DNA from: a bacterium | GTDB lineage: Bacteria > UBP4 > UBA4092 > JAOAEQ01 | Direction: 5' to 3' | Assembly: GCA_026416715.1 (NCBI GenBank) | Contig: JAOAEQ010000006.1 | Span: 18,598-82,597 of the forward strand | Length of the DNA: 64,000 nucleotides | Part shown: positions 1-64,000 of the stretch, one piece after another | How the letters are laid out: each line of letters opens with the position of its first letter | Numbering within the stretch: position 1 is the stretch's first letter | Made by a program: the position numbers and the translations under genes | Notes under the pieces: model-generated | Database searches by the model: none | Seen by the model: the letters and a program-made list of their open reading frames with translations, nothing else | Told to the model about the DNA's origin: nothing

Positions 1-126
1 GCTGATTTTCCCACGCGTGGTTACTGTCTGCCAACTTACTGTCGCTAACGTTGCCATAATTGCTATAATGGATACAACAACTAATATTTCCATTAAGGTG
101 AAACCGGTGTTAGATACTTTATTCAT
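1..126 (-). CDS. prepilin-like protein, N-terminal part (cut by window edge)
   Basis: The start codon is at 124-126 and the reading frame stays open to the window edge, giving 42 residues. They begin with a short basic leader and a class III prepilin site, G8 followed by FTLMEILVVVSI: Phe at +1, Glu at +5, then a long hydrophobic helix. This is the signal cut and N-methylated by prepilin peptidase in type IV pilins and type II secretion pseudopilins. Only the N-terminus is visible, so major pilin, GspG-like and FimT-like cannot be separated. It is the last visible gene of the minus-strand pseudopilin cluster and has its own promoter-like sequence at 262-290. Confidence 0.85.
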   Translation of the reverse strand, partial: MNKVSNTGFTLMEILVVVSIIAIMATLATVSWQTVTTRGKIS

Positions 127-218
127 AATTAGACAAAATATACGGTGATATATAACCGTTCTCTTAATTACTTAATAGACTGTAAACTTTAAACAAATCA
201 GCGCAAATTGATGCGCCG

Positions 219-260
219 AAGTATAGAAAAATCATAAATTTAATATTTTTTTCTATACTT
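219..260. repeat. 13-bp inverted repeat in the prepilin 5' region
   Basis: Arms at 219-231 and 248-260 are perfect complements (AAGTATAGAAAAA and its reverse complement) around a 16-nt loop. A smaller hairpin, GCGCA/TGCGC, lies at 201-216. On the minus strand both fall between the promoter-like element at 262-290 and the prepilin start at 126, so they would form in its leader. There is no T-run right after the stem, so a terminator for the upstream cohesin-like gene is possible but not canonical. Confidence 0.6.
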
Positions 261-261
261 A

Positions 262-290
262 AATATATTACGTTTGCACAATTCTGTCAA
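262..290 (-). promoter_or_regulatory. sigma-70-like promoter for the prepilin gene
   Basis: On the minus strand TTGACA (290-285) is followed by a 17-nt spacer and TATATT (267-262). Transcription would start near 255, giving a leader of about 130 nt before the prepilin start at 126. Confidence 0.55.
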
Positions 291-311
291 TCATTTTTTA
301 CATATCAGATA

Positions 312-1154
312 TCAATCTATTGATATTATTGCAGATACCACGCCATCGGTTGGATCTCCGGGCGCACCTAACACATCTCGTGTTTGCTGGGTTATCGCGG
401 TTCCAATCTGGTCTTTTTCGCTCACAAATTCATAGCATATCTTCGTTCCAAACGTTTTTTTCTTTGCTAACCAATGAATGGTTGCTATTGACCCTGAATG
501 ATAGAAATTTCCGGTTGGGTTAACTATTTTAAATCGGATAATTCCTTTACCCTCATCAACTTCATTCGCTACGATTTTCGCTGATGGATATTTTTGTGGA
601 ACGATTCGAGATTCTATTGTTTTCGGTTGTGCTCCGTAAGGAAAACTAACTACAGATAAATATTCCGGATTATATTTTATCATAAATTCCGCAGAATCGT
701 AACCTGTTCCGCGGGGATTATTGATGATAATATCTTGAGCGAACTCCGTTCCTTCCTTAACCCGTAAACATAACGGATTAAACAATAATGTTACCGACCC
801 GATATTACTCCCGGAACCGCGAACGGCGGTTGTTGGCGGTAACGACGGAACCGCCGGTGCCGGCGTAGATACCGGCGCTGGATTAGTCGGAGGTGGAGGA
901 ACCGGAACCGGTGGAACGGGTGCGGTTACTAATGGTCGTTGTGAGGGTATACGAAATCCTTCACCGCCCTTACCTTCCACGATTCCGTAGCGACGGTCGC
1001 GTCGTGCGGTTTCGCTTAGATCGTAAGCGGTTTCAGACTCGGTAGTCTGCGCTACAACGAAACTTAATCCACTGATGGATATCATAAAACTGATTGCAAC
1101 GATTAACAAGATAAAACAGTGCTGGAATCGATTTTTAACCGTCGCGGGAGTCAT
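312..1154 (-). CDS. secreted cohesin-domain-like protein
   Basis: The 280-residue product has a hydrophobic signal segment at about residues 14-34 that ends in VVAQ. A low-complexity stretch rich in Pro, Val and Ala follows (about 68-110), then a beta-rich C-terminal domain from about 118. Phrases such as SVTLLF, FMIKYNPEYLSVV and GIIRFKIVNP resemble the cohesin fold, which binds dockerins in cellulosomes and also occurs in non-cellulosomal and secretion-associated proteins. It starts 9 nt after the GspK-like gene, so it is probably co-transcribed with the pseudopilins and may be an extracytoplasmic partner of that machine. I see no dockerin partner. The cohesin call is by pattern only; another Ig-like fold is possible. 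Confidence 0.6.
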   Translation of the reverse strand: MTPATVKNRFQHCFILLIVAISFMISISGLSFVVAQTTESETAYDLSETARRDRRYGIVEGKGGEGFRIPSQRPLVTAPVPPVPVPPPPTNPAPVSTPAPAVPSLPPTTAVRGSGSNIGSVTLLFNPLCLRVKEGTEFAQDIIINNPRGTGYDSAEFMIKYNPEYLSVVSFPYGAQPKTIESRIVPQKYPSAKIVANEVDEGKGIIRFKIVNPTGNFYHSGSIATIHWLAKKKTFGTKICYEFVSEKDQIGTAITQQTRDVLGAPGDPTDGVVSAIISID

Positions 1155-1163
1155 ATCATGTAA

Positions 1164-3086
1164 TTAAATCCGTTTTCGAAATAAAATTTTGCCGGATTGA
1201 ACCGACCGGTCAACCACCACTAGCAGAGAACTGGTTGATATTGGAACCGTACCTTTCATTGCGGTTCCTGAAGAACGAATACTGAAAACATTCGACCGGA
1301 CAGTAATCCAATCTGCCAACTGCCGAAACCATATTTGTTTTTCATTTTCATCATCGACTATTCCATCATTGTCATCATCGAAATTGTCACGACCACAGAA
1401 TCCAGGAATCGCGGTTAAATCAGTTATCAAATTAAATCGTCCCGTAATAGTTCGATGGCTAACTATCTCTTCCGCTAACGCTGCGGTCATTCCCGGAAGC
1501 GCCATTAAAACTTCTACCGGTGCGGTGTTAATATTTACTTGACCGAGCAATCGCGATTCAGAATTCACGGAAAGAAAGTCAATAATATCCGCAAACCGTA
1601 TTCCATTCGATTCAGAATCAATACTCACAGTCACCCACGGAATACTCGGTTCTGGAATCCCGACATACCCCAAATCGCCAATACCACCAAAAGGTAGATT
1701 TGAAATATACGCTAGTGCGGATTCATCAGCGGCGCCAAACGGCGGCGCATAAGCTTGATTTTGTGCAAACGCTGTTCCACCGGATTTGGGGAATAAATCA
1801 GGGATACGCGGGTCATTCTTTTCCCAAGAAATATTCTTCTCTGCGTTCGAATACCTCACTTCGTCAATTAAATTACCGTTAGCATCATAGAGCCGAAGGA
1901 TATCCCCAGTTTTTGATAAACTTAAATGCTCATTCACTACCAGTTGACTATTCGGCACACTTCCGTAATTATTTATAAAACAATATCCATCTGGCGTTCC
2001 GCCATCATACTCCGCATCGTCTTGATATTCGTCAGTGATAATAAAATATCCACGCGAGGGGATTGTGCCAAACAAATCTATACTCCCAAAAGTTCCTTCT
2101 ATTCTCCATCCATCGAGAACTATTTCTTCATGATACGGATTATAAAGTTCGATATATTGTCCATCGTTTCCATATTCGTCCGGAGTTAATGAATACGCCA
2201 TAATCTCGTTGATATACGGCATCTGTTCAATCCCACGATAGGTTGTTCCCTGAACAGTTAATAAGGTCGGGATACTATCCGCATCGCGGAAATCAACGAT
2301 ATTGACTGCAAGTTGTGCCGCGCGGGCGGGATTTAATGCTATCGTAAGTTTACTATATAGTTGCGCCGCTGTAGCTGAATTAATATCAGCTCTTTTCTGA
2401 TTATATTTATCTACATTGGGAGTAGCAGAATAAATGGTTAGATAATCCGCTAGCGCATTATAAACTGAATCACCAACGAGCGTTTTGACGATATCCAGGG
2501 AAGTTATCTGATTTGCGTAATATGCGGTATATAATTTCTGTGCAACCGTTTCCGCTAGATAACTAGCGTTGATAAATCCGGCACGGTCAAGGCGATAGTT
2601 TAAAAATCGTTTCAGGTCTAATCCCCCGTGGTTTGAATACTTTTCGGTATCACAGGCAACAAGCAAATTAAGCTTACTTTCTTCATCAACCACGTTAACC
2701 TTGGGATTAGTTACAGTAGTAACCTGTTCTAGACTTAATCCAACGGTACGAACTTTCGCTCCTGGAGAGACCATGCGCGTGAGAAATTGCGCGGTACTAG
2801 AACTACTCGGTTCAGTTCCATACGGCGCTAATTCTCCCCGCTCTGTGGTCAACGAACTTATCAGCGCTAACCGGGCATTGTTTATTCCCGTTTCTGCGAT
2901 ATAGTCCGCTTTATATCGGTCAGCGAAATTCGATGCTGCAACCAATTCTGTTCGCATAAAATAGACAAACGAACTCCCGATTATCGCTAGTACGGTTAGA
3001 ATCGCTAATACCAATAATAACGACGCACCGTTCTCGCCAGTTTTCCTTTGGATTTTGCAGTGTGGATTTTGGATTTCTATGTTCAT
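1164..3086 (-). CDS. GspK-like minor pseudopilin with a lamin-tail-like insertion
   Basis: The product has 640 residues, about twice a typical GspK. A transmembrane helix lies at 21-43 (ASLLLVLAILTVLAIIG). The helix-rich GspK body follows and includes a hairpin-type motif near 232-245 (RADINSATAAQL). Residues about 292-415 look like a lamin-tail domain: an ELYNPY strand, DGWRI, GYFIITDEY, and DILRLYDANGNLIDEVRYS. A second helix-hairpin-helix of GspK/ComEA type (VNINTAPVEVLMALPGM) is at 517-534, followed by an acidic DDDNDGIVDDE stretch at 570-580 that could bind calcium. GspK caps the pseudopilus tip with GspI and GspJ. The start overlaps the GspJ-like stop by 4 nt (ATGA), so the two are translationally coupled. 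The classical prepilin cleavage Gly/Glu is weak here. Confidence 0.75.
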   Translation of the reverse strand: MNIEIQNPHCKIQRKTGENGASLLLVLAILTVLAIIGSSFVYFMRTELVAASNFADRYKADYIAETGINNARLALISSLTTERGELAPYGTEPSSSSTAQFLTRMVSPGAKVRTVGLSLEQVTTVTNPKVNVVDEESKLNLLVACDTEKYSNHGGLDLKRFLNYRLDRAGFINASYLAETVAQKLYTAYYANQITSLDIVKTLVGDSVYNALADYLTIYSATPNVDKYNQKRADINSATAAQLYSKLTIALNPARAAQLAVNIVDFRDADSIPTLLTVQGTTYRGIEQMPYINEIMAYSLTPDEYGNDGQYIELYNPYHEEIVLDGWRIEGTFGSIDLFGTIPSRGYFIITDEYQDDAEYDGGTPDGYCFINNYGSVPNSQLVVNEHLSLSKTGDILRLYDANGNLIDEVRYSNAEKNISWEKNDPRIPDLFPKSGGTAFAQNQAYAPPFGAADESALAYISNLPFGGIGDLGYVGIPEPSIPWVTVSIDSESNGIRFADIIDFLSVNSESRLLGQVNINTAPVEVLMALPGMTAALAEEIVSHRTITGRFNLITDLTAIPGFCGRDNFDDDNDGIVDDENEKQIWFRQLADWITVRSNVFSIRSSGTAMKGTVPISTSSLLVVVDRSVQSGKILFRKRI

Positions 3087-3817
3087 GGCAATGTTACCAT
3101 TGTCGTATATGTATGTGGTATAATCTGACCGGATTCATCTTCAATCGTGAGCGCAATATATACCGATTTCGGTTTGGTTGCGGTCGTACCTGAATTCCAG
3201 CTCTGGTGCCATACCGTTGTTGTGGTATCCCAGCAGAGAACATTAAACTCTTTTACCGAAAAAGCTACCGGGTCTTCCGTAGTATCCTTCTTGCGCATTA
3301 GACGACTCGAAGTATCAACATAATATACAAGATGACTTCCACTAATGGTATAGAAATCAATGGTATCCTTATCATAGGTACAATCTTCATCAATATGGAA
3401 ATCATCTAGGTCAGCACCGTCTCCATCTAAATCATCGGTTCCGGCATTATAGTCACCATCATTATCTATACCATCTCGAATTTCTTCATCTGTTCGTCCA
3501 TCGTTATCATTATCAATACCATCTCCTTTTTTCCCCGAAGTGCTATCATTTGAAACGAGAAAAAGCTGACTAGTACTAACTGATGTATGGCGTAAATCAT
3601 CCGTAAGCCGAGAAAGTGCTGCCCGAGCAGTTTCTGCCATCGTCACCTGCGCTTTTCCTTTATTATATCCGCCTAGTATGGTTCGGAATGTAATATAGAT
3701 TGCGCTGGCGATAATCGCGGTTATCGCTAACGCAATTAACACTTCTGTTAATGTCAATCCTTTTGAATTCGATATTCGGAATGTGCAAGTCATCTCAGAT
3801 ACTGGTTTGCAGTTCAT
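3083..3817 (-). CDS. GspJ-like minor pseudopilin with a calcium-binding-like acidic insert
   Basis: This 244-residue protein has a prepilin site at G20 followed by LTLTEVLIALAIT, with Glu at +5, and the hydrophobic helix expected of type II secretion pseudopilins. Residues about 98-150 are packed with DGIDNDNDG, DGIDNDGD and DDLDGDGADLDD, the Asp/Asn/Gly spacing seen in thrombospondin type 3-like calcium loops. The C-terminal half is beta-rich. Its position between GspI-like and GspK-like genes suggests the J subunit of a tip complex. The gene overlaps the previous one by 23 nt and the next by 4 nt, so this is a tightly coupled operon. A start at Met9 is possible. Confidence 0.75.
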   Translation of the reverse strand: MNCKPVSEMTCTFRISNSKGLTLTEVLIALAITAIIASAIYITFRTILGGYNKGKAQVTMAETARAALSRLTDDLRHTSVSTSQLFLVSNDSTSGKKGDGIDNDNDGRTDEEIRDGIDNDGDYNAGTDDLDGDGADLDDFHIDEDCTYDKDTIDFYTISGSHLVYYVDTSSRLMRKKDTTEDPVAFSVKEFNVLCWDTTTTVWHQSWNSGTTATKPKSVYIALTIEDESGQIIPHTYTTMVTLP

Positions 3818-4247
3818 AACTTCGATTAATATCCCAGGTTACGGTAACGGTAACGATACGACTGCCTCCACCACCAGCTACAACGGTAATAGACCATTTA
3901 AATTTGGGTTCTAATGGGAACGGTAACGGTCCTTTATTGGTTCCAACAGGCCAGACGGCATCGTCTCGTTTAACATCTTCTATTTTCTGTTGCGCTAATA
4001 ATGTTGCAATACTTAAACAGGTAGTCTGGTTTGCCGCTGTTATCCCATGCGGGAATAATAGCACTAAACTTAACAAACCGACGGTAAACACTGTCAACGC
4101 AATCAGCACTTCCGTCAACGAATACCCGAATTCCAGATTGTCGTTACCGTTGACCTTTACAATGCAATCCTTTTGGTTGATGACGGATTTTGCTGTAATC
4201 CTATTTTTATCGCTGTAATCTCTCTGGTTATTTCTTCTGATGCGCAT
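3795..4247 (-). CDS. GspI/PilV-like minor pseudopilin
   Basis: The 150-residue product carries a prepilin signal at G41 followed by YSLTEVLIALTVFTVGLL, with Glu at +5. The leader of about 41 residues is long for the class, so translation may begin later. The short C-terminal domain includes WPVGTNKGPL and repeated Val/Thr strands (VTVTVTWDI). Size and position after a GspH-like gene and before GspJ/K-like genes fit the I subunit of a type II secretion-type pseudopilus tip. It overlaps both neighbours, by 20 and 23 nt. Confidence 0.7.
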   Translation of the reverse strand: MRIRRNNQRDYSDKNRITAKSVINQKDCIVKVNGNDNLEFGYSLTEVLIALTVFTVGLLSLVLLFPHGITAANQTTCLSIATLLAQQKIEDVKRDDAVWPVGTNKGPLPFPLEPKFKWSITVVAGGGGSRIVTVTVTWDINRSYELQTSI

Positions 4248-4770
4248 AGATTTTACTTATCGCTGTGCTTGGATATACTTCTATACTATAAAAGTTCGTA
4301 GCTATACTTTGGTTATCATTTCTGCCGATAAGATGAATTATTTTCGCTTGAGCAGTCCCATCAGGATAAAACTCGATATACTCATACGTGGCAGTGCTAT
4401 CAGAAACATCGGTTATGAGCACCGAGTCTGGTACCCATCTCGGGTCAGTGACTTGTTTCTGCCAAAACGGATTCCCTGCGGTATCTAGTGCATAACGGTC
4501 AATCCAGAAACTCTGCCGGTTTCCAACCCCACTTGTTCCCGGATTTGGGTCGTGGAGCTGGAATGTTACGCGATGTGTTGAGTTAACGGCAATTGCAAAA
4601 TTTCGGGCTAAATCCAGTGTCCCTTTAATATCGCGAGCAGCAGCATCTACTGCTGACCCCGCAATAAATCGCGTATAGCTATACAGAATCGCTGCTGTAG
4701 CAATCCCGATAATAATTAACGTGACCATAACTTCGGTCACGGTAAAACCTTTTCTCTGTTTAATCTTCAT
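4228..4770 (-). CDS. GspH/FimT-like pseudopilin
   Basis: Translation most likely begins at 4770, because AAGGGA lies 4 nt upstream and the product then starts MKIKQRKG followed by FTVTEVMVTLIIIG, a textbook prepilin site (Gly8, Glu at +5). An in-frame start at 4836 would add 22 residues before this leader and is unlikely. The following region has the helix-then-beta layout of GspH/FimT, with an AARDIKGTLDLARNFAI stretch after the helix. It opens the overlapping H-I-J-K gene order and has a promoter-like element just upstream (4787-4815). Confidence 0.75.
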   Translation of the reverse strand: MKIKQRKGFTVTEVMVTLIIIGIATAAILYSYTRFIAGSAVDAAARDIKGTLDLARNFAIAVNSTHRVTFQLHDPNPGTSGVGNRQSFWIDRYALDTAGNPFWQKQVTDPRWVPDSVLITDVSDSTATYEYIEFYPDGTAQAKIIHLIGRNDNQSIATNFYSIEVYPSTAISKIYAHQKK

Positions 4771-4786
4771 ACATTCCCTTAAAGGT

Positions 4787-4815
4787 AGTTTATACCATTT
4801 CTTTAGAACCGTCAA
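4787..4815 (-). promoter_or_regulatory. promoter-like element before the pseudopilin operon
   Basis: On the minus strand TTGACG (4815-4810), a 17-nt spacer and TAAACT (4792-4787) precede the GspH-like start at 4770. Transcription would start near 4780, just ahead of the AAGGGA ribosome-binding site. The -10 matches the consensus at only 4 of 6 positions. Confidence 0.4.
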
Positions 4816-4840
4816 CTTTTCAAGATTTGGTACCAAATAC

Positions 4841-4857
4841 GATAATCTGGGTAATCG
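4841..4857. repeat. GATAATCTGGGTAATC intergenic word
   Basis: This is one of five intergenic copies of a word close to GGTAATCTGTGTAATC; the others are near 15378, 29080-29120, 33693 and 51975. It lies between the TolC-like gene end and the pseudopilin promoter. Function unknown. Confidence 0.5.
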
Positions 4858-4876
4858 TTTTTATATCATGTTGCCT

Positions 4877-6223
4877 TTAGTAACGAGAAGTCCCAGTAAC
4901 TTTTTCGAGTTTCGCGACTGCGATACCATAATTAAATAGCGCTTGCGCGTAGTTCGTTTCTGCACGAGTTAACGCAACTTCTGCATCGAGAACCTCTAAA
5001 TGGGTTCCAACGCCATTTTGATATCGACTTTGCGCTAATCGCAGGCTCTCTTTCGCCTGTTCAATCGTTTTTTGTTGGGAGATAATGATTTCTTTTGCGC
5101 TGGCTAAATCTAATATTGCTTGTTCTACTTCAAGTTGAATGGTTAATGCTAACTGTTCCTTTTGCCATCGGGTTTTCTCCCGATTGGCTTGTGCAATAGC
5201 AACATTCGATTTCGTCGCCCAGCCGTCATAGAGTGACCACGTTACTCCAAGCATAATATATGAATAATAATTCCAACCGCCGATATCCGAGTCCCAATCC
5301 GACGATTTCCGATCATGAATTCCAGCAAGTGCAACCGTCGGTTTCGTTCCTGCAGCAGCTATCGGTATGGCTAATTCATCTATCTTTTCAGTTAATAAGA
5401 CGATTTTCCAGTCCGGTCGGTTTAGAAAAGCTATGCTCGTTGCGATAGTATATCTATTCGTTTGAGTAGTATCTAATCCAATCGGAATCTCAAAACGGCC
5501 GGTAATTTCAAGCGAACTCGGTTCTTTCCATCCTAAAATTGTCGCTAAATTTGCATACGCTAATTTTAAATTATTTTCCGATTTAATTAATTCTGGTTTG
5601 ACATTAGCCAATTCAACTTCAGCACGGAGTACTTCATAATTCGATACTGTCCCAGCACGAACATGCGACTGTGCATGTTGTAAATGCGCTTCCGCTACTG
5701 CAACGGACTGTTCGTTAACGCGAACCATCTCTCGTGCTAATAAAACAGTATAAAATGCCTGCTTAACCTGATAGATTATCTCTAATTCCTTCAACCGATA
5801 TGCTTCTTGTGCAAGTTGAACCCGATATTTCGCCTGTTGAATAGACCTGCTGATTTTCCCCCAAGTAAACAGCGGTTGCGAGATGCTCAGTTGGATATCG
5901 TAGGTTTCCTTCCAACCCATAGGGAATTCACCAAACGAAGTGACGATTATCGGTAAATCTTCATAATCCTGATAGCTGACACTTCCGGTTATGGTTGGTA
6001 ATTGTGCCGATTTCGCTAGCTGTAAACTCGATTTTGCAATTGCAATATCTTTTTTTGTAGACAATAATTCCGGATTATGCGAAATTGCATATTCTATACA
6101 GGCTTCTAATGAAAACGGTTCTCCGGCGCTAAGATTCGATGGGAAATAAACTGCAAGAATTAATGAACAATAGTATAAACAATACTTTGTTTGGAATAGT
6201 ATTTTTAGGATTTTATTTACCAT
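4877..6223 (-). CDS. TolC-family outer-membrane channel protein
   Basis: The protein has about 448 residues from the Met at 6223; an in-frame start at 6244 adds seven residues before the signal peptide. Residues 1-33 form a basic and hydrophobic signal ending FPSNLSA. The mature part has the duplicated outer-membrane-factor layout: FSLEACIEYAISHNPEL near the start, long heptad-rich helices (AIAKSSLQLAKSAQLP; LAEAHL-type turns), and a second half with RYQNGVGTHLEVLDAEVALTRAE near the end. Such proteins trimerise into an outer-membrane beta barrel plus a periplasmic tunnel. No pump or adaptor gene lies beside it. It sits 107 nt upstream of the pseudopilin genes on the same strand, so a link to that secretion system is possible but unproven. 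Confidence 0.85.
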   Translation of the reverse strand: MVNKILKILFQTKYCLYYCSLILAVYFPSNLSAGEPFSLEACIEYAISHNPELLSTKKDIAIAKSSLQLAKSAQLPTITGSVSYQDYEDLPIIVTSFGEFPMGWKETYDIQLSISQPLFTWGKISRSIQQAKYRVQLAQEAYRLKELEIIYQVKQAFYTVLLAREMVRVNEQSVAVAEAHLQHAQSHVRAGTVSNYEVLRAEVELANVKPELIKSENNLKLAYANLATILGWKEPSSLEITGRFEIPIGLDTTQTNRYTIATSIAFLNRPDWKIVLLTEKIDELAIPIAAAGTKPTVALAGIHDRKSSDWDSDIGGWNYYSYIMLGVTWSLYDGWATKSNVAIAQANREKTRWQKEQLALTIQLEVEQAILDLASAKEIIISQQKTIEQAKESLRLAQSRYQNGVGTHLEVLDAEVALTRAETNYAQALFNYGIAVAKLEKVTGTSRY

Positions 6224-6514
6224 AGGGATTTTTACTCGACGCAATGTTCGCTCGGTCGAATATGATTTTTATTTTTTAGATGGTTTATTATACCATATCC
6301 AGTAATTTATTCCGAGTAAAAATTTTCTTTCTTAAGTTCAAAAAAATATTCCACCTAAGGAAGAATCAAACGCAATATGCACCGATGTATGGTGTCATAG
6401 TTTGGTATTTATGCGAGTGTATGGTAAGATAGGTATAAATTATCAAGAACTACAAAATAAATTTTTTGAATTGTCCTAACTCATAGACAATAATTTGAAT
6501 GGAGGATGAACTAT

Positions 6515-7393
6515 ATGAAACCAAAATATTATTTTTTTCCAGTGGTAATGGTGGTTATTACCATGGTATTAAATGGTTGTGCAACGTTTGGTAAAATAAA
6601 AAAACCGGAAACGAAAAAACCGATAAACCCGGCATTAAGTGATGAAGTTCGACCGTATCCAGTTGATGGCAGAAATTTCTCGCCAGTAGATAAATTTCTA
6701 GCCCGAGCAACACCGGTGCTGGATGATGCTGACGGTGATTTGAATCCGTATGTGCTTAAGGTTATTGATGCATATCCGCTTGGAACCGGAGAATATCCTT
6801 ATCGCTGTAAACCGTTAGAATATGATAAATATCTTGGCGTAACGCAAGACCTTTATTATCGCGGACGAAAAGTTGCTTGGGCACATCCGAACGGCTCCCG
6901 CTGCAGTTATTGTTGCGGGTTAACGTTTGAGATTTTCTATCGGGCAATGAAACTGCGCAATATGCAGAAAGGAATTGACCCGGATAATTTCAATAATATG
7001 ACATTCTATGATTTATTTAATTTTCTCCAGCTATGGTATATTGAAGGAGTAGATGATAGTCCGCAAAAAGCGATTCAGTTTTATGGACTCGGGAAAAAAA
7101 TAACTGATTGGGAAGAAGCGAAGCCTGGCGATTTCTGCGATTATAGTCGAAATAATGGAACCGGTCATTCAGTTATTTTTATCCGCTGGGTGCGAAATCC
7201 GGAGGGAAAAATAATTGGGTTTGAATATTTTTCATCGAATTCCAGCGGAGTAGGATATCTAACCGAATATTTCTCTGATAGTGGTGGGAAAGTTCTGCGG
7301 GACTGGATGCGACTTGCGCGTGTCGGCAGTATCGAAAATTATCGCCCGTTCGACCGAAGCATTATTCCGCTTCGCCAAGCATATGCGCCTTAG
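6515..7393 (+). CDS. lipoprotein with NlpC/P60-like (papain-type amidase) signature
   Basis: GGAGG at 6501-6505 is 9 nt before the ATG at 6515, which decides the start; the ATG at 6506 touches the ribosome-binding site. The product (292 residues) has a signal segment and lipobox VLNGC, with the lipidated Cys at 22. A Cys cluster, SRCSYCCGLTFEIF, followed about 90 residues later by GTGHSVIFIRWV, fits the Cys-then-His order of NlpC/P60 or CHAP peptidoglycan hydrolases, with a third polar residue perhaps in FEYFSSNSS. The assignment is by motif spacing only. It stands alone, with no operon partner. Substrate unknown; a cell-wall peptide is the family expectation. Confidence 0.6.
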   Translation: MKPKYYFFPVVMVVITMVLNGCATFGKIKKPETKKPINPALSDEVRPYPVDGRNFSPVDKFLARATPVLDDADGDLNPYVLKVIDAYPLGTGEYPYRCKPLEYDKYLGVTQDLYYRGRKVAWAHPNGSRCSYCCGLTFEIFYRAMKLRNMQKGIDPDNFNNMTFYDLFNFLQLWYIEGVDDSPQKAIQFYGLGKKITDWEEAKPGDFCDYSRNNGTGHSVIFIRWVRNPEGKIIGFEYFSSNSSGVGYLTEYFSDSGGKVLRDWMRLARVGSIENYRPFDRSIIPLRQAYAP

Positions 7394-7427
7394 AAGCTTT
7401 TCCGGATACCGAAATCCGAATCACGTC

Positions 7428-7517
7428 TAACCGCAGAGCGCGCAGAGACTGCAGAAAAAATTTTGGGGTTATTCCTAAAAGATAATCTCAGCGAACCTAG
7501 CGACCGCCACGGTGAAC
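7428..7517. repeat. imperfect inverted intergenic repeat (CGCAGAG words)
   Basis: The left arm (about 7428-7455) is built from degenerate words around CCGCAGAG and GCGCAGAG. The right arm (about 7487-7517) contains complementary words, CTCAGCGAACC and CGACCGCCACGGTGAA. The architecture matches the other word-based inverted repeats in this window. No gene is visible in 7394-7568. Confidence 0.5.
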
Positions 7518-7568
7518 ACCTTGGTTTTGTTTGGATTTTTGATGTTCGAATTGCTGTTTTAATGCTAA

Positions 7569-7644
7569 TGGTAGCGCTACAGGGATTCGAACCCTGGTTT
7601 GATGGCTGAGAACCACCCGTCCTAGGCCTCTAGACGATAGCGCC
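7569..7644 (-). tRNA. tRNA-Glu (anticodon CTC), CCA encoded
   Basis: Read on the minus strand from 7644, the 76 nt fold completely. The acceptor is GGCGCTA/TAGCGCT with a G-U at the first pair; the D arm is GTCTAGAGGCCTAGGAC, typical of bacterial tRNA-Glu. The anticodon stem is GGTGG/CCATC with loop TTCTCAG, so the anticodon is CTC for codon GAG. The T arm is CAGGG-TTCGAAT-CCCTG, and ACCA follows at the 3' end, so the CCA is genomic. Confidence 0.95.
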
Positions 7645-7808
7645 AAGCGATAATCTCACTGCTAAATGTATGATGATAAATAATATAGCATAATTCATAT
7701 GATTGCGGTAAGATAGAACCCTTGCGCAGAGAAACATTCGTTCGGTATACTTATATATAATTAGGGTGATGGTTCTATTCTATTATTACCAAATTCGAGT
7801 GGTCAACT

Positions 7809-8336
7809 ATGCGATTTTTTCTTCTTATTTTCATGAGCTTAATATGTTCCGCTCTCGTTTTGGGTGAAGGGTTATCTCCGTCGTTACCTCCGTCTATTTC
7901 TACAACTACCACCACGGTTAGCATTTCTACTACAGTGAGCGAAACAACAACTACTGTAGCACAAGATTCAGCGAAAAAAGGTGTTATCACACTCCGTTGG
8001 AGAACAGAAAGTGAACAGGATAATTATGGATTCAATGTATATCGAGCAGAATCGAAAGATGGTCCTTTTGAAAAAATCAATCCGACAATTATCCGTGGAC
8101 ACGGAACCACCAGCGAACCGCATGATTATGTTTATGTTGATAAAGAAGTCTATAAAGGAAAAACCTATTATTACTATTTAATGGATGTAGATTTTTCAGG
8201 GAATACCAAAAAGTTTACCCCGACGATTAGCCGGTATCTACCAACCGATGAAGAGGTGCAGGCGGAAAAGGAGAAAAAGGCAGCGGAAGAGAAAAAGGGT
8301 AAACGAACGCCGAAACCAACTAAAAAGAAGAATTAA
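7809..8336 (+). CDS. small secreted fibronectin type III-like protein
   Basis: The 175-residue product has an N-terminal signal peptide (about 1-19). A Thr/Ser-rich linker follows (about 26-50), then a single fibronectin III-like domain with ITLRWRTESEQDNYGFNVYR and YKGKTYYYYLMDVDFSGN (about 59-145). The C-terminal tail is very rich in Lys and Glu. The LRW-TESE-NYGFNVYR phrase is the module that in many Bacteroidetes-type and related secreted proteins follows a PVELSSF-like strand; here it is a stand-alone protein. Partner and role are unknown; adhesion or matrix binding would fit the fold. Confidence 0.6.
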   Translation: MRFFLLIFMSLICSALVLGEGLSPSLPPSISTTTTTVSISTTVSETTTTVAQDSAKKGVITLRWRTESEQDNYGFNVYRAESKDGPFEKINPTIIRGHGTTSEPHDYVYVDKEVYKGKTYYYYLMDVDFSGNTKKFTPTISRYLPTDEEVQAEKEKKAAEEKKGKRTPKPTKKKN

Positions 8337-8403
8337 CCCATCGAGATTATACTATTGTATCAAATATAACTCCCCCGTTAGATTCAATCGGCTTCTGGAC
8401 TAA

Positions 8404-9354
8404 TTACAACTTTAGCCGACTTAATCCGGTAAGCTGATAATCCACCTGAACGATATTATTCTGTGTCGTAACCGCTGCGGTTAAATCTATATCTTGGGCT
8501 TTAACAATCCGACGAAGAACATTTTTAAAAAATTCAATATCCGATTCGATTTCCGCTTGTTTCTCCGGCGGAACCATTTTATTCATAGAGAAAACGATTT
8601 TACCAGTTCCTTTATCTATATCCTGCATGGTTAAAGTTCCTTCAACTCGTTCAATACTATCTATAGTCGGGAAAATCGAATATTCCAGTTTTTTCTCTTG
8701 TTCTTGAATCCAGAAACTTAATTCTTTGTTTTGATTATCAATTGAAAAAGTCACATCAGGGAGATTCCCGGTTGGAATGATACCCGCTTCTGACCGATAA
8801 CCGTTCACCAATCCGGTCAATAAATTCACATCCGTGCTAATAATCAATCCACTGTCAATCCAGATACACGCTTGTGGTTTGAACTTTGTTTTTCCGCTCG
8901 GATTAATATGGTAAATTGAATATTGCCCAACGGTTTTCTCTTGCACCGCAGGATTTGCTAGAATTCGCTGGATCAGGGTATCCTTCATTAGCCGAACCAA
9001 CTTTATTCCCCGACCAAAATCAACTATCACCAGTAGGTTGTTTTCGTGATTCATTGTATCTTTGCAAAACACAACACGGATTTCTTCTGGAAACGCTTGA
9101 GTAATTCCAAATCGGACTAAGGATTTTTTTAGACCGGTGAGTGATTGTCGTTCCACTTTATCCATCACGATTTTTATTCCGGTCATGCGTAGCGGATGGG
9201 TTGCGTCGGTCATACAACGTAGTTCGATATATTTTTCAGCTGGGATAAACTGGTTGGTATTTATTCTCGTAACCGGAGAATACCACCAAATGAAAATGAT
9301 TAGGAGAACGATAAGTAGCAAGATTCCGAGCGAAATGAGAATTTTCTTTTTCAT
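8404..9354 (-). CDS. membrane-anchored periplasmic protein of unknown function
   Basis: I do not recognise this 316-residue protein. It starts MKKKILISLGILLLIVLLII, a signal anchor with no clear cleavage site, followed by an extracytoplasmic domain of alternating strands and amphipathic helices. It begins 2 nt after the stop of the O-antigen ligase-like gene and so is the last gene of the polysaccharide operon. The sequence TFSIDNQNKELSFWIQEQE and a C-terminal region with EIESDIEFFKNVLRRI suggest a mixed alpha/beta fold. A role in surface polysaccharide assembly is inferred from position only. Confidence 0.6.
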   Translation of the reverse strand: MKKKILISLGILLLIVLLIIFIWWYSPVTRINTNQFIPAEKYIELRCMTDATHPLRMTGIKIVMDKVERQSLTGLKKSLVRFGITQAFPEEIRVVFCKDTMNHENNLLVIVDFGRGIKLVRLMKDTLIQRILANPAVQEKTVGQYSIYHINPSGKTKFKPQACIWIDSGLIISTDVNLLTGLVNGYRSEAGIIPTGNLPDVTFSIDNQNKELSFWIQEQEKKLEYSIFPTIDSIERVEGTLTMQDIDKGTGKIVFSMNKMVPPEKQAEIESDIEFFKNVLRRIVKAQDIDLTAAVTTQNNIVQVDYQLTGLSRLKL

Positions 9355-9356
9355 GG

Positions 9357-10568
9357 TTAAGTTTCCTGTTTCGGTGAATAATTTAATGCGGATTGTAATC
9401 CGACGATGAGCGCAAATAAATACAGCGTTTGATGCCGATATATCAGGGTATCAGTGAAACTGCCGATGATATAAATTAAGGAAAAAATTAAAACCATAAA
9501 TCCGATTTCAGTATGGCGATATTTCAATCCTGTTTTCAGTAATATCCCTAATAGCCAACATAGAACAAACACGCTCCATATGCCAAATGATACCGCAAGA
9601 TGTAAAAAAGTATTATGGGCATGGGTTATCTCAATACTTATTGGTGGTAAAACGTTTGCAGCTTGCAGTCGTTTCATTTCAAGTCCATAATCACCGGTAC
9701 CGACTCCAATAATCGGATGCGTTAGGCATATTTTCCATGCTCCTTTCCAAAAATAAAGCCGATGTCCAATAGATGTCTCTGGATTTCCGGCTTGAAATTG
9801 TTTAACTTCGTTCACTACTTCTTGGATTCGTTTCTGAACTGGTGGTGCTATGGCGAACAGAATAAAGATAATAAGGATACAGAACAAAATGAGTTTCCGT
9901 CGCTTTTCTCCAAATACATTGGAAAATAATATCGGGCTTAAAAACAGAAAAGCGAGATATCCGGTTCTTCCCTGAACTAAGATTAGGTCGATAAAATATA
10001 ACACTATCCCGGCAATGATGATAGATTGAAAAGTTCGTGTGGTTACTCGTTGAAAATAAAACGACAGGAGAAGTATCCCAAAAACGAGAAATAGCGAAAG
10101 GGTAATATGTCCGGTTAAATCGAGAAATCCAACCGGAAAATCAAAATGGAGTGGTAATAATTCTAGCCATCCTTTAAAAAATGGCATATTTTGCAGAATC
10201 GAAACGCTCGCATTGAACGCCAACCCAATGAGAAAAGCGCTGATTAATTTCTTTGGGTTCTCTTTTTCCGTAAAGGTTACCGAAGCGAGAGCGAATCCTG
10301 TAAACCATAAATAGCTTTTTTTCGCTATCTTTAGTCCATACGGTAGATTTTCCGAATAAAGCAAGCCCAGCCAAGGTAGAAGCATCAAAATCACTGCAGG
10401 TATGAACCACGGCTGATGTAGCCATCGTGATTTCTCCTTCCAGAAAAGTCCGGAACCTAGCCAGATTAAAATCGCTAGAACCGCGAATATCACGCCAGGC
10501 GCAGTAGCTATCGGCAGAAAGAAAAATACACCAAGGAAACTATAATATAGCAGTTTTGGTGCAAGCAT
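9357..10568 (-). CDS. O-antigen ligase/polymerase-like membrane protein (Wzy_C family)
   Basis: The 403-residue polytopic protein has about ten to twelve hydrophobic helices. A large extracytoplasmic loop near residues 245-310 contains IGHRLYFWKGAWKICLTHP, IIGVGTGDYGLEMK and HAHNTFLHLAVSFG. The R..YW..A....HPI.G.G...F pattern and the HAHN(T/L) motif are hallmarks of WaaL/RfaL O-antigen ligases and related Wzy polymerases. These act on the periplasmic face, joining undecaprenyl-linked glycan to lipid A-core or polymerising repeat units. Its place among glycosyltransferases and an MsbA-like exporter supports a surface glycolipid role. Ligase versus polymerase cannot be decided from sequence. 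Confidence 0.8.
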   Translation of the reverse strand: MLAPKLLYYSFLGVFFFLPIATAPGVIFAVLAILIWLGSGLFWKEKSRWLHQPWFIPAVILMLLPWLGLLYSENLPYGLKIAKKSYLWFTGFALASVTFTEKENPKKLISAFLIGLAFNASVSILQNMPFFKGWLELLPLHFDFPVGFLDLTGHITLSLFLVFGILLLSFYFQRVTTRTFQSIIIAGIVLYFIDLILVQGRTGYLAFLFLSPILFSNVFGEKRRKLILFCILIIFILFAIAPPVQKRIQEVVNEVKQFQAGNPETSIGHRLYFWKGAWKICLTHPIIGVGTGDYGLEMKRLQAANVLPPISIEITHAHNTFLHLAVSFGIWSVFVLCWLLGILLKTGLKYRHTEIGFMVLIFSLIYIIGSFTDTLIYRHQTLYLFALIVGLQSALNYSPKQET

Positions 10569-10601
10569 AATTCATCGAATACGGTAATGGATACTATGGT
10601 T

Positions 10602-11555
10602 CTATTCTAGCTCGCTTAATCCAGCGTTCTGTGGTCGCCCTTGCCAATGCCAACGTAAAATTGACCAACTCGTTTTCATTTTATTTTGGCTCGATTTAAC
10701 TAAAAACAAGGTGACACAGCTAACCAAAAAGTTACTGATAATTTCAACGATCAGTTTTGTTATCAATCCCCAATACAGCAGTATTTGCGTTGGTGTTGAA
10801 TGGTATTTATTAAAATATTTATAGCGCGAAATATAATATTCAATTTGCGCTCGTATCTTAAGCGATGGCGGGGTGCTTTGTCCTTGTTTATGTTCAATTT
10901 TTACCGTAGGGAGAAAATACACTTTTTCCCCAGCTTGATTGAATCGACGACACCAATCCGTTTCTTCAAAATATAAAAAGAATCGTTCATCCATCAACCC
11001 AATCCGCTCGATGCTTGTTTTTCTCACTAAAACCGCTGCGCCAACCAACGTTTCAACCGCTACCGGAGCTTGATATACCGAATTTTTATGGTAGTATTTC
11101 TTAGGGAACAATAAGCGTAATATACTTTTATTGAGCAACTCAGTCGCTAACGAAGGATACGGCGCGATTGACTGCTGGTTGGTACCGTCGGTATTCAACA
11201 GTTGACCGCCGATAATTCCAGCGTCTGGAGTTTGCTCCATAAACGTAACCATTGACGCTACTGCAGTAGCAGGTAGAATAATGTCCGTATTGAGAATCAG
11301 CAGATAAACCCCAGTCGCTACTGATATCGCTTGATTTACCGCATGCGCGAACCCTGTATTCCGTTTATTTTCAATCAACCGAACCTGTGGTTCTCTCGAT
11401 TTTAAAAATGGAACACTTCCGTCCCTTGAACCGTTATCAACAACAATCGTTTCGTAGGTCATCGGCGGAATGGTCGTATCAACCGCAGCTAAACATTCAG
11501 CTAATAGCGGTTGCGTATTCCGATTGACAATGATAACAGAAATCGTGGGTCGCAT
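10602..11555 (-). CDS. family 2 glycosyltransferase (rhamnosyltransferase-like)
   Basis: This 317-residue GT-A enzyme opens with ISVIIVNRNTQPLLAECLAA and has VVDNGSRDGSV for the nucleotide-sugar site. Next come NKRNTGFAHAVNQAI, a DxD-like metal motif in LLILNTDIILP, and FFLYFEETDWCRRFNQAGEKV with the ED acceptor-site pair. This order is typical of WbbL-type rhamnosyl and related transferases that build O-antigen or capsule glycans at the cytoplasmic membrane face. The C-terminal hydrophobic segment (about 265-290) could anchor it to the membrane. The start codon overlaps the stop of the preceding glycosyltransferase by 1 nt (TAATG). Donor sugar unknown. Confidence 0.85.
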   Translation of the reverse strand: MRPTISVIIVNRNTQPLLAECLAAVDTTIPPMTYETIVVDNGSRDGSVPFLKSREPQVRLIENKRNTGFAHAVNQAISVATGVYLLILNTDIILPATAVASMVTFMEQTPDAGIIGGQLLNTDGTNQQSIAPYPSLATELLNKSILRLLFPKKYYHKNSVYQAPVAVETLVGAAVLVRKTSIERIGLMDERFFLYFEETDWCRRFNQAGEKVYFLPTVKIEHKQGQSTPPSLKIRAQIEYYISRYKYFNKYHSTPTQILLYWGLITKLIVEIISNFLVSCVTLFLVKSSQNKMKTSWSILRWHWQGRPQNAGLSELE

Positions 11556-12340
11556 TATTCGGTCATCCGTGTTTCCTTTACTCCAAGTTCCAGGTGCCGT
11601 TCGAATAACTTCACATTTCTTAAAAAAATGTAATATGCCGAGAATCCGGCTATAATTAACCCGTGTTTTCCATCAAGAAATCCTCGTTTCCAGAAATAGC
11701 ATTCGATAAATTTTATAACCGGATGGAGAACCAATCTCCCTGCGCTCGGTTTTTTCCCCTTACCATACGTTACCTGTTCTTCTACCCAAAGTGTCGCAAA
11801 GTGATTGATCGTCGCAAGATGTTCTGAGATATCGCGATATGTATAGTGATAGATGACATTATTCAACCGTCCGATGCTACCGTCAACCTGTATCCGTTCA
11901 TGGAGTTCACGGCCAACCCATTTCGCTTTATTTTTTTGAAATAACCGCAATTGTTCATCCGGATACCACCCACTATGTTTAATCCATTTCCCTAAATAAT
12001 AGGTTAAGCGCGGAATGTTATATCCCACAAAATTGTTCACTTCGGACTGGAATAGCCGCTGAATCTCTTGACTAAGTTCTGGCGAGACTTCTTCATCAGC
12101 GTCAACCGATAAAACCCAATCATATTTCGCTAGCGACATCGCATAATTCTTCTGGTCAACATATCCAGTCCAATCCCGATGGTATATCTTATCAGTATAT
12201 TGCTTGCAGATTTCGATTGTGTTGTCGCTACTACCCGAATCAACGACAATAATCTCGTTTGCCCAAGATACGCTCTGCAAACATCGGGCGATTTTATCTG
12301 CTTCGTTATAGGCAATAATACACACCGATACCGGTCGCAT
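11555..12340 (-). CDS. family 2 glycosyltransferase (WaaE/KdtX-like)
   Basis: The 261-residue protein begins VSVCIIAYNEADKIARCLQS, then EIIVVDSGSSDNTIEIC and YDWVLSVDADEEVSPELSQEI. The VDADEE metal motif and the later WYPDEQLRLFQKNKAKW are characteristic of the WaaE/KdtX group, which adds glucose or similar sugars to lipopolysaccharide core heptose. It lies within the surface-polysaccharide operon: 119 nt with a strong palindrome separate it from the upstream GT4 gene, and it overlaps the downstream GT2 gene by 1 nt. No clear Shine-Dalgarno sequence precedes the start. Confidence 0.85.
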   Translation of the reverse strand: MRPVSVCIIAYNEADKIARCLQSVSWANEIIVVDSGSSDNTIEICKQYTDKIYHRDWTGYVDQKNYAMSLAKYDWVLSVDADEEVSPELSQEIQRLFQSEVNNFVGYNIPRLTYYLGKWIKHSGWYPDEQLRLFQKNKAKWVGRELHERIQVDGSIGRLNNVIYHYTYRDISEHLATINHFATLWVEEQVTYGKGKKPSAGRLVLHPVIKFIECYFWKRGFLDGKHGLIIAGFSAYYIFLRNVKLFERHLELGVKETRMTE

Positions 12341-12387
12341 AGAATACTATTATCTTTGAAAATCCCCTGTTTGGGAAACAAACTTGT

Positions 12388-12435
12388 TCTGGAGTAACTA
12401 CGAACGAGATATTATCTCGTTCGTAGTCTCCCCAG
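12388..12435. repeat. palindromic hairpin element A
   Basis: A perfect 15-bp inverted repeat spans 12397-12427 around a single central base: ACTACGAACGAGATA and its complement. It extends outward through GGAG/CTCC and CTGG/CCAG with small bulges. It lies between two genes of the same operon, about 30 nt after the GT4 stop, and has no T-run. It shares the CGAACGAG core with elements at 40222-40264 and 61789-61830. Confidence 0.85.
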
Positions 12436-12459
12436 TATATCTTCCGCCATTCGTCCTGA

Positions 12460-13563
12460 TTAAATGCTCTGATATACCGTTTCAATCTTTGCAAGCATTT
12501 GTTCAAGCTGAAATTTATCGCGAACTATTGCACGACCAGCTAATCCCATTTTCTGCCGACGATCCGGTTGGCTGATTAATTCGATTATCTTTTCGGCAAT
12601 TCCCTCACTATCCCTGGGGGATATGAGATATCCATTGATTCCATCTTGGACAATTTCAGATATTGCACCGACATTAGTGGCAATAATCGGTAGTTCCATC
12701 GCTGCGGATTGAACTAACACCTGCGGAACGCCTTCTGTTCCTATCGAAGGCAAAACGGATATATCGAGTGCGGCTAAAACCTCAGGGATATCTTCACGAA
12801 ATCCGAGTAACTGAATCCGGTCGGCAAGCTTTTTTTTCGTAATCATTTGCTTTAGGGTATCTGATAACGGACCTTCTCCGACAATGAAAACCTTGATATT
12901 GGGATAGTTCGGTCGAATCTTTTCGATAGCATCAATGAGATATTTATGTCCTTTATATTCAATCAATAAAGCGATACAGCCGATACCAAGTTCATCCGCT
13001 TTTAATCCGAGCTTCCGCCGAAGTTCAATGCGATTATATTTTGTTCTGTCGAATAAAGCTAAATTTATCCCGCTGGGAATAGAAACAATTTTCTCGGCCG
13101 GAATGTAATTGGTTTCAATCATTTGCTGGCGAATCGCTTCTCCGGTAGTAATAATTTTATCTGGCAATCGCGCATAGAGAAGACGATTATACCCAATGTT
13201 TTTAATCGGATACGACATATGCCGGGTTCGGATTAATTTCGGCTTTCGAGAAGAGATTTTCGCTGCTACTGACGCTGGCCAGCTATCGCGAGAACTATGC
13301 GTATTAATAATATTTATTTCTTGCCGCTTGATTATGGATAAAATTTTATAGAAGGAACTAGCAATCGTTTTTCTCGTAAAAGGAACCGGGAACGTTTCAA
13401 TGCTGCGGTTTTTCGCTTCAGCATAGATTCGGCTAGATTCCGGCGCTGCAAGCAGCATCCGATATCCTTTTTGGCTTAACCCAGTTAGTTCATCAAGAAT
13501 ACGAATCTGCTGACCACCGAATCCAGTCGCTGATTCTGTATGTAAGATGGTGAACGATTTCAT
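12460..13563 (-). CDS. family 4 glycosyltransferase
   Basis: This 367-residue GT-B enzyme has an N-terminal GFGGQQIRILDELTGLSQKGY acceptor-side motif and NTHSSRDSWPASVAAK. The donor domain starts near 195 with KYLIDAIEKI, VFIVGEGPL, IQLLGFREDIPEVLAALDIS and the signature PSIGTEGVPQVLVQSAAMELPIIA. The E-x7-E pair of retaining GT4 enzymes is represented by E in GTEGVPQVLVQSAAME. The retained GGQQ motif resembles lipopolysaccharide core transferases of the WaaG type. It begins exactly at the MsbA stop (TAATG, 1-nt overlap) and is the second gene of the operon. Sugar and acceptor are unknown. Confidence 0.85.
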   Translation of the reverse strand: MKSFTILHTESATGFGGQQIRILDELTGLSQKGYRMLLAAPESSRIYAEAKNRSIETFPVPFTRKTIASSFYKILSIIKRQEINIINTHSSRDSWPASVAAKISSRKPKLIRTRHMSYPIKNIGYNRLLYARLPDKIITTGEAIRQQMIETNYIPAEKIVSIPSGINLALFDRTKYNRIELRRKLGLKADELGIGCIALLIEYKGHKYLIDAIEKIRPNYPNIKVFIVGEGPLSDTLKQMITKKKLADRIQLLGFREDIPEVLAALDISVLPSIGTEGVPQVLVQSAAMELPIIATNVGAISEIVQDGINGYLISPRDSEGIAEKIIELISQPDRRQKMGLAGRAIVRDKFQLEQMLAKIETVYQSI

Positions 13564-15362
13564 TATGTGGTAAACTGACAGCGATATAAATTCGCATACA
13601 CCCCATTTTTTTGTAGCAATTCGGTATGCGTTCCTTGTTCAACGATTTTCCCTTCATCAAGTACGATAATGACATCCGCTCGCATAACCGTAGATAAACG
13701 ATGCGCAATGATAAACGTTGTTCGATTTCGCATCAGACCATCTAACGCTTCTTGAATTAACCGTTCGGATTCGGTGTCCAGCGCTGAAGTCGCTTCATCT
13801 AAAATCAGGATAGCCGGGTCTTTGAGAATCGCACGCGCTAATGCGATCCGTTGCCGTTCTCCGCCGGATAACGTGAACCCGCGTTCTCCGATTCTTGTCT
13901 CATATCCTTGCGGTAAGCGCTGGATAAATTCATCCGCATGCGCAAGTTTCGCCGCAGCAATCACCTTATTTCTATCAAACTCTTTCTGTCCATAAGCGAT
14001 ATTGTTAAACACTGTATCGTCAAACAGAATCGTTTCCTGCGTAACAATTCCGAACTGGTCACGTAACGATTTGATGGTTACAAGCCGGATATCCTGACCG
14101 TCTATTTCGATAGCTCCATCAGTGATGTCATAAAATCGGGGAAGAAGATTAACCAGCGTGGTTTTGCCGACTCCGCTCGCGCCAACGATAGCAACAATTT
14201 GGTTCTTTTTAACGGTTAAATTGATATTGTGTAGGATTGGCTCCTTATCATACGCAAACGATACATTTTTGAATTCAATGCAATCGTGCATGCGTAATAA
14301 TGGTTTCGCTTCCGGATGCTCTTTTATATCCGATGGAGTATCAAGGATTTCACATACCCGCTGGGCTCCAGCTAATCCCCGCTGCAGCATATTATTCGCT
14401 TCGGTAAGCTTGCGGATAGGTTGATAGAACGAGCCGAGCGCAACTAAAAATGCAGCAAATGTTCCTACAGTCAGCTGTCCTTTAAAAACAAAATATGCGC
14501 CAAACCAGAATGTAATAACGACCCCAACAGCACCGAGAAACTCCATCACTGGTGAGGCTAACGCCGTTATTCGATTCACTTTCATCGTCTGCTGAAATAG
14601 CTTTTTCGCTTTCTGCGCAAACCGTTCCGATTCGTATTGTTCCATACCAAATGCTTTTACGACACGGACTCCAGAAATTGTCTCTTGCAGAACCACATTG
14701 ACTTCAGCACGAGTTTGTTGCAATACCGAACTCCGTTTCCGCATACGTCGCCCAAATTGAACTACCGGATAATACCCAATAGGAAATAGGATTAACGAAA
14801 TCAGCGCGAGTTGCCAGTGGAGGATGAAGAGAAGAACTAACAACCCTAGGATAACGACAATCTCGCGAATTGCAATCCCAAAAACTGCGGTAACGATATT
14901 CCCCAGTAAATCTACGTCATAGGTTAGTTTTGACATCATCTCGCCGGTAGATGATTTGCTGAAGTACCGTAACGACAATCCCTGGAGATGTTCATATAAA
15001 TCCGTTCGAATATCAAACATCGTTCTTGCGCTAACATATTCACTGAAATACTCTTGAAGATAAGAAAATATCCCTTTCAAAGCAGTAATGATTAATAGCC
15101 AGCCGCTAATTATAAAAAACGCTTGCCAGCGGTGGGTAATCAGATATCGGCTAACCTGCTGTAACCAGTCGCCGAAAATATGCACTATTGGTTTTGGAAG
15201 AGATAACGTTGTTGTGCCGGATTCGGGAAATAATAGGTCGAGAAATGGTTGGAGCGTTCCGATCGATAACGCATTTAGAACCGAGATTGCGGCGGTGCTA
15301 ATCAATGCAATGATAATCCGACCGCGATATCGCCAGGCGTAATGGAGAACACGTTGTACCAT
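13563..15362 (-). CDS. MsbA-type lipid A/glycolipid ABC exporter
   Basis: The 599-residue half-transporter has an N-terminal six-helix type I exporter domain (about 1-330) with the coupling-helix region around YFSKSSTGEMMSKLTYDVD. A nucleotide-binding domain follows: Walker A GASGVGKTT at 394-402, Q-loop FGIVTQET, signature LSGGERQR at 498-505, Walker B ILILDEATSALD from 518 with catalytic Glu523, and H-loop IAHRLST. MsbA homodimers flip lipid A-core or other glycolipids across the inner membrane. Leading an operon of glycosyltransferases and an O-antigen ligase-like gene supports this. No Shine-Dalgarno sequence is visible; the start is preceded by repeated words at 15369-15443 and, further up, a 6S RNA candidate. 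Confidence 0.88.
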   Translation of the reverse strand: MVQRVLHYAWRYRGRIIIALISTAAISVLNALSIGTLQPFLDLLFPESGTTTLSLPKPIVHIFGDWLQQVSRYLITHRWQAFFIISGWLLIITALKGIFSYLQEYFSEYVSARTMFDIRTDLYEHLQGLSLRYFSKSSTGEMMSKLTYDVDLLGNIVTAVFGIAIREIVVILGLLVLLFILHWQLALISLILFPIGYYPVVQFGRRMRKRSSVLQQTRAEVNVVLQETISGVRVVKAFGMEQYESERFAQKAKKLFQQTMKVNRITALASPVMEFLGAVGVVITFWFGAYFVFKGQLTVGTFAAFLVALGSFYQPIRKLTEANNMLQRGLAGAQRVCEILDTPSDIKEHPEAKPLLRMHDCIEFKNVSFAYDKEPILHNINLTVKKNQIVAIVGASGVGKTTLVNLLPRFYDITDGAIEIDGQDIRLVTIKSLRDQFGIVTQETILFDDTVFNNIAYGQKEFDRNKVIAAAKLAHADEFIQRLPQGYETRIGERGFTLSGGERQRIALARAILKDPAILILDEATSALDTESERLIQEALDGLMRNRTTFIIAHRLSTVMRADVIIVLDEGKIVEQGTHTELLQKNGVYANLYRCQFTT

Positions 15363-15368
15363 AAAAAA

Positions 15369-15443
15369 CGATTCAAACAGATTTCTGCGGATTTACACTG
15401 ATTACACTATCCGTCGGCATCCGTTACTATCCGTTTGCATCGA
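15369..15443. repeat. degenerate intergenic words before the msbA-like gene
   Basis: On the minus strand this holds three spaced copies of ACGGATA-type words (15408-15435), then GTAATCAGTGTAAATCC and AGAAATCTGTTTG, related to the GTAATCTGTGTAATC word found at four other junctions. It ends 6 nt before the msbA-like start codon and no ribosome-binding site is visible. Confidence 0.55.
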
Positions 15444-15454
15444 CTTTATAAATT

Positions 15455-15650
15455 AAAAGAGGTTTCCCGCTGTAATGCCGTGAGAACCACGTTTTGAACC
15501 ATTTAATCAAAGTGGGCACCTCCGCTTACGCTTCGCGCTTTTCTGTCACCGCAGAACTTGCATCCCGCGTAACGCAATCAGTTCCCCTATTAAACGGTGT
15601 TGGATCAAAAATTGTAATTCTACACGAACATAGCAGGAAACCTAAGCTTT
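15455..15650 (-). ncRNA. ssrS: 6S RNA candidate
   Basis: On the minus strand the ends pair as AGGTTTCCTGCT (15643-15632) with AGCGGGAAACCT (15471-15460): 12 pairs, one G-U. Just inside, ATGTTCGTG faces CACGGCAT, the ATGTTCG...CGGCAT pairing seen in E. coli 6S RNA. Next TTTTGATCCA pairs with TGGTTCAAAA, and CACC with GGTG, flanking a roughly 15-20-nt open bubble on each side. A terminal arm (TTACGC/GCGTAA, then TTCTG/CAGAA) closes the rod. The closed part is 184 nt, matching the 6S size. A consensus-like promoter (15658-15686) would start transcription near 15651, and a CTTTT tract follows the closing stem. 6S RNA binds the housekeeping RNA polymerase and mimics an open promoter. Exact ends are inferred. 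Confidence 0.75.
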
Positions 15651-15657
15651 ACCAAAT

Positions 15658-15686
15658 AGTGTAGCACTCGACTGCAAACCTGTCAA
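15658..15686 (-). promoter_or_regulatory. sigma-70-like promoter for the 6S RNA candidate
   Basis: On the minus strand TTGACA (15686-15681), a 17-nt spacer and TACACT (15663-15658) place the start near 15651, the base of the 6S closing stem. Read-through could also supply the downstream msbA-like operon. Confidence 0.65.
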
Positions 15687-15777
15687 TAGTGAACTCCGCA
15701 TATAAGACAAGAAGAACGTCTATTGCAAAAACTAGGATTACGAAACTCAGGAATCTGGGTAGAGTTAACAACCTGCA

Positions 15778-18700
15778 TTAGGAGGTTTCTGATGGTATGT
15801 TCTTTTTCCTTCGACCTAAATCATCTAAAATGGTATAGACAACTGGGACGACAATCAAGGTTAACATCGTTGACGTAATCAACCCGCCGATGACACAGAC
15901 CGCCATCGGAGAACGAATCTCGCCGCCCGACCCTAACCCCAGCGCAATCGGGAGCATTCCGAAAATCATCGCTGCAGTCGTCATCAGAATCGGTCGCAAT
16001 CTAACTGGACCAGCTTTTAGTAACGCTTCGTTTCGTTCCATCCCGCGTTTCCGTAACGTGTTCGTATAATCTACCAATAGAATAGCGTTTTTGGTAACTA
16101 ATCCCATCAGCATAATTATCCCGATTAAGCTAAAAATATTTAACGTTTTTCCGGTCAATAGTAACGCACCTAACGCGCCAACAATAGATAGTGGCAAAGA
16201 AAGCATAATCGTAAATGGATGAATAAAACTTTCAAATTGTGACGCCAGTATCATATACACGACAATAATCGCAAGAACTAATGCAAATCCGATATTCGTG
16301 AACGACTCTGCCATAATTTCTGCCATGCCAGTGAAGTCGGTCGTATATCCCGGCGGAATGCCAATTTTATCCGCAATAGCTTTCACTTCTTGGACTGCAG
16401 TTCCGAGCGGTTTCCCAGGAACCAAGTTACTCAACACCGTTATCTGCCGCTGCCGGTTCTGCCGCTGGATTTCAACCGGCCCTGTCCCTTCTTCTATTTT
16501 AACAACATTCACGAGTTGAATCGTTTTCCCATCTTTATTTTTCACAATCAGCCGATTTATATCACTCGCTTTCTGCCGATCAACTGCTTCCAGTCGAACC
16601 CGCACTTCATAGCGGTCGCCGGCTTCTTTATAATCGGTTGCTTTTTGTCCGCCGATAAGTGTCTGGATTGTTGAAGCTATCGCTCCAACGGATACCCCTA
16701 AATCTGCTGCTTTCTCCCGGTCGATATAAATGCGGAGTTCCGGCTTTCCGCTTTCAAAACTTGAATCAACATCAACGAATCCAGGGGTGTCTTTCAACTC
16801 CGCAATAATCCGATTTGAGATTAGCTGCAGTTCTTGCAGGTTCGGCCCGCGAATATTAAACTGAACCATTGCTGCCCGGAATCCAGCGCCAATACGTTCC
16901 GCTTCTTCAACCGATATCTTGACACTGTTCTGAATCTTAAATTGCTCTCGCACTAATTGCATCAACTCCTGTTGGCTCCGTTTGCGTTTGTCTCGGTCAA
17001 TGAGTTTAACGAAAATCGTCCCTTGGTCAACGCGTTCCTGTTCCCCGCCGCCGATTGTCGTGAATAAATATTTTACTTCCGGATATTGTTTTACCTGCTG
17101 TTCTATCGTTTGAACAATTCTTGCGGTTTCGGCAAGTGAGGAGCCGAGTGGAGTTCTCACGACAATATTAAATTCACCGCGATCATACGGCGGTTCAAAT
17201 TCTTTCCCAATGAACAGGGTTAAACCAAGACTACCGATGAAAATAATTATTGCAGAAACAATTACCAATCGCCGGTGCGATAATGCATACGTTAACAGTT
17301 TCCGATAGTTTGTATCCAGTGCATTGAAAAAATTCTCGAGAATGATAAATGCTTTATTATGTTGTGTTACCATTTTCAGGTATCGTGAGCTTAACATCGG
17401 CGTCAAGGTAAACGAAACGAAAAGTGAGACGAGTACCGCAAACGTTACCGTTAATCCGAATTCATAAAAAAACCGACCGACAATCCCGCGCATAAACGCT
17501 ACCGGAACGAATACTGCGACAATTGAAAAGGTCGTTGCCATAACCGCAAGTCCGATTTCTGCGGTTCCGAACCGTGCAGCTTCTTTCTGCTCCATTCCTT
17601 CTTCCCGATGCCGATAAATATTTTCAAGCACGACAATCGCATCATCAATTAGCATACCAACCGAAAGCGATAACCCGAGCAAAGTCATCATGTTTAAGGT
17701 AAACCCCATCGCTTTAATAAACGAGAAGGTGGCAATGATTGATGTCGGAATAGCAACGGCTGAAATTAATGTTGTTCGGATATTCCGTAAGAAAACGAAG
17801 ACAATGGCTATTGCAAGTAACCCGCCGAATATAATATGGAACCGGATATCGCGAACTGATTCTTCAGTATAGGTTGACATATCCTGTGCGATTTCCATAT
17901 GCATGCCAGGAGGGAGCGACTCTTGAATTTTCTTAATTTCCGCTTTAACCCGATGTGCTACTTGAACCATATTGGTTCCTGATTGACGTCGAATCAAAAG
18001 CGCTACCGCTCGTTGGCCATTCAGGAGCGATAAACTGCGTTCGTCTTCTTCCCCATCTTCAATGGTCGCAATATCTTTTAATTTTATTGGAAAGCCGTTT
18101 CGATAGGTAAGAACCAAATCGTTAAATGCGGTTGGACTTTCGAACTCCCCTTTCGTTTTAACCACCAACTCTCTCACTTCCGATTCAATTCGTCCCCCAG
18201 GGATATCAACGTTTTCCGACCCTAACGCCATTACTACTTCCGGCGCGGATAACTGGTACGCTTCCATTTTATTCGCATTCAACCAAACCCGAATCTGCCG
18301 ATCGCGACCCCCAACAATTTTCACGCCACCAACCCCGATAATCTGTTGTAACCGTTCCTTAACTACTTTATCTGCAAATCGGGTTAACTCTTTAACCGAC
18401 TTATCCCCAGACAGGGTTAATCCGATAATTGGTGATGATTGTAAATCCAGTTTATCAACTATCGGCGCTTCAACATCTTTCGGCAACTCTGACCGAATAC
18501 TCGCCACCTTATCCCGAACATCTTGCGCTACTACATCAACATTTTTTTCCAGTTCAAATTCAATAAACACCATACTTACCCCTTCCGAACTACTCGAGCG
18601 TAGTGTCTTGATTCCGCTTAAGGTATTCACCGCTTCTTCAATAACATCTGTTACTCGGGTTTCCATAGTTTCCGGATCTGCACCGGGCAAGATGGTGGTG

Positions 18701-18840
18701 ACGGTAACCATCGGAAAATCAACGTTCGGAAATAAGTCTATGCCTAACAATTGCAACGAAACCAGCCCAAACACGATGAGTGCAAGAATGACCATCGTGG
18801 TAAACACTGGACGATTGATTGATACTTCAGCTAATTTCAT
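15778..18840 (-). CDS. RND (HAE-1/AcrB-type) efflux transporter
   Basis: The 1020-residue inner-membrane proton/drug antiporter has the duplicated RND layout: twelve helices, two large periplasmic loops, and the N-terminus [19 protein letters not shown]. Typical signatures include [32 protein letters not shown] (the TM4 proton-relay Asp pair), and the second-half repeat [15 protein letters not shown]. It is the last gene of the marR-tolC-MFP-RND operon and would form a tripartite pump with the two upstream products. Length and motifs are normal, with no break visible. The MdtB/C-like sequence fits export of drugs or bile-type amphiphiles, but the substrate cannot be read from sequence. Confidence 0.93.
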
Positions 18841-18924
18841 AGATTTACGAAGAGAACGAATAATAACGAATCCCGCAAATACATTGTTTATTCGGCTAAT
18901 TCGCTATTATTCAAGTCATTCGTT

Positions 18925-20157
18925 TTATAGTTTCACCTTGGTATTATCGGTTAATCGGTCGGCGCCTCGAATAACCACCTTAACTCCAGCAGTGATGCCT
19001 TGGTCAACAACGACGGTTTCATCTTGGATAAGTTTAACGGTTATCGGCGTCCGTTTCGCCAAGTTATTTTGCACGGTATAGATAAAAAGATTTTTCCCAT
19101 CCGGAGTTTTCTGAACTGCAGATTTCGGAATAATTATCGCACCCTTGAATGTGTCAATAAGAATCTCTGCACGGATAAACATTCCTGATTTAATGTTTCG
19201 GTTTGGATTATCAACGCTGATTTCGATTTTAACTGACCGGTTTCCCGCTTCTACTGCTGGGGAAATTAACGAAACTTTACCGGTTACTATTTCATACGTT
19301 GGTAACGTGATTGAAGCCATTTGTCCGAGTTTAATCTGGCCAACATCTTCCTGGGGAATGCGTATAACTGCTTTCATCGGATTTACCGTTTCTACTCGGA
19401 ATACCGGTACGCTCGGCATAACCACTTCTCCGATATCATGGTATTTTTTGGTGATAATACCGTCAAATGGACTTCTAATCCGAGTTTTGTCTAACTGGTC
19501 TTTAACCAGTTCAACTGCAGCTTTCGCCTGTTCATATCCTGCTTCCGCAGCGAGTTTATCTTCTTTTCGCGCACCTTCTTCCGCTAATTTAAGGTTTTCT
19601 AATGCAGTTTGATATTGTGCCATTGCAACTTTAACTCGAACATTTGCAGCATCAAGTTCTTGTTTCGTGGCAACTCCGGCTTTATAGAGATTCTCAGTTC
19701 GCGCTAAGTCAGTGGTTGACATATTCAGTGTCACTTTCGCTTGCTGAACTGCCTGTTTAGCAATTTCTAATTCCTGTGGCCGAACCCCGGTTCGCGCCTT
19801 TTCAAGATTCGCTTCCGCTAGTTTCAACGCCGCTTTCGCTTGTTCATATTGTGCAGTGAGCGGGATATCATCTAATTGCGCAAGCACCTGCCCTTTTCGA
19901 ACATAACTCCCTTCCTGCACTAGTAATTTCACCAGTTTCCCAGAAATATCTGGGCTTACCGCAGCAGATTGTATCGGTTCAATCTCACCGCTAGCACGAT
20001 ATACACGCTGGAAATCCTGCTGTATCGCTTCTGCAACTTCTACATGCACTGCATCCGCATTCGGATCTTTCATTTCAGCTTTCTGCTTTGAACAACCAAT
20101 AAAAATGAATATGAAAAATGATAGTAAGAGAATAACCCCGAGTTTAATCGTTCTCAT
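18925..20157 (-). CDS. RND-pump periplasmic adaptor (membrane fusion) lipoprotein
   Basis: The start at 20157 has AGAGGAAA just upstream; an in-frame start at 20187 would run through intergenic DNA. The product (410 residues) opens with a signal segment and a lipobox-like FIGC at Cys22, so it is probably lipid-anchored to the inner membrane. A lipoyl-like half (SGEIEPIQSAAVSPDISGKL, VQEGSYVRKGQVLAQLDD) follows, then a long alpha-helical hairpin (about 85-210) and the second lipoyl half (IRSPFDGIITKKYHDIGEVV). A beta-barrel domain (GQMASITLPTYE) completes the adaptor. It bridges the RND pump to the TolC-like channel. Gap to the RND gene: 84 nt. Confidence 0.92.
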   Translation of the reverse strand: MRTIKLGVILLLSFFIFIFIGCSKQKAEMKDPNADAVHVEVAEAIQQDFQRVYRASGEIEPIQSAAVSPDISGKLVKLLVQEGSYVRKGQVLAQLDDIPLTAQYEQAKAALKLAEANLEKARTGVRPQELEIAKQAVQQAKVTLNMSTTDLARTENLYKAGVATKQELDAANVRVKVAMAQYQTALENLKLAEEGARKEDKLAAEAGYEQAKAAVELVKDQLDKTRIRSPFDGIITKKYHDIGEVVMPSVPVFRVETVNPMKAVIRIPQEDVGQIKLGQMASITLPTYEIVTGKVSLISPAVEAGNRSVKIEISVDNPNRNIKSGMFIRAEILIDTFKGAIIIPKSAVQKTPDGKNLFIYTVQNNLAKRTPITVKLIQDETVVVDQGITAGVKVVIRGADRLTDNTKVKL

Positions 20158-20178
20158 AAATTTTCCTCTAGAATAATT

Positions 20179-20247
20179 CACCACCAAGACATTCGGTCAC
20201 GAAGTTGATGGCTAAACTTTGCTTTGTGTCTTCGTGCCGTGGTGGTG
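20179..20247. repeat. imperfect inverted intergenic repeat (CACCACGAAGACAC words)
   Basis: The left arm (20179-20204) reads CACCACCAAGACATTCGG then TCACGAAG. The right arm (20222-20247) is nearly its reverse complement, built from CTTTGTGT, CTTCGTGC and CGTGGTGG words of 8 nt. It occupies the gap between the tolC-like and adaptor genes, inside the efflux operon. Confidence 0.65.
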
Positions 20248-20257
20248 AAGAATTTTA

Positions 20258-21595
20258 TTACGGTAATTTATCTAGACCAATATCTAGTTTCAGTTTCGCT
20301 AGCGCTACCTGATATCCGTGCACTGCTTGTGCGAAATTCGTTTTTGCCGTAGTCAATGCTAACTGTGCATCAGCGACATCGAGCGTTGACGCTCGACCGT
20401 TTTCGAAACTGATTTTCGCCATAGTTAATGCTCGGTCAGCTAACTTTACCGCTTCTTCTGCTGAAACCACAATCGCGCGCGCTTCTTGAATCCTTAAACA
20501 GGTTTGCTTTACTTCAACCTGAGCTGATAAAAGCCCTTTCGTCAATGCGGTGCGGGCTTTCTCCAGTTCAGCTTTTGCTCCCTGAATCTGAGCGGCAGTT
20601 TTAAACCCGTCAAATAGCGGGAGCTGGAAACTTAATCCGGCATACCAACTCGTAATCCAATCATTCGGATAGTAACCGTATTTAACTTGCTGGTCGGTAA
20701 CATTCCCAACCAAATAGAGATTTGGCCGATACCCCGCTTTATAATAATTCAATTGCACCTCTGCAATCTGTTGCATCTGTTTGAGAATCAATAAATCCGG
20801 TCGGTTTCGTTGTGCTACTTCCCAAGCGGTTTCGCTGTTCGGCAGATAATCGGTATAAACAAGCTCTCCGATAAGTTCAATCGGCTGTTCTGGAGGGATA
20901 TTCAGCAGCGTATTAAAATTTTGTTTCGCCAACACCAAGTTATTGTTCGCTGCAATTAACCCCGGTTCTAAATTGGCAACTCGAACCTGCGCGCGTAACA
21001 TTTCAAATTCACTACCCACCCCTTGTTCATAGCGAAGCTGGGCGCTACGAAAATGCGATTGCGCGATTTCCAGCGCTTCCTGATTAACCGCAACTAATTG
21101 TTTCGCGAGTAAGACGTCATAGAATGCTTTCGTAATCTGGAAAGTTACCGCTTGTTTCGTTACCGCTAATTTTGATTCCGCTAGCTGAACATAAAGTTTA
21201 GCGCCACGGAGCGCATTTGATACCCGACCAAAGGTACTTACTGCTTGATTTAACGTTGCTGAAATACTATATTGTTCACTGCTCATTTCTTCGCCGCTAT
21301 ATACTTTATCAGCATCAACGAGATGGAGCGCATCCGCTTGGAGATTCAGCTGCGGCAATGCCGCAGATCGCGCTTCGCGCACAGTCGCTTTTGCTTTTTC
21401 AACTTCTTTTTGAGCGGAAACAATATCCTGATTCCGGGCTAACGCCAGTTCAACCGCTTGGTCGAGTGTTAGTGAAGCTGGAATATCAACCTGCGGTTGT
21501 GCAATTGCATTTATTGCACAAAGCACAATGATAACTATTATTCCTATTTTAAATTGCATAGCTTTAGGGATTGATAGTATGATTCTATTTGCCAT
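20258..21595 (-). CDS. TolC-family outer-membrane efflux channel
   Basis: This 445-residue protein has a signal peptide (hydrophobic about 17-32, ending NAIA). The outer-membrane-factor repeats are LTLDQAVELALARNQDIVSA near the start, LRYEQGVGSEFEMLRAQVRVA in the first half and ISFENGRASTLDVADAQLALTTAK in the second. It is encoded between marR and the adaptor gene, so it is the dedicated exit duct of this tripartite pump. The start at 21595 is 14 nt after the marR stop; an ATG at 21559 also gives a signal peptide, and neither has an obvious ribosome-binding site. Confidence 0.92.
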   Translation of the reverse strand: MANRIILSIPKAMQFKIGIIVIIVLCAINAIAQPQVDIPASLTLDQAVELALARNQDIVSAQKEVEKAKATVREARSAALPQLNLQADALHLVDADKVYSGEEMSSEQYSISATLNQAVSTFGRVSNALRGAKLYVQLAESKLAVTKQAVTFQITKAFYDVLLAKQLVAVNQEALEIAQSHFRSAQLRYEQGVGSEFEMLRAQVRVANLEPGLIAANNNLVLAKQNFNTLLNIPPEQPIELIGELVYTDYLPNSETAWEVAQRNRPDLLILKQMQQIAEVQLNYYKAGYRPNLYLVGNVTDQQVKYGYYPNDWITSWYAGLSFQLPLFDGFKTAAQIQGAKAELEKARTALTKGLLSAQVEVKQTCLRIQEARAIVVSAEEAVKLADRALTMAKISFENGRASTLDVADAQLALTTAKTNFAQAVHGYQVALAKLKLDIGLDKLP

Positions 21596-21609
21596 AAATG
21601 ATAAATGAT

Positions 21610-22080
21610 TTAATTCTTCTGCTTCTTCTGCTGTTGCAACGCATCAACGATTTTCTGGATATATCCTAGAAACGCTATTCGGTCTTCTTCACTCAATACA
21701 CTAAGTACCTGCCGAAGTCCTTTCATTTTATGCTGATTAAATTCTGATATTATTTGTTTTCCCTTTTCGGTTAACTGAACACGAACTAGCCGCCGGTCAG
21801 ACTCATCTCGTTGTCGTTCAGCGTAGCCATGTTTCACCATACGGTCAATGATTCCGGTCGCAGCACTCATAGAGACACCTAATCGACTCGCAATTTCGTT
21901 CATATTACATGCGCCATACTGAAAGAGAATAGACCCAGCAATACATTGTCCTTCAGTCAAATCGGAATCAATAAAATTCGGCGGATTCGCTGCATGGAGA
22001 TAGTGTATTAATTCCGTCATTAATTGCTCAAATCGTTCAATCTGCTGATTTAATTGGTTATCTTTTTCAATCAGCTCCAT
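21610..22080 (-). CDS. MarR-family transcriptional repressor of the efflux operon
   Basis: The product (156 residues from the ATG at 22080; a TTG at 22108-22110 would add ten) has the winged helix-turn-helix of MarR proteins: CNMNEIASRLGVSMSAATGIIDRMVKHGYAERQ as recognition region, then the wing RDESDRRLVRVQLTEKG. Helices at both ends make the dimer interface. MarR proteins usually repress a linked pump until a small ligand binds. The architecture here fits exactly: the gene leads marR-tolC-MFP-RND, and a consensus promoter (22144-22173) abuts an AT-rich palindrome (22116-22144) just upstream. The ligand is unknown. Confidence 0.9.
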   Translation of the reverse strand: MELIEKDNQLNQQIERFEQLMTELIHYLHAANPPNFIDSDLTEGQCIAGSILFQYGACNMNEIASRLGVSMSAATGIIDRMVKHGYAERQRDESDRRLVRVQLTEKGKQIISEFNQHKMKGLRQVLSVLSEEDRIAFLGYIQKIVDALQQQKKQKN

Positions 22081-22115
22081 AATCAAACACTTACTTTCAT
22101 TAACAAGCAAAATAT

Positions 22116-22144
22116 TTAATTAATAAAATATTTTATGTAATTAA
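22116..22144. promoter_or_regulatory. operator-like AT-rich palindrome upstream of marR
   Basis: The 29-nt sequence TTAATTA-ATAAAAT facing ATTTTAT-G-TAATTAA is a near-perfect dyad broken by one extra base. It begins right at the -10 box of the marR promoter and covers the expected transcription start near 22137. MarR-family dimers bind such AT-rich palindromes, so this is the probable autoregulatory operator. Confidence 0.65.
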
Positions 22145-22173
22145 TTATATAATAGGTTAAATAATGTTGTCAA
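22144..22173 (-). promoter_or_regulatory. consensus sigma-70 promoter of the marR-RND operon
   Basis: On the minus strand TTGACA (22173-22168) and TATAAT (22149-22144) both match the consensus at 6 of 6 positions, with an 18-nt spacer. Transcription would start near 22137. Confidence 0.8.
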
Positions 22174-22205
22174 GTTATTTTTTACGTTTAGCATAGATTA
22201 AATAG

Positions 22206-22250
22206 TGGAGTTGAACCCGAATTGAGCGGTTCAATTCGGGTTCAACTCCA
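22206..22250. repeat. palindromic hairpin element D
   Basis: A perfect 20-bp inverted repeat: the left arm 22206-22225 (TGGAGTTGAACCCGAATTGA) pairs fully with 22231-22250 around the 5-nt loop GCGGT. It lies between the marR promoter and the end of the HD-GYP gene. The outer GGAGTT/AACTCC resembles the ends of element C. There is no T-run, so it is not an ordinary terminator. Confidence 0.9.
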
Positions 22251-22537
22251 TAATTGTTCATCTTTCTTTGTCTATAAGCAAAGGTTAAAATGTTAGTTTG
22301 TTTACCGTTTTTAATTAACTCCAATATATTCAATATTCTACAAACGAAATGATATTATTATATTGAAATGATAAATAAGGATTGACCGAAAAATGACTGA
22401 TACTGGGGTGGGATTAAGGCAGTAAGCGAATGCTTTGATTCCTTTCCACAAGTTATTTTAATTGGAGCATTTTCCGAATAAAGCTATAATAACATTTAAT
22501 ATTCTGCTCGGTTTTTCACGCAAATCAGCAGGTAATC
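22251..22537. other. intergenic region, nothing else recognised
   Basis: This AT-rich stretch separates element D from the end of the HD-GYP gene. I found no open frame of useful length, RNA fold or clear terminator. Confidence 0.5.
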
Positions 22538-24082
22538 CTATTCGAATTTAAACCCTTTATCAAGGAAAATATATCGGCAAATCTCCGCAACTTTCGGGTC
22601 ATATAGCTTACCGCAATGTGAGATAATCTCTTCCAAAGCTTTTTCGATACCAAGTGCAGGGCGATACGGACGATGCGATGCCATAGCTTCCACCACATCC
22701 GCTACTGCAAGAATCCTCGCTTCAAACATAATCTCGTCTCCCTTCAACCCACGGGGGTATCCGGAACCGTCCAACCGTTCGTGATGCTGATATACAATCT
22801 GTGCGATTGGCCAAGGGAATTCAATATCTTTCAGGATATTATAGCCGACTTCAGGATGAATCTTAATCAAACTAAATTCGAGTTCAGTTAATTTCGTTGG
22901 TTTCGCCAGAATTTCTGCCGGAACTGCCATTTTCCCAATATCATGCAGTAACGATGCAATCCGAATCCCTTCGATTTGCTGTTCAGATAACTTTAGCTCT
23001 TGCGCGATGGCGCAGGCGAGTTGCGCATCGCGTCGTTCATGTCCAGCGGTATACGGGTCGCGAGATTCCAAAGCAGAAGATAATGCGCCAACTGTCTCTT
23101 CAAGTATCCGTTGCAGATTTGCGTAGGCATCAATTACTTTCTGTTCCGATTTTTTCCGCTCAGTGATATCAATAATAATTCCTTGATAATGCGTAATTTT
23201 CCCTGTTGAATCTCGTTCGATTGTAGTACGGTCATCAATCCAGCGGATGTCGCCATCTTTGGTAATAATCCGGTATTCCTGCTGAAAACTACTAACTCCA
23301 GTAGCCGAATATTGCTGGACTTCAGCTGCAACTCTCTCCAAGTCTTCTGGATAGATAATCGAAGCATAGGGTATAGCTCCTGATAATAACTCTTCTGGTG
23401 TGTATCCAAATTGGATCACGTTCTGAGAAACATAGACTACTGGCCAGCCTTCAACTGCTCGCCAGCGGAAGAGTACTACCGGACTATTTTCAACAACGAG
23501 ATTTGCTTGCTGGAGTAACTTCTCTGTCCGCTTTAATTCTGCGATATTCTTCTCAAGTTCTCCAGCATACTGTTTTGCCCTAACTTCAGCGGTTCGTGCC
23601 TGAATGATTTTATCTTCTAGTTTCCTAAATAATGCTTCGCGATGTCCCTTAGTAAACTCCGAATCGTCTATTTTAATCGGTTCACTTGGTTCTATAGTTC
23701 CAGTTCTAAATTCTTCTATGGTTTCTTGTATAATTTCTAGGAATCGCGTTGGTTCTTCCGGCTTGACAATGAATCGCGCTGCACCTAAACTCATCGCAAA
23801 CTCTTCATCTTTCGGGTCAGTATAGGTTGCGGTATAGAAGATAAACGGGATTTTATTCAATCGCTCGTTCTTCTTCCATTCTCGACAGAGCATAAATCCG
23901 TCCATAACCGGCATTAAAATATCACTAATCACCAAATCTGGCGGAATTTTCAACGCTAGGTCAAGTGCTTCAGCTCCGTTCGATGCTGATACCGTTTCGT
24001 ATCCATTACCTTGCAGCAGTTTTTCCAGCAAATACCGATTATCCGCTTTATCATCAACCACTAAAATTTTAAGTTTATTCAT
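22538..24082 (-). CDS. REC-PAS-HD-GYP response regulator (putative cyclic di-GMP phosphodiesterase)
   Basis: The 514-residue protein has three parts. Residues 4-120 are a CheY-like receiver (VVDD acidic pocket, phospho-acceptor Asp54 in VISDILMPVMDG, Lys107 in FIVKPE). Residues about 190-315 are a PAS sensor ending in the PAC-like YQGIIIDITERKKSE. Residues about 325-514 are an HD-GYP domain with LLHDIGKMAVP, HPEVGYNIL and HHERLDGSGYPRGLKGDEI. HD-GYP enzymes hydrolyse cyclic di-GMP with a bound metal pair. The gene follows a sensor kinase and a single-domain receiver on the same strand and probably forms the output of that pathway. The 156 nt before it hold no gene. Confidence 0.9.
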   Translation of the reverse strand: MNKLKILVVDDKADNRYLLEKLLQGNGYETVSASNGAEALDLALKIPPDLVISDILMPVMDGFMLCREWKKNERLNKIPFIFYTATYTDPKDEEFAMSLGAARFIVKPEEPTRFLEIIQETIEEFRTGTIEPSEPIKIDDSEFTKGHREALFRKLEDKIIQARTAEVRAKQYAGELEKNIAELKRTEKLLQQANLVVENSPVVLFRWRAVEGWPVVYVSQNVIQFGYTPEELLSGAIPYASIIYPEDLERVAAEVQQYSATGVSSFQQEYRIITKDGDIRWIDDRTTIERDSTGKITHYQGIIIDITERKKSEQKVIDAYANLQRILEETVGALSSALESRDPYTAGHERRDAQLACAIAQELKLSEQQIEGIRIASLLHDIGKMAVPAEILAKPTKLTELEFSLIKIHPEVGYNILKDIEFPWPIAQIVYQHHERLDGSGYPRGLKGDEIMFEARILAVADVVEAMASHRPYRPALGIEKALEEIISHCGKLYDPKVAEICRYIFLDKGFKFE

Positions 24083-24238
24083 AGGTAAACCCTCCCATTA
24101 TTATCTATCAACCCTTGCATATTCAAAGGCTTCCAAGTTCAAAACCCTTGGATTGGTTATGCACTGTTTCTGTTGAACTTAAGCTCAGGGCTATTCACTT
24201 TCAGAAACTGACTAGCCCCTATCCCCGATAGGTAATGG

Positions 24239-24601
24239 TTATAAATATTCCTGTAACTGCTGAATAAAAGTGTTCGGGTTTATAGGTTTCTCGATATATC
24301 CGGTAGCGCCAGCAGCAAGAATCCGTTCTTTATCCCCTGCCATGGCATACGAAGTAACCGCAATAATCGGCACCTGCTTGAGCATATGATTGCTCCGTAA
24401 TTCCTTTGCCACCGCATATCCGTCAAGTTCCGGTAGCTGGATATCGAGCAGAATTGCGTCCGGCTGAACTTCTCGTGCGAGTTGAATGCCTTCTTTTCCG
24501 GTTCGCGCTTGAATCACTTCAAACCCGTTTTTTTCTAACAAAAATGTCATAAGATAGATGTTTTGTTCATTGTCTTCGATAACAAGGATTTTTTTTGCCA
24601 T
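24239..24601 (-). CDS. single-domain CheY-like response regulator
   Basis: The 120-residue protein is one receiver domain: acidic pocket IEDN, phospho-acceptor Asp53 in AILLDIQLPELDGY, Thr in VTSYAM and Lys in YIEKPINP. It has no output domain, so it must act by protein contact or in a phosphorelay. It starts 11 nt after the large sensor kinase, which lacks its own receiver, so the pair is probably co-translated kinase and regulator. DivK-like regulators share this size and motif set. Confidence 0.9.
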   Translation of the reverse strand: MAKKILVIEDNEQNIYLMTFLLEKNGFEVIQARTGKEGIQLAREVQPDAILLDIQLPELDGYAVAKELRSNHMLKQVPIIAVTSYAMAGDKERILAAGATGYIEKPINPNTFIQQLQEYL

Positions 24602-24612
24602 CGCGCTCTCCT

Positions 24613-27600
24613 TTATGTAAGAGGAAAAGTTACCGTGAAAGTGCTTCCTATACCAAATTTACTTTGCACAGTAATCGTACCATTTAATTTTTCAATGAGT
24701 CTTTTACAGATAGCTAATCCTAATCCGGTGCCTTCATGTGCACGACTTGTCCCAGTATCAATCTGACTGAATGGTTTGAATAATTTCTCCAAATCCTCTT
24801 CTGCAATCCCGATTCCGGTATCAATAACACGGGTCACCACCTGATTATTGACTATTTCGCTTTCTACTGTCACGGTTCCAGTCTCGGTAAACTTGATTGC
24901 GTTACTCAATAGGTTCAATAAGATTTGTTCAATCCGACGTTGGTCGCTAACCAATTCGTCTATTTCAGGTGAAATGTTGGTAAGTAACCGTAATCCCTTT
25001 TTTTCAGCCATCGGGCGAACTGACATAATCACTTTTTCTATTGACTTTCGGAAATTGAATGGTTTCAAATATACCTCTAGTTCACCAGCTTCGATTTTTG
25101 ATATATCTAGAATATCATTAATTAATGCAAGGAGATGGCTCGCACTACTCTGTATCATGCCTAACTGTTTGGTTTGTTCATCATTTAATGGTCCAGCTAG
25201 CCCTTGGAGCAAGATTCCGGTAAACCCAATAATTGAATTTAACGGAGTCCGCAATTCGTGCGACATGGTTGCGAGAAATGCGGATTTAATCCGGTCAGCA
25301 GCTTCAGCTCGTTCTTTAGCAGCCGATAACTCTGCGGTTCGTTCTGCAACCCGTTTCTCTAATTCTACCGCAGTTTGCTGAACTTGAACCAGTAATTGAT
25401 GAATCTCTTCTTCTGCTTGTTTGCGTTCAGTAATATCATGAATTACAAATTGCAACGCAGGTTGCCCTTGATATTCGGTTTTCGTAATTACAAACGAATG
25501 CCAATGAACTTTATCATATTTATCACTAAATATACTTTCAACGGTTTCCGAATTCGGCTCTTTACTCTTGATAAAATCTTGAATGAACTTATTGATACTT
25601 TCTGAATCTACATAATGATTAAAAAACGTGTCATTTTGCGGCGTAGCAAAATCCTGAACGGTAAATCCGGTCAACCGTTCTAACGCCGGATTCGCATATA
25701 GCATTTTCCCAGTTAGGTCGGTGATAAATACAATATCGTTGAATTTTTCGATTAGATTACGATACCGCTGTTCACTATCTATAAGTGCCTTTTTTGCAAG
25801 ATTCTCATCGGTGATATCGTGTATGGTAACCACAACCCCTGCGGATAGGTCATGCGGTTGCAGTGCTGCTGCGGTTAAAATAACCTCGCGAAATACCCCG
25901 TCTTTCCGACGAAGCCGTGTCGTTGTTGTCGCTACCCCTTGCTCTTTAAGCGGTTCATATAACTCTTGGCCAACCCGCTGATATTCCTCATCATTTTCGT
26001 AGAGAATTCGTGTGGTGTTTCCCAAAAGCTCCTCTTCTGAATACCCGAAACTTTTAATCCATTGGTCGTTAACGTTTTGAAACCGCCGGTCTTTCATCAC
26101 GCAGATACCTACCGGTGCCGCTTGAAATACACTCTGGAGCGTCGCTTCCGTTTGTTTGCGTTTACTAATATCTCGCACTACCGCAAGGATACAATTTTGC
26201 CCGCTGAACCGAGACCGCTGTAACGTTATTTCAACCCAGAATAATTCACCGGTTTTCTTCTTGGCTATCCACTCAAAAATTTGCGGGGTTCCTTCAACTG
26301 CTTTTTTAATCCAACCCATCGCTTCCTGCTGGGAATACGGCGATTTACCTAAGCTAATATCGTTAATGGTTAATTGTTTAAATTCATCTTCGGAATACCC
26401 ATACATTTTTAACGCAGTTTGATTAACCGCAACAATCGTTAACGTATCTATATTGCGAATTAAAATTGCTTCACTGGTCGCATTGAATACTTCTCGATAG
26501 TTCTGCTCACTTTGTTGCAATGCTTCTTGAAACCGTTTCTGCTCGGTGATATCCGCGCCAATACTAAATATTTCAACAAGTTTCCCCTGTTCATCAACGA
26601 TGGCTCGGTTCGTCCAGGATATCCAGACGCGAGTACCGTCTCGCCGCATATTTTCATTAATATTATGTTCATACGCCTTCGGATTCGAACATATTTCTTC
26701 CATCAGCCGATGCAGGTCTCGACCGGAACTTTCAGTATCAGGAACAATGGTTCCGATAACATGCTTTCCGATAAGTTCCTCTTCCCGATATCCGAAAAAC
26801 TGTTGCCCAAACTCGTTTATAAACGTTATCTTCCCCTCCCGATTCCAGCGGAGAATGATACTGTTTGCATTCTGAACTAACTCTCGGTATTTTTGTTCGC
26901 TTTCTTGAAGTTTTGCGTTCGCTTGCTCGAGACGTTCCGTTCTTGCTCTTACTTGCCGCCATAGTAGGCAAGCTATTCCACCAGTAGCCAACAGTAATCC
27001 TACAATCCCGATAATTATCCAGTAAACATATTTCGGCACACGGTACGGTGGCGGTTTTTCAGACCATTTACCGAGTGTAGTGTAATACGGAGAACCACGC
27101 TCCGGAATCCATTTATTGAGATAACGGTCAATCGCTTTTAGCAAGTCGGGGTTACGCCCTTTAGCTGTAACGAAATACAACTTAACTGGATTAAATTCTA
27201 TCGTTGTTTTGAACAATCCATATTTCTGATAGAAGTAATCCCCGAATAAATGGTTGGAAATAGCGGCGTCAGCGGAACGATTTGCTGCTATAGCAAACGC
27301 TTGATGAAACGTTTCGGTAGGAATTATGGTAACCTTATATCCGAATCCATCCATTAACTGCTGGAAAACCTTCTGCTGAATAGATCCTTTCAACACAGCA
27401 ATCCGCTTGTTATTCAAATCAGCGATTGTATTTATCGGGTTATCTGAAGATGCATATATTCTCGACCAACTTTCCAGAACCGGTGTCTTATGGAAATCAT
27501 ATTTAGTACTTCGTTCTTCAGAATAAGCGACATCCGGCATCAGGTCAATTTGTCCGAGTTCAAGCGCTTGGAGACAACCGCTCCATTCACCCGGCACATA

Positions 27601-27957
27601 CACTAGGTTCCAACGTTCTTGTTCAGCGATTTTTTTCAGCAGGTCGATAAATATCCCCGCTGGTTGGCCGTTGTTATCCATAAAAATTTTCGGTTCATTC
27701 TGGTAAACTCCAACTCGAACGGTTCGTGGGACACCTATTCCGACACTGGCCAATAAAGTTAACAGCAGCAAAGTCAAACATATTTGATGAGTTTTTCCAG
27801 GGAAGTTGTTGAAGTCTAAACCGATTGGATTGCTGAATAACCTTATTGAGCAGTTAAGAATTGTTTTTATTGGAATCAGGATTCGGCGCTTGAATCCTAT
27901 TGGTAGGATAATGGCTGACTGCATGGTGGATTGGTTTAATGAAATAGTATCATTCAC
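24613..27957 (-). CDS. multi-PAS sensor histidine kinase with periplasmic solute-binding domain
   Basis: The 1114-residue protein begins with a long, poorly conserved segment, so the start is uncertain. A hydrophobic signal (about 60-76) is followed by a family 3 solute-binding domain (VRVGVYQNEPKIFMDNNGQPAG, about 80-320). A membrane helix lies near 335-357, and four PAS/PAC units follow (about 365-860), each ending in an ITE/ISKRK-type motif. A coiled linker leads to a HisKA domain with SHELRTPLNS (phospho-acceptor His900), then HATPase boxes NLLSNAIKF, DTGIGIAEEDL and GTGLGLAICKRL. The external domain probably senses an amino acid-like solute. Phosphate likely passes to the receiver encoded 11 nt downstream. 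Confidence 0.88.
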   Translation of the reverse strand: MNDTISLNQSTMQSAIILPIGFKRRILIPIKTILNCSIRLFSNPIGLDFNNFPGKTHQICLTLLLLTLLASVGIGVPRTVRVGVYQNEPKIFMDNNGQPAGIFIDLLKKIAEQERWNLVYVPGEWSGCLQALELGQIDLMPDVAYSEERSTKYDFHKTPVLESWSRIYASSDNPINTIADLNNKRIAVLKGSIQQKVFQQLMDGFGYKVTIIPTETFHQAFAIAANRSADAAISNHLFGDYFYQKYGLFKTTIEFNPVKLYFVTAKGRNPDLLKAIDRYLNKWIPERGSPYYTTLGKWSEKPPPYRVPKYVYWIIIGIVGLLLATGGIACLLWRQVRARTERLEQANAKLQESEQKYRELVQNANSIILRWNREGKITFINEFGQQFFGYREEELIGKHVIGTIVPDTESSGRDLHRLMEEICSNPKAYEHNINENMRRDGTRVWISWTNRAIVDEQGKLVEIFSIGADITEQKRFQEALQQSEQNYREVFNATSEAILIRNIDTLTIVAVNQTALKMYGYSEDEFKQLTINDISLGKSPYSQQEAMGWIKKAVEGTPQIFEWIAKKKTGELFWVEITLQRSRFSGQNCILAVVRDISKRKQTEATLQSVFQAAPVGICVMKDRRFQNVNDQWIKSFGYSEEELLGNTTRILYENDEEYQRVGQELYEPLKEQGVATTTTRLRRKDGVFREVILTAAALQPHDLSAGVVVTIHDITDENLAKKALIDSEQRYRNLIEKFNDIVFITDLTGKMLYANPALERLTGFTVQDFATPQNDTFFNHYVDSESINKFIQDFIKSKEPNSETVESIFSDKYDKVHWHSFVITKTEYQGQPALQFVIHDITERKQAEEEIHQLLVQVQQTAVELEKRVAERTAELSAAKERAEAADRIKSAFLATMSHELRTPLNSIIGFTGILLQGLAGPLNDEQTKQLGMIQSSASHLLALINDILDISKIEAGELEVYLKPFNFRKSIEKVIMSVRPMAEKKGLRLLTNISPEIDELVSDQRRIEQILLNLLSNAIKFTETGTVTVESEIVNNQVVTRVIDTGIGIAEEDLEKLFKPFSQIDTGTSRAHEGTGLGLAICKRLIEKLNGTITVQSKFGIGSTFTVTFPLT

Positions 27958-28020
27958 AATGAACGACCACCTTTCAGCCGGAGCGGGTTATATAAACTTC
28001 GGCGCTTGTTACGACTAGGC

Positions 28021-28204
28021 ATTCCGCATTTTGGTAAGCCGGAATTTGAAACCATTATAGCGTTTACTGATTTTCCTTGCAACTAAACAATAGTTATCGC
28101 ATTGGGTCTTCCTATAACCATAATTTTTGGGGTCAACGATAATCTTTCGCTGGGTTATACTAGTAATGTTTTGAGGCAAGCTAATCTTTTCCTTGATAAA
28201 AGAT
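28021..28204. other. divergent intergenic region, nothing recognised
   Basis: It lies between the divergently transcribed sensor kinase and the fab operon promoter. I see no open frame, palindrome or RNA signature. Confidence 0.5.
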
Positions 28205-28234
28205 TTGACAATATCTGGCTGTTTCCTCTATAAT
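28205..28234 (+). promoter_or_regulatory. consensus sigma-70 promoter of the yceD-rpmF-fab operon
   Basis: TTGACA (28205-28210) and TATAAT (28229-28234) match the consensus fully with an 18-nt spacer. Transcription would begin near 28241, leaving a leader of about 230 nt before yceD at 28474. Confidence 0.85.
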
Positions 28235-28237
28235 AAA

Positions 28238-28455
28238 TGCTCAAAATTTAAAAAAGCGGTAGCCTCATTATTAATTTTGTTGAGCAGGACTTAGAGAACA
28301 ACCTGCGCCGTTGCAGCGGAAATCTAAAACGCATAACTCATACTTTGTAACCCTTTTTGAAATTTGGATTTGTGCTTTTGGCATTCCAGCAACGGAGGTG
28401 CTGGCTGTTGTCTACGTCCTGAATCTAGCACGCATCAAATCTCGATTTTGTAGCA
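28238..28455 (+). ncRNA. candidate structured leader RNA of the fatty-acid operon
   Basis: The non-coding leader has a set of nested complementary segments. TGCTCAAAAT (28238-28247) pairs with ATTTTGTAGCA (28445-28455). AGGAC (28286-28290) pairs with GTCCT (28416-28420), ACAAC (28298-28302) with GTTGT (28407-28411), and CCGTTGC (28308-28314) with GCAACGG (28389-28395). Competing local hairpins exist: CTGC/GCAG (28303-28316), and CCAGCA/TGCTGG (28386-28404) with loop ACGGAGG, whose loops are themselves complementary. Mutually exclusive or kissing folds of this kind are typical of regulatory leaders. I recognise no known riboswitch, T-box or ribosomal-protein leader signature. The TSS is inferred. 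Confidence 0.45.
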
Positions 28456-28473
28456 GATTTTGAAGGGAGAATT

Positions 28474-29025
28474 ATGGTTATCGATTTGTCGCTGCTGGAG
28501 GAGGGAACGTCTTACCAAGAATTTCTAACTCCTGCAGAAATATTTACAGCGATTGATATCTTATTACACCTTATAACTCCGGTTAAGACCCAACTCCAGT
28601 TCATTAAAACTGGCAACAATATCCTACTGAACGGGATAAGTTCCACCTCAGTAGAATTAAGTTGCAGCCGATGTTTAGAACCGTTTGTCTATTCGATTAC
28701 GGCACCGTTTAGCTATGAACTTCGACAGAAACCAGAACTTGCGACTCCTACTGCGATCAATCTGGAGTTTGAAGCTGAAGAGACACTATTCCAAGAGGAT
28801 GCCGCGGAAATTGTGTATTATACCGGAACAAGAATTGAGTTGATTGATGAAATACGACAGGAACTGGAACTAGCGATTCCGATGCAGCCGTTATGTAGCG
28901 AAAATTGCGCGGGATTATGTATTCAATGTGGGGCGAACCTAAACAAAGGGAAATGCAGTTGTCCTCCGATTGACAAAGAGAATCCCTTTGCTGTATTAAA
29001 ACAGAAAATTAAACCCAAAATATGA
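28474..29025 (+). CDS. yceD: YceD/DUF177 family protein
   Basis: The 183-residue protein has the DUF177 signature: a Cys pair in LSCSRCLEPFVYSI, an acidic segment (NLEFEAEETLF), an IELIDEIRQELELAIPMQPLC stretch, and a Cys-rich C-terminal knuckle (CSENCAGLCIQCGANLNKGKC). In many bacteria this gene directly precedes rpmF, as here; in some it influences 23S rRNA maturation or accumulation. AGGGAG lies 6 nt before the ATG. It is the first gene behind the consensus promoter and long leader. Confidence 0.88.
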   Translation: MVIDLSLLEEGTSYQEFLTPAEIFTAIDILLHLITPVKTQLQFIKTGNNILLNGISSTSVELSCSRCLEPFVYSITAPFSYELRQKPELATPTAINLEFEAEETLFQEDAAEIVYYTGTRIELIDEIRQELELAIPMQPLCSENCAGLCIQCGANLNKGKCSCPPIDKENPFAVLKQKIKPKI

Positions 29026-29079
29026 TTATGATTCCACCGATTTTTTGACTGATTATCTAGAGTAAAACCTAAAACGGAT

Positions 29080-29120
29080 AAATCTGGGTAATCTACCGTT
29101 AATAATCTGTGTAATCGAAT
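29080..29120. repeat. tandem GGTAATCTGTGTAATC-type words
   Basis: Two copies, AAATCTGGGTAATC (29080-29093) and ATAATCTGTGTAATCGAAT (29102-29120), sit in the yceD-rpmF gap. The same word precedes fabF at 33693. Confidence 0.6.
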
Positions 29121-29139
29121 TTCTATAGAAAGGTAGAAT

Positions 29140-29319
29140 ATGCCTGTACCAAAACGTCGAACGTCGAAATCACGACGAGATAAACGTCGAACCCATTATA
29201 AATTAAATCAACCGGGGATATCGGTCTGTCCGAAATGTAAACAGCCGAAACCGCCGCATCGGGTCTGCCCGCATTGTGGCGAGTATAAGGGCAGAAAAAT
29301 TATTGAAACGAAAGCGTAA
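29140..29319 (+). CDS. rpmF: 50S ribosomal protein L32
   Basis: This 59-residue gene starts MPVPKRRTSKSRRDKRRTHY, the invariant L32 N-terminus. Four cysteines (C30, C33, C43, C46) in VCPKCKQPK and RVCPHCGEYKG form the zinc ribbon found in L32 of many bacteria. AGAAAGGT precedes the ATG. The yceD-rpmF-plsX-fab order is a widespread arrangement that couples ribosome production to membrane lipid synthesis. Confidence 0.96.
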   Translation: MPVPKRRTSKSRRDKRRTHYKLNQPGISVCPKCKQPKPPHRVCPHCGEYKGRKIIETKA

Positions 29320-29330
29320 TTACTTCTTAA

Positions 29331-29412
29331 CGAAAAAAACTTAAGAACGGATGAACGTAAGAAAATATGGTCATCATAAGATTCTGGTTCCTCGGTTCTT
29401 TCGTTCTTTCGT
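29331..29412. repeat. GAAC/GTTC octamer inverted repeat with ATCATAAGATT core (copy 1)
   Basis: The left part carries AAGAACGG, ATGAACGT and AAGAAAAT words. The core ATCATAAGATT is at 29373-29383, and the right part carries GGTTCCTC, GGTTCTTT and CGTTCTTT words at 8-nt spacing. The same layout and core recur at 37972-38060. It fills the rpmF-plsX gap; no Shine-Dalgarno sequence is visible before plsX. Confidence 0.65.
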
Positions 29413-29425
29413 TGCATAACGTATC

Positions 29426-30436
29426 ATGAGAATCGCTGTCGATGCTATGGGTGGAGATAACGCTCCGGCAAGTGTGGTTGAAGGAGCAATTGCTGCAGCG
29501 AATAAGTTTAAGGTCGGTATCTTACTCGTTGGACAAACAGAGGCAATTAAACCGTATATAAGCCGGTCGCAATCGGATGTTTCCGGCATCGAAATCGTTG
29601 AAGCGCCGGAAGTAGTTGATATGCATGAATCGCCATCCGTTGCCTTGAAACAGAAGAAGAATTCATCGATCAATATCTGTATGCAGCTGGTAAAAGAGGG
29701 GAAAGCGGCGGCGGTAGTTTCCGCAGGGAATACCGGCGCGGTTATGGCGGCGGCGCTTTTTACCCTCGGTCGGTTAGAAGGGGTTAGCCGACCGGCAATA
29801 GCGGCACCGATCCCCACTAGAAAGGGATTCTGTATTCTTCTCGATGTCGGAGCGAACGTTGATTGTCGTCCGCAGCATTTAGTACATTTTGCGGTAATGG
29901 GAAAAGTGTTTGCGGAAAAAGTATTCCAGCGTGAGCATGCCCGAGTCGGATTGTTAAGTATTGGCGAGGAAAAAACGAAAGGAAACGAATTAACGCTCCA
30001 AACCTACGAACTGTTAGAAAAAGCACCGATAAATTTCATTGGCAATGTTGAAGGAAGAGATATCGTTAGCGGTGAAGTTGATGTTGTTGTCTGCGACGGG
30101 TTTATCGGAAATGTTATTCTGAAATTTGCAGAAGGTTTTGCTGAAATGTTTATGTCAACCGCAAAACAGTTCTTTTTAGCTGGAACCGATTCTGCGCAAG
30201 TACCGGTTCAAGAAGCATTTCGGTCGTTTGCGAAAAAAATGGATTATTCTGAATATGGCGGCGCTCTGTTGCTTGGATTAAACGGAACTTGCGTTATCAG
30301 TCACGGTGGGTCGTCTCCGAAAGCGATTATGAACGCAATTCGGGTTGGCGCAGAGTTTGTTACCGATGAAGTCAATCAGCATATAATCGAAGAGCTTCGA
30401 AAAGTCCAACAACATATTGAGAATGAAACCAAATAA
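29426..30436 (+). CDS. plsX: phosphate acyltransferase PlsX
   Basis: The 336-residue protein opens MRIAVDAMGGDNAPASVVEG, diagnostic of PlsX. It also has SAGNTGAVMAAALFTLGR, RPAIAAPIPT, LLDVGANVDCRPQHL, LLSIGEEKTKGNEL and VVCDGFIGNVILKFAEG. PlsX converts acyl-ACP and phosphate to acyl-phosphate, the donor for PlsY in glycerolipid synthesis, at the cytoplasmic membrane face. It stands between rpmF and fabH as in many fab clusters. Full length, with conserved motifs intact. Confidence 0.96.
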   Translation: MRIAVDAMGGDNAPASVVEGAIAAANKFKVGILLVGQTEAIKPYISRSQSDVSGIEIVEAPEVVDMHESPSVALKQKKNSSINICMQLVKEGKAAAVVSAGNTGAVMAAALFTLGRLEGVSRPAIAAPIPTRKGFCILLDVGANVDCRPQHLVHFAVMGKVFAEKVFQREHARVGLLSIGEEKTKGNELTLQTYELLEKAPINFIGNVEGRDIVSGEVDVVVCDGFIGNVILKFAEGFAEMFMSTAKQFFLAGTDSAQVPVQEAFRSFAKKMDYSEYGGALLLGLNGTCVISHGGSSPKAIMNAIRVGAEFVTDEVNQHIIEELRKVQQHIENETK

Positions 30437-30451
30437 TAGGGATTTATCGTT

Positions 30452-31483
30452 ATGACAACTGATACTTCACATCATTCAGGTTCAGGACATACTGCAAAAA
30501 TTCAGGGTGGCGTTGGCATAGTTGCTGTCGGTTCGTATGTCCCCGAGAAAATATTAACCAATCATGATTTAGAGAAGATGGTTGAAACCAGCGATGAATG
30601 GATTACTACCCGAACCGGCATTAAAGAACGACGAATTGCTGCTCCAGACCAAACGACTTCGGATATTGCAGTAATCGCAGCACAGCGTGCGCTTGAAAAA
30701 GCAAAAATGACCGCCGCTGAAATTGAACTGATTATTGTCGCTACCATAACCGGTGATGTTCTATTTCCAGCAACCGCATGTTATGTTCAGCAAAAACTTG
30801 GTGCGAAACATGCGTTCGCATTTGATATCAGCGCCGCGTGTACCGGATTCATATATGCGCTCTCTATCGCCAAACGGTTTATTATTACGGGGATGGTCAA
30901 AAATGCCTTGGTTATCGGCGCAGAAGAATTAAGCCGGTTTACTGACTGGACAGACCGGAACACCTGCGTTATTTTCGGAGATGGCGCCGGTGCCGTAATT
31001 TTGAAACCTGTTCCTGATGGGAAAGGAATTCTAACCGAATATCTGGGCAGTGATGGTTCCGCAGCGGATCTGATTTTTATTCCTGCGGGCGGAGCGAAAA
31101 CGCCAATTTCAGCAGAACAACTCGAACAGCGGCAGCAGTTTATTAAAATGAAAGGAAACGAAGTGTTCAAGTTTGCTGTTTTAGCAATGGGTAAATCTAT
31201 TAAACATGCGCTTGCCGATGCGCAGATTCATAGCGACCAAGTCTCATTGATGATTCCCCATCAGGCAAATATTCGAATTATTCAATCTTCAGCAGAACGA
31301 TTTAATATTCCGATGGAAAAAGTGTATGTGAATATTGATAAATATGGGAATACGTCAGCGGCATCAATTCCCATTGCTCTAGATGAAGCGGTACAATCCG
31401 GTAGAATTAAAGAAAATGATATTATTGTTCTCGTTGCATTTGGCGCGGGATTAACTTGGGGGTCCTGCGTTATAAGGTGGTAG
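30452..31483 (+). CDS. fabH: beta-ketoacyl-ACP synthase III
   Basis: FabH condenses acetyl-CoA (or a branched starter) with malonyl-ACP to begin fatty-acid synthesis. The 343-residue product shows the catalytic triad: Cys130 in DISAACTGF, His in MIPHQANIRI and Asn in YGNTSAASIPIAL. ETSDEWITTRTGIKERRI and GDGAGAVIL are also typical. The first 18 residues (MTTDTSHHSGSGHTAKIQ) form a Ser/His-rich extension not usual for the family; a start inside it is not obvious because the fold begins at GGVGIVAVGSYVPE. It starts 15 nt after plsX. Confidence 0.95.
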   Translation: MTTDTSHHSGSGHTAKIQGGVGIVAVGSYVPEKILTNHDLEKMVETSDEWITTRTGIKERRIAAPDQTTSDIAVIAAQRALEKAKMTAAEIELIIVATITGDVLFPATACYVQQKLGAKHAFAFDISAACTGFIYALSIAKRFIITGMVKNALVIGAEELSRFTDWTDRNTCVIFGDGAGAVILKPVPDGKGILTEYLGSDGSAADLIFIPAGGAKTPISAEQLEQRQQFIKMKGNEVFKFAVLAMGKSIKHALADAQIHSDQVSLMIPHQANIRIIQSSAERFNIPMEKVYVNIDKYGNTSAASIPIALDEAVQSGRIKENDIIVLVAFGAGLTWGSCVIRW

Positions 31484-31489
31484 ATTACT

Positions 31490-32443
31490 ATGAATAAACT
31501 AGCATTTATTTTTCCGGGACAGGGTTCTCAATCGGTTGGCATGGGTAAAGATTTTTATGATTCTTCTCCGACCGCTAGAGAGATTTTTGAATCAGCGAAT
31601 CGGATATTAGGTTGGTCATTAACCGATGTATGTTTCTCTGGTCCGGAAGAGAAATTAAAACAGACTGAATTTGCGCAACCGGCACTATTTACGGTGGGAT
31701 ATATTGCGTTTCAGTTGTTAGTAGATCAAGGAGTTCACCCTGCGGTTGTTGCTGGACATAGTCTTGGCGAATATACAGCATTAGCGGCTGCTGCTGTCTT
31801 AAGTTTTGAATCTGCATTAAAACTCGTTGCGGAACGCGGGCGATTAATGCAACGTGCAGGAACCGATAATCCGGGCAGTATGGCAGCGGTGTTGAGTCTA
31901 ACTGAATCGGAAGTCCAGGAAATTTGTCGGCAAGCAGAATCGGCAGGAACCGGATATGTAGGCGTAGCAAATTATAACTGTCCGGGGCAAATCGTGATTT
32001 CCGGAAGTGTCGCCAGTGTGGCGAAAGCAATCGAATTAATTTCTGCGCAAGGGAAAAAAGCGATTTTATTACCGGTAAGTGGGGCGTTCCATTCGCCCTT
32101 AATGGAATCAGCGGCTCGGACATTAACCGAGCTGATTCATCAATCCGAATTTAATCCGGCGAAAATTCCGGTAGTACAGAATGTTACTGCAGAATATACA
32201 CTAGACGCAGAAACACTTCAATCGAATTTAACGCAACAAATGTTATCGCCGGTGCGCTGGGAAGCGTCAGTTCGGAAAATGATAGATAACGGCATAACGT
32301 GTTTTATTGAAGCTGGAGTTGGTAAAGTATTAAGTGGTATGGTTAAACGGATTGACCGAGAAGTAATGACCTTGACTGTCGAGAACATTGCTGGATTAAA
32401 CACTGCGATTCAAATAATTAAGGAGAATAACCTATGTTCTTAA
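31490..32443 (+). CDS. fabD: malonyl-CoA:ACP transacylase
   Basis: FabD moves malonyl from CoA to ACP. The 317-residue product has FIFPGQGSQSVGMGKD at the N-terminus, the nucleophile Ser91 in VAGHSLGEYTALAAA, Arg in AERGRLMQRAG, and the catalytic His in SGAFHSPLMESA. The length is normal. It starts 6 nt after fabH, and its last 10 nt overlap fabG in another frame, so the three genes are coupled. Confidence 0.96.
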   Translation: MNKLAFIFPGQGSQSVGMGKDFYDSSPTAREIFESANRILGWSLTDVCFSGPEEKLKQTEFAQPALFTVGYIAFQLLVDQGVHPAVVAGHSLGEYTALAAAAVLSFESALKLVAERGRLMQRAGTDNPGSMAAVLSLTESEVQEICRQAESAGTGYVGVANYNCPGQIVISGSVASVAKAIELISAQGKKAILLPVSGAFHSPLMESAARTLTELIHQSEFNPAKIPVVQNVTAEYTLDAETLQSNLTQQMLSPVRWEASVRKMIDNGITCFIEAGVGKVLSGMVKRIDREVMTLTVENIAGLNTAIQIIKENNLCS

Positions 32444-33174
32444 CTGGACAGGTAGCGATTGTAACTGGAGCTGGTGCTGGAATTGGAAAAGCGATTTCGC
32501 TTGCGTTAGCGAAACAAGGCGCAGATATGGCGTTAACTGATATCAACCTTGAATCGGTTCAATTAACCGCACGGGAAATCGAATCGTTCGGAAGAAAAAC
32601 TTATTTTGCTCAGACGGATGTTTCCGATTCAGCGGCTGTGGAATCGTTTGTTAATACCGTAGCTGAGCGATTCGGTCGAATAGATATTCTGGTTAATAAT
32701 GCGGGTATAACTCGGGATACGTTATTAATCCGAATGAAAGATGCGGATTGGGATACTGTTTTGAAAATCAATTTAACCGGAACATTTAACTGTACCCGTG
32801 CAGTTAGTAAAATTATGGTAAAACAGCGGAGTGGTCGCATTGTCAACATTGCCTCGATTATTGGGTTAATTGGAAACGTTGGTCAAGCGAATTATGCCGC
32901 GAGTAAAGCTGGGGTTATTGCTCTAACGAAATCAACCGCAAAAGAACTTGCATCTCGCGGAATTCTGGTTAATGCAATTGCGCCAGGATTTATCATGACC
33001 CGAATGACCGAAGTTCTTTCCGAGCAGGTGAAATCTGAAATGTTAAAAAATATTCCTCTCGCGCGGTTCGGAACCCCGGATGATGTCGCTAATACGGTTC
33101 TCTTTTTAGTTTCAGATGCAGCGAGTTATATTACTGGCCAAGTTATCCAAGTTGACGGCGGTATGGTAATGTAA
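32434..33174 (+). CDS. fabG: 3-oxoacyl-ACP reductase
   Basis: The 246-residue short-chain dehydrogenase has the NADP-binding GAGAGIGKAISLAL motif and NNAGITRD. The catalytic residues are Ser141, Tyr154 and Lys158 (SIIGLIGNVGQANYAASKAG). The C-terminus, YITGQVIQVDGGMVM, is typical of FabG. It reduces beta-ketoacyl-ACP in each elongation cycle. Translation starts inside the last codons of fabD, which favours coupled translation. Confidence 0.95.
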   Translation: MFLTGQVAIVTGAGAGIGKAISLALAKQGADMALTDINLESVQLTAREIESFGRKTYFAQTDVSDSAAVESFVNTVAERFGRIDILVNNAGITRDTLLIRMKDADWDTVLKINLTGTFNCTRAVSKIMVKQRSGRIVNIASIIGLIGNVGQANYAASKAGVIALTKSTAKELASRGILVNAIAPGFIMTRMTEVLSEQVKSEMLKNIPLARFGTPDDVANTVLFLVSDAASYITGQVIQVDGGMVM

Positions 33175-33213
33175 GCAAAAAACATCGTATAAAGTCCAAA
33201 ACACCATATATGT

Positions 33214-33251
33214 TAGGTACTTGGTACTTGCTACTTAGTACTTGATATTTA
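33214..33251. repeat. heptamer-periodic GTACTTG repeat
   Basis: Five consecutive words of about 7 nt (GTACTTG, GTACTTG, CTACTTA, GTACTTG, ATATTTA) fill the gap between fabG and the acpP ribosome-binding site. Confidence 0.7.
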
Positions 33252-33276
33252 AAGGGGGAGGTGAGTCAGAACACTT

Positions 33277-33519
33277 ATGGCAGAGGAAATCTTTGAAAAA
33301 GTGAAACAAATTGTTGTCGATAAACTCGGTGTTAATGCTGACCGAGTGACTGGCAACGCTAAATTTGTTGATGACCTCGGTGCGGATTCATTAGACCAAG
33401 TTGAGTTGATTATGGAGTTCGAAGAGAAATTCGGTATCGAAATCCCGGACGAAGATGCGGAAAAAATCGCTACGATTGATGAAGCAGTTAAATATATCGA
33501 GTCCAAAACCGCAAAATAA
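33277..33519 (+). CDS. acpP: acyl carrier protein
   Basis: This 80-residue acidic four-helix protein carries Ser38 in the invariant [19 protein letters not shown], the 4'-phosphopantetheine attachment site. It is the carrier for all FAS-II intermediates and also donates acyl chains to PlsX. A strong GGGGGAGGTG (33254-33263) lies a rather long 13 nt before the ATG. It sits between fabG and fabF, as in E. coli. Confidence 0.97.
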
Positions 33520-33692
33520 GTGGTTGTTGAGAAAGATAGTATTTTGATTGTGAAGCGTGCTGGGTATAGTATGAATCGTAAATAGAGAATCTATTCTCAG
33601 TACGCTTTTACGCATTCATCAATTATCTTTATAATGTTTCAAAACGCAATTACACAGTTTAACGGTGGGTACAATTCGGGTACTCTGTTTAG

Positions 33693-33716
33693 GTAATCTG
33701 TGTAATCAAAATTCAT
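33693..33716. repeat. GTAATCTGTGTAATC intergenic word before fabF
   Basis: A further copy of the word seen at 29102-29120, ending 5 nt before the fabF start codon. No Shine-Dalgarno sequence is visible between acpP and fabF close to the start. Confidence 0.55.
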
Positions 33717-33721
33717 AAGCT

Positions 33722-34978
33722 ATGGTAACGAATACAAATAAACGCCGGGTGGTAGTAACCGGATTAGGTTTAATCACCCCAGTTGGTTTAGGAGTTAAGG
33801 AAACGTGGGACGCGCTGGTTGCAGGAAAAAGCGGCGTTGGCATGATAACCTATTTTGATACCACTGAATATCCGACGAAAATAGCCGCACAGGTTAAAGG
33901 GTTTGCGCCTGAAAATTATATTGACGCTAAAGAAGCAAAACGGCTCGAACGTTTTGTTTGTTTCGCGATTGCTGCGACAAAAGAAGCGATTCAAGATGCA
34001 GGATTAAATTTAGACCAGGAAGATGAAACGCGAATCGGGGTAATCATCGGCTCGGGGATTGGTGGATTAGATTTGCTTGAGCGGCAACATAGTATATTGC
34101 TCGAAAAAGGACCGAAACGGGTTTCTCCATTCCTAATCCCGATGATGATAATTAATATGGCAAGTGGTATGATTTCGATGCTCTTTAAGCTGAAAGGACC
34201 AAATACGGCTATTGCTACCGCTTGTGCTACCGGCTCGCATGCGATCGGTGATGCATTTAAAATCATACAACGCGGCGATGCAGAGGTGATGATTTGTGGT
34301 GGTGCAGAAGCAACCATTACGCCATTAGGAATAGCCGGATTCTGTTCGATGAAAGCCATGTCCACGCGAAATGATGAACCGGAAAAAGCCAGTCGTCCGT
34401 TTGATGCGCAGCGGGATGGTTTCGTTATGGGAGAAGGTGCCGGAGTTGTTGTTCTTGAATCATTAGACCACGCAATGAAACGAAACGCGCGGATTTATGC
34501 GGAAATCTCTGGATACGGGATGACCGCAGACGCATATCATATCACTGCTCCTGCTCCTGAGGGAGAAGGAGCCGCGCGGGCGATGGCGCTTGCTATTCAG
34601 GATGCGGGTTTGAAACCGGAAGACGTAGATTATATCAATGCACACGGTACCTCTACCGATTTAAATGATAAATTCGAAACGATGGCGATAAAAAAGGTTT
34701 TTGGCGACCATGCATATAAACTAGCGGTGAGTTCAACAAAATCAATGATTGGTCATCTACTTGGCGCTGCGGGTGGAGTCGAGTTTATTGTGAGTGTCCT
34801 GTCGATAGTAAACAATAAATTAACGCCAACGATAAACTATGAATTTCCCGATCCGGATTGTGATTTGGATTATGTTCCAAACCATGCCCGTGACGCACAG
34901 GTTGATGTCATACTCTCAAACTCACTTGGCTTCGGAGGCCATAACGCTACGATATTAGCTAAACGGTTTCAAGAATAG
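33722..34978 (+). CDS. fabF: beta-ketoacyl-ACP synthase II
   Basis: The 418-residue condensing enzyme has [18 protein letters not shown] at the N-terminus. The nucleophile is Cys168 in [15 protein letters not shown]; the catalytic histidines lie in [14 protein letters not shown] and [11 protein letters not shown]. It elongates acyl-ACP with malonyl-ACP. The length and the C-terminal [12 protein letters not shown] are canonical. It follows acpP after about 200 nt that contain only repeated words, and rnc starts 5 nt downstream. Confidence 0.96.
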
Positions 34979-34983
34979 AACGT

Positions 34984-35685
34984 ATGCTTAGCAAGTTGGA
35001 AAAAATATTAGGATATACGTTTCGGAATCGGGAAACGCTAAATCTAGCGTTAACGCATACCTCCTATGTGAACGAAGAGCATCCGGGAGTAACCCAGGAT
35101 AATGAACGGTTGGAATTTCTTGGTGATGCGGTGATTAATTTCATTATCTCAGATTATATCTATCACCTGCAACCGGAACTGGACGAGGGAAAATTAGCAA
35201 AATTGAAAGCGGTGGTGGTAAGTGAAGCGGTATTAGCACGACAAGCGCGGGCAATTAAATTAGGTGAATTTCTCCGCCTGGGAAAAGGCGAACTGCGTTC
35301 TGGTGGCGCTAGTCGTGCATCCATTTTAGGCGATGCGTTTGAAGCGGTAGTCGGTGCGATGTATCTTGACGGTGGTATCGAAATAACCCGACAATTTATA
35401 CTGTCACAATTGCAGAGCACAATGGATGCCGTGCTCCATGATGCATATACGAAGGACTATAAATCGCTACTGCAAGAACTCGCCCAATCGGAAAGTGGCG
35501 CTACTCCGCGCTATGAGGTGGTTCGACAAAGCGGTCCCGACCATAATAAATTATTCGTGGTTAAGGTAACAATTCGCGGGCTCGATTATGGTATGGGTAA
35601 AGGGAAAAGTAAAAAGGAAGCGGAACAAAAAGCTGCACGGATGGGGTTTCGTAAATTACGGAGAGAACTTAGAAAAACGATTTGA
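34984..35685 (+). CDS. rnc: ribonuclease III
   Basis: RNase III cleaves double-stranded RNA, maturing rRNA and some mRNAs. The 233-residue protein has the catalytic domain signature NERLEFLGDAVINF and the second acidic cluster in GDAFEAVVGAMYLDGG. A C-terminal double-stranded RNA-binding domain (about 160-228) ends in GKGKSKKEAEQKAARMG. Its position right after fabF (5 nt) is common in bacteria whose fab cluster carries rnc. Confidence 0.96.
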   Translation: MLSKLEKILGYTFRNRETLNLALTHTSYVNEEHPGVTQDNERLEFLGDAVINFIISDYIYHLQPELDEGKLAKLKAVVVSEAVLARQARAIKLGEFLRLGKGELRSGGASRASILGDAFEAVVGAMYLDGGIEITRQFILSQLQSTMDAVLHDAYTKDYKSLLQELAQSESGATPRYEVVRQSGPDHNKLFVVKVTIRGLDYGMGKGKSKKEAEQKAARMGFRKLRRELRKTI

Positions 35686-35736
35686 ATGGTTATAAGCGAT
35701 ACATCTATCGCTGTAATCATTGTTTAAATTTTTTAA

Positions 35737-36786
35737 ATGAAACCTAGAATTTATTCGATTTTTTTACCACAACAAGGCTGTCCGAACCAATGTATCTATT
35801 GTAACCAAGTGGCAGTGACCGGGATAAAGTCAAGTCCGAGCTACAATGAAATCCAAGACCAGATTGTTTCTTTTCTCGCTGGAGAACGAACTTCGATTGA
35901 ACCAGAAATAGCGTTTTACGGCAGCAATTTTACCGGCCTTGCCTGGTCAACGCAGCAAGAATTGCTCGAACTGGTTAAACGAGCCAACCGCAAGACTGGA
36001 AAAAATGCTACGGTTAGAATTTCAACTCGACCAGATTATATCAACGAACCACTCCTTGCTCGATTAAAACGATATAATGTTTCAACCATTGAATTAGGGA
36101 TTCAATCGTTGTCAAATGAGGTTCTTGCAACGAGTAGAAGAGGGTATACCGCAGAAACCGCCTTGGCTGCTTGTAGAAACGTTATCTCTGCCGGATTTCA
36201 GCTCGGGGTTCATTTGATGCTCGGATTGCCTTATGATTCTGAAGAAACTGCATTGCAGTCTATAGATAAAATTCTTAGTGTTCATCCAAACTTTATTCGT
36301 TTACATCCGACTCTCGTTTTACGAGATACCGAGTTAGCGGAACTATATTATACTGGGAAATATCAACCGTTATCTCTTGACCAAGCTATAGCGTGGTGTA
36401 AGGAGATAGCGATTCGCTGTGAACAATCAGCTGTGCCTATTGTGCGATTTGGCTTGCAGCCAACCCCGGAACTCGGTAAACCCGGAACCATTATTGCAGG
36501 ACCATTCCATCCTGCATTTGGTGAATTAGTTAAATCAGCGATAGCGTTTGACCGAATGCATCAACAGTTGGCTAATCTGTTCGGCGCCCGGCAAACAAGC
36601 AGCACAATATCATTTTATGTCCCGGCAAACGAACTGTCAATCTACCGTGGACAACATAACCAGAATATCACTCGCTTAAAACAGCTCTGGCGTATTGATA
36701 ATCTTATGGTAAAAGCAATGCGGGATAATCATAAAGGTATAGAATCCGGTGAAAAAATATCAATGTTAAATTATTCTTCTATATAA
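35737..36786 (+). CDS. Elp3-like radical SAM protein
   Basis: The 349-residue protein has the radical SAM cluster motif at the N-terminus in QQGCPNQCIYCNQVAVTG (Cys-x3-Cys-x2-Cys) and the SAM-binding FYGSNFTGL and IELGIQSLSNEVL motifs. It resembles the Elp3 radical SAM subfamily, without the acetyltransferase domain of true Elp3. Genes of this type often follow rnc in bacterial fab/rnc clusters, as here. The reaction is unknown; tRNA or other nucleic-acid modification is a guess from the family name. The start is 51 nt after rnc; acd follows after 20 nt. Confidence 0.85.
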   Translation: MKPRIYSIFLPQQGCPNQCIYCNQVAVTGIKSSPSYNEIQDQIVSFLAGERTSIEPEIAFYGSNFTGLAWSTQQELLELVKRANRKTGKNATVRISTRPDYINEPLLARLKRYNVSTIELGIQSLSNEVLATSRRGYTAETALAACRNVISAGFQLGVHLMLGLPYDSEETALQSIDKILSVHPNFIRLHPTLVLRDTELAELYYTGKYQPLSLDQAIAWCKEIAIRCEQSAVPIVRFGLQPTPELGKPGTIIAGPFHPAFGELVKSAIAFDRMHQQLANLFGARQTSSTISFYVPANELSIYRGQHNQNITRLKQLWRIDNLMVKAMRDNHKGIESGEKISMLNYSSI

Positions 36787-36806
36787 AATAAAAGGAGTTA
36801 AAAACT

Positions 36807-37967
36807 ATGGATTATTTTTTAACTGATGAACAAAAAATGATTCAAGAGTTGGCGTATCGGATAGCAATTGATAAAGTTGCGCCAGTCGCTGCGCAGTTAG
36901 ATGAAACTGAAGAGTTTCCTTGGGATTTAATGAAAGTTATGGCAGAAGCGGATTTATTCGGGTTATATATAGCACCGGAGTATGGCGGGTTTGGTGGCGG
37001 TTGTTTTGAGTTATCGTTAGCGGTTGAACAGATTTCGCGTGCTTGTGGTGGGGTAGCGGTATGCTATGCGGCAACCGCGCTCGGTACGTTTCCGATAATT
37101 CTTTTTGGGAACGAGGAACAGAAAAGGAAATATCTTCCTGACATCGCTAAGGGGAAAAAACTTGCAGCGTTCGGATTAACTGAACCGGATGCCGGTAGCG
37201 ATGCCGGGGGAATTAAAACCACTGCAACGAAAGATGGCGATTATTACATACTCAACGGGACTAAACAGTGGATTACCAACGGCGGCGAAGCAGAAGTTTA
37301 TACTATTATTGCGATGACTGACCGAACGAAAGGAGCGCGCGGTGCTACCGCATTTATTGTTGATAAAGGAACGCCTGGGTTTTCTTTCGGGAAAAAAGAA
37401 AAGAAGATGGGAATTCGTTGTTCCGCGACGCGCGAATTGATTTTTGATAACTGTCGGGTTCATAAATCCGCGGTGCTTGGAAAAGAAGGTATGGGATTCA
37501 TGGTAGCTATGAAAACATTAGATAATGCACGACCTGGTGTCGCGGCGCAAGCAGTTGGAATTGCACAAGGTGCGCTTGATGCGGCGATAGAGTATGCCCG
37601 AACCCGAGTCCAGTTTAACCAACCGATATCAAGTTTTCAAGCGATTCAGCATAAACTTGCGGATATGGCAACTGAAATTGAGGCGGCGCGCGCATTGGTA
37701 TATGCAGCAGCGCGTATGGTTGATAGCGGTGCAAAAAATGTTTCGAAAGAATGCGCGATGAGTAAATTGTTTGCTTCAGATGTCTGTATGCGGGTTACTA
37801 CTGAAGCGGTGCAGATTTTCGGTGGCTATGGTTATATGCGGGATTATCCTATGGAAAAACGGATGCGGGATGCAAAAATCACCCAGATCTATGAAGGGAC
37901 AAATGAAATTCAGCGGAATGTCATCGCATTAGCGTTAATTAAAGAAAGCGCAAGCAAGGAAAAGTAA
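36807..37967 (+). CDS. acyl-CoA dehydrogenase (FAD)
   Basis: The 386-residue flavoenzyme has the FAD/substrate signature FGLTEPDAGSDAGGIKTTA, WITNGGEAEVY and the C-terminal QIFGGYGYMRDYPMEKRMRD. The catalytic base is the Glu of QIYEGTNEIQRNVIA. It oxidises acyl-CoA to enoyl-CoA, or runs in reverse with a suitable donor, and exchanges electrons with Etf. AGGAG lies 9 nt before the ATG. The neighbouring etfB and ferredoxin-bearing etfA make a bifurcating acyl-CoA dehydrogenase/Etf system plausible, as in butyryl- or caffeyl-CoA reductases. Chain length cannot be assigned. Confidence 0.92.
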   Translation: MDYFLTDEQKMIQELAYRIAIDKVAPVAAQLDETEEFPWDLMKVMAEADLFGLYIAPEYGGFGGGCFELSLAVEQISRACGGVAVCYAATALGTFPIILFGNEEQKRKYLPDIAKGKKLAAFGLTEPDAGSDAGGIKTTATKDGDYYILNGTKQWITNGGEAEVYTIIAMTDRTKGARGATAFIVDKGTPGFSFGKKEKKMGIRCSATRELIFDNCRVHKSAVLGKEGMGFMVAMKTLDNARPGVAAQAVGIAQGALDAAIEYARTRVQFNQPISSFQAIQHKLADMATEIEAARALVYAAARMVDSGAKNVSKECAMSKLFASDVCMRVTTEAVQIFGGYGYMRDYPMEKRMRDAKITQIYEGTNEIQRNVIALALIKESASKEK

Positions 37968-37971
37968 ACGA

Positions 37972-38060
37972 TAGAACAGAGGAACGCAGGAACAAAAGAA
38001 CCGGAAAATATCATAAGATTTCGCAGGTATGTTTTGACGTTCTTATGTTTTTACGTTTTT
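37972..38060. repeat. GAAC/GTTC octamer inverted repeat with ATCATAAGATT core (copy 2)
   Basis: GAACAGAG, GAACGCAG, GAACAAAA and GAACCGGA run at exact 8-nt spacing. The core ATCATAAGATT follows at 38010-38020, then TTTTGACG, TTCTTATG and TTTTTACG. The layout mirrors copy 1 at 29331-29412. It fills the acd-etfB gap. Confidence 0.7.
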
Positions 38061-38075
38061 CAGTTGGTTTTAACT

Positions 38076-38861
38076 ATGAATATTGTCGTGAGTATAAAAC
38101 AAGTGCCTGATACTACAGAAGTACGGATTAATCCGGAAACTAACACCTTAATCCGTGATGGGGTTCCGAGTATAGTGAATCCGTTTGATATGTATGCAAT
38201 CGAAGAAGCGATTCGATTGAAAGAGCGGTTCGGCGGAACCACTACAGTCATCACGATGGGACCACCGCAAGCAAAAGAAGCGTTACGAACTGCAATTTCT
38301 ATGGGGATAGATGAGGGAATATTAGTTTCAGACCGAGCGTTTGCTGGGTCTGATACCTGGGCAACGTCGTTAACATTGGCTGCAACTATCAGAAAACTCG
38401 GAAATATCGATCTGATTATCTGCGGAAAACAAGCGATGGATGGAGATACAGCTCAGGTTGGTCCAGGAATAGCTGAACATCTGCAGATTCCATTTGTAGC
38501 GTATGTTAAAAAAGTAGAAGATGTTAACAATGGAATCATTCGAGTCCAACGGCTGATGGAAGAAGGATATGATGTTATCGAGATGCCGCTACCGGCGTTA
38601 ATCACCGTAGTTAAAGAAATTAATGAACCGCGGATTCCTTCGCTCAAAGGGCTTATGCGGGCAAAAAAATTTGAACCGAAAGTTTTTACCGCAAACGATT
38701 TGGCGGTTAATCCGGATGAAATTGGATTGAAAGGATCACCGACCTTAGTCACGCGGATATTCACGCCGCAACCGAAAGGAAAAGGTGAAATTTTAAGCGG
38801 AACAATTGAACATCAGGTCGAAACGCTGATATCAAAGTTACGTGAGCAAAAAATAATTTAG
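38076..38861 (+). CDS. etfB: electron transfer flavoprotein beta subunit
   Basis: Translation from 38076 gives 261 residues starting MNIVVSIKQVPDT, the usual EtfB N-terminus; an upstream TTG would run through repeat DNA. Motifs include NPFDMYAIEEAIRLKE, VITMGPPQAKEALRTAIS, ICGKQAMDGDTAQVGPGIAEHL and the C-terminal KGLMRAKKFEP. EtfB pairs with EtfA to carry electrons between acyl-CoA dehydrogenase and other carriers. No Shine-Dalgarno sequence is evident. etfA follows after 50 nt. Confidence 0.93.
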   Translation: MNIVVSIKQVPDTTEVRINPETNTLIRDGVPSIVNPFDMYAIEEAIRLKERFGGTTTVITMGPPQAKEALRTAISMGIDEGILVSDRAFAGSDTWATSLTLAATIRKLGNIDLIICGKQAMDGDTAQVGPGIAEHLQIPFVAYVKKVEDVNNGIIRVQRLMEEGYDVIEMPLPALITVVKEINEPRIPSLKGLMRAKKFEPKVFTANDLAVNPDEIGLKGSPTLVTRIFTPQPKGKGEILSGTIEHQVETLISKLREQKII

Positions 38862-38911
38862 CAATGTTGTTTGAAATTTAAATTTTTTAACTTTAGGATT
38901 TATACGACTAT

Positions 38912-40177
38912 ATGAGTATTAAAATACTTTTTGACAAATGTACCGGATGTACGTTATGTGTGAAAGTATGTCCGTTTAGCGCAATGCAAATGGTTGACCG
39001 GGACTCGGTACCGGAAGCGATTCCTGCTTCTTCTGCGGTAACGCCGACGACGCGTAAGTTATCGAAAAAAGTGGTGATTATAGATTTGGATAAATGTACC
39101 CTATGTGGTGCTTGTGTTCCGGAATGTAAATTCGATGCAATTGACTTGAAAAAAGAAGAACTATCTCAACCTGCGGTAGCGACTGATGCATATAAAGGGG
39201 TTTGGGTGTTTGCAGAACAACGGGAGCAGAAAATTCAACCGGTAGTCTATGAACTTCTCGGTGAAGGACGGAAACTTGCCGACCAGCTCGGAGAAGAACT
39301 TGCTGCGGTCTTGTTCGGTTATGGAATGCAAGAACAGGCGCAAGAATTGATTTATTATGGTGCGGATAAAGTCTATTATATGGACGACCCGATTTTCCAG
39401 GAGTTCCAAGATGACCCATACTCCGAAGCGATGAAACGGTTGGTAGTCAAATATAAACCGTCTATCCTGTTAACTGGTGCAACGAATATTGGTCGTTCGT
39501 TTATTCCGCAAATTGCTATTAAACTTTATACCGGATTAACTGCTGATTGTACCGGATTAGCCATCGAGCCGGAAACAAAACTTCTTCTTCAGACTCGACC
39601 GGCATTCGGTGGAAATTTAATGGCGGTTATTAAGTGCCCAAACAAACGGCCGCAAATGGCAACGGTTCGACATAAAGTAATGAAAAAAGCTGAGCGAAAC
39701 CCGACACGCACAGGACAGGTTATCGTTGAACCGATCGGGGCTCCACTTCCTTGCAGAACCAAATTGATTCATAAAGTAGCAGAAGCGCTTACTACTGTTA
39801 AACTTGAAGAAGCAGATATTATTGTTAGTGGCGGGCGTGGACTTGGGAAAGCAGAAAATTTCAAACTGATTGAAGAATTAGCGATTCTATTAAATGCAGC
39901 TGTCGGTGCATCGCGTGCTGCCGTTGATGCCGGTTGGATACCCTATTCGCATCAAGTTGGCCAAACTGGGAAAACGGTATGTCCAAAACTTTATATTGCA
40001 GTCGGTATTTCTGGCTCTATCCAGCATCTTGCTGGTATGGGAAGTTCGGATACCATTGTGGCTATCAATCGCGACCCGCACGCACCAATTTTCAATCATT
40101 GCACCTACGGTATTGTTGGTGACCTTTTCGAAGTTGTCCCCTTGTTAACCAAACGGATTAAAGAAATCTGTAATTAA
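38912..40177 (+). CDS. etfA: electron transfer flavoprotein alpha subunit with N-terminal 2x[4Fe-4S] ferredoxin domain
   Basis: The 421-residue protein begins with a ferredoxin module: Cys10, 13, 16, 20 and Cys62, 65, 68, 72 each bind a [4Fe-4S] cluster. The EtfA body follows (about 90-421), with the FAD-binding C-terminus [51 protein letters not shown] and [13 protein letters not shown]. This fused layout is known from the caffeyl-CoA reductase EtfA of Acetobacterium (CarE) and related bifurcating complexes that couple acyl-CoA reduction to ferredoxin. It closes the acd-etfB-etfA set; 44 nt further lies palindrome B. Confidence 0.93.
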
Positions 40178-40221
40178 TCAAATCAAATTTTTTAATCAAT
40201 ACGGAATGTGGTTTCTCTAAA

Positions 40222-40264
40222 GGCGCTACGATGAACGAGCTATGAGCTCGTTCATCGTAGCGCC
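40222..40264. repeat. palindromic hairpin element B
   Basis: A perfect 20-bp inverted repeat: 40222-40241 (GGCGCTACGATGAACGAGCT) pairs with 40245-40264 around a 3-nt loop. It starts 44 nt after the etfA stop and has no T-run. It shares the ATGAACGAGCT core with element C at 61789-61830. Confidence 0.9.
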
Positions 40265-40589
40265 ACTATAAGTCTCCTTCTTAGTTCTTCCAAAGTTTTT
40301 CTTTCCTATTGGCAACCAGCATATTTTGAATAATCGAAGTAACATGATGTAACTGAACCGTAACAATTTTCGCAAGACAATACCTCTGCTATTCTGCAGA
40401 AATTAGCCTAAAATATACAGAATATTATATAAAATAGCATAATATAGCAGGCTGTAGGTCAGGTTGGTATAAATTATGCTTTTATATAAGGTTTACGTTG
40501 AATTATTAATCACTTTTACCACTTTTAATATATTCTAAGAACTAGGGAAAGCTCGGGTTTTTTGAAGCGAAAGTTCAGGTATTCCCCGA
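40265..40589. other. intergenic region upstream of the secreted-protein genes
   Basis: This AT-rich DNA has a loose inverted repeat (CTGCTATTCTGCAG near 40387, AATATAGCAG near 40441) and AGCATAAT/ATTATGCT. I recognise no gene or known RNA. Confidence 0.45.
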
Positions 40590-40618
40590 TTGACTATAAA
40601 TATAAGATACCATATAAT
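40590..40618 (+). promoter_or_regulatory. sigma-70-like promoter before the first secreted protein gene
   Basis: TTGACT (40590-40595), a 17-nt spacer and TATAAT (40613-40618). Transcription would begin near 40625, about 64 nt before the start codon at 40689. Confidence 0.7.
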
Positions 40619-40688
40619 TCAACCTTAATACCGTTATAAAAAATTGAAGAATTAAGTAATGTTATAAATAATAGGAGGTGTTTTTTGC

Positions 40689-42479
40689 ATGGACATAAAA
40701 ATAAAAATATATCAACTGGATATAATATCATCTTTAACATTGTGGCTATTGGTGGGTGTCATTTCTATGTATTCACCCTATGCCTATGCGTTGACACCAA
40801 GCGACTATAAAAGCTATAATCCTAATATAGCGTCGGTAAATACGAGTGATTATATCACCATATTATCCGACGGAATAAATACTACTGTGGTCGACCCGGC
40901 AAATGATATTATTTCGATTGAATATCAGCAAAATATGAATACCGGATTCGGGTATTTTAAAGTTAATACACGCGCTTCCGTTACTGGACAGAATATTTTA
41001 ACTTCAAACCGGTATTTTATCTATTTCGACGTAAATGCGGATGGGATAAATGAATATTTGTTGTATAACACGACGCAAGGTGATACGAAATCGGTGCTCT
41101 GCGTCTGGACGACTTTTGGCAACGATACCCGATGGAGCACCAGGTTCGATCCCTCGCCGCCATCTTATGGATACAACGATATGTTATATAATCGAGCAGA
41201 TAATGATAATTTTATCGAGATGGCATGTAAATTGAGTCATATCGGAAATCCACTTGATATCATCCATGCAGCAGCGAGCGCAAATCCGAACGTGTTTCCG
41301 TTTGAATATAATGATCCAGCGCTTGATCCACAGTTTACACCAGGAACTGTTACCCAACCAGGACAAGCGGGGTCAGGTGTATTAATTGTTAATCCTGTTC
41401 AGATCCCTTATGAGCATGGTACAACCTATGCTACTGTAACGGTGTTGGATAGTTCCGTTGTAAAAGTCATTTTTCATTGGTTGTCTGCAAGCTCGACGGT
41501 ATTAAGCTGTTCTACGGTATTACTTTCCGGAATCGGAAATTCAACGACAGTTGAATATCGGAGCGCCGGGATTGGAGACATCGGCACCCATTATTGCCGG
41601 GTAACATTTATCAACAGCACATCGGGACAGGTCGGAGCAAAATATCGAATGTTTCTGGTATATAAAGGCAATCTACCGCCGGAACAGGTGCGGTTGCTAG
41701 CGCCGGAAAATGGACTGAAAACCAATAATCATTCTCCGGAATTTATCTGGAGTCTAGCTATGGATACCGACGGTGACCCGGTTAAATATAAGCTCCAAGT
41801 TGATAACGATAACAATTTTAACTCACCAGAATTCGATTCTGCGTTTAGTTTCAACACGACAACAACATTAAAGTTCTGGTTGCCAACCGATGTCTATTAT
41901 TGGCGAACTATCAGTCAAGATACGTTTAATGCAACGAATACTTCCGAAACGCATTGGTTTATCGCGTTCGATACAATACAAAGCCGCACCATTAACATGC
42001 CGGGAGAATATCTATATTTTCTCGGAACTTGGGATACTCTGACTGAATATACCCCAATTACGTTTAGTGTAATTTCCGTTACCCCCGGAGCAACAGATAC
42101 GGTTGTAATTACGGTATATCATGGGAAACATCCGAACGCTACCGATTCAACAGGACAGCTCGGATCTACCTACTTTTTGCCACGATGGTTTAATATCACC
42201 CAAACTGGTGGGGTAGCAAAAGCGGATATCCTATTTTATTATACTGACCAAGATTTAGCAGCAGCAAATCTCGGGCTGCGTACAGAAAATGATATTGAGC
42301 TGGCAAAATATTCTGAAGGAACATGGACTTGGTATAAATTTCCGGAAATCGGACACAATCCTATGGAAAACTCGATACTGATGTTTGGTGCAACCTCATT
42401 TTCCGATTGGACATTTTCCGGACCGGGCGGGGTACCGGTTGAAATAAGCCGATTTGAAGCGGAAATACTTCAGCCGTAA
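40689..42479 (+). CDS. large secreted protein with one Ig-like/FnIII-like unit
   Basis: AGGAGGTG (40673-40680) is 8 nt before the ATG, an ideal signal. The 596-residue product has an uncleaved-looking N-terminal hydrophobic segment (about 9-34, ending YAYA). A beta-rich N-terminal half (about 35-330) follows, then one DxDGDPVKYKLQVDNDNNF-type unit (about 335-430) like the repeats of the next gene. The C-terminal region of about 165 residues is shared with that protein: FDTI-R, a LGTWD element, VYHGKHP, and FSDWTFSGPGGVPVEISRFE. The Asp-rich loops suggest calcium binding. It is probably surface or secreted; no function is assigned. Its last residues, PVEISRFEAEILQP, look like the start of a strand module that is not continued. 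Confidence 0.75.
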   Translation: MDIKIKIYQLDIISSLTLWLLVGVISMYSPYAYALTPSDYKSYNPNIASVNTSDYITILSDGINTTVVDPANDIISIEYQQNMNTGFGYFKVNTRASVTGQNILTSNRYFIYFDVNADGINEYLLYNTTQGDTKSVLCVWTTFGNDTRWSTRFDPSPPSYGYNDMLYNRADNDNFIEMACKLSHIGNPLDIIHAAASANPNVFPFEYNDPALDPQFTPGTVTQPGQAGSGVLIVNPVQIPYEHGTTYATVTVLDSSVVKVIFHWLSASSTVLSCSTVLLSGIGNSTTVEYRSAGIGDIGTHYCRVTFINSTSGQVGAKYRMFLVYKGNLPPEQVRLLAPENGLKTNNHSPEFIWSLAMDTDGDPVKYKLQVDNDNNFNSPEFDSAFSFNTTTTLKFWLPTDVYYWRTISQDTFNATNTSETHWFIAFDTIQSRTINMPGEYLYFLGTWDTLTEYTPITFSVISVTPGATDTVVITVYHGKHPNATDSTGQLGSTYFLPRWFNITQTGGVAKADILFYYTDQDLAAANLGLRTENDIELAKYSEGTWTWYKFPEIGHNPMENSILMFGATSFSDWTFSGPGGVPVEISRFEAEILQP

Positions 42480-42671
42480 AACGTTAACTAAAAAAGAGTA
42501 CCTTTCTAGGTCTTTATGCCGTTTTATCGGGGTTAAACCGAATGACTTGCGTCCGTTCGGTCTTACTACTCCATAAAAAGCATAATATATTAAGGTTAGT
42601 TATGAAAGGAGGGGGGAATTTTTCATTTAATGAGAAACAAAACTATAACTCTAATAGACATAGGAGGAACT

Positions 42672-44999
42672 ATGAAAAAAATATTGTTTAGTTTGTTTTT
42701 GTGTGTTCTGGCAAGTACCGTTTTCGCCGGAACCGCAGTAACCTATGTTGTAGCCACGTCGGAAGATGATACTTATGCACGAACCGGTGTTAACGCATAT
42801 AGTGCTATCAGTACTATACTGGGTCGAGTTGGAAATAATGATTATTCCGGCTATTTCCGCTGGCAAGTAAATATCCCCATTGGTGCAACGATAACCTATT
42901 CCTTAATTTCAATGCGCGCTTATGCGAACGGGGTTGGCGGTCCGCCATTAGCTGCGTTTTTAATTGATAGCGCTAACTGTCCATCGTTTGCTAGCAGTAA
43001 TCCGGCAGGTATGACTGTTAATGTAGATTCGGTAGATTATACGCCCGGAACCTGGAACGCTGGAACCTGGTATTCAATTCTAACGGTTAATAAATTGATA
43101 CAAATATTTATGAATAAACCGGGATATGCTTCTGGGAACTATATCGGAATACGTATTGGACCGCGTGTTGGATTAGGCGGAGCTGATAAATATCGAACAG
43201 CTTATACCTTCGACCAATCAACATCAACGATATCGAGCGCGAAACTTGTGGTGTATTATAATCAAACCCCGGCGGTCCCAATCGGTTTAGCTCCGTTACA
43301 TAATTCGACTACCTATAATTTACAGCCGCAATTTATTTGGGGTAGTATAACTGACCCAGACGGAGATACGGTATTATATAACTTTGAACTGGATACCGTA
43401 GATACCTTTAATTCCGCTGGGAAAATTAGCGTTACTGGTTCTTCAGCAACAACGTATACGCCGGGATTCAGTTTAGCTCCTGGGAATTGGTATTGGCGAG
43501 TGCAAAGTTTAGATTCGTCAACGAATCCCATTTCAACGTTTGTTACTGCAACTTCTGCATGGTGCGCAACACAGAAAGTAACGATATTAGTCAATCAGCC
43601 ACCAACTGTGGTGACACTACTTGCTCCCCCGAATGCAAGTAGTACCCTTAACCACACGCCAACATTTATTTGGAGCCATGCTACTGACCCAGACGGTGAT
43701 CCGGTCTCCTATAAACTACAAGTAGATGATGATAGTGGGTTCGGGAGCCCGGAATTTGAGAGTGGATTTAGTAGCGCTACGGAAGCAACGCCAGTAAGTG
43801 ATTTAGCAACCGGGTTATACTATTGGCGAGTGATTAGTCAAGACACCTCGCTAGCCAAGAATACCACTTCTGTTTGGACTGTAACTTTGTTAAACCGTCC
43901 ACCAAATGTAGTCTCGTTACTTGCGCCCCCGAATGCAAGTAGTACTAGTAATCATACCCCAACGTTTATCTGGAGCGATGCGACCGACCCGGACGGCGGA
44001 CCAGTTGTATATTCGATTGAAGTATCGACCACTATCAGCTTTGCGAATATTGTATATACTTCTGGATTTGGCAGCGCAACCACCGCAACGCCGAGTAGCG
44101 AGCTCGCAAAAGGGTTATACTACTGGCGAGTGATTAGTCGGGATACATCGCTTGCGCAAAATACTTCAGCCACGTGGTCGGTAACGTTATTAAATCGACC
44201 GCCGAACCCGGTTACGTTAAACCAACCGATTGATTCCGAAAAAACGAATAACCATACGCCGACATTTCTCTGGGCGTATGCTACCGACCCGGACGGAGAC
44301 CCGCTTGAATATAAACTCGAAGTTGATAATAATCCTGATTTCACTAGTCCGGAATTTGAAACTTCGTTTAGCGGGAACAATCAAGCGACGCCAGGATTAC
44401 CGCTTGCAACCGATTTATACTCTTGGCGTGTGATTTGTCAGGATAACTCGTTTGCGCAAGCGACTTCTGCGGTACGAACCTTTATCGCGTTTGATACGAT
44501 CCATCAACGGATAATCAGCAGTGTTGATACTTATACTTTCTATCTCGGTACTTGGGATAGTTCGACCGATTATACGCCGGTCACGCTTGCCGCTAATACG
44601 TTGGTGGGAACAGATACCGTAACGATTTTGGTCTATAATGCAAAACATCCTTTCGCAGCAGATTCAGCGGGTAAAATCAGCCCGCCAGATAAACATTTTA
44701 TATCTCGTTGGTGGTCAATTAGCGGTAACGGAAACATTCAAAATGCGGATATAACCTTTACCTACACTGATTCTGATTTTACTGACGCTAATATTGGCGG
44801 AGCATATACTGAAGCTAACCTTGAATTTGTAAAACGTACAGGTGGGAATTGGACTTGGTATCCAGCGAGCAGTCGGAATACAACGGCAAATTGGGTTAAG
44901 CGTGCTGGTATAACTTCATTTTCAGACTGGACGCTGAGCGGACCAGGTGGTGTACCAGTTGAATTAAGCCGATTTGAAGTTGAAGTAATTAAACCATAA
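42672..44999 (+). CDS. large secreted protein: DNRLRE-like domain plus four Ig/FnIII-like repeats
   Basis: AGGAGG (42662-42667) and the start of the signal peptide (MKKILFSLFLCVLASTVFA) fix the start at 42672, not 42630. The mature N-terminus (about 22-215) resembles DNRLRE-type carbohydrate-associated domains (DDTYARTG, GYFRWQVNIP, SSAKLVVYY). Four Ig/FnIII-like units follow, each with TPTF-WS-ATDPDGDPV-Y and L-YYWRV-SQD cores; the last three have identical 300-nt periodicity. The C-terminal region matches the preceding gene and ends GGVPVELSRFEVEVIKP. The proteins are paralogues by their C-termini. Attachment to a surface or polysaccharide is likely, but no enzyme motif is seen. Confidence 0.8.
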   Translation: MKKILFSLFLCVLASTVFAGTAVTYVVATSEDDTYARTGVNAYSAISTILGRVGNNDYSGYFRWQVNIPIGATITYSLISMRAYANGVGGPPLAAFLIDSANCPSFASSNPAGMTVNVDSVDYTPGTWNAGTWYSILTVNKLIQIFMNKPGYASGNYIGIRIGPRVGLGGADKYRTAYTFDQSTSTISSAKLVVYYNQTPAVPIGLAPLHNSTTYNLQPQFIWGSITDPDGDTVLYNFELDTVDTFNSAGKISVTGSSATTYTPGFSLAPGNWYWRVQSLDSSTNPISTFVTATSAWCATQKVTILVNQPPTVVTLLAPPNASSTLNHTPTFIWSHATDPDGDPVSYKLQVDDDSGFGSPEFESGFSSATEATPVSDLATGLYYWRVISQDTSLAKNTTSVWTVTLLNRPPNVVSLLAPPNASSTSNHTPTFIWSDATDPDGGPVVYSIEVSTTISFANIVYTSGFGSATTATPSSELAKGLYYWRVISRDTSLAQNTSATWSVTLLNRPPNPVTLNQPIDSEKTNNHTPTFLWAYATDPDGDPLEYKLEVDNNPDFTSPEFETSFSGNNQATPGLPLATDLYSWRVICQDNSFAQATSAVRTFIAFDTIHQRIISSVDTYTFYLGTWDSSTDYTPVTLAANTLVGTDTVTILVYNAKHPFAADSAGKISPPDKHFISRWWSISGNGNIQNADITFTYTDSDFTDANIGGAYTEANLEFVKRTGGNWTWYPASSRNTTANWVKRAGITSFSDWTLSGPGGVPVELSRFEVEVIKP
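43620..44519 (+). repeat. three tandem 300-bp coding repeats
   Basis: Units begin at 43620, 43920 and 44220, each 300 bp (100 codons). The first two open with nearly identical DNA, CTTGCTCCCCCGAATGCAAG against CTTGCGCCCCCGAATGCAAG, so recent duplication is likely. The third is more diverged. A longer, older unit precedes them from about 43285. Confidence 0.85.
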
Positions 45000-45041
45000 C
45001 GTATAACGTTGGTCTAACCGCCTCATAGACTAGAGTTGAAG

Positions 45042-45074
45042 CCCAAAGGAGTATGATACTCCTTTGGGTTTTTT
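45042..45074 (+). terminator. Rho-independent terminator
   Basis: A perfect 13-bp stem, CCCAAAGGAGTAT and its complement, around a single-base loop is followed by TTTTTT. It lies 43 nt after the stop of the large secreted protein gene. Confidence 0.92.
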
Positions 45075-45144
45075 GTTGCAAGAAGAATACACAAGGGAAA
45101 ATTTATCGCGAGTTGACTCTCGTTAATTTTTCTTTATCGTCATC

Positions 45145-45173
45145 TTGTAATATTATGAAATTATCCCTATAAT
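45145..45173 (+). promoter_or_regulatory. promoter placed for a leaderless transcript
   Basis: TTGTAA (45145-45150), a 17-nt spacer and TATAAT (45168-45173). The -10 ends 9 nt before the ATG at 45183, so transcription would start at or within 3 nt of the start codon, and no ribosome-binding site fits between. Confidence 0.5.
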
Positions 45174-45182
45174 ATTTGCTCT

Positions 45183-46676
45183 ATGAAAATTGTAAGTATA
45201 CGTAGATTAACCGTAATGTTTCTCTTAGTTGCTACCAATACACTAGCGCAAAATGAAATGGTACCGATAACCATTTCAACCGCAATACCAGCTCGGAAAA
45301 TTAATCTTGAATCAATTATCCATTTAACCTATCAAATCAATCCAAACATTGCCGCAGCCAAATATGACCTCGAATCCGCAGAATATGCCTATCAGGAATT
45401 TGAGCGAGAGTTAAGCCAATTTACTCCCTTAAAACTCGAATCGCGTATAGACCGAACACTCACTCAAACTAGCGGCGGAACACTTGAATCCGGAACCCAG
45501 AATTATTCGAATTCGATTGGGTTCCAGAAAGATTATTTCAACGGTACCTCTTTTTCTTTTTCGGTCGGACATCAAGGTGATTTCGGAGAAGATAATGCGG
45601 GACATTATCCATTTATTGGCACTTCCATCAGTATCCCGCTATTTAGTTCATATCAGACGTTAAGCCGGATTACCTGGCGGAGTTTTGAAGAGAGCCAGTT
45701 ATACACCGCCCGGTTAAACTATATTAGCAAAATTAAAGGGCACCTTCGTTGGGCGCAACTTGGATATCTCTGGTTCCAAAATGATTTAGAAAAATTGCGG
45801 TTAACCAAACAATGTTGGAACGATTTCCAGACCATCTTCTGTTCCAGTCGGGTGCAATCAACCCCTGCGGAAAAAGAGCAAATCGAAGGTGAGCTGCAAT
45901 CGCTGCAATCGGATATTGTCGAGCTTGAAGGAGAAATTCATTCCGGAAGAATTGAGTTGCAAGCTAATATCGGCTGTGATGAACTTGAGTTAGACCAAAT
46001 TGAGCCGTTCGATTTATATACAGAAAATTTTTATGGAAAAGAATATCTGCAGCGAAGTAAAGAAGATTTGACCAAAATTGCCATCCAAGATGATGTCGAA
46101 ATTAAAGTGTTAGAAGCTTCGAAACATTCTGCGGAACAGAAACGTCTTCTTGCCGAAAAGGGAAAATGGGATATTTTCTTAAACCTTGATGCGAACTATG
46201 ATTTTCCTGGTCAAGGAACTAAAACTGGTGAATCTGGATATTATGTAGGCGCTGCGGTAAACGCAAACTGGATTGATTCAAAACTGCTGAAACTTTCCTA
46301 TAATAAAGCGGAAGCAGAAATTAAACAATATCTGCAGCAGATTAAAGCGCAGCAGATGAATATCAAAAATTCAGTAGATTTATCGTGGAATAATGCTAAG
46401 AATCTTCGGAAGCAAGCTGAAGAGTTAACCGCAGAAGTCGAATCGAGGAAAAATGTTTATACGCAGAAAGTAGCAAGTTTTTTAGAAAATAAGGAAACGA
46501 TTGATAATCTGATTCAAGCGCGAAAAAAACTGCTTGATTCCCAGAAACGGCTTGCCAATGTTTTGACCGATTTTTATGAAACCGTTACTGAGCTGGATGC
46601 GATCTGCAATGTCTATTTTCAAAAACTAAAAATTGATATTGTTTCACTGGAAAAGAAATCCGCAAAAAAGAACTAG
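45183..46676 (+). CDS. divergent TolC-like outer-membrane protein
   Basis: The 497-residue protein has a signal peptide (MKIVSIRRLTVMFLLVATNTLAQ). The alpha-helical outer-membrane-factor pattern follows: INLESIIHLTYQINPNIAAAKYDLESAEYAYQEFE early, a DYFNGTSFSFSVG beta segment, and long coiled helices around 300-470 (QIKAQQMNIKNSVDLSWNNA, RKKLLDSQKRLANVLTDFYETV). The match to TolC is by layout, weaker than for the other two in this window. It stands alone between the terminator and a convergent exonuclease gene. No adaptor or pump lies nearby. The start is probably leaderless. Confidence 0.7.
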   Translation: MKIVSIRRLTVMFLLVATNTLAQNEMVPITISTAIPARKINLESIIHLTYQINPNIAAAKYDLESAEYAYQEFERELSQFTPLKLESRIDRTLTQTSGGTLESGTQNYSNSIGFQKDYFNGTSFSFSVGHQGDFGEDNAGHYPFIGTSISIPLFSSYQTLSRITWRSFEESQLYTARLNYISKIKGHLRWAQLGYLWFQNDLEKLRLTKQCWNDFQTIFCSSRVQSTPAEKEQIEGELQSLQSDIVELEGEIHSGRIELQANIGCDELELDQIEPFDLYTENFYGKEYLQRSKEDLTKIAIQDDVEIKVLEASKHSAEQKRLLAEKGKWDIFLNLDANYDFPGQGTKTGESGYYVGAAVNANWIDSKLLKLSYNKAEAEIKQYLQQIKAQQMNIKNSVDLSWNNAKNLRKQAEELTAEVESRKNVYTQKVASFLENKETIDNLIQARKKLLDSQKRLANVLTDFYETVTELDAICNVYFQKLKIDIVSLEKKSAKKN

Positions 46677-46682
46677 CGGATT

Positions 46683-47519
46683 TTAAATTCCAGATTTATT
46701 GTCATTAGTTTTCACCGGAAGCATCTGGATTATCCTATCTAGTCGGAAGGTCCGTTTTTCTTTGCGGAGATGGCAGAATGCTACCAAATATAGATAATCA
46801 GAAAACGCATTTATTTCTATTGGTTCAATCAAACGAACGGTTTCCTCTCCAGAACTGGAGATATAACGGATCTTTAATTTCGAGTTCGTTTTCAATGCTT
46901 CTTCTAGCTCTTGCGGCAATGGAATTTCTGCTCCCTTTGGAAAAGGAATCGTCCCACCTTGGAAAGTCAATAGTTCATCGACTGTGTTAATGTTTCGTTG
47001 AATAAGCTTGGTCAGGATATTATCAAAAATCTGATAGGTTATCTCAACATCATTCATCGCTCGATGGAGATGTGGAATTGTAATATTTAACGCGGTGGCT
47101 AGATTGCCGAGACTATAACTACCGAGATGCGGATAAACAAGTTTCGCTAGTCGAATGGTATCGAAAACCGGATTCTGCGGAATAGGCTTTTGCGCTAGTC
47201 GTAATTGAGCTGCGAGAAATCCTAAATCGAACTGAGCGTTATGAATGATCAAAACCGTATCCGCTATAAAAACAAGAAACTGGTCAACAATTTGAGTAAA
47301 ATATGGAGCAAAGCGCACGTCTTCATCAGTAATTCCGTTAATAGCGGTTGCGCTCGGAGAGATAGGTCGCCCGGGATTGATGAAACTCTGAAACCGGTCA
47401 ACGATGTTGCGATTCTTGACTTTCAGCATCCCAAGTTCAATTATTCGGTCACCAAACGCTGGGTTTAATCCCGTAGTTTCAGTATCAAGAACGACGAATG
47501 AAACTTCAGATAACTTCAT
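46683..47519 (-). CDS. DnaQ-like 3'-5' exonuclease fused to a WYL-like domain
   Basis: The 278-residue protein has an RNase T/DnaQ exonuclease domain: Exo I FVVLDTETTGLNP (Asp12, Glu14), Exo II LIIHNAQFDLGFLAAQL, Exo III LHRAMNDVEITYQIF (His and Asp). After a linker, residues about 205-268 read LKIRYISSSGEETVRLIEPI, DYLYLVAFC and RTFRLDRII, the layout of WYL ligand-binding domains, with a variant DYLYL core. Exonucleases of this type proofread or trim DNA or RNA; WYL domains sense nucleic-acid or nucleotide ligands. The fusion suggests ligand-gated nuclease activity, which is inference. It converges with the TolC-like gene with only 6 nt between stops. Confidence 0.8.
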   Translation of the reverse strand: MKLSEVSFVVLDTETTGLNPAFGDRIIELGMLKVKNRNIVDRFQSFINPGRPISPSATAINGITDEDVRFAPYFTQIVDQFLVFIADTVLIIHNAQFDLGFLAAQLRLAQKPIPQNPVFDTIRLAKLVYPHLGSYSLGNLATALNITIPHLHRAMNDVEITYQIFDNILTKLIQRNINTVDELLTFQGGTIPFPKGAEIPLPQELEEALKTNSKLKIRYISSSGEETVRLIEPIEINAFSDYLYLVAFCHLRKEKRTFRLDRIIQMLPVKTNDNKSGI

Positions 47520-47604
47520 AAAAATTAAATGCTGGGACTATGAAAAACGCAGGAATATAAATAAAAATATATATAATCTCTTCTCTATGGAACCTGTTTG
47601 TGGC

Positions 47605-48993
47605 TTATTTTTTAGGTTTTATAATTGTTCCTGAGGGTGTATCTTCAAACACAAATCCTAGTTCGAATGCTTTCTGCCGGAGCGCATCTGCGGTTTTCCA
47701 ATCTTTCGCTTTTCGCGCTACAACTCGTTGTTCTTTTAAAGCTTCAATTTCCGGCGGGATTATTACTTCTTGTTCTTTAACCTCAGCAAGGTGCAATCCA
47801 AGCACACGATCAAACTCAAGCAGTACTCGACGGAGCGCATCGCCTTTTAACGCATAGACAGCTTCCCAAACTACCGCCAGTGCATTTGGCATATTTAAAT
47901 CATCCGTGATTGTGTCGAGAAATAACTGTTTGATTTTATTTTCTAATTCGATGTTATCAGAACTCGGCAGTTTCTGTAGTCGCAATAAATCTGCACGAAG
48001 GTTATCTAACCCCCGTTGCGCTGCGGCAAGCGATTCCCAAGTAAAATTAAGCGGAGACCGATAATGACCGGTTAAACAAAAATACCGAAACGCGAGCGGC
48101 TCAAATCCTTTCGCTGCTAAATCTTTAAGCTGGTAAAAATTCTGTTTCGATTTGCTCATTTTTCCACCGTCAACCAGCAGAAATTCACCGTGGAGCCAAT
48201 AGCGAACAAACGGTTTTCCTGTAGCAGCTTCACTTTGCGCAATCTCGTTTTCATGATGTATTGGAATATGATCCGTTCCTCCGGTATGGATATCGAACGT
48301 TTCCCCGAGATATTTCATGCTCATCGCCGAGCATTCCAGATGCCACCCAGGAAATCCTTTTCCCCAAGGCGAATCCCACTGCATAATATGATTGGGATCT
48401 GCCTTTTTCCAGAGCGCAAAATCTGCTGGATGCCGCTTTTCGCCACGAACCTCAACCCGCGCACCCGCTTTCTGTTCATCAAGTTTAATTCCGGACAATC
48501 TTCCATATTGCGGAAATTTAGTAACATCAAAATAGATGCCATCCGAAGTTTCGTAACCGTATCCTTTTTCGACCAGCGTTTGAACTAACGCAATCATTTC
48601 TGGAATATGGTCTGTCGCTTTGCAGATAATATGTGGTTTAAGGATATTAAGTTTTTCACAATTAGCAAAAAAATCCTGCGTATAATATTCTGCAATTTCC
48701 CAAGGGGTTTTTTTCTCACGTCGTGCGCCCGCTTCTATTTTATCTTCACCGTCATCAGCATCACTGGTTAGATGACCAACGTCAGTAATGTTCATAACCT
48801 GTTTAACCTGATATCCGACATATTCGAATATGCGCCGGAGAATATCCGCAAAGATATACGTCCGATAATTTCCGATATGCGCAAAATCATACACCGTTGG
48901 CCCGCAGGTATAAATTCCAACCTGATTTTGCACCAACGGAATAAACGGTTCTTTCATTCGAGTTAACGTATTGGTTAATCGAATCGTTACCAT
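47605..48993 (-). CDS. cysS: cysteinyl-tRNA synthetase
   Basis: CysRS attaches cysteine to tRNA-Cys. The product (462 residues from the ATG at 48993; a GTG at 49008 is also in frame) has the zinc-site Cys and HIGH-type motif in IYTCGPTVYDFAHIGNYRTYIF, then GWHLECSAMS and HENEIAQSEAATG. The KMSKS loop is GGKMSKSKQNFYQL. The C-terminal anticodon-binding helices are complete and it ends GTIIKPKK. It is transcribed in the same direction as the DnaQ-WYL gene downstream (85 nt). Confidence 0.96.
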   Translation of the reverse strand: MVTIRLTNTLTRMKEPFIPLVQNQVGIYTCGPTVYDFAHIGNYRTYIFADILRRIFEYVGYQVKQVMNITDVGHLTSDADDGEDKIEAGARREKKTPWEIAEYYTQDFFANCEKLNILKPHIICKATDHIPEMIALVQTLVEKGYGYETSDGIYFDVTKFPQYGRLSGIKLDEQKAGARVEVRGEKRHPADFALWKKADPNHIMQWDSPWGKGFPGWHLECSAMSMKYLGETFDIHTGGTDHIPIHHENEIAQSEAATGKPFVRYWLHGEFLLVDGGKMSKSKQNFYQLKDLAAKGFEPLAFRYFCLTGHYRSPLNFTWESLAAAQRGLDNLRADLLRLQKLPSSDNIELENKIKQLFLDTITDDLNMPNALAVVWEAVYALKGDALRRVLLEFDRVLGLHLAEVKEQEVIIPPEIEALKEQRVVARKAKDWKTADALRQKAFELGFVFEDTPSGTIIKPKK

Positions 48994-49216
48994 AACTTGC
49001 CTAACCACGAAAAGACCGAAATATCGTGAATGTTCCTTCGTATAATATTATTATTTGAGCAAAATGTGAATAATATTCTAACAGAAGGTAGCAATACGGA
49101 GCTAGAAATAGTGAATAGAAAATGTGTTTTGCGTAAAACGTTCATTCACAGCATTTAACAAGTGAACTGGTTCTGACCAAATTTCGCTATAACATCCGCA
49201 GGGAAACTTCCGAGGT

Positions 49217-49795
49217 CTATTCCCAGGCACCGGCGTTCTTTAATAGATTCACAAGTTCAGCATCTTTCTTTTCCGTAGCAATTTTTAAGGGAGACCGGCC
49301 TTGATTATCTTTAATTCGATAATCCGCTTTCTTTTTGAGTAGAAGAGCTACCGTATCTTTATGCCGATTTTCAACAGCAAGTAATAATGGCGTTTTTCCA
49401 GCAACGGTTTTCGCATTTATATTCGCTCCATATTTCAGCAGCAATTCAACGGTATCTGTTTTTCCTTTTTCTGCAGCACAATGTAACGCGGTCCATCCAT
49501 TGACTGTTTTCATATGGATCTGCGCGCCTTTATCTAATAGAAGTTTCGCAATTTCAGTTTCGCCCTGTTTCGCTGCAAGCATTAATACTGACCAACCAAG
49601 ACCATCACCTTCGTTCGGACTCGCGCCTTGATCCAGCAACTCTTTCACCTTCGCTGCATCTCCTTTATGAACCGCTTTAATTAACGGTGTCTGGTCTAAT
49701 CCGAATATTGGACTTTCATTATCGCAACTGCATAAATACACCACACAGAGACATAACAAAGGACACAAGATTACTCGTACGTGGGTTGATATCAT
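49217..49795 (-). CDS. ankyrin-repeat lipoprotein
   Basis: The 192-residue product has a hydrophobic signal and a lipobox-like LCSC at Cys24, followed by Asp25; in E. coli an Asp at +2 keeps lipoproteins in the inner membrane. About four to five ankyrin repeats follow, for example DGLGWSVLMLAAKQGETEIAKL and NGWTALHCAAEKGKTDTVEL. Ankyrin arrays bind other proteins. It is 45 nt downstream of the (pseudo)kinase gene on the same strand, so the two may act together at the membrane. Confidence 0.82.
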   Translation of the reverse strand: MISTHVRVILCPLLCLCVVYLCSCDNESPIFGLDQTPLIKAVHKGDAAKVKELLDQGASPNEGDGLGWSVLMLAAKQGETEIAKLLLDKGAQIHMKTVNGWTALHCAAEKGKTDTVELLLKYGANINAKTVAGKTPLLLAVENRHKDTVALLLKKKADYRIKDNQGRSPLKIATEKKDAELVNLLKNAGAWE

Positions 49796-49840
49796 AAATG
49801 TTCCTCCGTTTAGCGTTATGTATGTTACGAGAGATAAATT

Positions 49841-51910
49841 TCATTGGTCTCTATTGTAATCTCTCTCGATATATTTTGCAAGCAGAGACCTTGTTTTTTC
49901 TTGATAAGCTAGAAGAAACTGTATCGGATAATTTCGGAATGTTAGCTTTGCTATCTGCTGAATTCCACCCAGTGATTTAACTGTTCTGAATCCAACTGAA
50001 GGAGATTTTTTAGTTATGTGCATTAATCCTCTCGCCGAGCTGCGCAAATCTTCTTTTGGAGAATTAAACGCTCCTCCACGGATAACAAAGTTATCAGGAA
50101 CGAAAACCCGTGAGTCAATAACCGTGTTTCCGGCATAAGGTCGAAAAATATCGGCAGTCCATTCCGCAACGTTTCCTGCCATATCGTAACAGCCGTAAGG
50201 ACTTCTTCCCTTTGGATAAATCCCTACTGGAACTGGAGCGTGATAATTTGCACCAACATAATTGCAAACATTTTCTATAAACTGGTTACCCCAGGGATAC
50301 ATCCGCCCATCAGTTCCGCGGGCTGCTTTTTCCCATTCGGCTTCAGTCGGCAATCGGCATCCCACCCAATTCGCATACGCACTGGCTTCAGCCCAGGTTA
50401 TATTGGTTACCGGATAATTTGATTGTCCTGCCGGATACATTCGGTTCTGCCAACCAGAAGGAGCTGGAAAACCAGTTGCATCAATAAATGCTTTATACTG
50501 TTGATTGCTAACTTCATACATATCTATTAAATATGTATCGAGATAAACTCGATGTTCCGGCTGTTCATACGGTTGTCCGGAATTACTACCCATTATAAAC
50601 TCACCGGCGGGAACTACAACCATAATCGAAGGAACCGGCATAACCGTCTCCCGCATCATACTCGTATCTTCTTTAGGGATATTTAACAATTCACCTTTTT
50701 CTCCAAGAAAAGGTTTCGGGGTATCTGGTTTCCTATCTCTCTCGACATATTTTGTTTCTTCACCTATTTCGACTCGTGGCAGCTGAATTTTTGGCAACGC
50801 AACCAACGGACTTGGTTCAAAACTTACGGCGCTTTCTTCGCGAACTAACGTTTTCTTTTTCAAATGCTTTTCTCCTAGCGTCGTTTCCGTTGTTACAGTC
50901 TCTTCTAGGGGTCTCTGGGGCGTGAAGGGTTCTCGCTTAAACGGAGCTTGGCGCGAAACTGATATTGCGGATTCAATATTCTGTCCTCGCGGACGAAATA
51001 CATAGTATAACGGTAACGCTAGTAACACCACTAATGCGAACACCCACGTTGTCCACCATGCCGGATGAATCCGTTGTGGCTCAACAGTTGGTTCAGAGAT
51101 AATAGGAATCTGTCTTTGTGGGATACGCTGCGCGAGCCCAAGTTCAAGAAATACGGTCAAATCAGCCGTAATATCTGTAATAGAAGCATAGCGGTCGGTG
51201 AATGTTTCTGCGGTTGCTTTCGCAATCACCCGCTGTAAAGATACTGGTATTAATGGATGCAACTTCCTTGGTTCAAATCGTTCACCGGTAATAAGTTCGT
51301 ACAACAGGACTCCCAGCGAATAAATATCCATTCCCGGATTTGCTGCAGCCCCTTGTTTCAGTTCCGGTGCAAGATATTCTAAATAACGTAACTCGGGTTT
51401 ATGGATGAGCTTAGTTAACCCTAGTTCGCCAATTAAATTGGTGATGCCGACATCCGTCAATTTAACACTACCATCTTTAGAAATAATAATATTTCCCGGA
51501 TGGAGGTTTCTGTGGTAGTAATTTCGTTTATGTAGATAATCGAGCGCAGAACATAAAGCGATGATAATTTCACTCGATTCAGTAGCAGACAATTTCTCTT
51601 TCCGTTTTAAATATTCGGCAAGATTAGACCCGGGTATTTCTTCTGAAATAATATAATATTTCCCGGATTGTGCTATCAGACCTAGAACGGTCGCAATGTT
51701 GACATGGTATAACCGAACGAGGGTTTCAGATTCATAGATAAACCGACGTGGAAACAGGTCATCTATCGTTAACTCAGAGAAAAGTTGTTTGATGACAGCG
51801 GTGGTTCCGTTTGTTATATGCTCTCCACGGTAGGTTATACCAAATCGACCGCGACCTAGTTCGCTAACCAATCGATATTGCCCTACCGTTTCGCCAATCA
51901 TAGGATCCAT
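49841..51910 (-). CDS. protein kinase-like domain fused to SUMF1/FGE-like domain (probable pseudokinase)
   Basis: The 689-residue protein starts with a Hanks-type kinase fold: Gly loop LGRGRFGITY (19-27), Lys41 in TAVIKQ, catalytic loop YHRNLHPGN with Asn135 in place of the essential Asp of HRD, DVG (153-155) in place of DFG, and APE at 181-183. One membrane helix (286-304) and a Pro/Glu/Thr-rich linker follow. Residues about 425-660 are a formylglycine-generating enzyme-like (SUMF1) domain with PAGEFIMGSNSG, WAEASAYANWVGCRLPTEAEWEKAARG, GCYDMAGNVAEWTAD and VIRGGAFNS. Kinase-SUMF fusions occur in Planctomycetes and related bacteria. The HRN change suggests a scaffold or sensor. The ankyrin lipoprotein gene lies 45 nt downstream. 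Confidence 0.85.
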   Translation of the reverse strand: MDPMIGETVGQYRLVSELGRGRFGITYRGEHITNGTTAVIKQLFSELTIDDLFPRRFIYESETLVRLYHVNIATVLGLIAQSGKYYIISEEIPGSNLAEYLKRKEKLSATESSEIIIALCSALDYLHKRNYYHRNLHPGNIIISKDGSVKLTDVGITNLIGELGLTKLIHKPELRYLEYLAPELKQGAAANPGMDIYSLGVLLYELITGERFEPRKLHPLIPVSLQRVIAKATAETFTDRYASITDITADLTVFLELGLAQRIPQRQIPIISEPTVEPQRIHPAWWTTWVFALVVLLALPLYYVFRPRGQNIESAISVSRQAPFKREPFTPQRPLEETVTTETTLGEKHLKKKTLVREESAVSFEPSPLVALPKIQLPRVEIGEETKYVERDRKPDTPKPFLGEKGELLNIPKEDTSMMRETVMPVPSIMVVVPAGEFIMGSNSGQPYEQPEHRVYLDTYLIDMYEVSNQQYKAFIDATGFPAPSGWQNRMYPAGQSNYPVTNITWAEASAYANWVGCRLPTEAEWEKAARGTDGRMYPWGNQFIENVCNYVGANYHAPVPVGIYPKGRSPYGCYDMAGNVAEWTADIFRPYAGNTVIDSRVFVPDNFVIRGGAFNSPKEDLRSSARGLMHITKKSPSVGFRTVKSLGGIQQIAKLTFRNYPIQFLLAYQEKTRSLLAKYIERDYNRDQ

Positions 51911-51974
51911 AATTACATCGAGTAAAAACGAAACTTACACCGATTGTATGAATTTTGCATCCGGATAATCGTTT

Positions 51975-51992
51975 AGATATCTGTGGAATCAC
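51975..51992. repeat. AGATATCTGTGGAATCAC intergenic word
   Basis: A diverged copy of the GTAATCTGTGTAATC word, partly overlapping the end of the BamE-like gene. It lies upstream of the kinase-like gene, which has no evident ribosome-binding site. Confidence 0.4.
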
Positions 51993-52285
51993 AAAATAAG
52001 TTCGTTATCCGGATAGACGACTTCGAGCATTTTTTCTTCGGTGATAATCCAATCCCAGATAAGCTGGTCATCAACAAAGAAAACATATCGGATTTTACCA
52101 GCGCCAAGCTGATAGAACCATTGCGTTTTAAGCCCGAGTAGAGTTTGTTTCGTACCAATCCAGTCCGGAGGACCGTATCGTGCAAGAATGTCTTTAACCG
52201 TTAAAAATTGGTTCTCCGGTTCGCTATTTTCATCAGCTGACCCTTTGAAATATCGGAAACAATTATCTTGGGATCCGTTTTTCAT
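51989..52285 (-). CDS. small BamE/SmpA-like protein
   Basis: The 98-residue product reads TVKDILARYGPPDWIGTKQT, then LKTQWFYQLGAGKIRYVFFVDDQLIWDWI. This is close to the compact BamE-like pattern: a helix ending in GPP, a W-Y strand, and FxFxDxxL. No signal peptide is visible, so it may be cytoplasmic or miss its export part. It starts 19 nt after the oxidoreductase gene and is probably co-transcribed with it. The assignment is tentative. Confidence 0.55.
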   Translation of the reverse strand: MKNGSQDNCFRYFKGSADENSEPENQFLTVKDILARYGPPDWIGTKQTLLGLKTQWFYQLGAGKIRYVFFVDDQLIWDWIITEEKMLEVVYPDNELIL

Positions 52286-52304
52286 GGTTATACAATCACT
52301 GATT

Positions 52305-53366
52305 TTATTGATTATTCTCGTTTATACAAATTTGTTTTCCGGTTTTCGCTGATTGATAGATTGCATCTAGAATTTGCATTACTGCTAGCCCCTGTTCTCC
52401 TGTTGCTATCGGCTCTCGGTCATTAACAATGCAGTCGATAAAATGCGTCGTCTCGGCGGCAAAGCCATCTACCTTTGGACACGCTGGCTTTACATCAACC
52501 TGAATTCCATGCTCTTCTTTATAAATTATTAACGGGTCGAGTTCTGCGCCACCTTTCGTTCCCATCAACCGGGAATAAAATTCATCTGATTTTTCGATGT
52601 TACTCGCCCAACTTGCATCTAGCGTGAGGGTCGCGCCGTTTTTAAGTTTAATAAACGCACTGGCTAAATCTTCGACATCAAACGGGGCAGTCCCTCCGCG
52701 CCACCAGAATCCAATATTTTTATTTCCGAAATGTGTATACACCGACCCGATAACGGATTCTACCGCAGGAAACCCCATCAACCATAGGGTTAAATCGAGA
52801 ACATGCACACCGAGATCAATCAGGGGTCCACCGCCAGATTGGCTTTTGGTAGTAAACCATCCTCCGATACCAGGAATCCCACGTCGACGGAGCCAGCCGC
52901 ATTTCGCATAATAAATATCACCGAGCTCTCCAGCGTCGATAAATTGTTTTAGCACCTGACTTTCTCCCCGAAAGCGGTTACAATACGCGATCATTAATTT
53001 TCGTTTTGCTTTTTTCGCCGCGAGAACGATTTTCGCTCCTTCTTTTGCGTTTATCGATAACGGTTTCTCGCAGAGCACATGTTTTCCTGCAGCGAATGCT
53101 AATTCCGCTACCGGCCGATGTAAATAATTCGGAGTACAGATACTTACGGCATCGATATCCCGCAATTCGAGTAGTTTCCGATAATCTGTAAACCAGCGCG
53201 CGATATTCTCTTTAGTTGCAACTTGCTGGGCGCGACTCGCATCTACATCACAAACTGCAACTACTTCCGCTTTGGGACACTTCTGATATCCCCAAATATG
53301 ATGTTGCCCAACACCAAGTCCGATGACACCTACTCGGACTTTATCTGACCTACTTTTTCTACCCAT
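52305..53366 (-). CDS. Gfo/Idh/MocA-family NAD(P)-dependent oxidoreductase
   Basis: AGGAGG lies 5 nt before the ATG at 53366, which decides the start. The 353-residue product has a Rossmann fold with VRVGVIGLGVGQHHIWGYQ, AVCDVDASRAQQVA and VSICTPNYLHRPVAELAFAAGKHVLCEKPL. The catalytic-domain EKPL, AYCNRFR and GGGPLIDLGVHVLDLTLWLM motifs follow. Enzymes of this family act on sugars or inositols. It is followed within 19 nt by a small gene and lies downstream of a GT-C-like membrane protein, so it may serve a glycan pathway. Confidence 0.9.
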   Translation of the reverse strand: MGRKSRSDKVRVGVIGLGVGQHHIWGYQKCPKAEVVAVCDVDASRAQQVATKENIARWFTDYRKLLELRDIDAVSICTPNYLHRPVAELAFAAGKHVLCEKPLSINAKEGAKIVLAAKKAKRKLMIAYCNRFRGESQVLKQFIDAGELGDIYYAKCGWLRRRGIPGIGGWFTTKSQSGGGPLIDLGVHVLDLTLWLMGFPAVESVIGSVYTHFGNKNIGFWWRGGTAPFDVEDLASAFIKLKNGATLTLDASWASNIEKSDEFYSRLMGTKGGAELDPLIIYKEEHGIQVDVKPACPKVDGFAAETTHFIDCIVNDREPIATGEQGLAVMQILDAIYQSAKTGKQICINENNQ

Positions 53367-53509
53367 ATTTCCTCCTATCCATAATATTTTCAAGTGAAAA
53401 GTTTCGCAAGGTTAAATTATCTATCTTTAATATCGCTAACCTATAATATTCTATCTTGAATTGTTTAGTTCAGTCTATTGAACACCACTTAGGCGCCAGG
53501 ATACCGTAG

Positions 53510-55369
53510 TTAAGGTTTCAGGCGGTATAGTATGATTGCATACCAAGACCATTCTACCCGCAGATATTGGTCACAAAATGTGGAAAACCGTTTGTATTGT
53601 TCGGCGTTTTCCCAAGTGAAATATGGTCCATAGAATTTAGTCAATCGTGCAACTTCGTAGGGATTGAATAGAACATGGGTTACTTTCATTTCGCGGAGTC
53701 CGAAATAGATTTCATCGGGTGATTGTGCGGATTTCACCAAATCTTCTATTAGGCATCGGTCAAACACCGTATTAAGTATTGCCGAGCGAGTAAGATGATG
53801 CCGGCGCGCTTCTCCAATAAAAAGCACCGTCGCGGTTGCCGGTAAATTAGTATTGATATATTCCATTGCCGGATATATAGATAAACCGTTGAGAATCTGG
53901 CGCCGCCATTCAGATTTTGGCAATCCACTCGGGGGAAGTGCTGGTAAAAACTTCAATCCGATAAATAGAATAACTAATACCGTAAATCCGGATAATATAT
54001 ATTTAATATACTCATGTTTTATATGGTTATATATAACGATAATTAATCCTAAAGCAACTGCTGGCAAAATTGGCATTAAGAATCGTTCTATATGCTCGGT
54101 TAAAAAAAACCAGAAGATATATCCGGATAAAATATAGATTAAGAGATAGCGGAGTTTTGTATCCTTTTTCCATGTAACCAGGAGAACTAATACGGTTAAA
54201 ATCGTTATGCGGGAGAAGTCCTGATAAAACGGTTTGAGATAATTAAACGATAGATGTGCGTTCATAAATTTCGTTGCGAGTTCCGGCGTCCACGTGTATC
54301 CACCAAACAGATTGTAAAATAATGGGAATATAGGGTTGCTGGTGAAAATATAATTTTTAATTAACCAAGGAAGAGTTAAAAGAAAAGCGCTAACGACTAA
54401 GTACCATGCCAACAAAATTGATTTTGTTCTATCCTTTTGAACCACAATGTTATGCCAGAGAAACGCTAAAAATAATGGTATTGCCATCGTCAAAACCGCC
54501 GTATATTTGCAACCGAGTCCAAAGCCGAGAAAGATACTCGAGCGTATTAAATCTACCGGATTTTCATCACGCAGCCAGTTGAAAAAAGCTAGGAGCATTA
54601 GCGTTGCGAATCCTGCAAGCGATAAGTCAATATTCGCTTGCAGGTTAACCTGGAAAACGAGCGGAAATGCAAAGAAAATCACCGCAGCAACCATCCCTAC
54701 GGTTTCCGACCACCATTTCTTGCCTAAAACGAATAATCCCATCGCTGCAAGAATTCCGAGATAGAAGTGAAAGAGTTTGCCGGTTACATCGTCGTGCAGT
54801 AGCATTCCGAGGGTATATAACATTTCGGTGTTGGCAGGAAAATGCGCATAAACATTGCCGGGAACTGCGGTGATTTTATGATGCTGTAGATAATAATCCG
54901 GTGCCCCGAAATGGTATTCCAGCGCGTCATATTCAAACGGCGGGATTACTGCAATATTCAATTGGATGAGAACAATAAACAAAAAAAGGAGAGACCAGAA
55001 ATAGCTCGCGCGAAGTGTCAATAATTTCGGCTGCGAGAGAGCTCGAATAAGGGTTCTAGCTTTTCGCACGAGACTATATATAACCGGCAGCGTTAATAAT
55101 AAAAGCAATAAAACTATCAAACGAAAATAGAGGAGATTACATAATCCGAGTGATAGAACAAATAGGGAAAACAACCCGAATCCTAATCCAGTAGAAAAAA
55201 TGAGATTTTCTAAATTAAACGTTGGTTGATTGGGTAAGGAGGAACTGTTGGTTTTTCTGTTAAGTAATTTTAAAATCTGCCAGCCATAATAAGTCGCTAG
55301 AATAGTTATCGCAAAACTGATTAAAATAGAATCGGCCGAAACGAGTAGGTTCCAAACGAATGAAAACAT
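53510..55369 (-). CDS. GT-C-like polytopic membrane protein (glycosyltransferase-like)
   Basis: The 619-residue protein has about 12 transmembrane helices. An early extracytoplasmic loop contains IPPFEYDALEYHFGAPDYYL, with the acidic pair typical of GT-C enzymes that use polyprenyl-linked sugars. Charged loops at LGFGLGCKYTAVLTMAIPLF and HIERFLMPILPAVALGL and a soluble C-terminal domain (about 480-619) support a family 39/83-like enzyme. The exact family is not recognised. It is separated from the ferredoxin gene by 45 nt and from the oxidoreductase gene by 143 nt. Confidence 0.75.
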   Translation of the reverse strand: MFSFVWNLLVSADSILISFAITILATYYGWQILKLLNRKTNSSSLPNQPTFNLENLIFSTGLGFGLFSLFVLSLGLCNLLYFRLIVLLLLLLTLPVIYSLVRKARTLIRALSQPKLLTLRASYFWSLLFLFIVLIQLNIAVIPPFEYDALEYHFGAPDYYLQHHKITAVPGNVYAHFPANTEMLYTLGMLLHDDVTGKLFHFYLGILAAMGLFVLGKKWWSETVGMVAAVIFFAFPLVFQVNLQANIDLSLAGFATLMLLAFFNWLRDENPVDLIRSSIFLGFGLGCKYTAVLTMAIPLFLAFLWHNIVVQKDRTKSILLAWYLVVSAFLLTLPWLIKNYIFTSNPIFPLFYNLFGGYTWTPELATKFMNAHLSFNYLKPFYQDFSRITILTVLVLLVTWKKDTKLRYLLIYILSGYIFWFFLTEHIERFLMPILPAVALGLIIVIYNHIKHEYIKYILSGFTVLVILFIGLKFLPALPPSGLPKSEWRRQILNGLSIYPAMEYINTNLPATATVLFIGEARRHHLTRSAILNTVFDRCLIEDLVKSAQSPDEIYFGLREMKVTHVLFNPYEVARLTKFYGPYFTWENAEQYKRFSTFCDQYLRVEWSWYAIILYRLKP

Positions 55370-55414
55370 TATAAAATCTAAAATTTCGAATAAACCAAAA
55401 TATCTTTGGCAAAC

Positions 55415-55639
55415 TTATTTATAAATGGTGATGGCGACATCGGGACACATCGTTCCGCAAAGAGTGCACGAAGTACACTTCTCGTTATCGGTGAAAACCG
55501 CATAATGGTATCCAGCAGAATTCAACTCTTCCGACATTACCAAAAGTTTCAAGGGACAAACGCTTATACACAACTCGCACCCTTTACATCGTTCTTTATC
55601 AATAATAACTCTTAATTTAACGTTAGTATCGTTTTTCAT
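55415..55639 (-). CDS. 2x[4Fe-4S] ferredoxin (KorD-like)
   Basis: The 74-residue protein has two classical cluster motifs: Cys18, 21, 24, 28 followed by Pro, and Cys55, 58, 61, 65 followed by Pro. The layout IDKERCKGCELCISVCPLKLL matches the ferredoxin subunit of 2-oxoacid:ferredoxin oxidoreductases (delta/KorD), but the other subunits are not beside it. It lies between two membrane-protein genes and may act as a free low-potential electron carrier. Confidence 0.85.
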   Translation of the reverse strand: MKNDTNVKLRVIIDKERCKGCELCISVCPLKLLVMSEELNSAGYHYAVFTDNEKCTSCTLCGTMCPDVAITIYK

Positions 55640-55646
55640 AGTTAGG

Positions 55647-56738
55647 TTATGTTGCGGGAACCGCTCCTGAAAATGAAGGGTACCCCAGACTATTTCCCTC
55701 TGATTTTAAAACCGCTAATTCATGGTCGCAGGCACCAAGAAATAGCAAAGTATACGTTCGGAAGAACACAGCTAACGGTAACAGTAAACATATCATAATC
55801 AGAAACAAGGGTATAATTAAAATACCGATCGGTACGCTTATTGCAATAACCATAATCGTTACTTTCGCTAATGCTAGGTGCATAGCGGTGAGCAGCAAAT
55901 ACGTTATTCCTCCAATGATGAAACCAATGATTCCAAAAGGAATTAGTACCGCTAAAACCACCAGGAACGTAATTATCCCGCCGCCTATGCCGAGTACAAA
56001 TTTCATTAACAGGAATCTCACCGTATCCCAAGCATGCGACTGCAATGTTTTCCAATATCGTTTCCACGCAGGGAGTATCCCGATATTCTGAACATACATG
56101 GTCGGAACTACAAAGTTGTTGGTAAACGTATGGACTAATACACCGATAAGGATAATCGGAAGCAGGAGAATAATTATACCTAAAACTGTTATTACGATTG
56201 GTATAAACCCACTATCTTTAAGAGCATCGAGCCCGCCGACTGAAGCGATCAGTATAATAACCGGAAGTGCAATTGCTAAGATAACTAAAAAGAAAATAAT
56301 CAATCCGACAATTAACCGAAAGAAAAACAATCGCCAGCCCAGCGATTGAAATCGAGCGAACCCAGGTCCAATAGCTACTTGATTTTTCGCTAATGCGTCT
56401 ATAAAAATAAATGTGAATATCGCTCGAAGAATAGCAAAGATAACACTGAGCGTTATAATCAGTCCTAACATGATTCCAACCAGGATAATAATAACGACAA
56501 TATGTTCACGCAGATATTCCCATAGAGGGGTTAATGATGGGGAATATGGTTGGTCTGGCGGTCCACCGGTAGGAATGTTAAATCCACCGCCGCCACCGCC
56601 GACAAACGCTTCCCCAGCCAGCCAAGCGACAAAGGCTAGCTTGAGCCATTTCCGAAAGGAAACCGGACTCGTGAATAGCAGATTTTTGGTAAACTGAATT
56701 GCTGGTTCAATAAGTTGTGTTACCGAAACGGTTGTCAT
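55647..56738 (-). CDS. polytopic inner-membrane protein of unknown function
   Basis: The 363-residue protein has about seven to eight membrane helices and long Ile/Leu/Val runs, with a glycine-rich, proline-rich segment near 46-70 (VGGGGGGFN). Phrases such as FRKWLKLAFVAWLAGE near the start and FTNNFVVPTMYVQNIGILPAWKRYWKT in the middle resemble families annotated as DUF7544 or glycerophosphoryl diester phosphodiesterase membrane-domain proteins. No active site is visible. It starts a minus-strand run and is followed after 7 nt by a ferredoxin gene. Confidence 0.65.
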   Translation of the reverse strand: MTTVSVTQLIEPAIQFTKNLLFTSPVSFRKWLKLAFVAWLAGEAFVGGGGGGFNIPTGGPPDQPYSPSLTPLWEYLREHIVVIIILVGIMLGLIITLSVIFAILRAIFTFIFIDALAKNQVAIGPGFARFQSLGWRLFFFRLIVGLIIFFLVILAIALPVIILIASVGGLDALKDSGFIPIVITVLGIIILLLPIILIGVLVHTFTNNFVVPTMYVQNIGILPAWKRYWKTLQSHAWDTVRFLLMKFVLGIGGGIITFLVVLAVLIPFGIIGFIIGGITYLLLTAMHLALAKVTIMVIAISVPIGILIIPLFLIMICLLLPLAVFFRTYTLLFLGACDHELAVLKSEGNSLGYPSFSGAVPAT

Positions 56739-56862
56739 AAAAAATAAGTCGAATCTAATCTGATTCTTATGTGCTCATTGAACTTTCCTTATATAGTATC
56801 CTATTCAAAGGATATACTTGTCAAATAGAATAAATGGGATAGTTCTTCGTTCCGTCATAAAC

Positions 56863-56892
56863 TTGACATAGACCGCTATATCACGGTAATAT
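56863..56892 (+). promoter_or_regulatory. sigma-70-like promoter of the foldase gene
   Basis: TTGACA (56863-56868), an 18-nt spacer and TAATAT (56887-56892); transcription would start near 56899, about 39 nt before the gene at 56938. Confidence 0.65.
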
Positions 56893-56937
56893 TTTTGTAA
56901 AACAAATCTGTTCCGACTGGGAGGTTAAAACAACGGT

Positions 56938-58965
56938 ATGGTAATTCAACCAAAACGATTATGTTCTATTATCACCATAGGTTTTATCGGAGTATGTTTC
57001 ATTTCACCGGTCTCAGCGCAATTGTTCAAAAAGAAACCCAAACCGGCGGTGCAACCAACTGCTGTGAGTACTTCTACTGCAACGACCGCTTCCGCTCCAA
57101 GTAACGAGGTTTCTCCCGCGGACATTATCGTAGCAACTTATCGTGGCGGAAAATATACTGGTCAAGATTTACAGTCGAAACTCAAATCGCTTGACCCTTA
57201 TACTCGGTTGGAAATGGAAGAAGAGGGGAACGAAACTGAAGCGATAAAACGTTTGGTTAAAGAAGCGGTTCGCGACCGAGTTCTTTATGCAGAAGCGATT
57301 AAAAATAAACTCGACCAGGACCCGCTGTTCAAAAGTCTTGTTGAAGACCGGGAAGATCGGTTAATGGTTGATAAACTATATCAGCGCGAAGTTCTGTCAA
57401 AAGCTACGGTAACCGAAGATGATATCCGTAACTATTATAATACCCATATAAACGAGTTTACTAATCCGCAGGGAGACCAATTTAAAATTCGGTATATTTT
57501 CGTTGATACCAGAAGAAAACGCACGACCGACGAGGAGAAAGCGGAAGGATTGAAAAAAATCCTTGAAGCGTATCAGAAACTGAAAGAAGGTAACGATTTT
57601 GTTGAAGTAGCAAAAGAATATTCCGAGTCGGAAGAATCGCTGCGCGGGCAGGTTGCTGGTCCGTTTGCAAGAGACACAATCCTGAAAGAGATAGAAACTG
57701 CGGCATTATCGCTGAAACCAGGAGAATTTAGTAGTATTATTACTACCAAACACGGATATAACATCGTTCGATTAGAAGAATTTATCCCCGCGGTAACCCC
57801 CTATGAAAAAGCTAAAGCCGCTATTCAAGGACGCGTTCTGTTTGAGAAACGACAGCAGATAGCAAATGAAGCGCAGAAACGGATTTTCGATTCCGTAACC
57901 ACTTATAAAAATATCGCCGCATTGGAATCGCTCGCCGGGATAACCACTGCTAAAGAAACAGGCGTCCAAGATACAACAGCACAACCGACGAGCAAAAAAG
58001 AAAAGAAATATTTAGCGGATGTTGTTGCAGACTATGCGAAAAAAACCGATGCAAAATCGTTGGCTGAATTCGTTGATAAATTCAGTTGGAGCCACAAATC
58101 GAATCCGATATTATTAAGTATCGTTCGTCTTCCCACAAAAAGCGATAAAAAGCAAACGTTCCTTGATTTCTTACGAGAAGGTCGCCCGCAAGACCGATAT
58201 ATTTTCACGCTCAATGATATGAGATTACGCCAGAACGATCCGCGGTTTGCCCCGATGTGGGCTAATCTCGATGCACAAAAACGGTCGCTTGACCAATTGG
58301 CGCAAATAAAAACGTTCGCTATGGAAGCGCGCATACAAGGGCTGGATAAAGACCCAGACATCGTAAAGCAAGTTCAGGAGTTTAAAGAAAAAGAACTGGC
58401 GAATAAAATGCTTAACCAGAAAGTTGATGCGCGGTTAACTGTTTCCGATAAGGATATCGAAGAATTTTATGCAAGAAACAGTTCGTGGTATATGACGCAG
58501 AAAGAGATTTTTGCGCGTGTCATTTTAATTAAAGCACCGCGCGAGAATCCAATGCAACTGAGTATCGCTAAAGATTCCTGCTGGGAGATTTATAGTAAAC
58601 TCACTGCCGGCGCGAATTTTATCGAACTAGCGCAAGAATATTCGCAAGGACCGAATCCGGAAAAAGGGGGAGAAATCGGGTGGGTATTTATGGGACCGAG
58701 CGGATATTTATTTGATACTGCGGCGTTTGCCTTGAAAAAAGGCGAGTTTAGCGTTCCGGTTCCGCTAAAACAGGGATACGGAATTATTAAAGTTGATGAT
58801 ATTCGCGAACCGCGTCTGCAAACCCTTGATGAAGTTCGTAATAATGTTAAAGAAGGGGTAATGAACGAGAAACGAATGAAATTAACTCAACTCATTACTG
58901 ATGAAATTCTTGCTTCGGTTAATTTCCAGTTAGACGAGAAACAGATGCTGAAAGCTATCCCGTAA
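56938..58965 (+). CDS. periplasmic peptidyl-prolyl isomerase with two parvulin domains (SurA/PrsA-like)
   Basis: The 675-residue protein has a signal peptide (hydrophobic about 10-27) and a Pro/Thr/Ser linker. A helical chaperone part follows (about 60-180) with EAVRDRVLYAEAIKN. Parvulin domain 1 (about 182-285) has FKIRYIFVDTRRK, FVEVAKEYSESEES and LKPGEFSSIITTKHGYNIVRL. Domain 2 (about 520-625) has FARVILIKAPREN, FIELAQEYSQGPNPEKGGEIGW and LKKGEFSVPVPLKQGYGIIKV. SurA-like proteins fold outer-membrane beta-barrels, and PrsA-like ones fold secreted proteins. GGGAGG precedes the start at 13 nt. It is the only gene on its strand here. Confidence 0.88.
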   Translation: MVIQPKRLCSIITIGFIGVCFISPVSAQLFKKKPKPAVQPTAVSTSTATTASAPSNEVSPADIIVATYRGGKYTGQDLQSKLKSLDPYTRLEMEEEGNETEAIKRLVKEAVRDRVLYAEAIKNKLDQDPLFKSLVEDREDRLMVDKLYQREVLSKATVTEDDIRNYYNTHINEFTNPQGDQFKIRYIFVDTRRKRTTDEEKAEGLKKILEAYQKLKEGNDFVEVAKEYSESEESLRGQVAGPFARDTILKEIETAALSLKPGEFSSIITTKHGYNIVRLEEFIPAVTPYEKAKAAIQGRVLFEKRQQIANEAQKRIFDSVTTYKNIAALESLAGITTAKETGVQDTTAQPTSKKEKKYLADVVADYAKKTDAKSLAEFVDKFSWSHKSNPILLSIVRLPTKSDKKQTFLDFLREGRPQDRYIFTLNDMRLRQNDPRFAPMWANLDAQKRSLDQLAQIKTFAMEARIQGLDKDPDIVKQVQEFKEKELANKMLNQKVDARLTVSDKDIEEFYARNSSWYMTQKEIFARVILIKAPRENPMQLSIAKDSCWEIYSKLTAGANFIELAQEYSQGPNPEKGGEIGWVFMGPSGYLFDTAAFALKKGEFSVPVPLKQGYGIIKVDDIREPRLQTLDEVRNNVKEGVMNEKRMKLTQLITDEILASVNFQLDEKQMLKAIP

Positions 58966-59003
58966 GAGAAAAAAATCAGTAAAAAATTCGAATGATAGAA
59001 TAG

Positions 59004-59041
59004 AAAAAAGTTCAATCCGCAGCAGGGGATTGAACTTTTTT
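59004..59041. terminator. bidirectional Rho-independent terminator
   Basis: The 9-bp stem GTTCAATCC/GGATTGAAC (59010-59018 with 59027-59035) has an A-run on the left and a T-run on the right. It can stop the foldase gene on the plus strand and the TPR gene on the minus strand, which converge here. Confidence 0.88.
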
Positions 59042-59043
59042 CT

Positions 59044-60540
59044 TTAGGGCGTTCGTTTGATAGGTCCGTAGTCCAACCCGGATTTATAGGATTTAATCGC
59101 AGATTCTATAGCGTTCATTGATTGCTGCAACTCCTGCGCTTTCTCCAGTTTTTTTTGTACCTCCGGATTATGCGGTTCTAACTCTAATATTTCCTGATAT
59201 GTTTTGATTGCCGGCGGATACATACTCCGTTGCATATAAGCATCAGCGAGTTTAGTTAATTCCATTGCTGCGAGTTTCGGTTCATTCCGTTTTTTATAGA
59301 GCTCAACTAATCGATGCGCAATCTCTGCGTTTAACGGGTTCAATTGCAGAATTCGCTGATAATTTTCGATAAGTTTTTCTTCCGGCGATTTTGCCGGAAT
59401 ACCTCCTTCTAACTGACTCGGTTGGGAAACCGATTTACTCTTTCTGAGTCTCGCTATTCCATCCAATCCTTGCATAGCTAGCGGATGTCCTGGTTCTAGC
59501 TCAATAATGTGACGATAGGTTTTCTCGGCATTATCCAGGTCACCGGTTTCTAGATATGATTCCGCTAATGAAAGATAATCCGGGATTAACTCAAATTCTA
59601 ATCCTACTTCCAGGTAAGCATTAATATATCCTAATCGTGCGGGGATATCTCTGGGATTGGTATCAAGGATTTTCCGATAATATTCTAGTTTCCCATTCGT
59701 TGATTCCGGAATCGGTTCTACCGGCGGTTCGGATGCAATGGGTTGACTCACCGGTTGCGGTTCGCTTATTGTTGGTTCGGATATCGGTTCCGTCGGAGGT
59801 TGTGCTGACTCAATCTGGTCGACAGGTTCCAATGGTTGACCTGCGATTTTTTCTTCTGATTCTGATAGTACAGTTGGTTCCTGCGCTAAAACTTGTTCTG
59901 CAGGAACTGGCTCCGAAACACTTTCTGAAACCGCAGAGATTGCTTCCGGCGCTGTTTCTGATTGAGGTTCTACTTGCATTGGTGGAGTAATTTCAGGAGT
60001 AATTACTTCGGTAACGATTCCGAGCGCAGTTTTCGCGGTCGCATTATCTGGGTCAAGTTCTAATATCCGTTGATAAGTCTGGGTAACCGAGTTTATCTCT
60101 TCTTTTTTCTGATACGCTTCGGCAAGATTTATGAGCTCTTTAATTGCTTCCGATTTCGCATTATTGTTTAAGAGAATATCGATCAGTTGATTTCGGACTT
60201 CGATATTTTCCGGTTGCAACGCTAATATCGCATGATATACCCCTACCGCTTCCCAGACCGCACCGTTAGCCAGATGCTCTTCTGCTACCTTAAGCGACCG
60301 TTGAATAAATCCAGCGATATCCCCTTGCGGAGTTTTCTCTCCTGCAACGGGTTCACTTGTTCCCGAGGGCGGTGTTATAGGATATGCGACAACCTCGGTT
60401 ACTTCTCGAACACGTTCCGTGGCGTTCTTCCCCTGCAACTGCTTTTTGATGAATGCGGTTGCGCTGAATCCGCCACGCGCTCGCGGTTGTTGCGGTTGTT
60501 GGGTATTAGTATTATTTGTTGTATCGCTTTTATTCGCCAT
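59044..60540 (-). CDS. TPR-repeat protein with a long acidic linker
   Basis: The 498-residue product starts with a Gln/Asn/Pro-rich disordered segment. TPR blocks follow: about 90-185 (YHAILALQPENIEVRNQLID, YQRILELDPDNATAK), about 290-375 (YRKILDTNPRDIPARLGYI, YRHIIELEPGHPLAMQGLDG) and about 395-480 (YQRILQLNPLNAEIAHRLVE, YQEILELEPHNPEVQKKLE). Glu/Pro/Ser-rich linkers separate them (about 188-280). TPRs mediate protein contacts; FimV- and PilF-like scaffolds of pili share this style. No signal peptide is seen, so it is cytoplasmic. It lies 102 nt downstream of the ExeA-like ATPase gene on the same strand. Confidence 0.75.
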   Translation of the reverse strand: MANKSDTTNNTNTQQPQQPRARGGFSATAFIKKQLQGKNATERVREVTEVVAYPITPPSGTSEPVAGEKTPQGDIAGFIQRSLKVAEEHLANGAVWEAVGVYHAILALQPENIEVRNQLIDILLNNNAKSEAIKELINLAEAYQKKEEINSVTQTYQRILELDPDNATAKTALGIVTEVITPEITPPMQVEPQSETAPEAISAVSESVSEPVPAEQVLAQEPTVLSESEEKIAGQPLEPVDQIESAQPPTEPISEPTISEPQPVSQPIASEPPVEPIPESTNGKLEYYRKILDTNPRDIPARLGYINAYLEVGLEFELIPDYLSLAESYLETGDLDNAEKTYRHIIELEPGHPLAMQGLDGIARLRKSKSVSQPSQLEGGIPAKSPEEKLIENYQRILQLNPLNAEIAHRLVELYKKRNEPKLAAMELTKLADAYMQRSMYPPAIKTYQEILELEPHNPEVQKKLEKAQELQQSMNAIESAIKSYKSGLDYGPIKRTP

Positions 60541-60568
60541 GTATCACTTATTGGAAGAAAATCGAGTC

Positions 60569-60635
60569 GTCAGAAGTGAGATGCCCGATGTCAAACATTC
60601 GGGATACTCCGCCCGCTGACTTCTCTTCTTACCTC
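60569..60635. repeat. intergenic hairpin and GAAGT-type words
   Basis: A hairpin CCCGATGT/ACATTCGGG (60584-60603) lies between GTCAGAAGTGAG (60569-60580) and CTGACTTCTC (60616-60625), which form an outer imperfect inverted pair. The pattern resembles the other word-based inverted repeats of the window. Confidence 0.5.
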
Positions 60636-60642
60636 TTGGATT

Positions 60643-61473
60643 TTATCGAATTGGGATTCGCGCTACTTCCGCGGTAACCAGGTCTCCGTCAACTACTTTC
60701 TTCCCTTGAGTATATGCAGATAACAACGAATATGATGCTAACTTGCAGATATCTCGCGCTAATCCATTCGTTTCGCTATGAATAACATTGATCGCATCAT
60801 CGGTAAAAATTGTTTCCCCTTCCGGAAGGCCAGCTTTCTTCAATCGGAATTCAATCAATCCTTTTGTATCTTCGGGACCAAGCGGGTTTAATATATATGA
60901 CATTGCTACCCGTTGCCGGAAGTTTTTAAATCGTGGCGTACTGATTTTGTTTAAGAATTCTAACTGCGCAAAGATAACCACATTGATCAATTTCTGGTCA
61001 ACCGTTTCCATATTGAGTAATTCTCGTACCCGAAGGAGCTGGGTCGGGGTCATTTCCTGTCCTTCATCAATAATCAGCACGATCTTCTTTTTATTTTCGA
61101 ATCCTTCGCGTTCAACGAATTTGAATAATCCATCTTCTAGCCGTAATAGAGTAGCTCTGCCATTTAACGATGGAATTCCGAACGCATTACTGATTTTTTC
61201 TAGAAACGACATTTCTGATTTCGCTCGCGGCTGTCGAATAACCGCAAATAATGTATTTCCATCCTGAATCAGTTTATCGATGAGAAGATTACTTAAACTG
61301 GTTTTTCCGGTTCCGGCGTCTCCCAGCGTAACACATAATCCGCTGTTTAACGATAATGAAACGAGTATTCGCGATAAACATTCTTCATGCTCCGGACTCA
61401 TATATAAAAACTCGACACTCGGTCCGCTCTGAAACGGCTCTTTTGTTAACCCAAAAAATTCATAATATGCCAT
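60643..61473 (-). CDS. ExeA/GspA-like AAA ATPase
   Basis: The 276-residue P-loop ATPase begins MAYYEFFGLTKEPFQSGPSVEFLYMSPEHEE, the characteristic ExeA/GspA opening. Walker A is GDAGTGKTSL (54-63), Walker B is KKIVLIIDEGQEMTP, and FRQRVAMSYILNPL and an Arg-containing sensor follow. In Aeromonas ExeA helps insert the secretin through peptidoglycan. This protein lacks ExeA's periplasmic extension, so it is a short cytoplasmic form also found in pilus and transposition-related systems. The TPR gene follows, so the two may assist the pseudopilin-based machine seen at 1-4770. Confidence 0.85.
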   Translation of the reverse strand: MAYYEFFGLTKEPFQSGPSVEFLYMSPEHEECLSRILVSLSLNSGLCVTLGDAGTGKTSLSNLLIDKLIQDGNTLFAVIRQPRAKSEMSFLEKISNAFGIPSLNGRATLLRLEDGLFKFVEREGFENKKKIVLIIDEGQEMTPTQLLRVRELLNMETVDQKLINVVIFAQLEFLNKISTPRFKNFRQRVAMSYILNPLGPEDTKGLIEFRLKKAGLPEGETIFTDDAINVIHSETNGLARDICKLASYSLLSAYTQGKKVVDGDLVTAEVARIPIR

Positions 61474-61788
61474 AATGTATATTCCTCCCGGTCTATAGTC
61501 CGAATCGAAAATAGAAGAATATTCTTTATCTCCGGTTCGTTTTTTATTCGTTTTTTAACGTTCGTTATCCAAAATCCGAACTTCAGATTTATGGTTAAAT
61601 AATACCATTGTATTCAATAGTTTGCAACAGAAAAATAAGAATATCGGATAAGAATAGCAGTTTTGAGCAGAATAGGATACTTTTTCGCCTGATTTTGCCC
61701 ATAAAATCTAGTAGAGTCAGCCAAACGAACCCTGATACGTTACCAGTTCTATGAGAGATAATTACATTGTAGTCTCAACAAATAATAG
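61474..61788. other. divergent intergenic region
   Basis: It separates the ExeA-like and larE genes. T-rich runs (TTCGTTTTTTATTCG and relatives) precede the ATPase gene; nothing else is recognised. Confidence 0.4.
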
Positions 61789-61830
61789 GGAGTAAGGATG
61801 AACGAGCTCGAGCTCGTTCATCTTAACTCC
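61789..61830. repeat. palindromic hairpin element C
   Basis: A perfect 26-nt palindrome (61797-61822) with no loop, centre GAGCTC|GAGCTC, is flanked by GGAGT (61789-61793) and ACTCC (61826-61830). The core GATGAACGAGCT equals that of element B. Confidence 0.88.
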
Positions 61831-61888
61831 AGTTACTCTGGTAGTGCCTAGGGGCAAAATAATTAGGGTCGCGCGTAGTGTTTTGTAT

Positions 61889-61894
61889 TATAAT
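61889..61894 (+). promoter_or_regulatory. -10 box close to the larE start
   Basis: TATAAT ends 10 nt before the ATG at 61905, like the arrangement before the gene at 45183; no good -35 or ribosome-binding site is visible, so leaderless start is possible. Confidence 0.4.
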
Positions 61895-61904
61895 ATCTAA
61901 CGAT

Positions 61905-62783
61905 ATGACGGATTTAGAAAAAAAATATATGAAATTGAAAGAGATACTTAAGGGAATGGAAAGTATTTTGGTTGCATATTCCGGCGGAGTAGATAGCACT
62001 TTTTTACTGAAAGTTGCAACCGATACGCTTGGTCGGGAGAAAACGCTCGGAGTAACTGCGCAATCGGCAACGTATCCGAAACATGAACGCGAATCAGCAA
62101 TTCAAATGGCTAAACAATTTGGGTTTAGCCATCTAGTAATTGAATCTGAAGAACTGAATATCGAAGGGTTTGCTGCGAATTCAGTTAACCGCTGTTATAT
62201 CTGCAAACGGGAGTTGTTTCGTAAACTGGTTCAGATTGCAAAAGAAAAAGGGTTAGCGTATGTCTGCGACGGGAGCAATCAATCCGATTTAGCTGACATC
62301 CGTCCGGGAATGAATGCCGCAAAAGAATTCGGTATCCGCAGCCCATTGCAGGAAGCAGGGTTGACTAAAGAAGAAATTCGAGGGTTATCCCGTGAACTCG
62401 GGCTTCCGACCTGGGATAAACCGTCGTTCGCTTGTTTAAGTTCACGAATCCCGTTTGGAGAACGGATAACTATCGAGAAACTACAACAGGTAGATGCGGC
62501 AGAACGGGTTCTTCGCGAGTGCGGGGTTAAACAGGTTCGGGTTCGGCATCACGGCGCAATCGCGCGTATCGAAATCGAACCCGCTGATTTCCCAAAAGTT
62601 ATTGAACCTAAGACGGCGCAGAAAATCTGCACGAAGCTTAAATCGCTCGGGTTTACTTTCGTTACCTTAGATTTACAAGGATACCGTACCGGAGCGATGC
62701 ACGAAGTAGCGGCAAATCCGAAACCCGAATTGATAACTAAACCTAATCGCAAAAGTCGCAAGAAAAAACTTCAAAAAGCATAA
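61905..62783 (+). CDS. larE: ATP-dependent sacrificial sulfur transferase LarE-like
   Basis: The 292-residue PP-loop protein has the pyrophosphatase motif VAYSGGVDSTFLLKVA, NRCYICKRELF and CDGSNQSDLADIRPG. Then comes KPSFACLSSRIPFGERIT with Cys177, close to the Cys176 of Lactobacillus plantarum LarE that gives up its sulfur to the nickel-pincer cofactor. LarE adenylates the pyridinium dicarboxylate precursor and inserts sulfur. larB and larC, the other maturation genes, are not in this window. The start at 61905 is preferred to a GTG at 61878. recO begins 54 nt downstream. Confidence 0.88.
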   Translation: MTDLEKKYMKLKEILKGMESILVAYSGGVDSTFLLKVATDTLGREKTLGVTAQSATYPKHERESAIQMAKQFGFSHLVIESEELNIEGFAANSVNRCYICKRELFRKLVQIAKEKGLAYVCDGSNQSDLADIRPGMNAAKEFGIRSPLQEAGLTKEEIRGLSRELGLPTWDKPSFACLSSRIPFGERITIEKLQQVDAAERVLRECGVKQVRVRHHGAIARIEIEPADFPKVIEPKTAQKICTKLKSLGFTFVTLDLQGYRTGAMHEVAANPKPELITKPNRKSRKKKLQKA

Positions 62784-62837
62784 CGCGAATGAAGATTGAG
62801 GTATTCGGATTTGGTGTATTTTTATTTTTATTAAGTT

Positions 62838-63638
62838 ATGTCTCTTCATCGAACAGAAGCTATTGTTATCAGGGTGGTTGATTTTCTGGAATATGATAAA
62901 CTGGTAACGTTATATACCCAGAAACTGGGAAAGGTTCGCGCGGTGGTTAAATCTGCACGAAAACCAACGAGTAAACTTGCGCCGTCGTTAAGTTTATTCG
63001 CCCATCTAAAAATTACACTGTTTGGTAAACGGCCAAAAGAACTCTATCGGTTAACCCAGACGGAAATCGTTAGTTTCCATCAGCGGTTGCGGGAAGAAGT
63101 TGAACGGTTAACGTATAGTGCATTATTTATTGAACTGCTAAACCGTGCCACCGGTGAAAACGAACCGGATGCGGAATTATTCGAGTTATGTGTCAATTAC
63201 CTGAATGGTATTGAGAAAAAAGTAGATTTGCATTCGTATACGTTAATCCATTTAATTAAATTATTGCAGATTGTCGGGTTTGCGCCGTGGTTAACCGGAT
63301 GTCTTGTCTGTAGAACGACGGTATCGGATAAGAAAACAGAGCAGAATTGGATGTATAGCGTTAACCGAGGTGGATTGGTTTGTTCCGCTTGTCGTAAAAA
63401 AAAGGGTGGCAAAAATGATGGAACGTCGCTACAGCCGATTTCGCGCGGAGCGATTTATTTTTATCAACAGGTGTTACGGTTTGGATTTCCACGAGTTATC
63501 CAGCTAAAGATTGATCGAAAACAAGGGAGACCTCTATTCGATTTATTGTTAAATCACATCGCTTATCATCTGGAAGGACAACTCAAATCGCAAAAGTTTT
63601 ATCGTTACCTGACTGGAACAAAGGGTTCGGATACCTAA
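62838..63638 (+). CDS. recO: DNA repair protein RecO
   Basis: RecO anneals DNA and loads RecA with RecR. The 266-residue product opens SLHRTEAIVIRVVDFLEYDKLVTLYT, the OB-fold N-terminus. Then come KSARKPTSKLAPSLSLFAHLKITLF and a helical region. A zinc-knuckle follows, formed by CLVCRTTVS and LVCSACRKKKGG (C-x2-C, C-x2-C). The length is normal. Confidence 0.92.
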   Translation: MSLHRTEAIVIRVVDFLEYDKLVTLYTQKLGKVRAVVKSARKPTSKLAPSLSLFAHLKITLFGKRPKELYRLTQTEIVSFHQRLREEVERLTYSALFIELLNRATGENEPDAELFELCVNYLNGIEKKVDLHSYTLIHLIKLLQIVGFAPWLTGCLVCRTTVSDKKTEQNWMYSVNRGGLVCSACRKKKGGKNDGTSLQPISRGAIYFYQQVLRFGFPRVIQLKIDRKQGRPLFDLLLNHIAYHLEGQLKSQKFYRYLTGTKGSDT

Positions 63639-63800
63639 ATACACAATGGTCATCAGCTCTACTTAATTCTTAAGTTTAAGCGAATAGTGCAGTCCTGTTA
63701 TCTCGCTGCGAAAAACAAACTAGAATTTGGTTTATGAATTTGCGCCGGAGTTAAACTGAGTTACGCTGGGTATTTAAAATTTATTTAGAACCAATATTAG
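63639..63800. other. intergenic region after recO
   Basis: I recognise no gene, repeat or terminator here. Confidence 0.4.
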
Positions 63801-63830
63801 TTGACAATCAATCTCAGCTCAAGCTATAGT
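63801..63830 (+). promoter_or_regulatory. sigma-70 promoter for the gene at the right edge
   Basis: TTGACA (63801-63806), an 18-nt spacer and TATAGT (63825-63830). Transcription would start near 63837, leaving a leader of about 150 nt with no visible motif before the start codon at 63990. Confidence 0.75.
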
Positions 63831-63989
63831 AATACTTTAAGTGAAGTGGTTAATTAGTTAAAATATTGCTACATAGCTACTACGATATCAAGCGAACAGC
63901 GTTTAGCGCGGGATTTAACTCGGTAAATTATTATTATTCTAGGTTTCACGGTCATGTTTCCAAATATTAAAGAAAAGGAGCTACATTGA

Positions 63990-64000
63990 ATGCCACAAAT
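63990..64000 (+). CDS. start of an unidentified gene (cut by window edge)
   Basis: AAAGGAG (63974-63980) lies 9 nt before an ATG followed by CCA CAA AT, so the product starts Met-Pro-Gln. The consensus promoter at 63801 points at it. Only three full codons are visible and no family can be named. Confidence 0.5.

Follow-up and report, generated by a model that had tools for sequence, protein, structure and literature searches.

A predicted long hairpin in the 5′ untranslated leader of a yceD-rpmF-plsX-fab operon from the phylum UBP4

Described leaders and the yceD-rpmF locus

The leaders of E. coli rnc and pnp are 5′-UTR hairpins processed by RNase III. Imperfect palindromes are also found in MITE and ERIC-type elements. 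In E. coli, a promoter before yceD co-transcribes yceD and rpmF (PMC5049393). A survey of ribosomal protein leaders describes 20 motifs. L31 leaders are among them, and in Corynebacteriaceae one of these controls rpmE and rpmF; the main text of the survey contains no mention of L32 or of an L32-binding leader (PMC7247131).

The locus described here lies in a window of 64,000 nucleotides, the whole stretch of DNA that was analysed, from a source assembly of 2.96 Mb (G000). One other genome of the phylum, from the same class and a different family, is present in the collection (G001). The operon begins with the open reading frame of yceD (DUF177; 28474-29025, forward strand), followed by rpmF for L32 (29140-29319) and then by plsX, fabH, fabD, fabG, acpP, and fabF; the gene names follow the translations. 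G001 retains the order yceD-L32-plsX-fabH. In a Selenomonadaceae genome, a RAGATH-18 RNA was observed between yceD and rpmF (locus L034, 3642-3703). RAGATH-18 is an IS607 TnpB guide-RNA type (PMC11061315), and this match is thus probably the remnant of a mobile element.

Like the rnc and pnp leaders, the locus has a long irregular stem, here a predicted one, before a housekeeping operon, with the ribosome-binding site outside the stem. The likeness is one of layout, and no sequence relationship is claimed. Structured RNA before ribosomal protein genes is shared with the ribosomal protein leaders, several of which are single hairpins; those leaders show significant covariation, whereas the present hairpin is without relatives (PMC7247131). 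The imperfect palindrome, 137 nt long and bounded by 25-bp repeats, lies in a probably transcribed intergenic region; in this it resembles MITE and ERIC-type elements, but it is single-copy in its genome. In the leader-only fold, the rough rod shape is similar to that of 6S RNA, although the leader gives no match to the 6S RNA model (RF00013).

Promoter and predicted leader

A sigma-70-type promoter, TTGACA-18-TATAAT, lies at 28205-28234 on the forward strand with a 12/12 match, as the preliminary description had reported about 230 nt before yceD. The distance from the -10 element to the ATG of yceD (28474) is 239 nt. Hexamer counts over the whole window, on both strands and with spacings of 16-18, lead to an expectation of 0.055 sites with a 12/12 match, and three were found (28205+, 40791+, and 22173-). 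In G001, a perfect TTGACA-17-TATAAT precedes yceD (locus L003, 3383-3355, minus strand). The complete match, its rarity by expectation, and the perfect promoter in G001 make it well supported, at the sequence level, that the operon has a real vegetative promoter. The two further sites of the window, at 22173 (-) and 40791 (+), are also perfect TTGACA-18-TATAAT sites with an identical 18-nt spacer.

From the position of the -10 element, transcription is likely to start near 28241. The predicted untranslated leader of yceD-rpmF-plsX-fabHDG-acpP-fabF spans 28241-28473. It includes the Shine-Dalgarno region of yceD (28463-28470), whose core GAAGGG (28462-28467) is predicted to lie in the loop of a small A/U stem and has an unpaired probability of 0.95-1.0 in the predicted ensemble. 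A terminator scan of the leader gave no convincing candidate; the segment 28386-28404 was flagged under a lenient rule only and lacks a true U-run. Neither a terminator/antiterminator pair nor sequestration of the Shine-Dalgarno sequence, either of which would constitute an expression platform, appeared in the predicted leader fold. As translation initiation appears open, the hairpin, if active, is more likely to act on RNA stability or processing.

The long hairpin and its alternative folds

The middle of the leader is predicted to fold into one long, irregular, near-palindromic hairpin (28285-28421, forward strand), with 48 pairs, -50.5 kcal/mol, and z -5.3. The pairs consist of 24 A-U, 21 G-C, and 3 G-U. 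The stem is unbranched, and its outer half is interrupted by 1x1 mismatches every 2-6 pairs. Because this stretch had been picked from the fold, dinucleotide shuffles were made on the whole leader. None of 1000 shuffles contained a 137-nt stretch at or below -50.5 kcal/mol (the best was -46.7), and on this ground the predicted hairpin exceeds chance, mainly because it is so stable. An unbranched stem as long as this one was found in 23 of the 1000. The leader as a whole stands out only to a moderate degree, with z between about -2.2 and -2.4 and 13/1000 shuffles as stable.

The opposite strand of 28285-28421 also folds stably, at -44.7 against -50.5 kcal/mol (z -4.1 against -5.3). This strand preference is weak, owing to the low number of G-U pairs. 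The ends of the hairpin resemble 25-bp terminal repeats, CAGGACTTAGAGAACAACCTGCGCC and CAGGACGTAGACAACAGCCAGCACC, alike at 20 of 25 positions; they fit one degenerate pattern in opposite orientation, and terminal inverted repeats are therefore present.

The four pairs of complementary segments proposed in the preliminary description are all present in the sequence, but two of them are not predicted to form helices. The helix 28298-28302/28407-28411 (ACAAC/GTTGT) has a probability of about 0, since the stable fold pairs 28297-28300 with 28406-28409 and the helix is out of register with it. The outer pair 28238-28247/28445-28455 likewise has a probability of about 0 when the modelled RNA runs from 28241 into the first 30 nt of yceD. 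Its 5′ end lies about 3 nt ahead of the likely transcription start, and the first three bases of the helix are thus probably outside the RNA.

Two local hairpins had been described as competitors of the long-range pairing. Both exist, at a considerable cost to the fold. The hairpin at 28303-28316 (forward strand; CTGCGCCGTTGCAG) has -3.7 kcal/mol alone, and enforcing this minor alternative costs 10.7 kcal/mol; the one at 28386-28404 (forward strand; CCAGCAACGGAGGTGCTGG) has -8.2 kcal/mol alone and costs 7.9 kcal/mol. Enforced together, they cost 10.7 kcal/mol. The alternative folds retain the outer helices while forming the local hairpins. Their loops, CCGT and ACGG, are indeed complementary, but this is not independent evidence: a local palindrome in one arm of a long hairpin implies its complement in the other arm, and thereby complementary loops. 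A diverged direct repeat of 28321-28361 is found at 28422-28464 on the forward strand (AATCTARMACGCAT...TTTGTA...TTTTGAA); 4/300 shuffles scored as high under strict and 2/300 under lenient scoring.

Relatives, copies, and possible explanations

In agreement with the preliminary description, the leader does not match a recognised class. The comparison with Rfam gave no family match at the gathering score, nor at E up to 10 apart from one on the opposite strand that is put down to chance. BLAST across 60 genomes found no relative of the leader. Run over 385 other genomes and over 81 plsX loci, the single-sequence structure model, which detects close relatives only, had no match. No usable relative came from viral contigs that encode YceD and PlsX proteins, and 34 other plsX/yceD loci scanned for known RNA families had no leader in common. 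In its own genome, the leader is single-copy by BLAST, end-repeat pattern, and structure model, and a search for the terminal repeat that allowed up to 3 mismatches found it nowhere else. The second match of the structure model was the same site on the opposite strand, which shows how palindromic the hairpin is. No 23S rRNA, sought for mimicry of the L32 site, was found in the assembly. A likeness to integron attC sites was rejected by eye, as the box consensus is unmatched. The yceD leader in G001 is ~80 nt long with short hairpins only (z -2.3); the hairpin is absent there, and the structure model gave no match. The leader in the window is longer than that of G001 by about 150 nt, close to the 137 nt of the hairpin.

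Other hairpins and repeats were observed. Palindromes of the form GAACGAG-N6/7-CTCGTTC occur at 29 places in the source assembly, against 0 for the reversed-pattern control; three are in the window (12389-12435, 40222-40264, and 61789-61830). The 20 fetched copies and the 3 window copies show two subtypes, ...CTAC|GAACGAGATATTATCTCGTTC|GTAG... and ...GAT|GAACGAGCTCGAGCTCGTTC|ATC.... Their outer stems vary between copies yet often remain self-complementary, like REP-like or terminator-like hairpins, and the sequence of this family is unrelated to the leader hairpin. Very stable, near-perfect intergenic hairpins lie at 22206-22250, 45039-45071, and 59002-59043; those at 45039 and 59002 close with a T-run and are terminator-like, while 22206-22250 (GGAGTTGAACCCGAATTGAG...) does not. 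A short dispersed intergenic motif of the type TAATCTGTGTAATC is present at 29103-29123, 33694-33714, and around 15380-15440. A clear 6S RNA is located at 15460-15642 on the minus strand (90 bits, RF00013).

The explanation tentatively favoured here, on the basis of the predicted fold, is a lineage-specific 5′-UTR hairpin that may have a passive post-transcriptional role in RNA processing or stability. The strong vegetative sigma-70-type promoter would drive yceD-rpmF-plsX-fab and give the transcript a 5′ UTR of about 230 nt. One long irregular hairpin would form from the central 137 nt of this UTR, with the ribosome-binding site of yceD left free. The double-stranded stem might then set the mRNA half-life or be cut by an RNase III-type enzyme. 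We infer both the transcription of the leader and any such role. The promoter match, perfect in G001 as well, the significance of the hairpin, the better folding of the forward strand, the free Shine-Dalgarno sequence, and the lack of a convincing terminator or an Rfam family were counted for this explanation, and the absence of the hairpin from G001 and the presence of only 3 G-U pairs against it. Much of the same data is also explained by an inert inverted repeat, that is, an insertion or a decayed MITE-like palindromic element that sits in the 5′ UTR by chance and regulates nothing. The terminal-repeat-like ends, the stable folding on both strands, the extra length relative to G001, and a genome in which another, unrelated family of palindromes numbers at least 29 copies are consistent with it, but the terminal repeat is not found again, either within 3 mismatches or by the structure model, and the flanks show no clear target-site duplication. 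A decayed inverted-repeat insertion is somewhat doubtful in itself, and nearly as likely as a stem for stability or processing.

The preliminary description had gone further and proposed a structured leader RNA whose signal could be acyl intermediates, a nucleotide, or L32 itself. A long promoter-driven leader with significant structure and no Rfam match is supported, while the switch is not: the genomes and loci searched gave no homologous leader, and hence no covariation, G001 lacks the structure, the predicted fold has no expression platform, and the alternative folds are far less stable. A cis-regulatory leader, either an L32 ribosomal protein leader or a metabolite riboswitch that alternates between the long hairpin and the local hairpins, is accordingly considered unlikely. 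Its position before the L32 and fatty-acid operon, its significant structure, and the outer helices preserved in the alternative folds would suit such a leader, and there are two weak hints, namely that the direct repeat could offer an alternative partner and that CCCTT in the apical loop (28351-28355) is complementary to AAGGG in the Shine-Dalgarno sequence and might pair with it. However, a 5-nt match of this kind is common by chance, no homologues provide covariation, the alternative folds are 8-11 kcal/mol worse, the Shine-Dalgarno sequence is open without a convincing terminator, and the complementary loops follow from the complementary arms. A ligand-sensing switch is thus less likely than the passive role in processing or stability. 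That the hairpin represents a phylum-restricted class of regulatory leader, coupling the expression of L32 and of fatty-acid synthesis by hairpin switching, is quite improbable. It is very unlikely that an ordinary leader folds in this manner by chance; the modest stability of the whole leader, similar best z-scores (down to -5.4) in other yceD upstream regions, and intergenic hairpins of larger excess stability in the window point in that direction, but none of the leader shuffles contained an equally stable stretch. The least probable explanation, hardly credible, is a free small RNA processed from the leader, such as a second 6S-like RNA. The leader-only fold, with a closing stem, an open centre, and a long terminal stem over about 215 nt, is suggestive of one, but the 6S model fails to match the leader even with E relaxed to 10, the true 6S RNA sits elsewhere in the window, and no convincing terminator precedes yceD.

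Were the element regulatory, RNA would directly connect the making of ribosomes with that of membranes in a phylum of which little is known. As it stands, it is an orphan 5′-UTR hairpin, of use mainly as an example that significant local folding and complementary loops are not in themselves enough to make a riboswitch.
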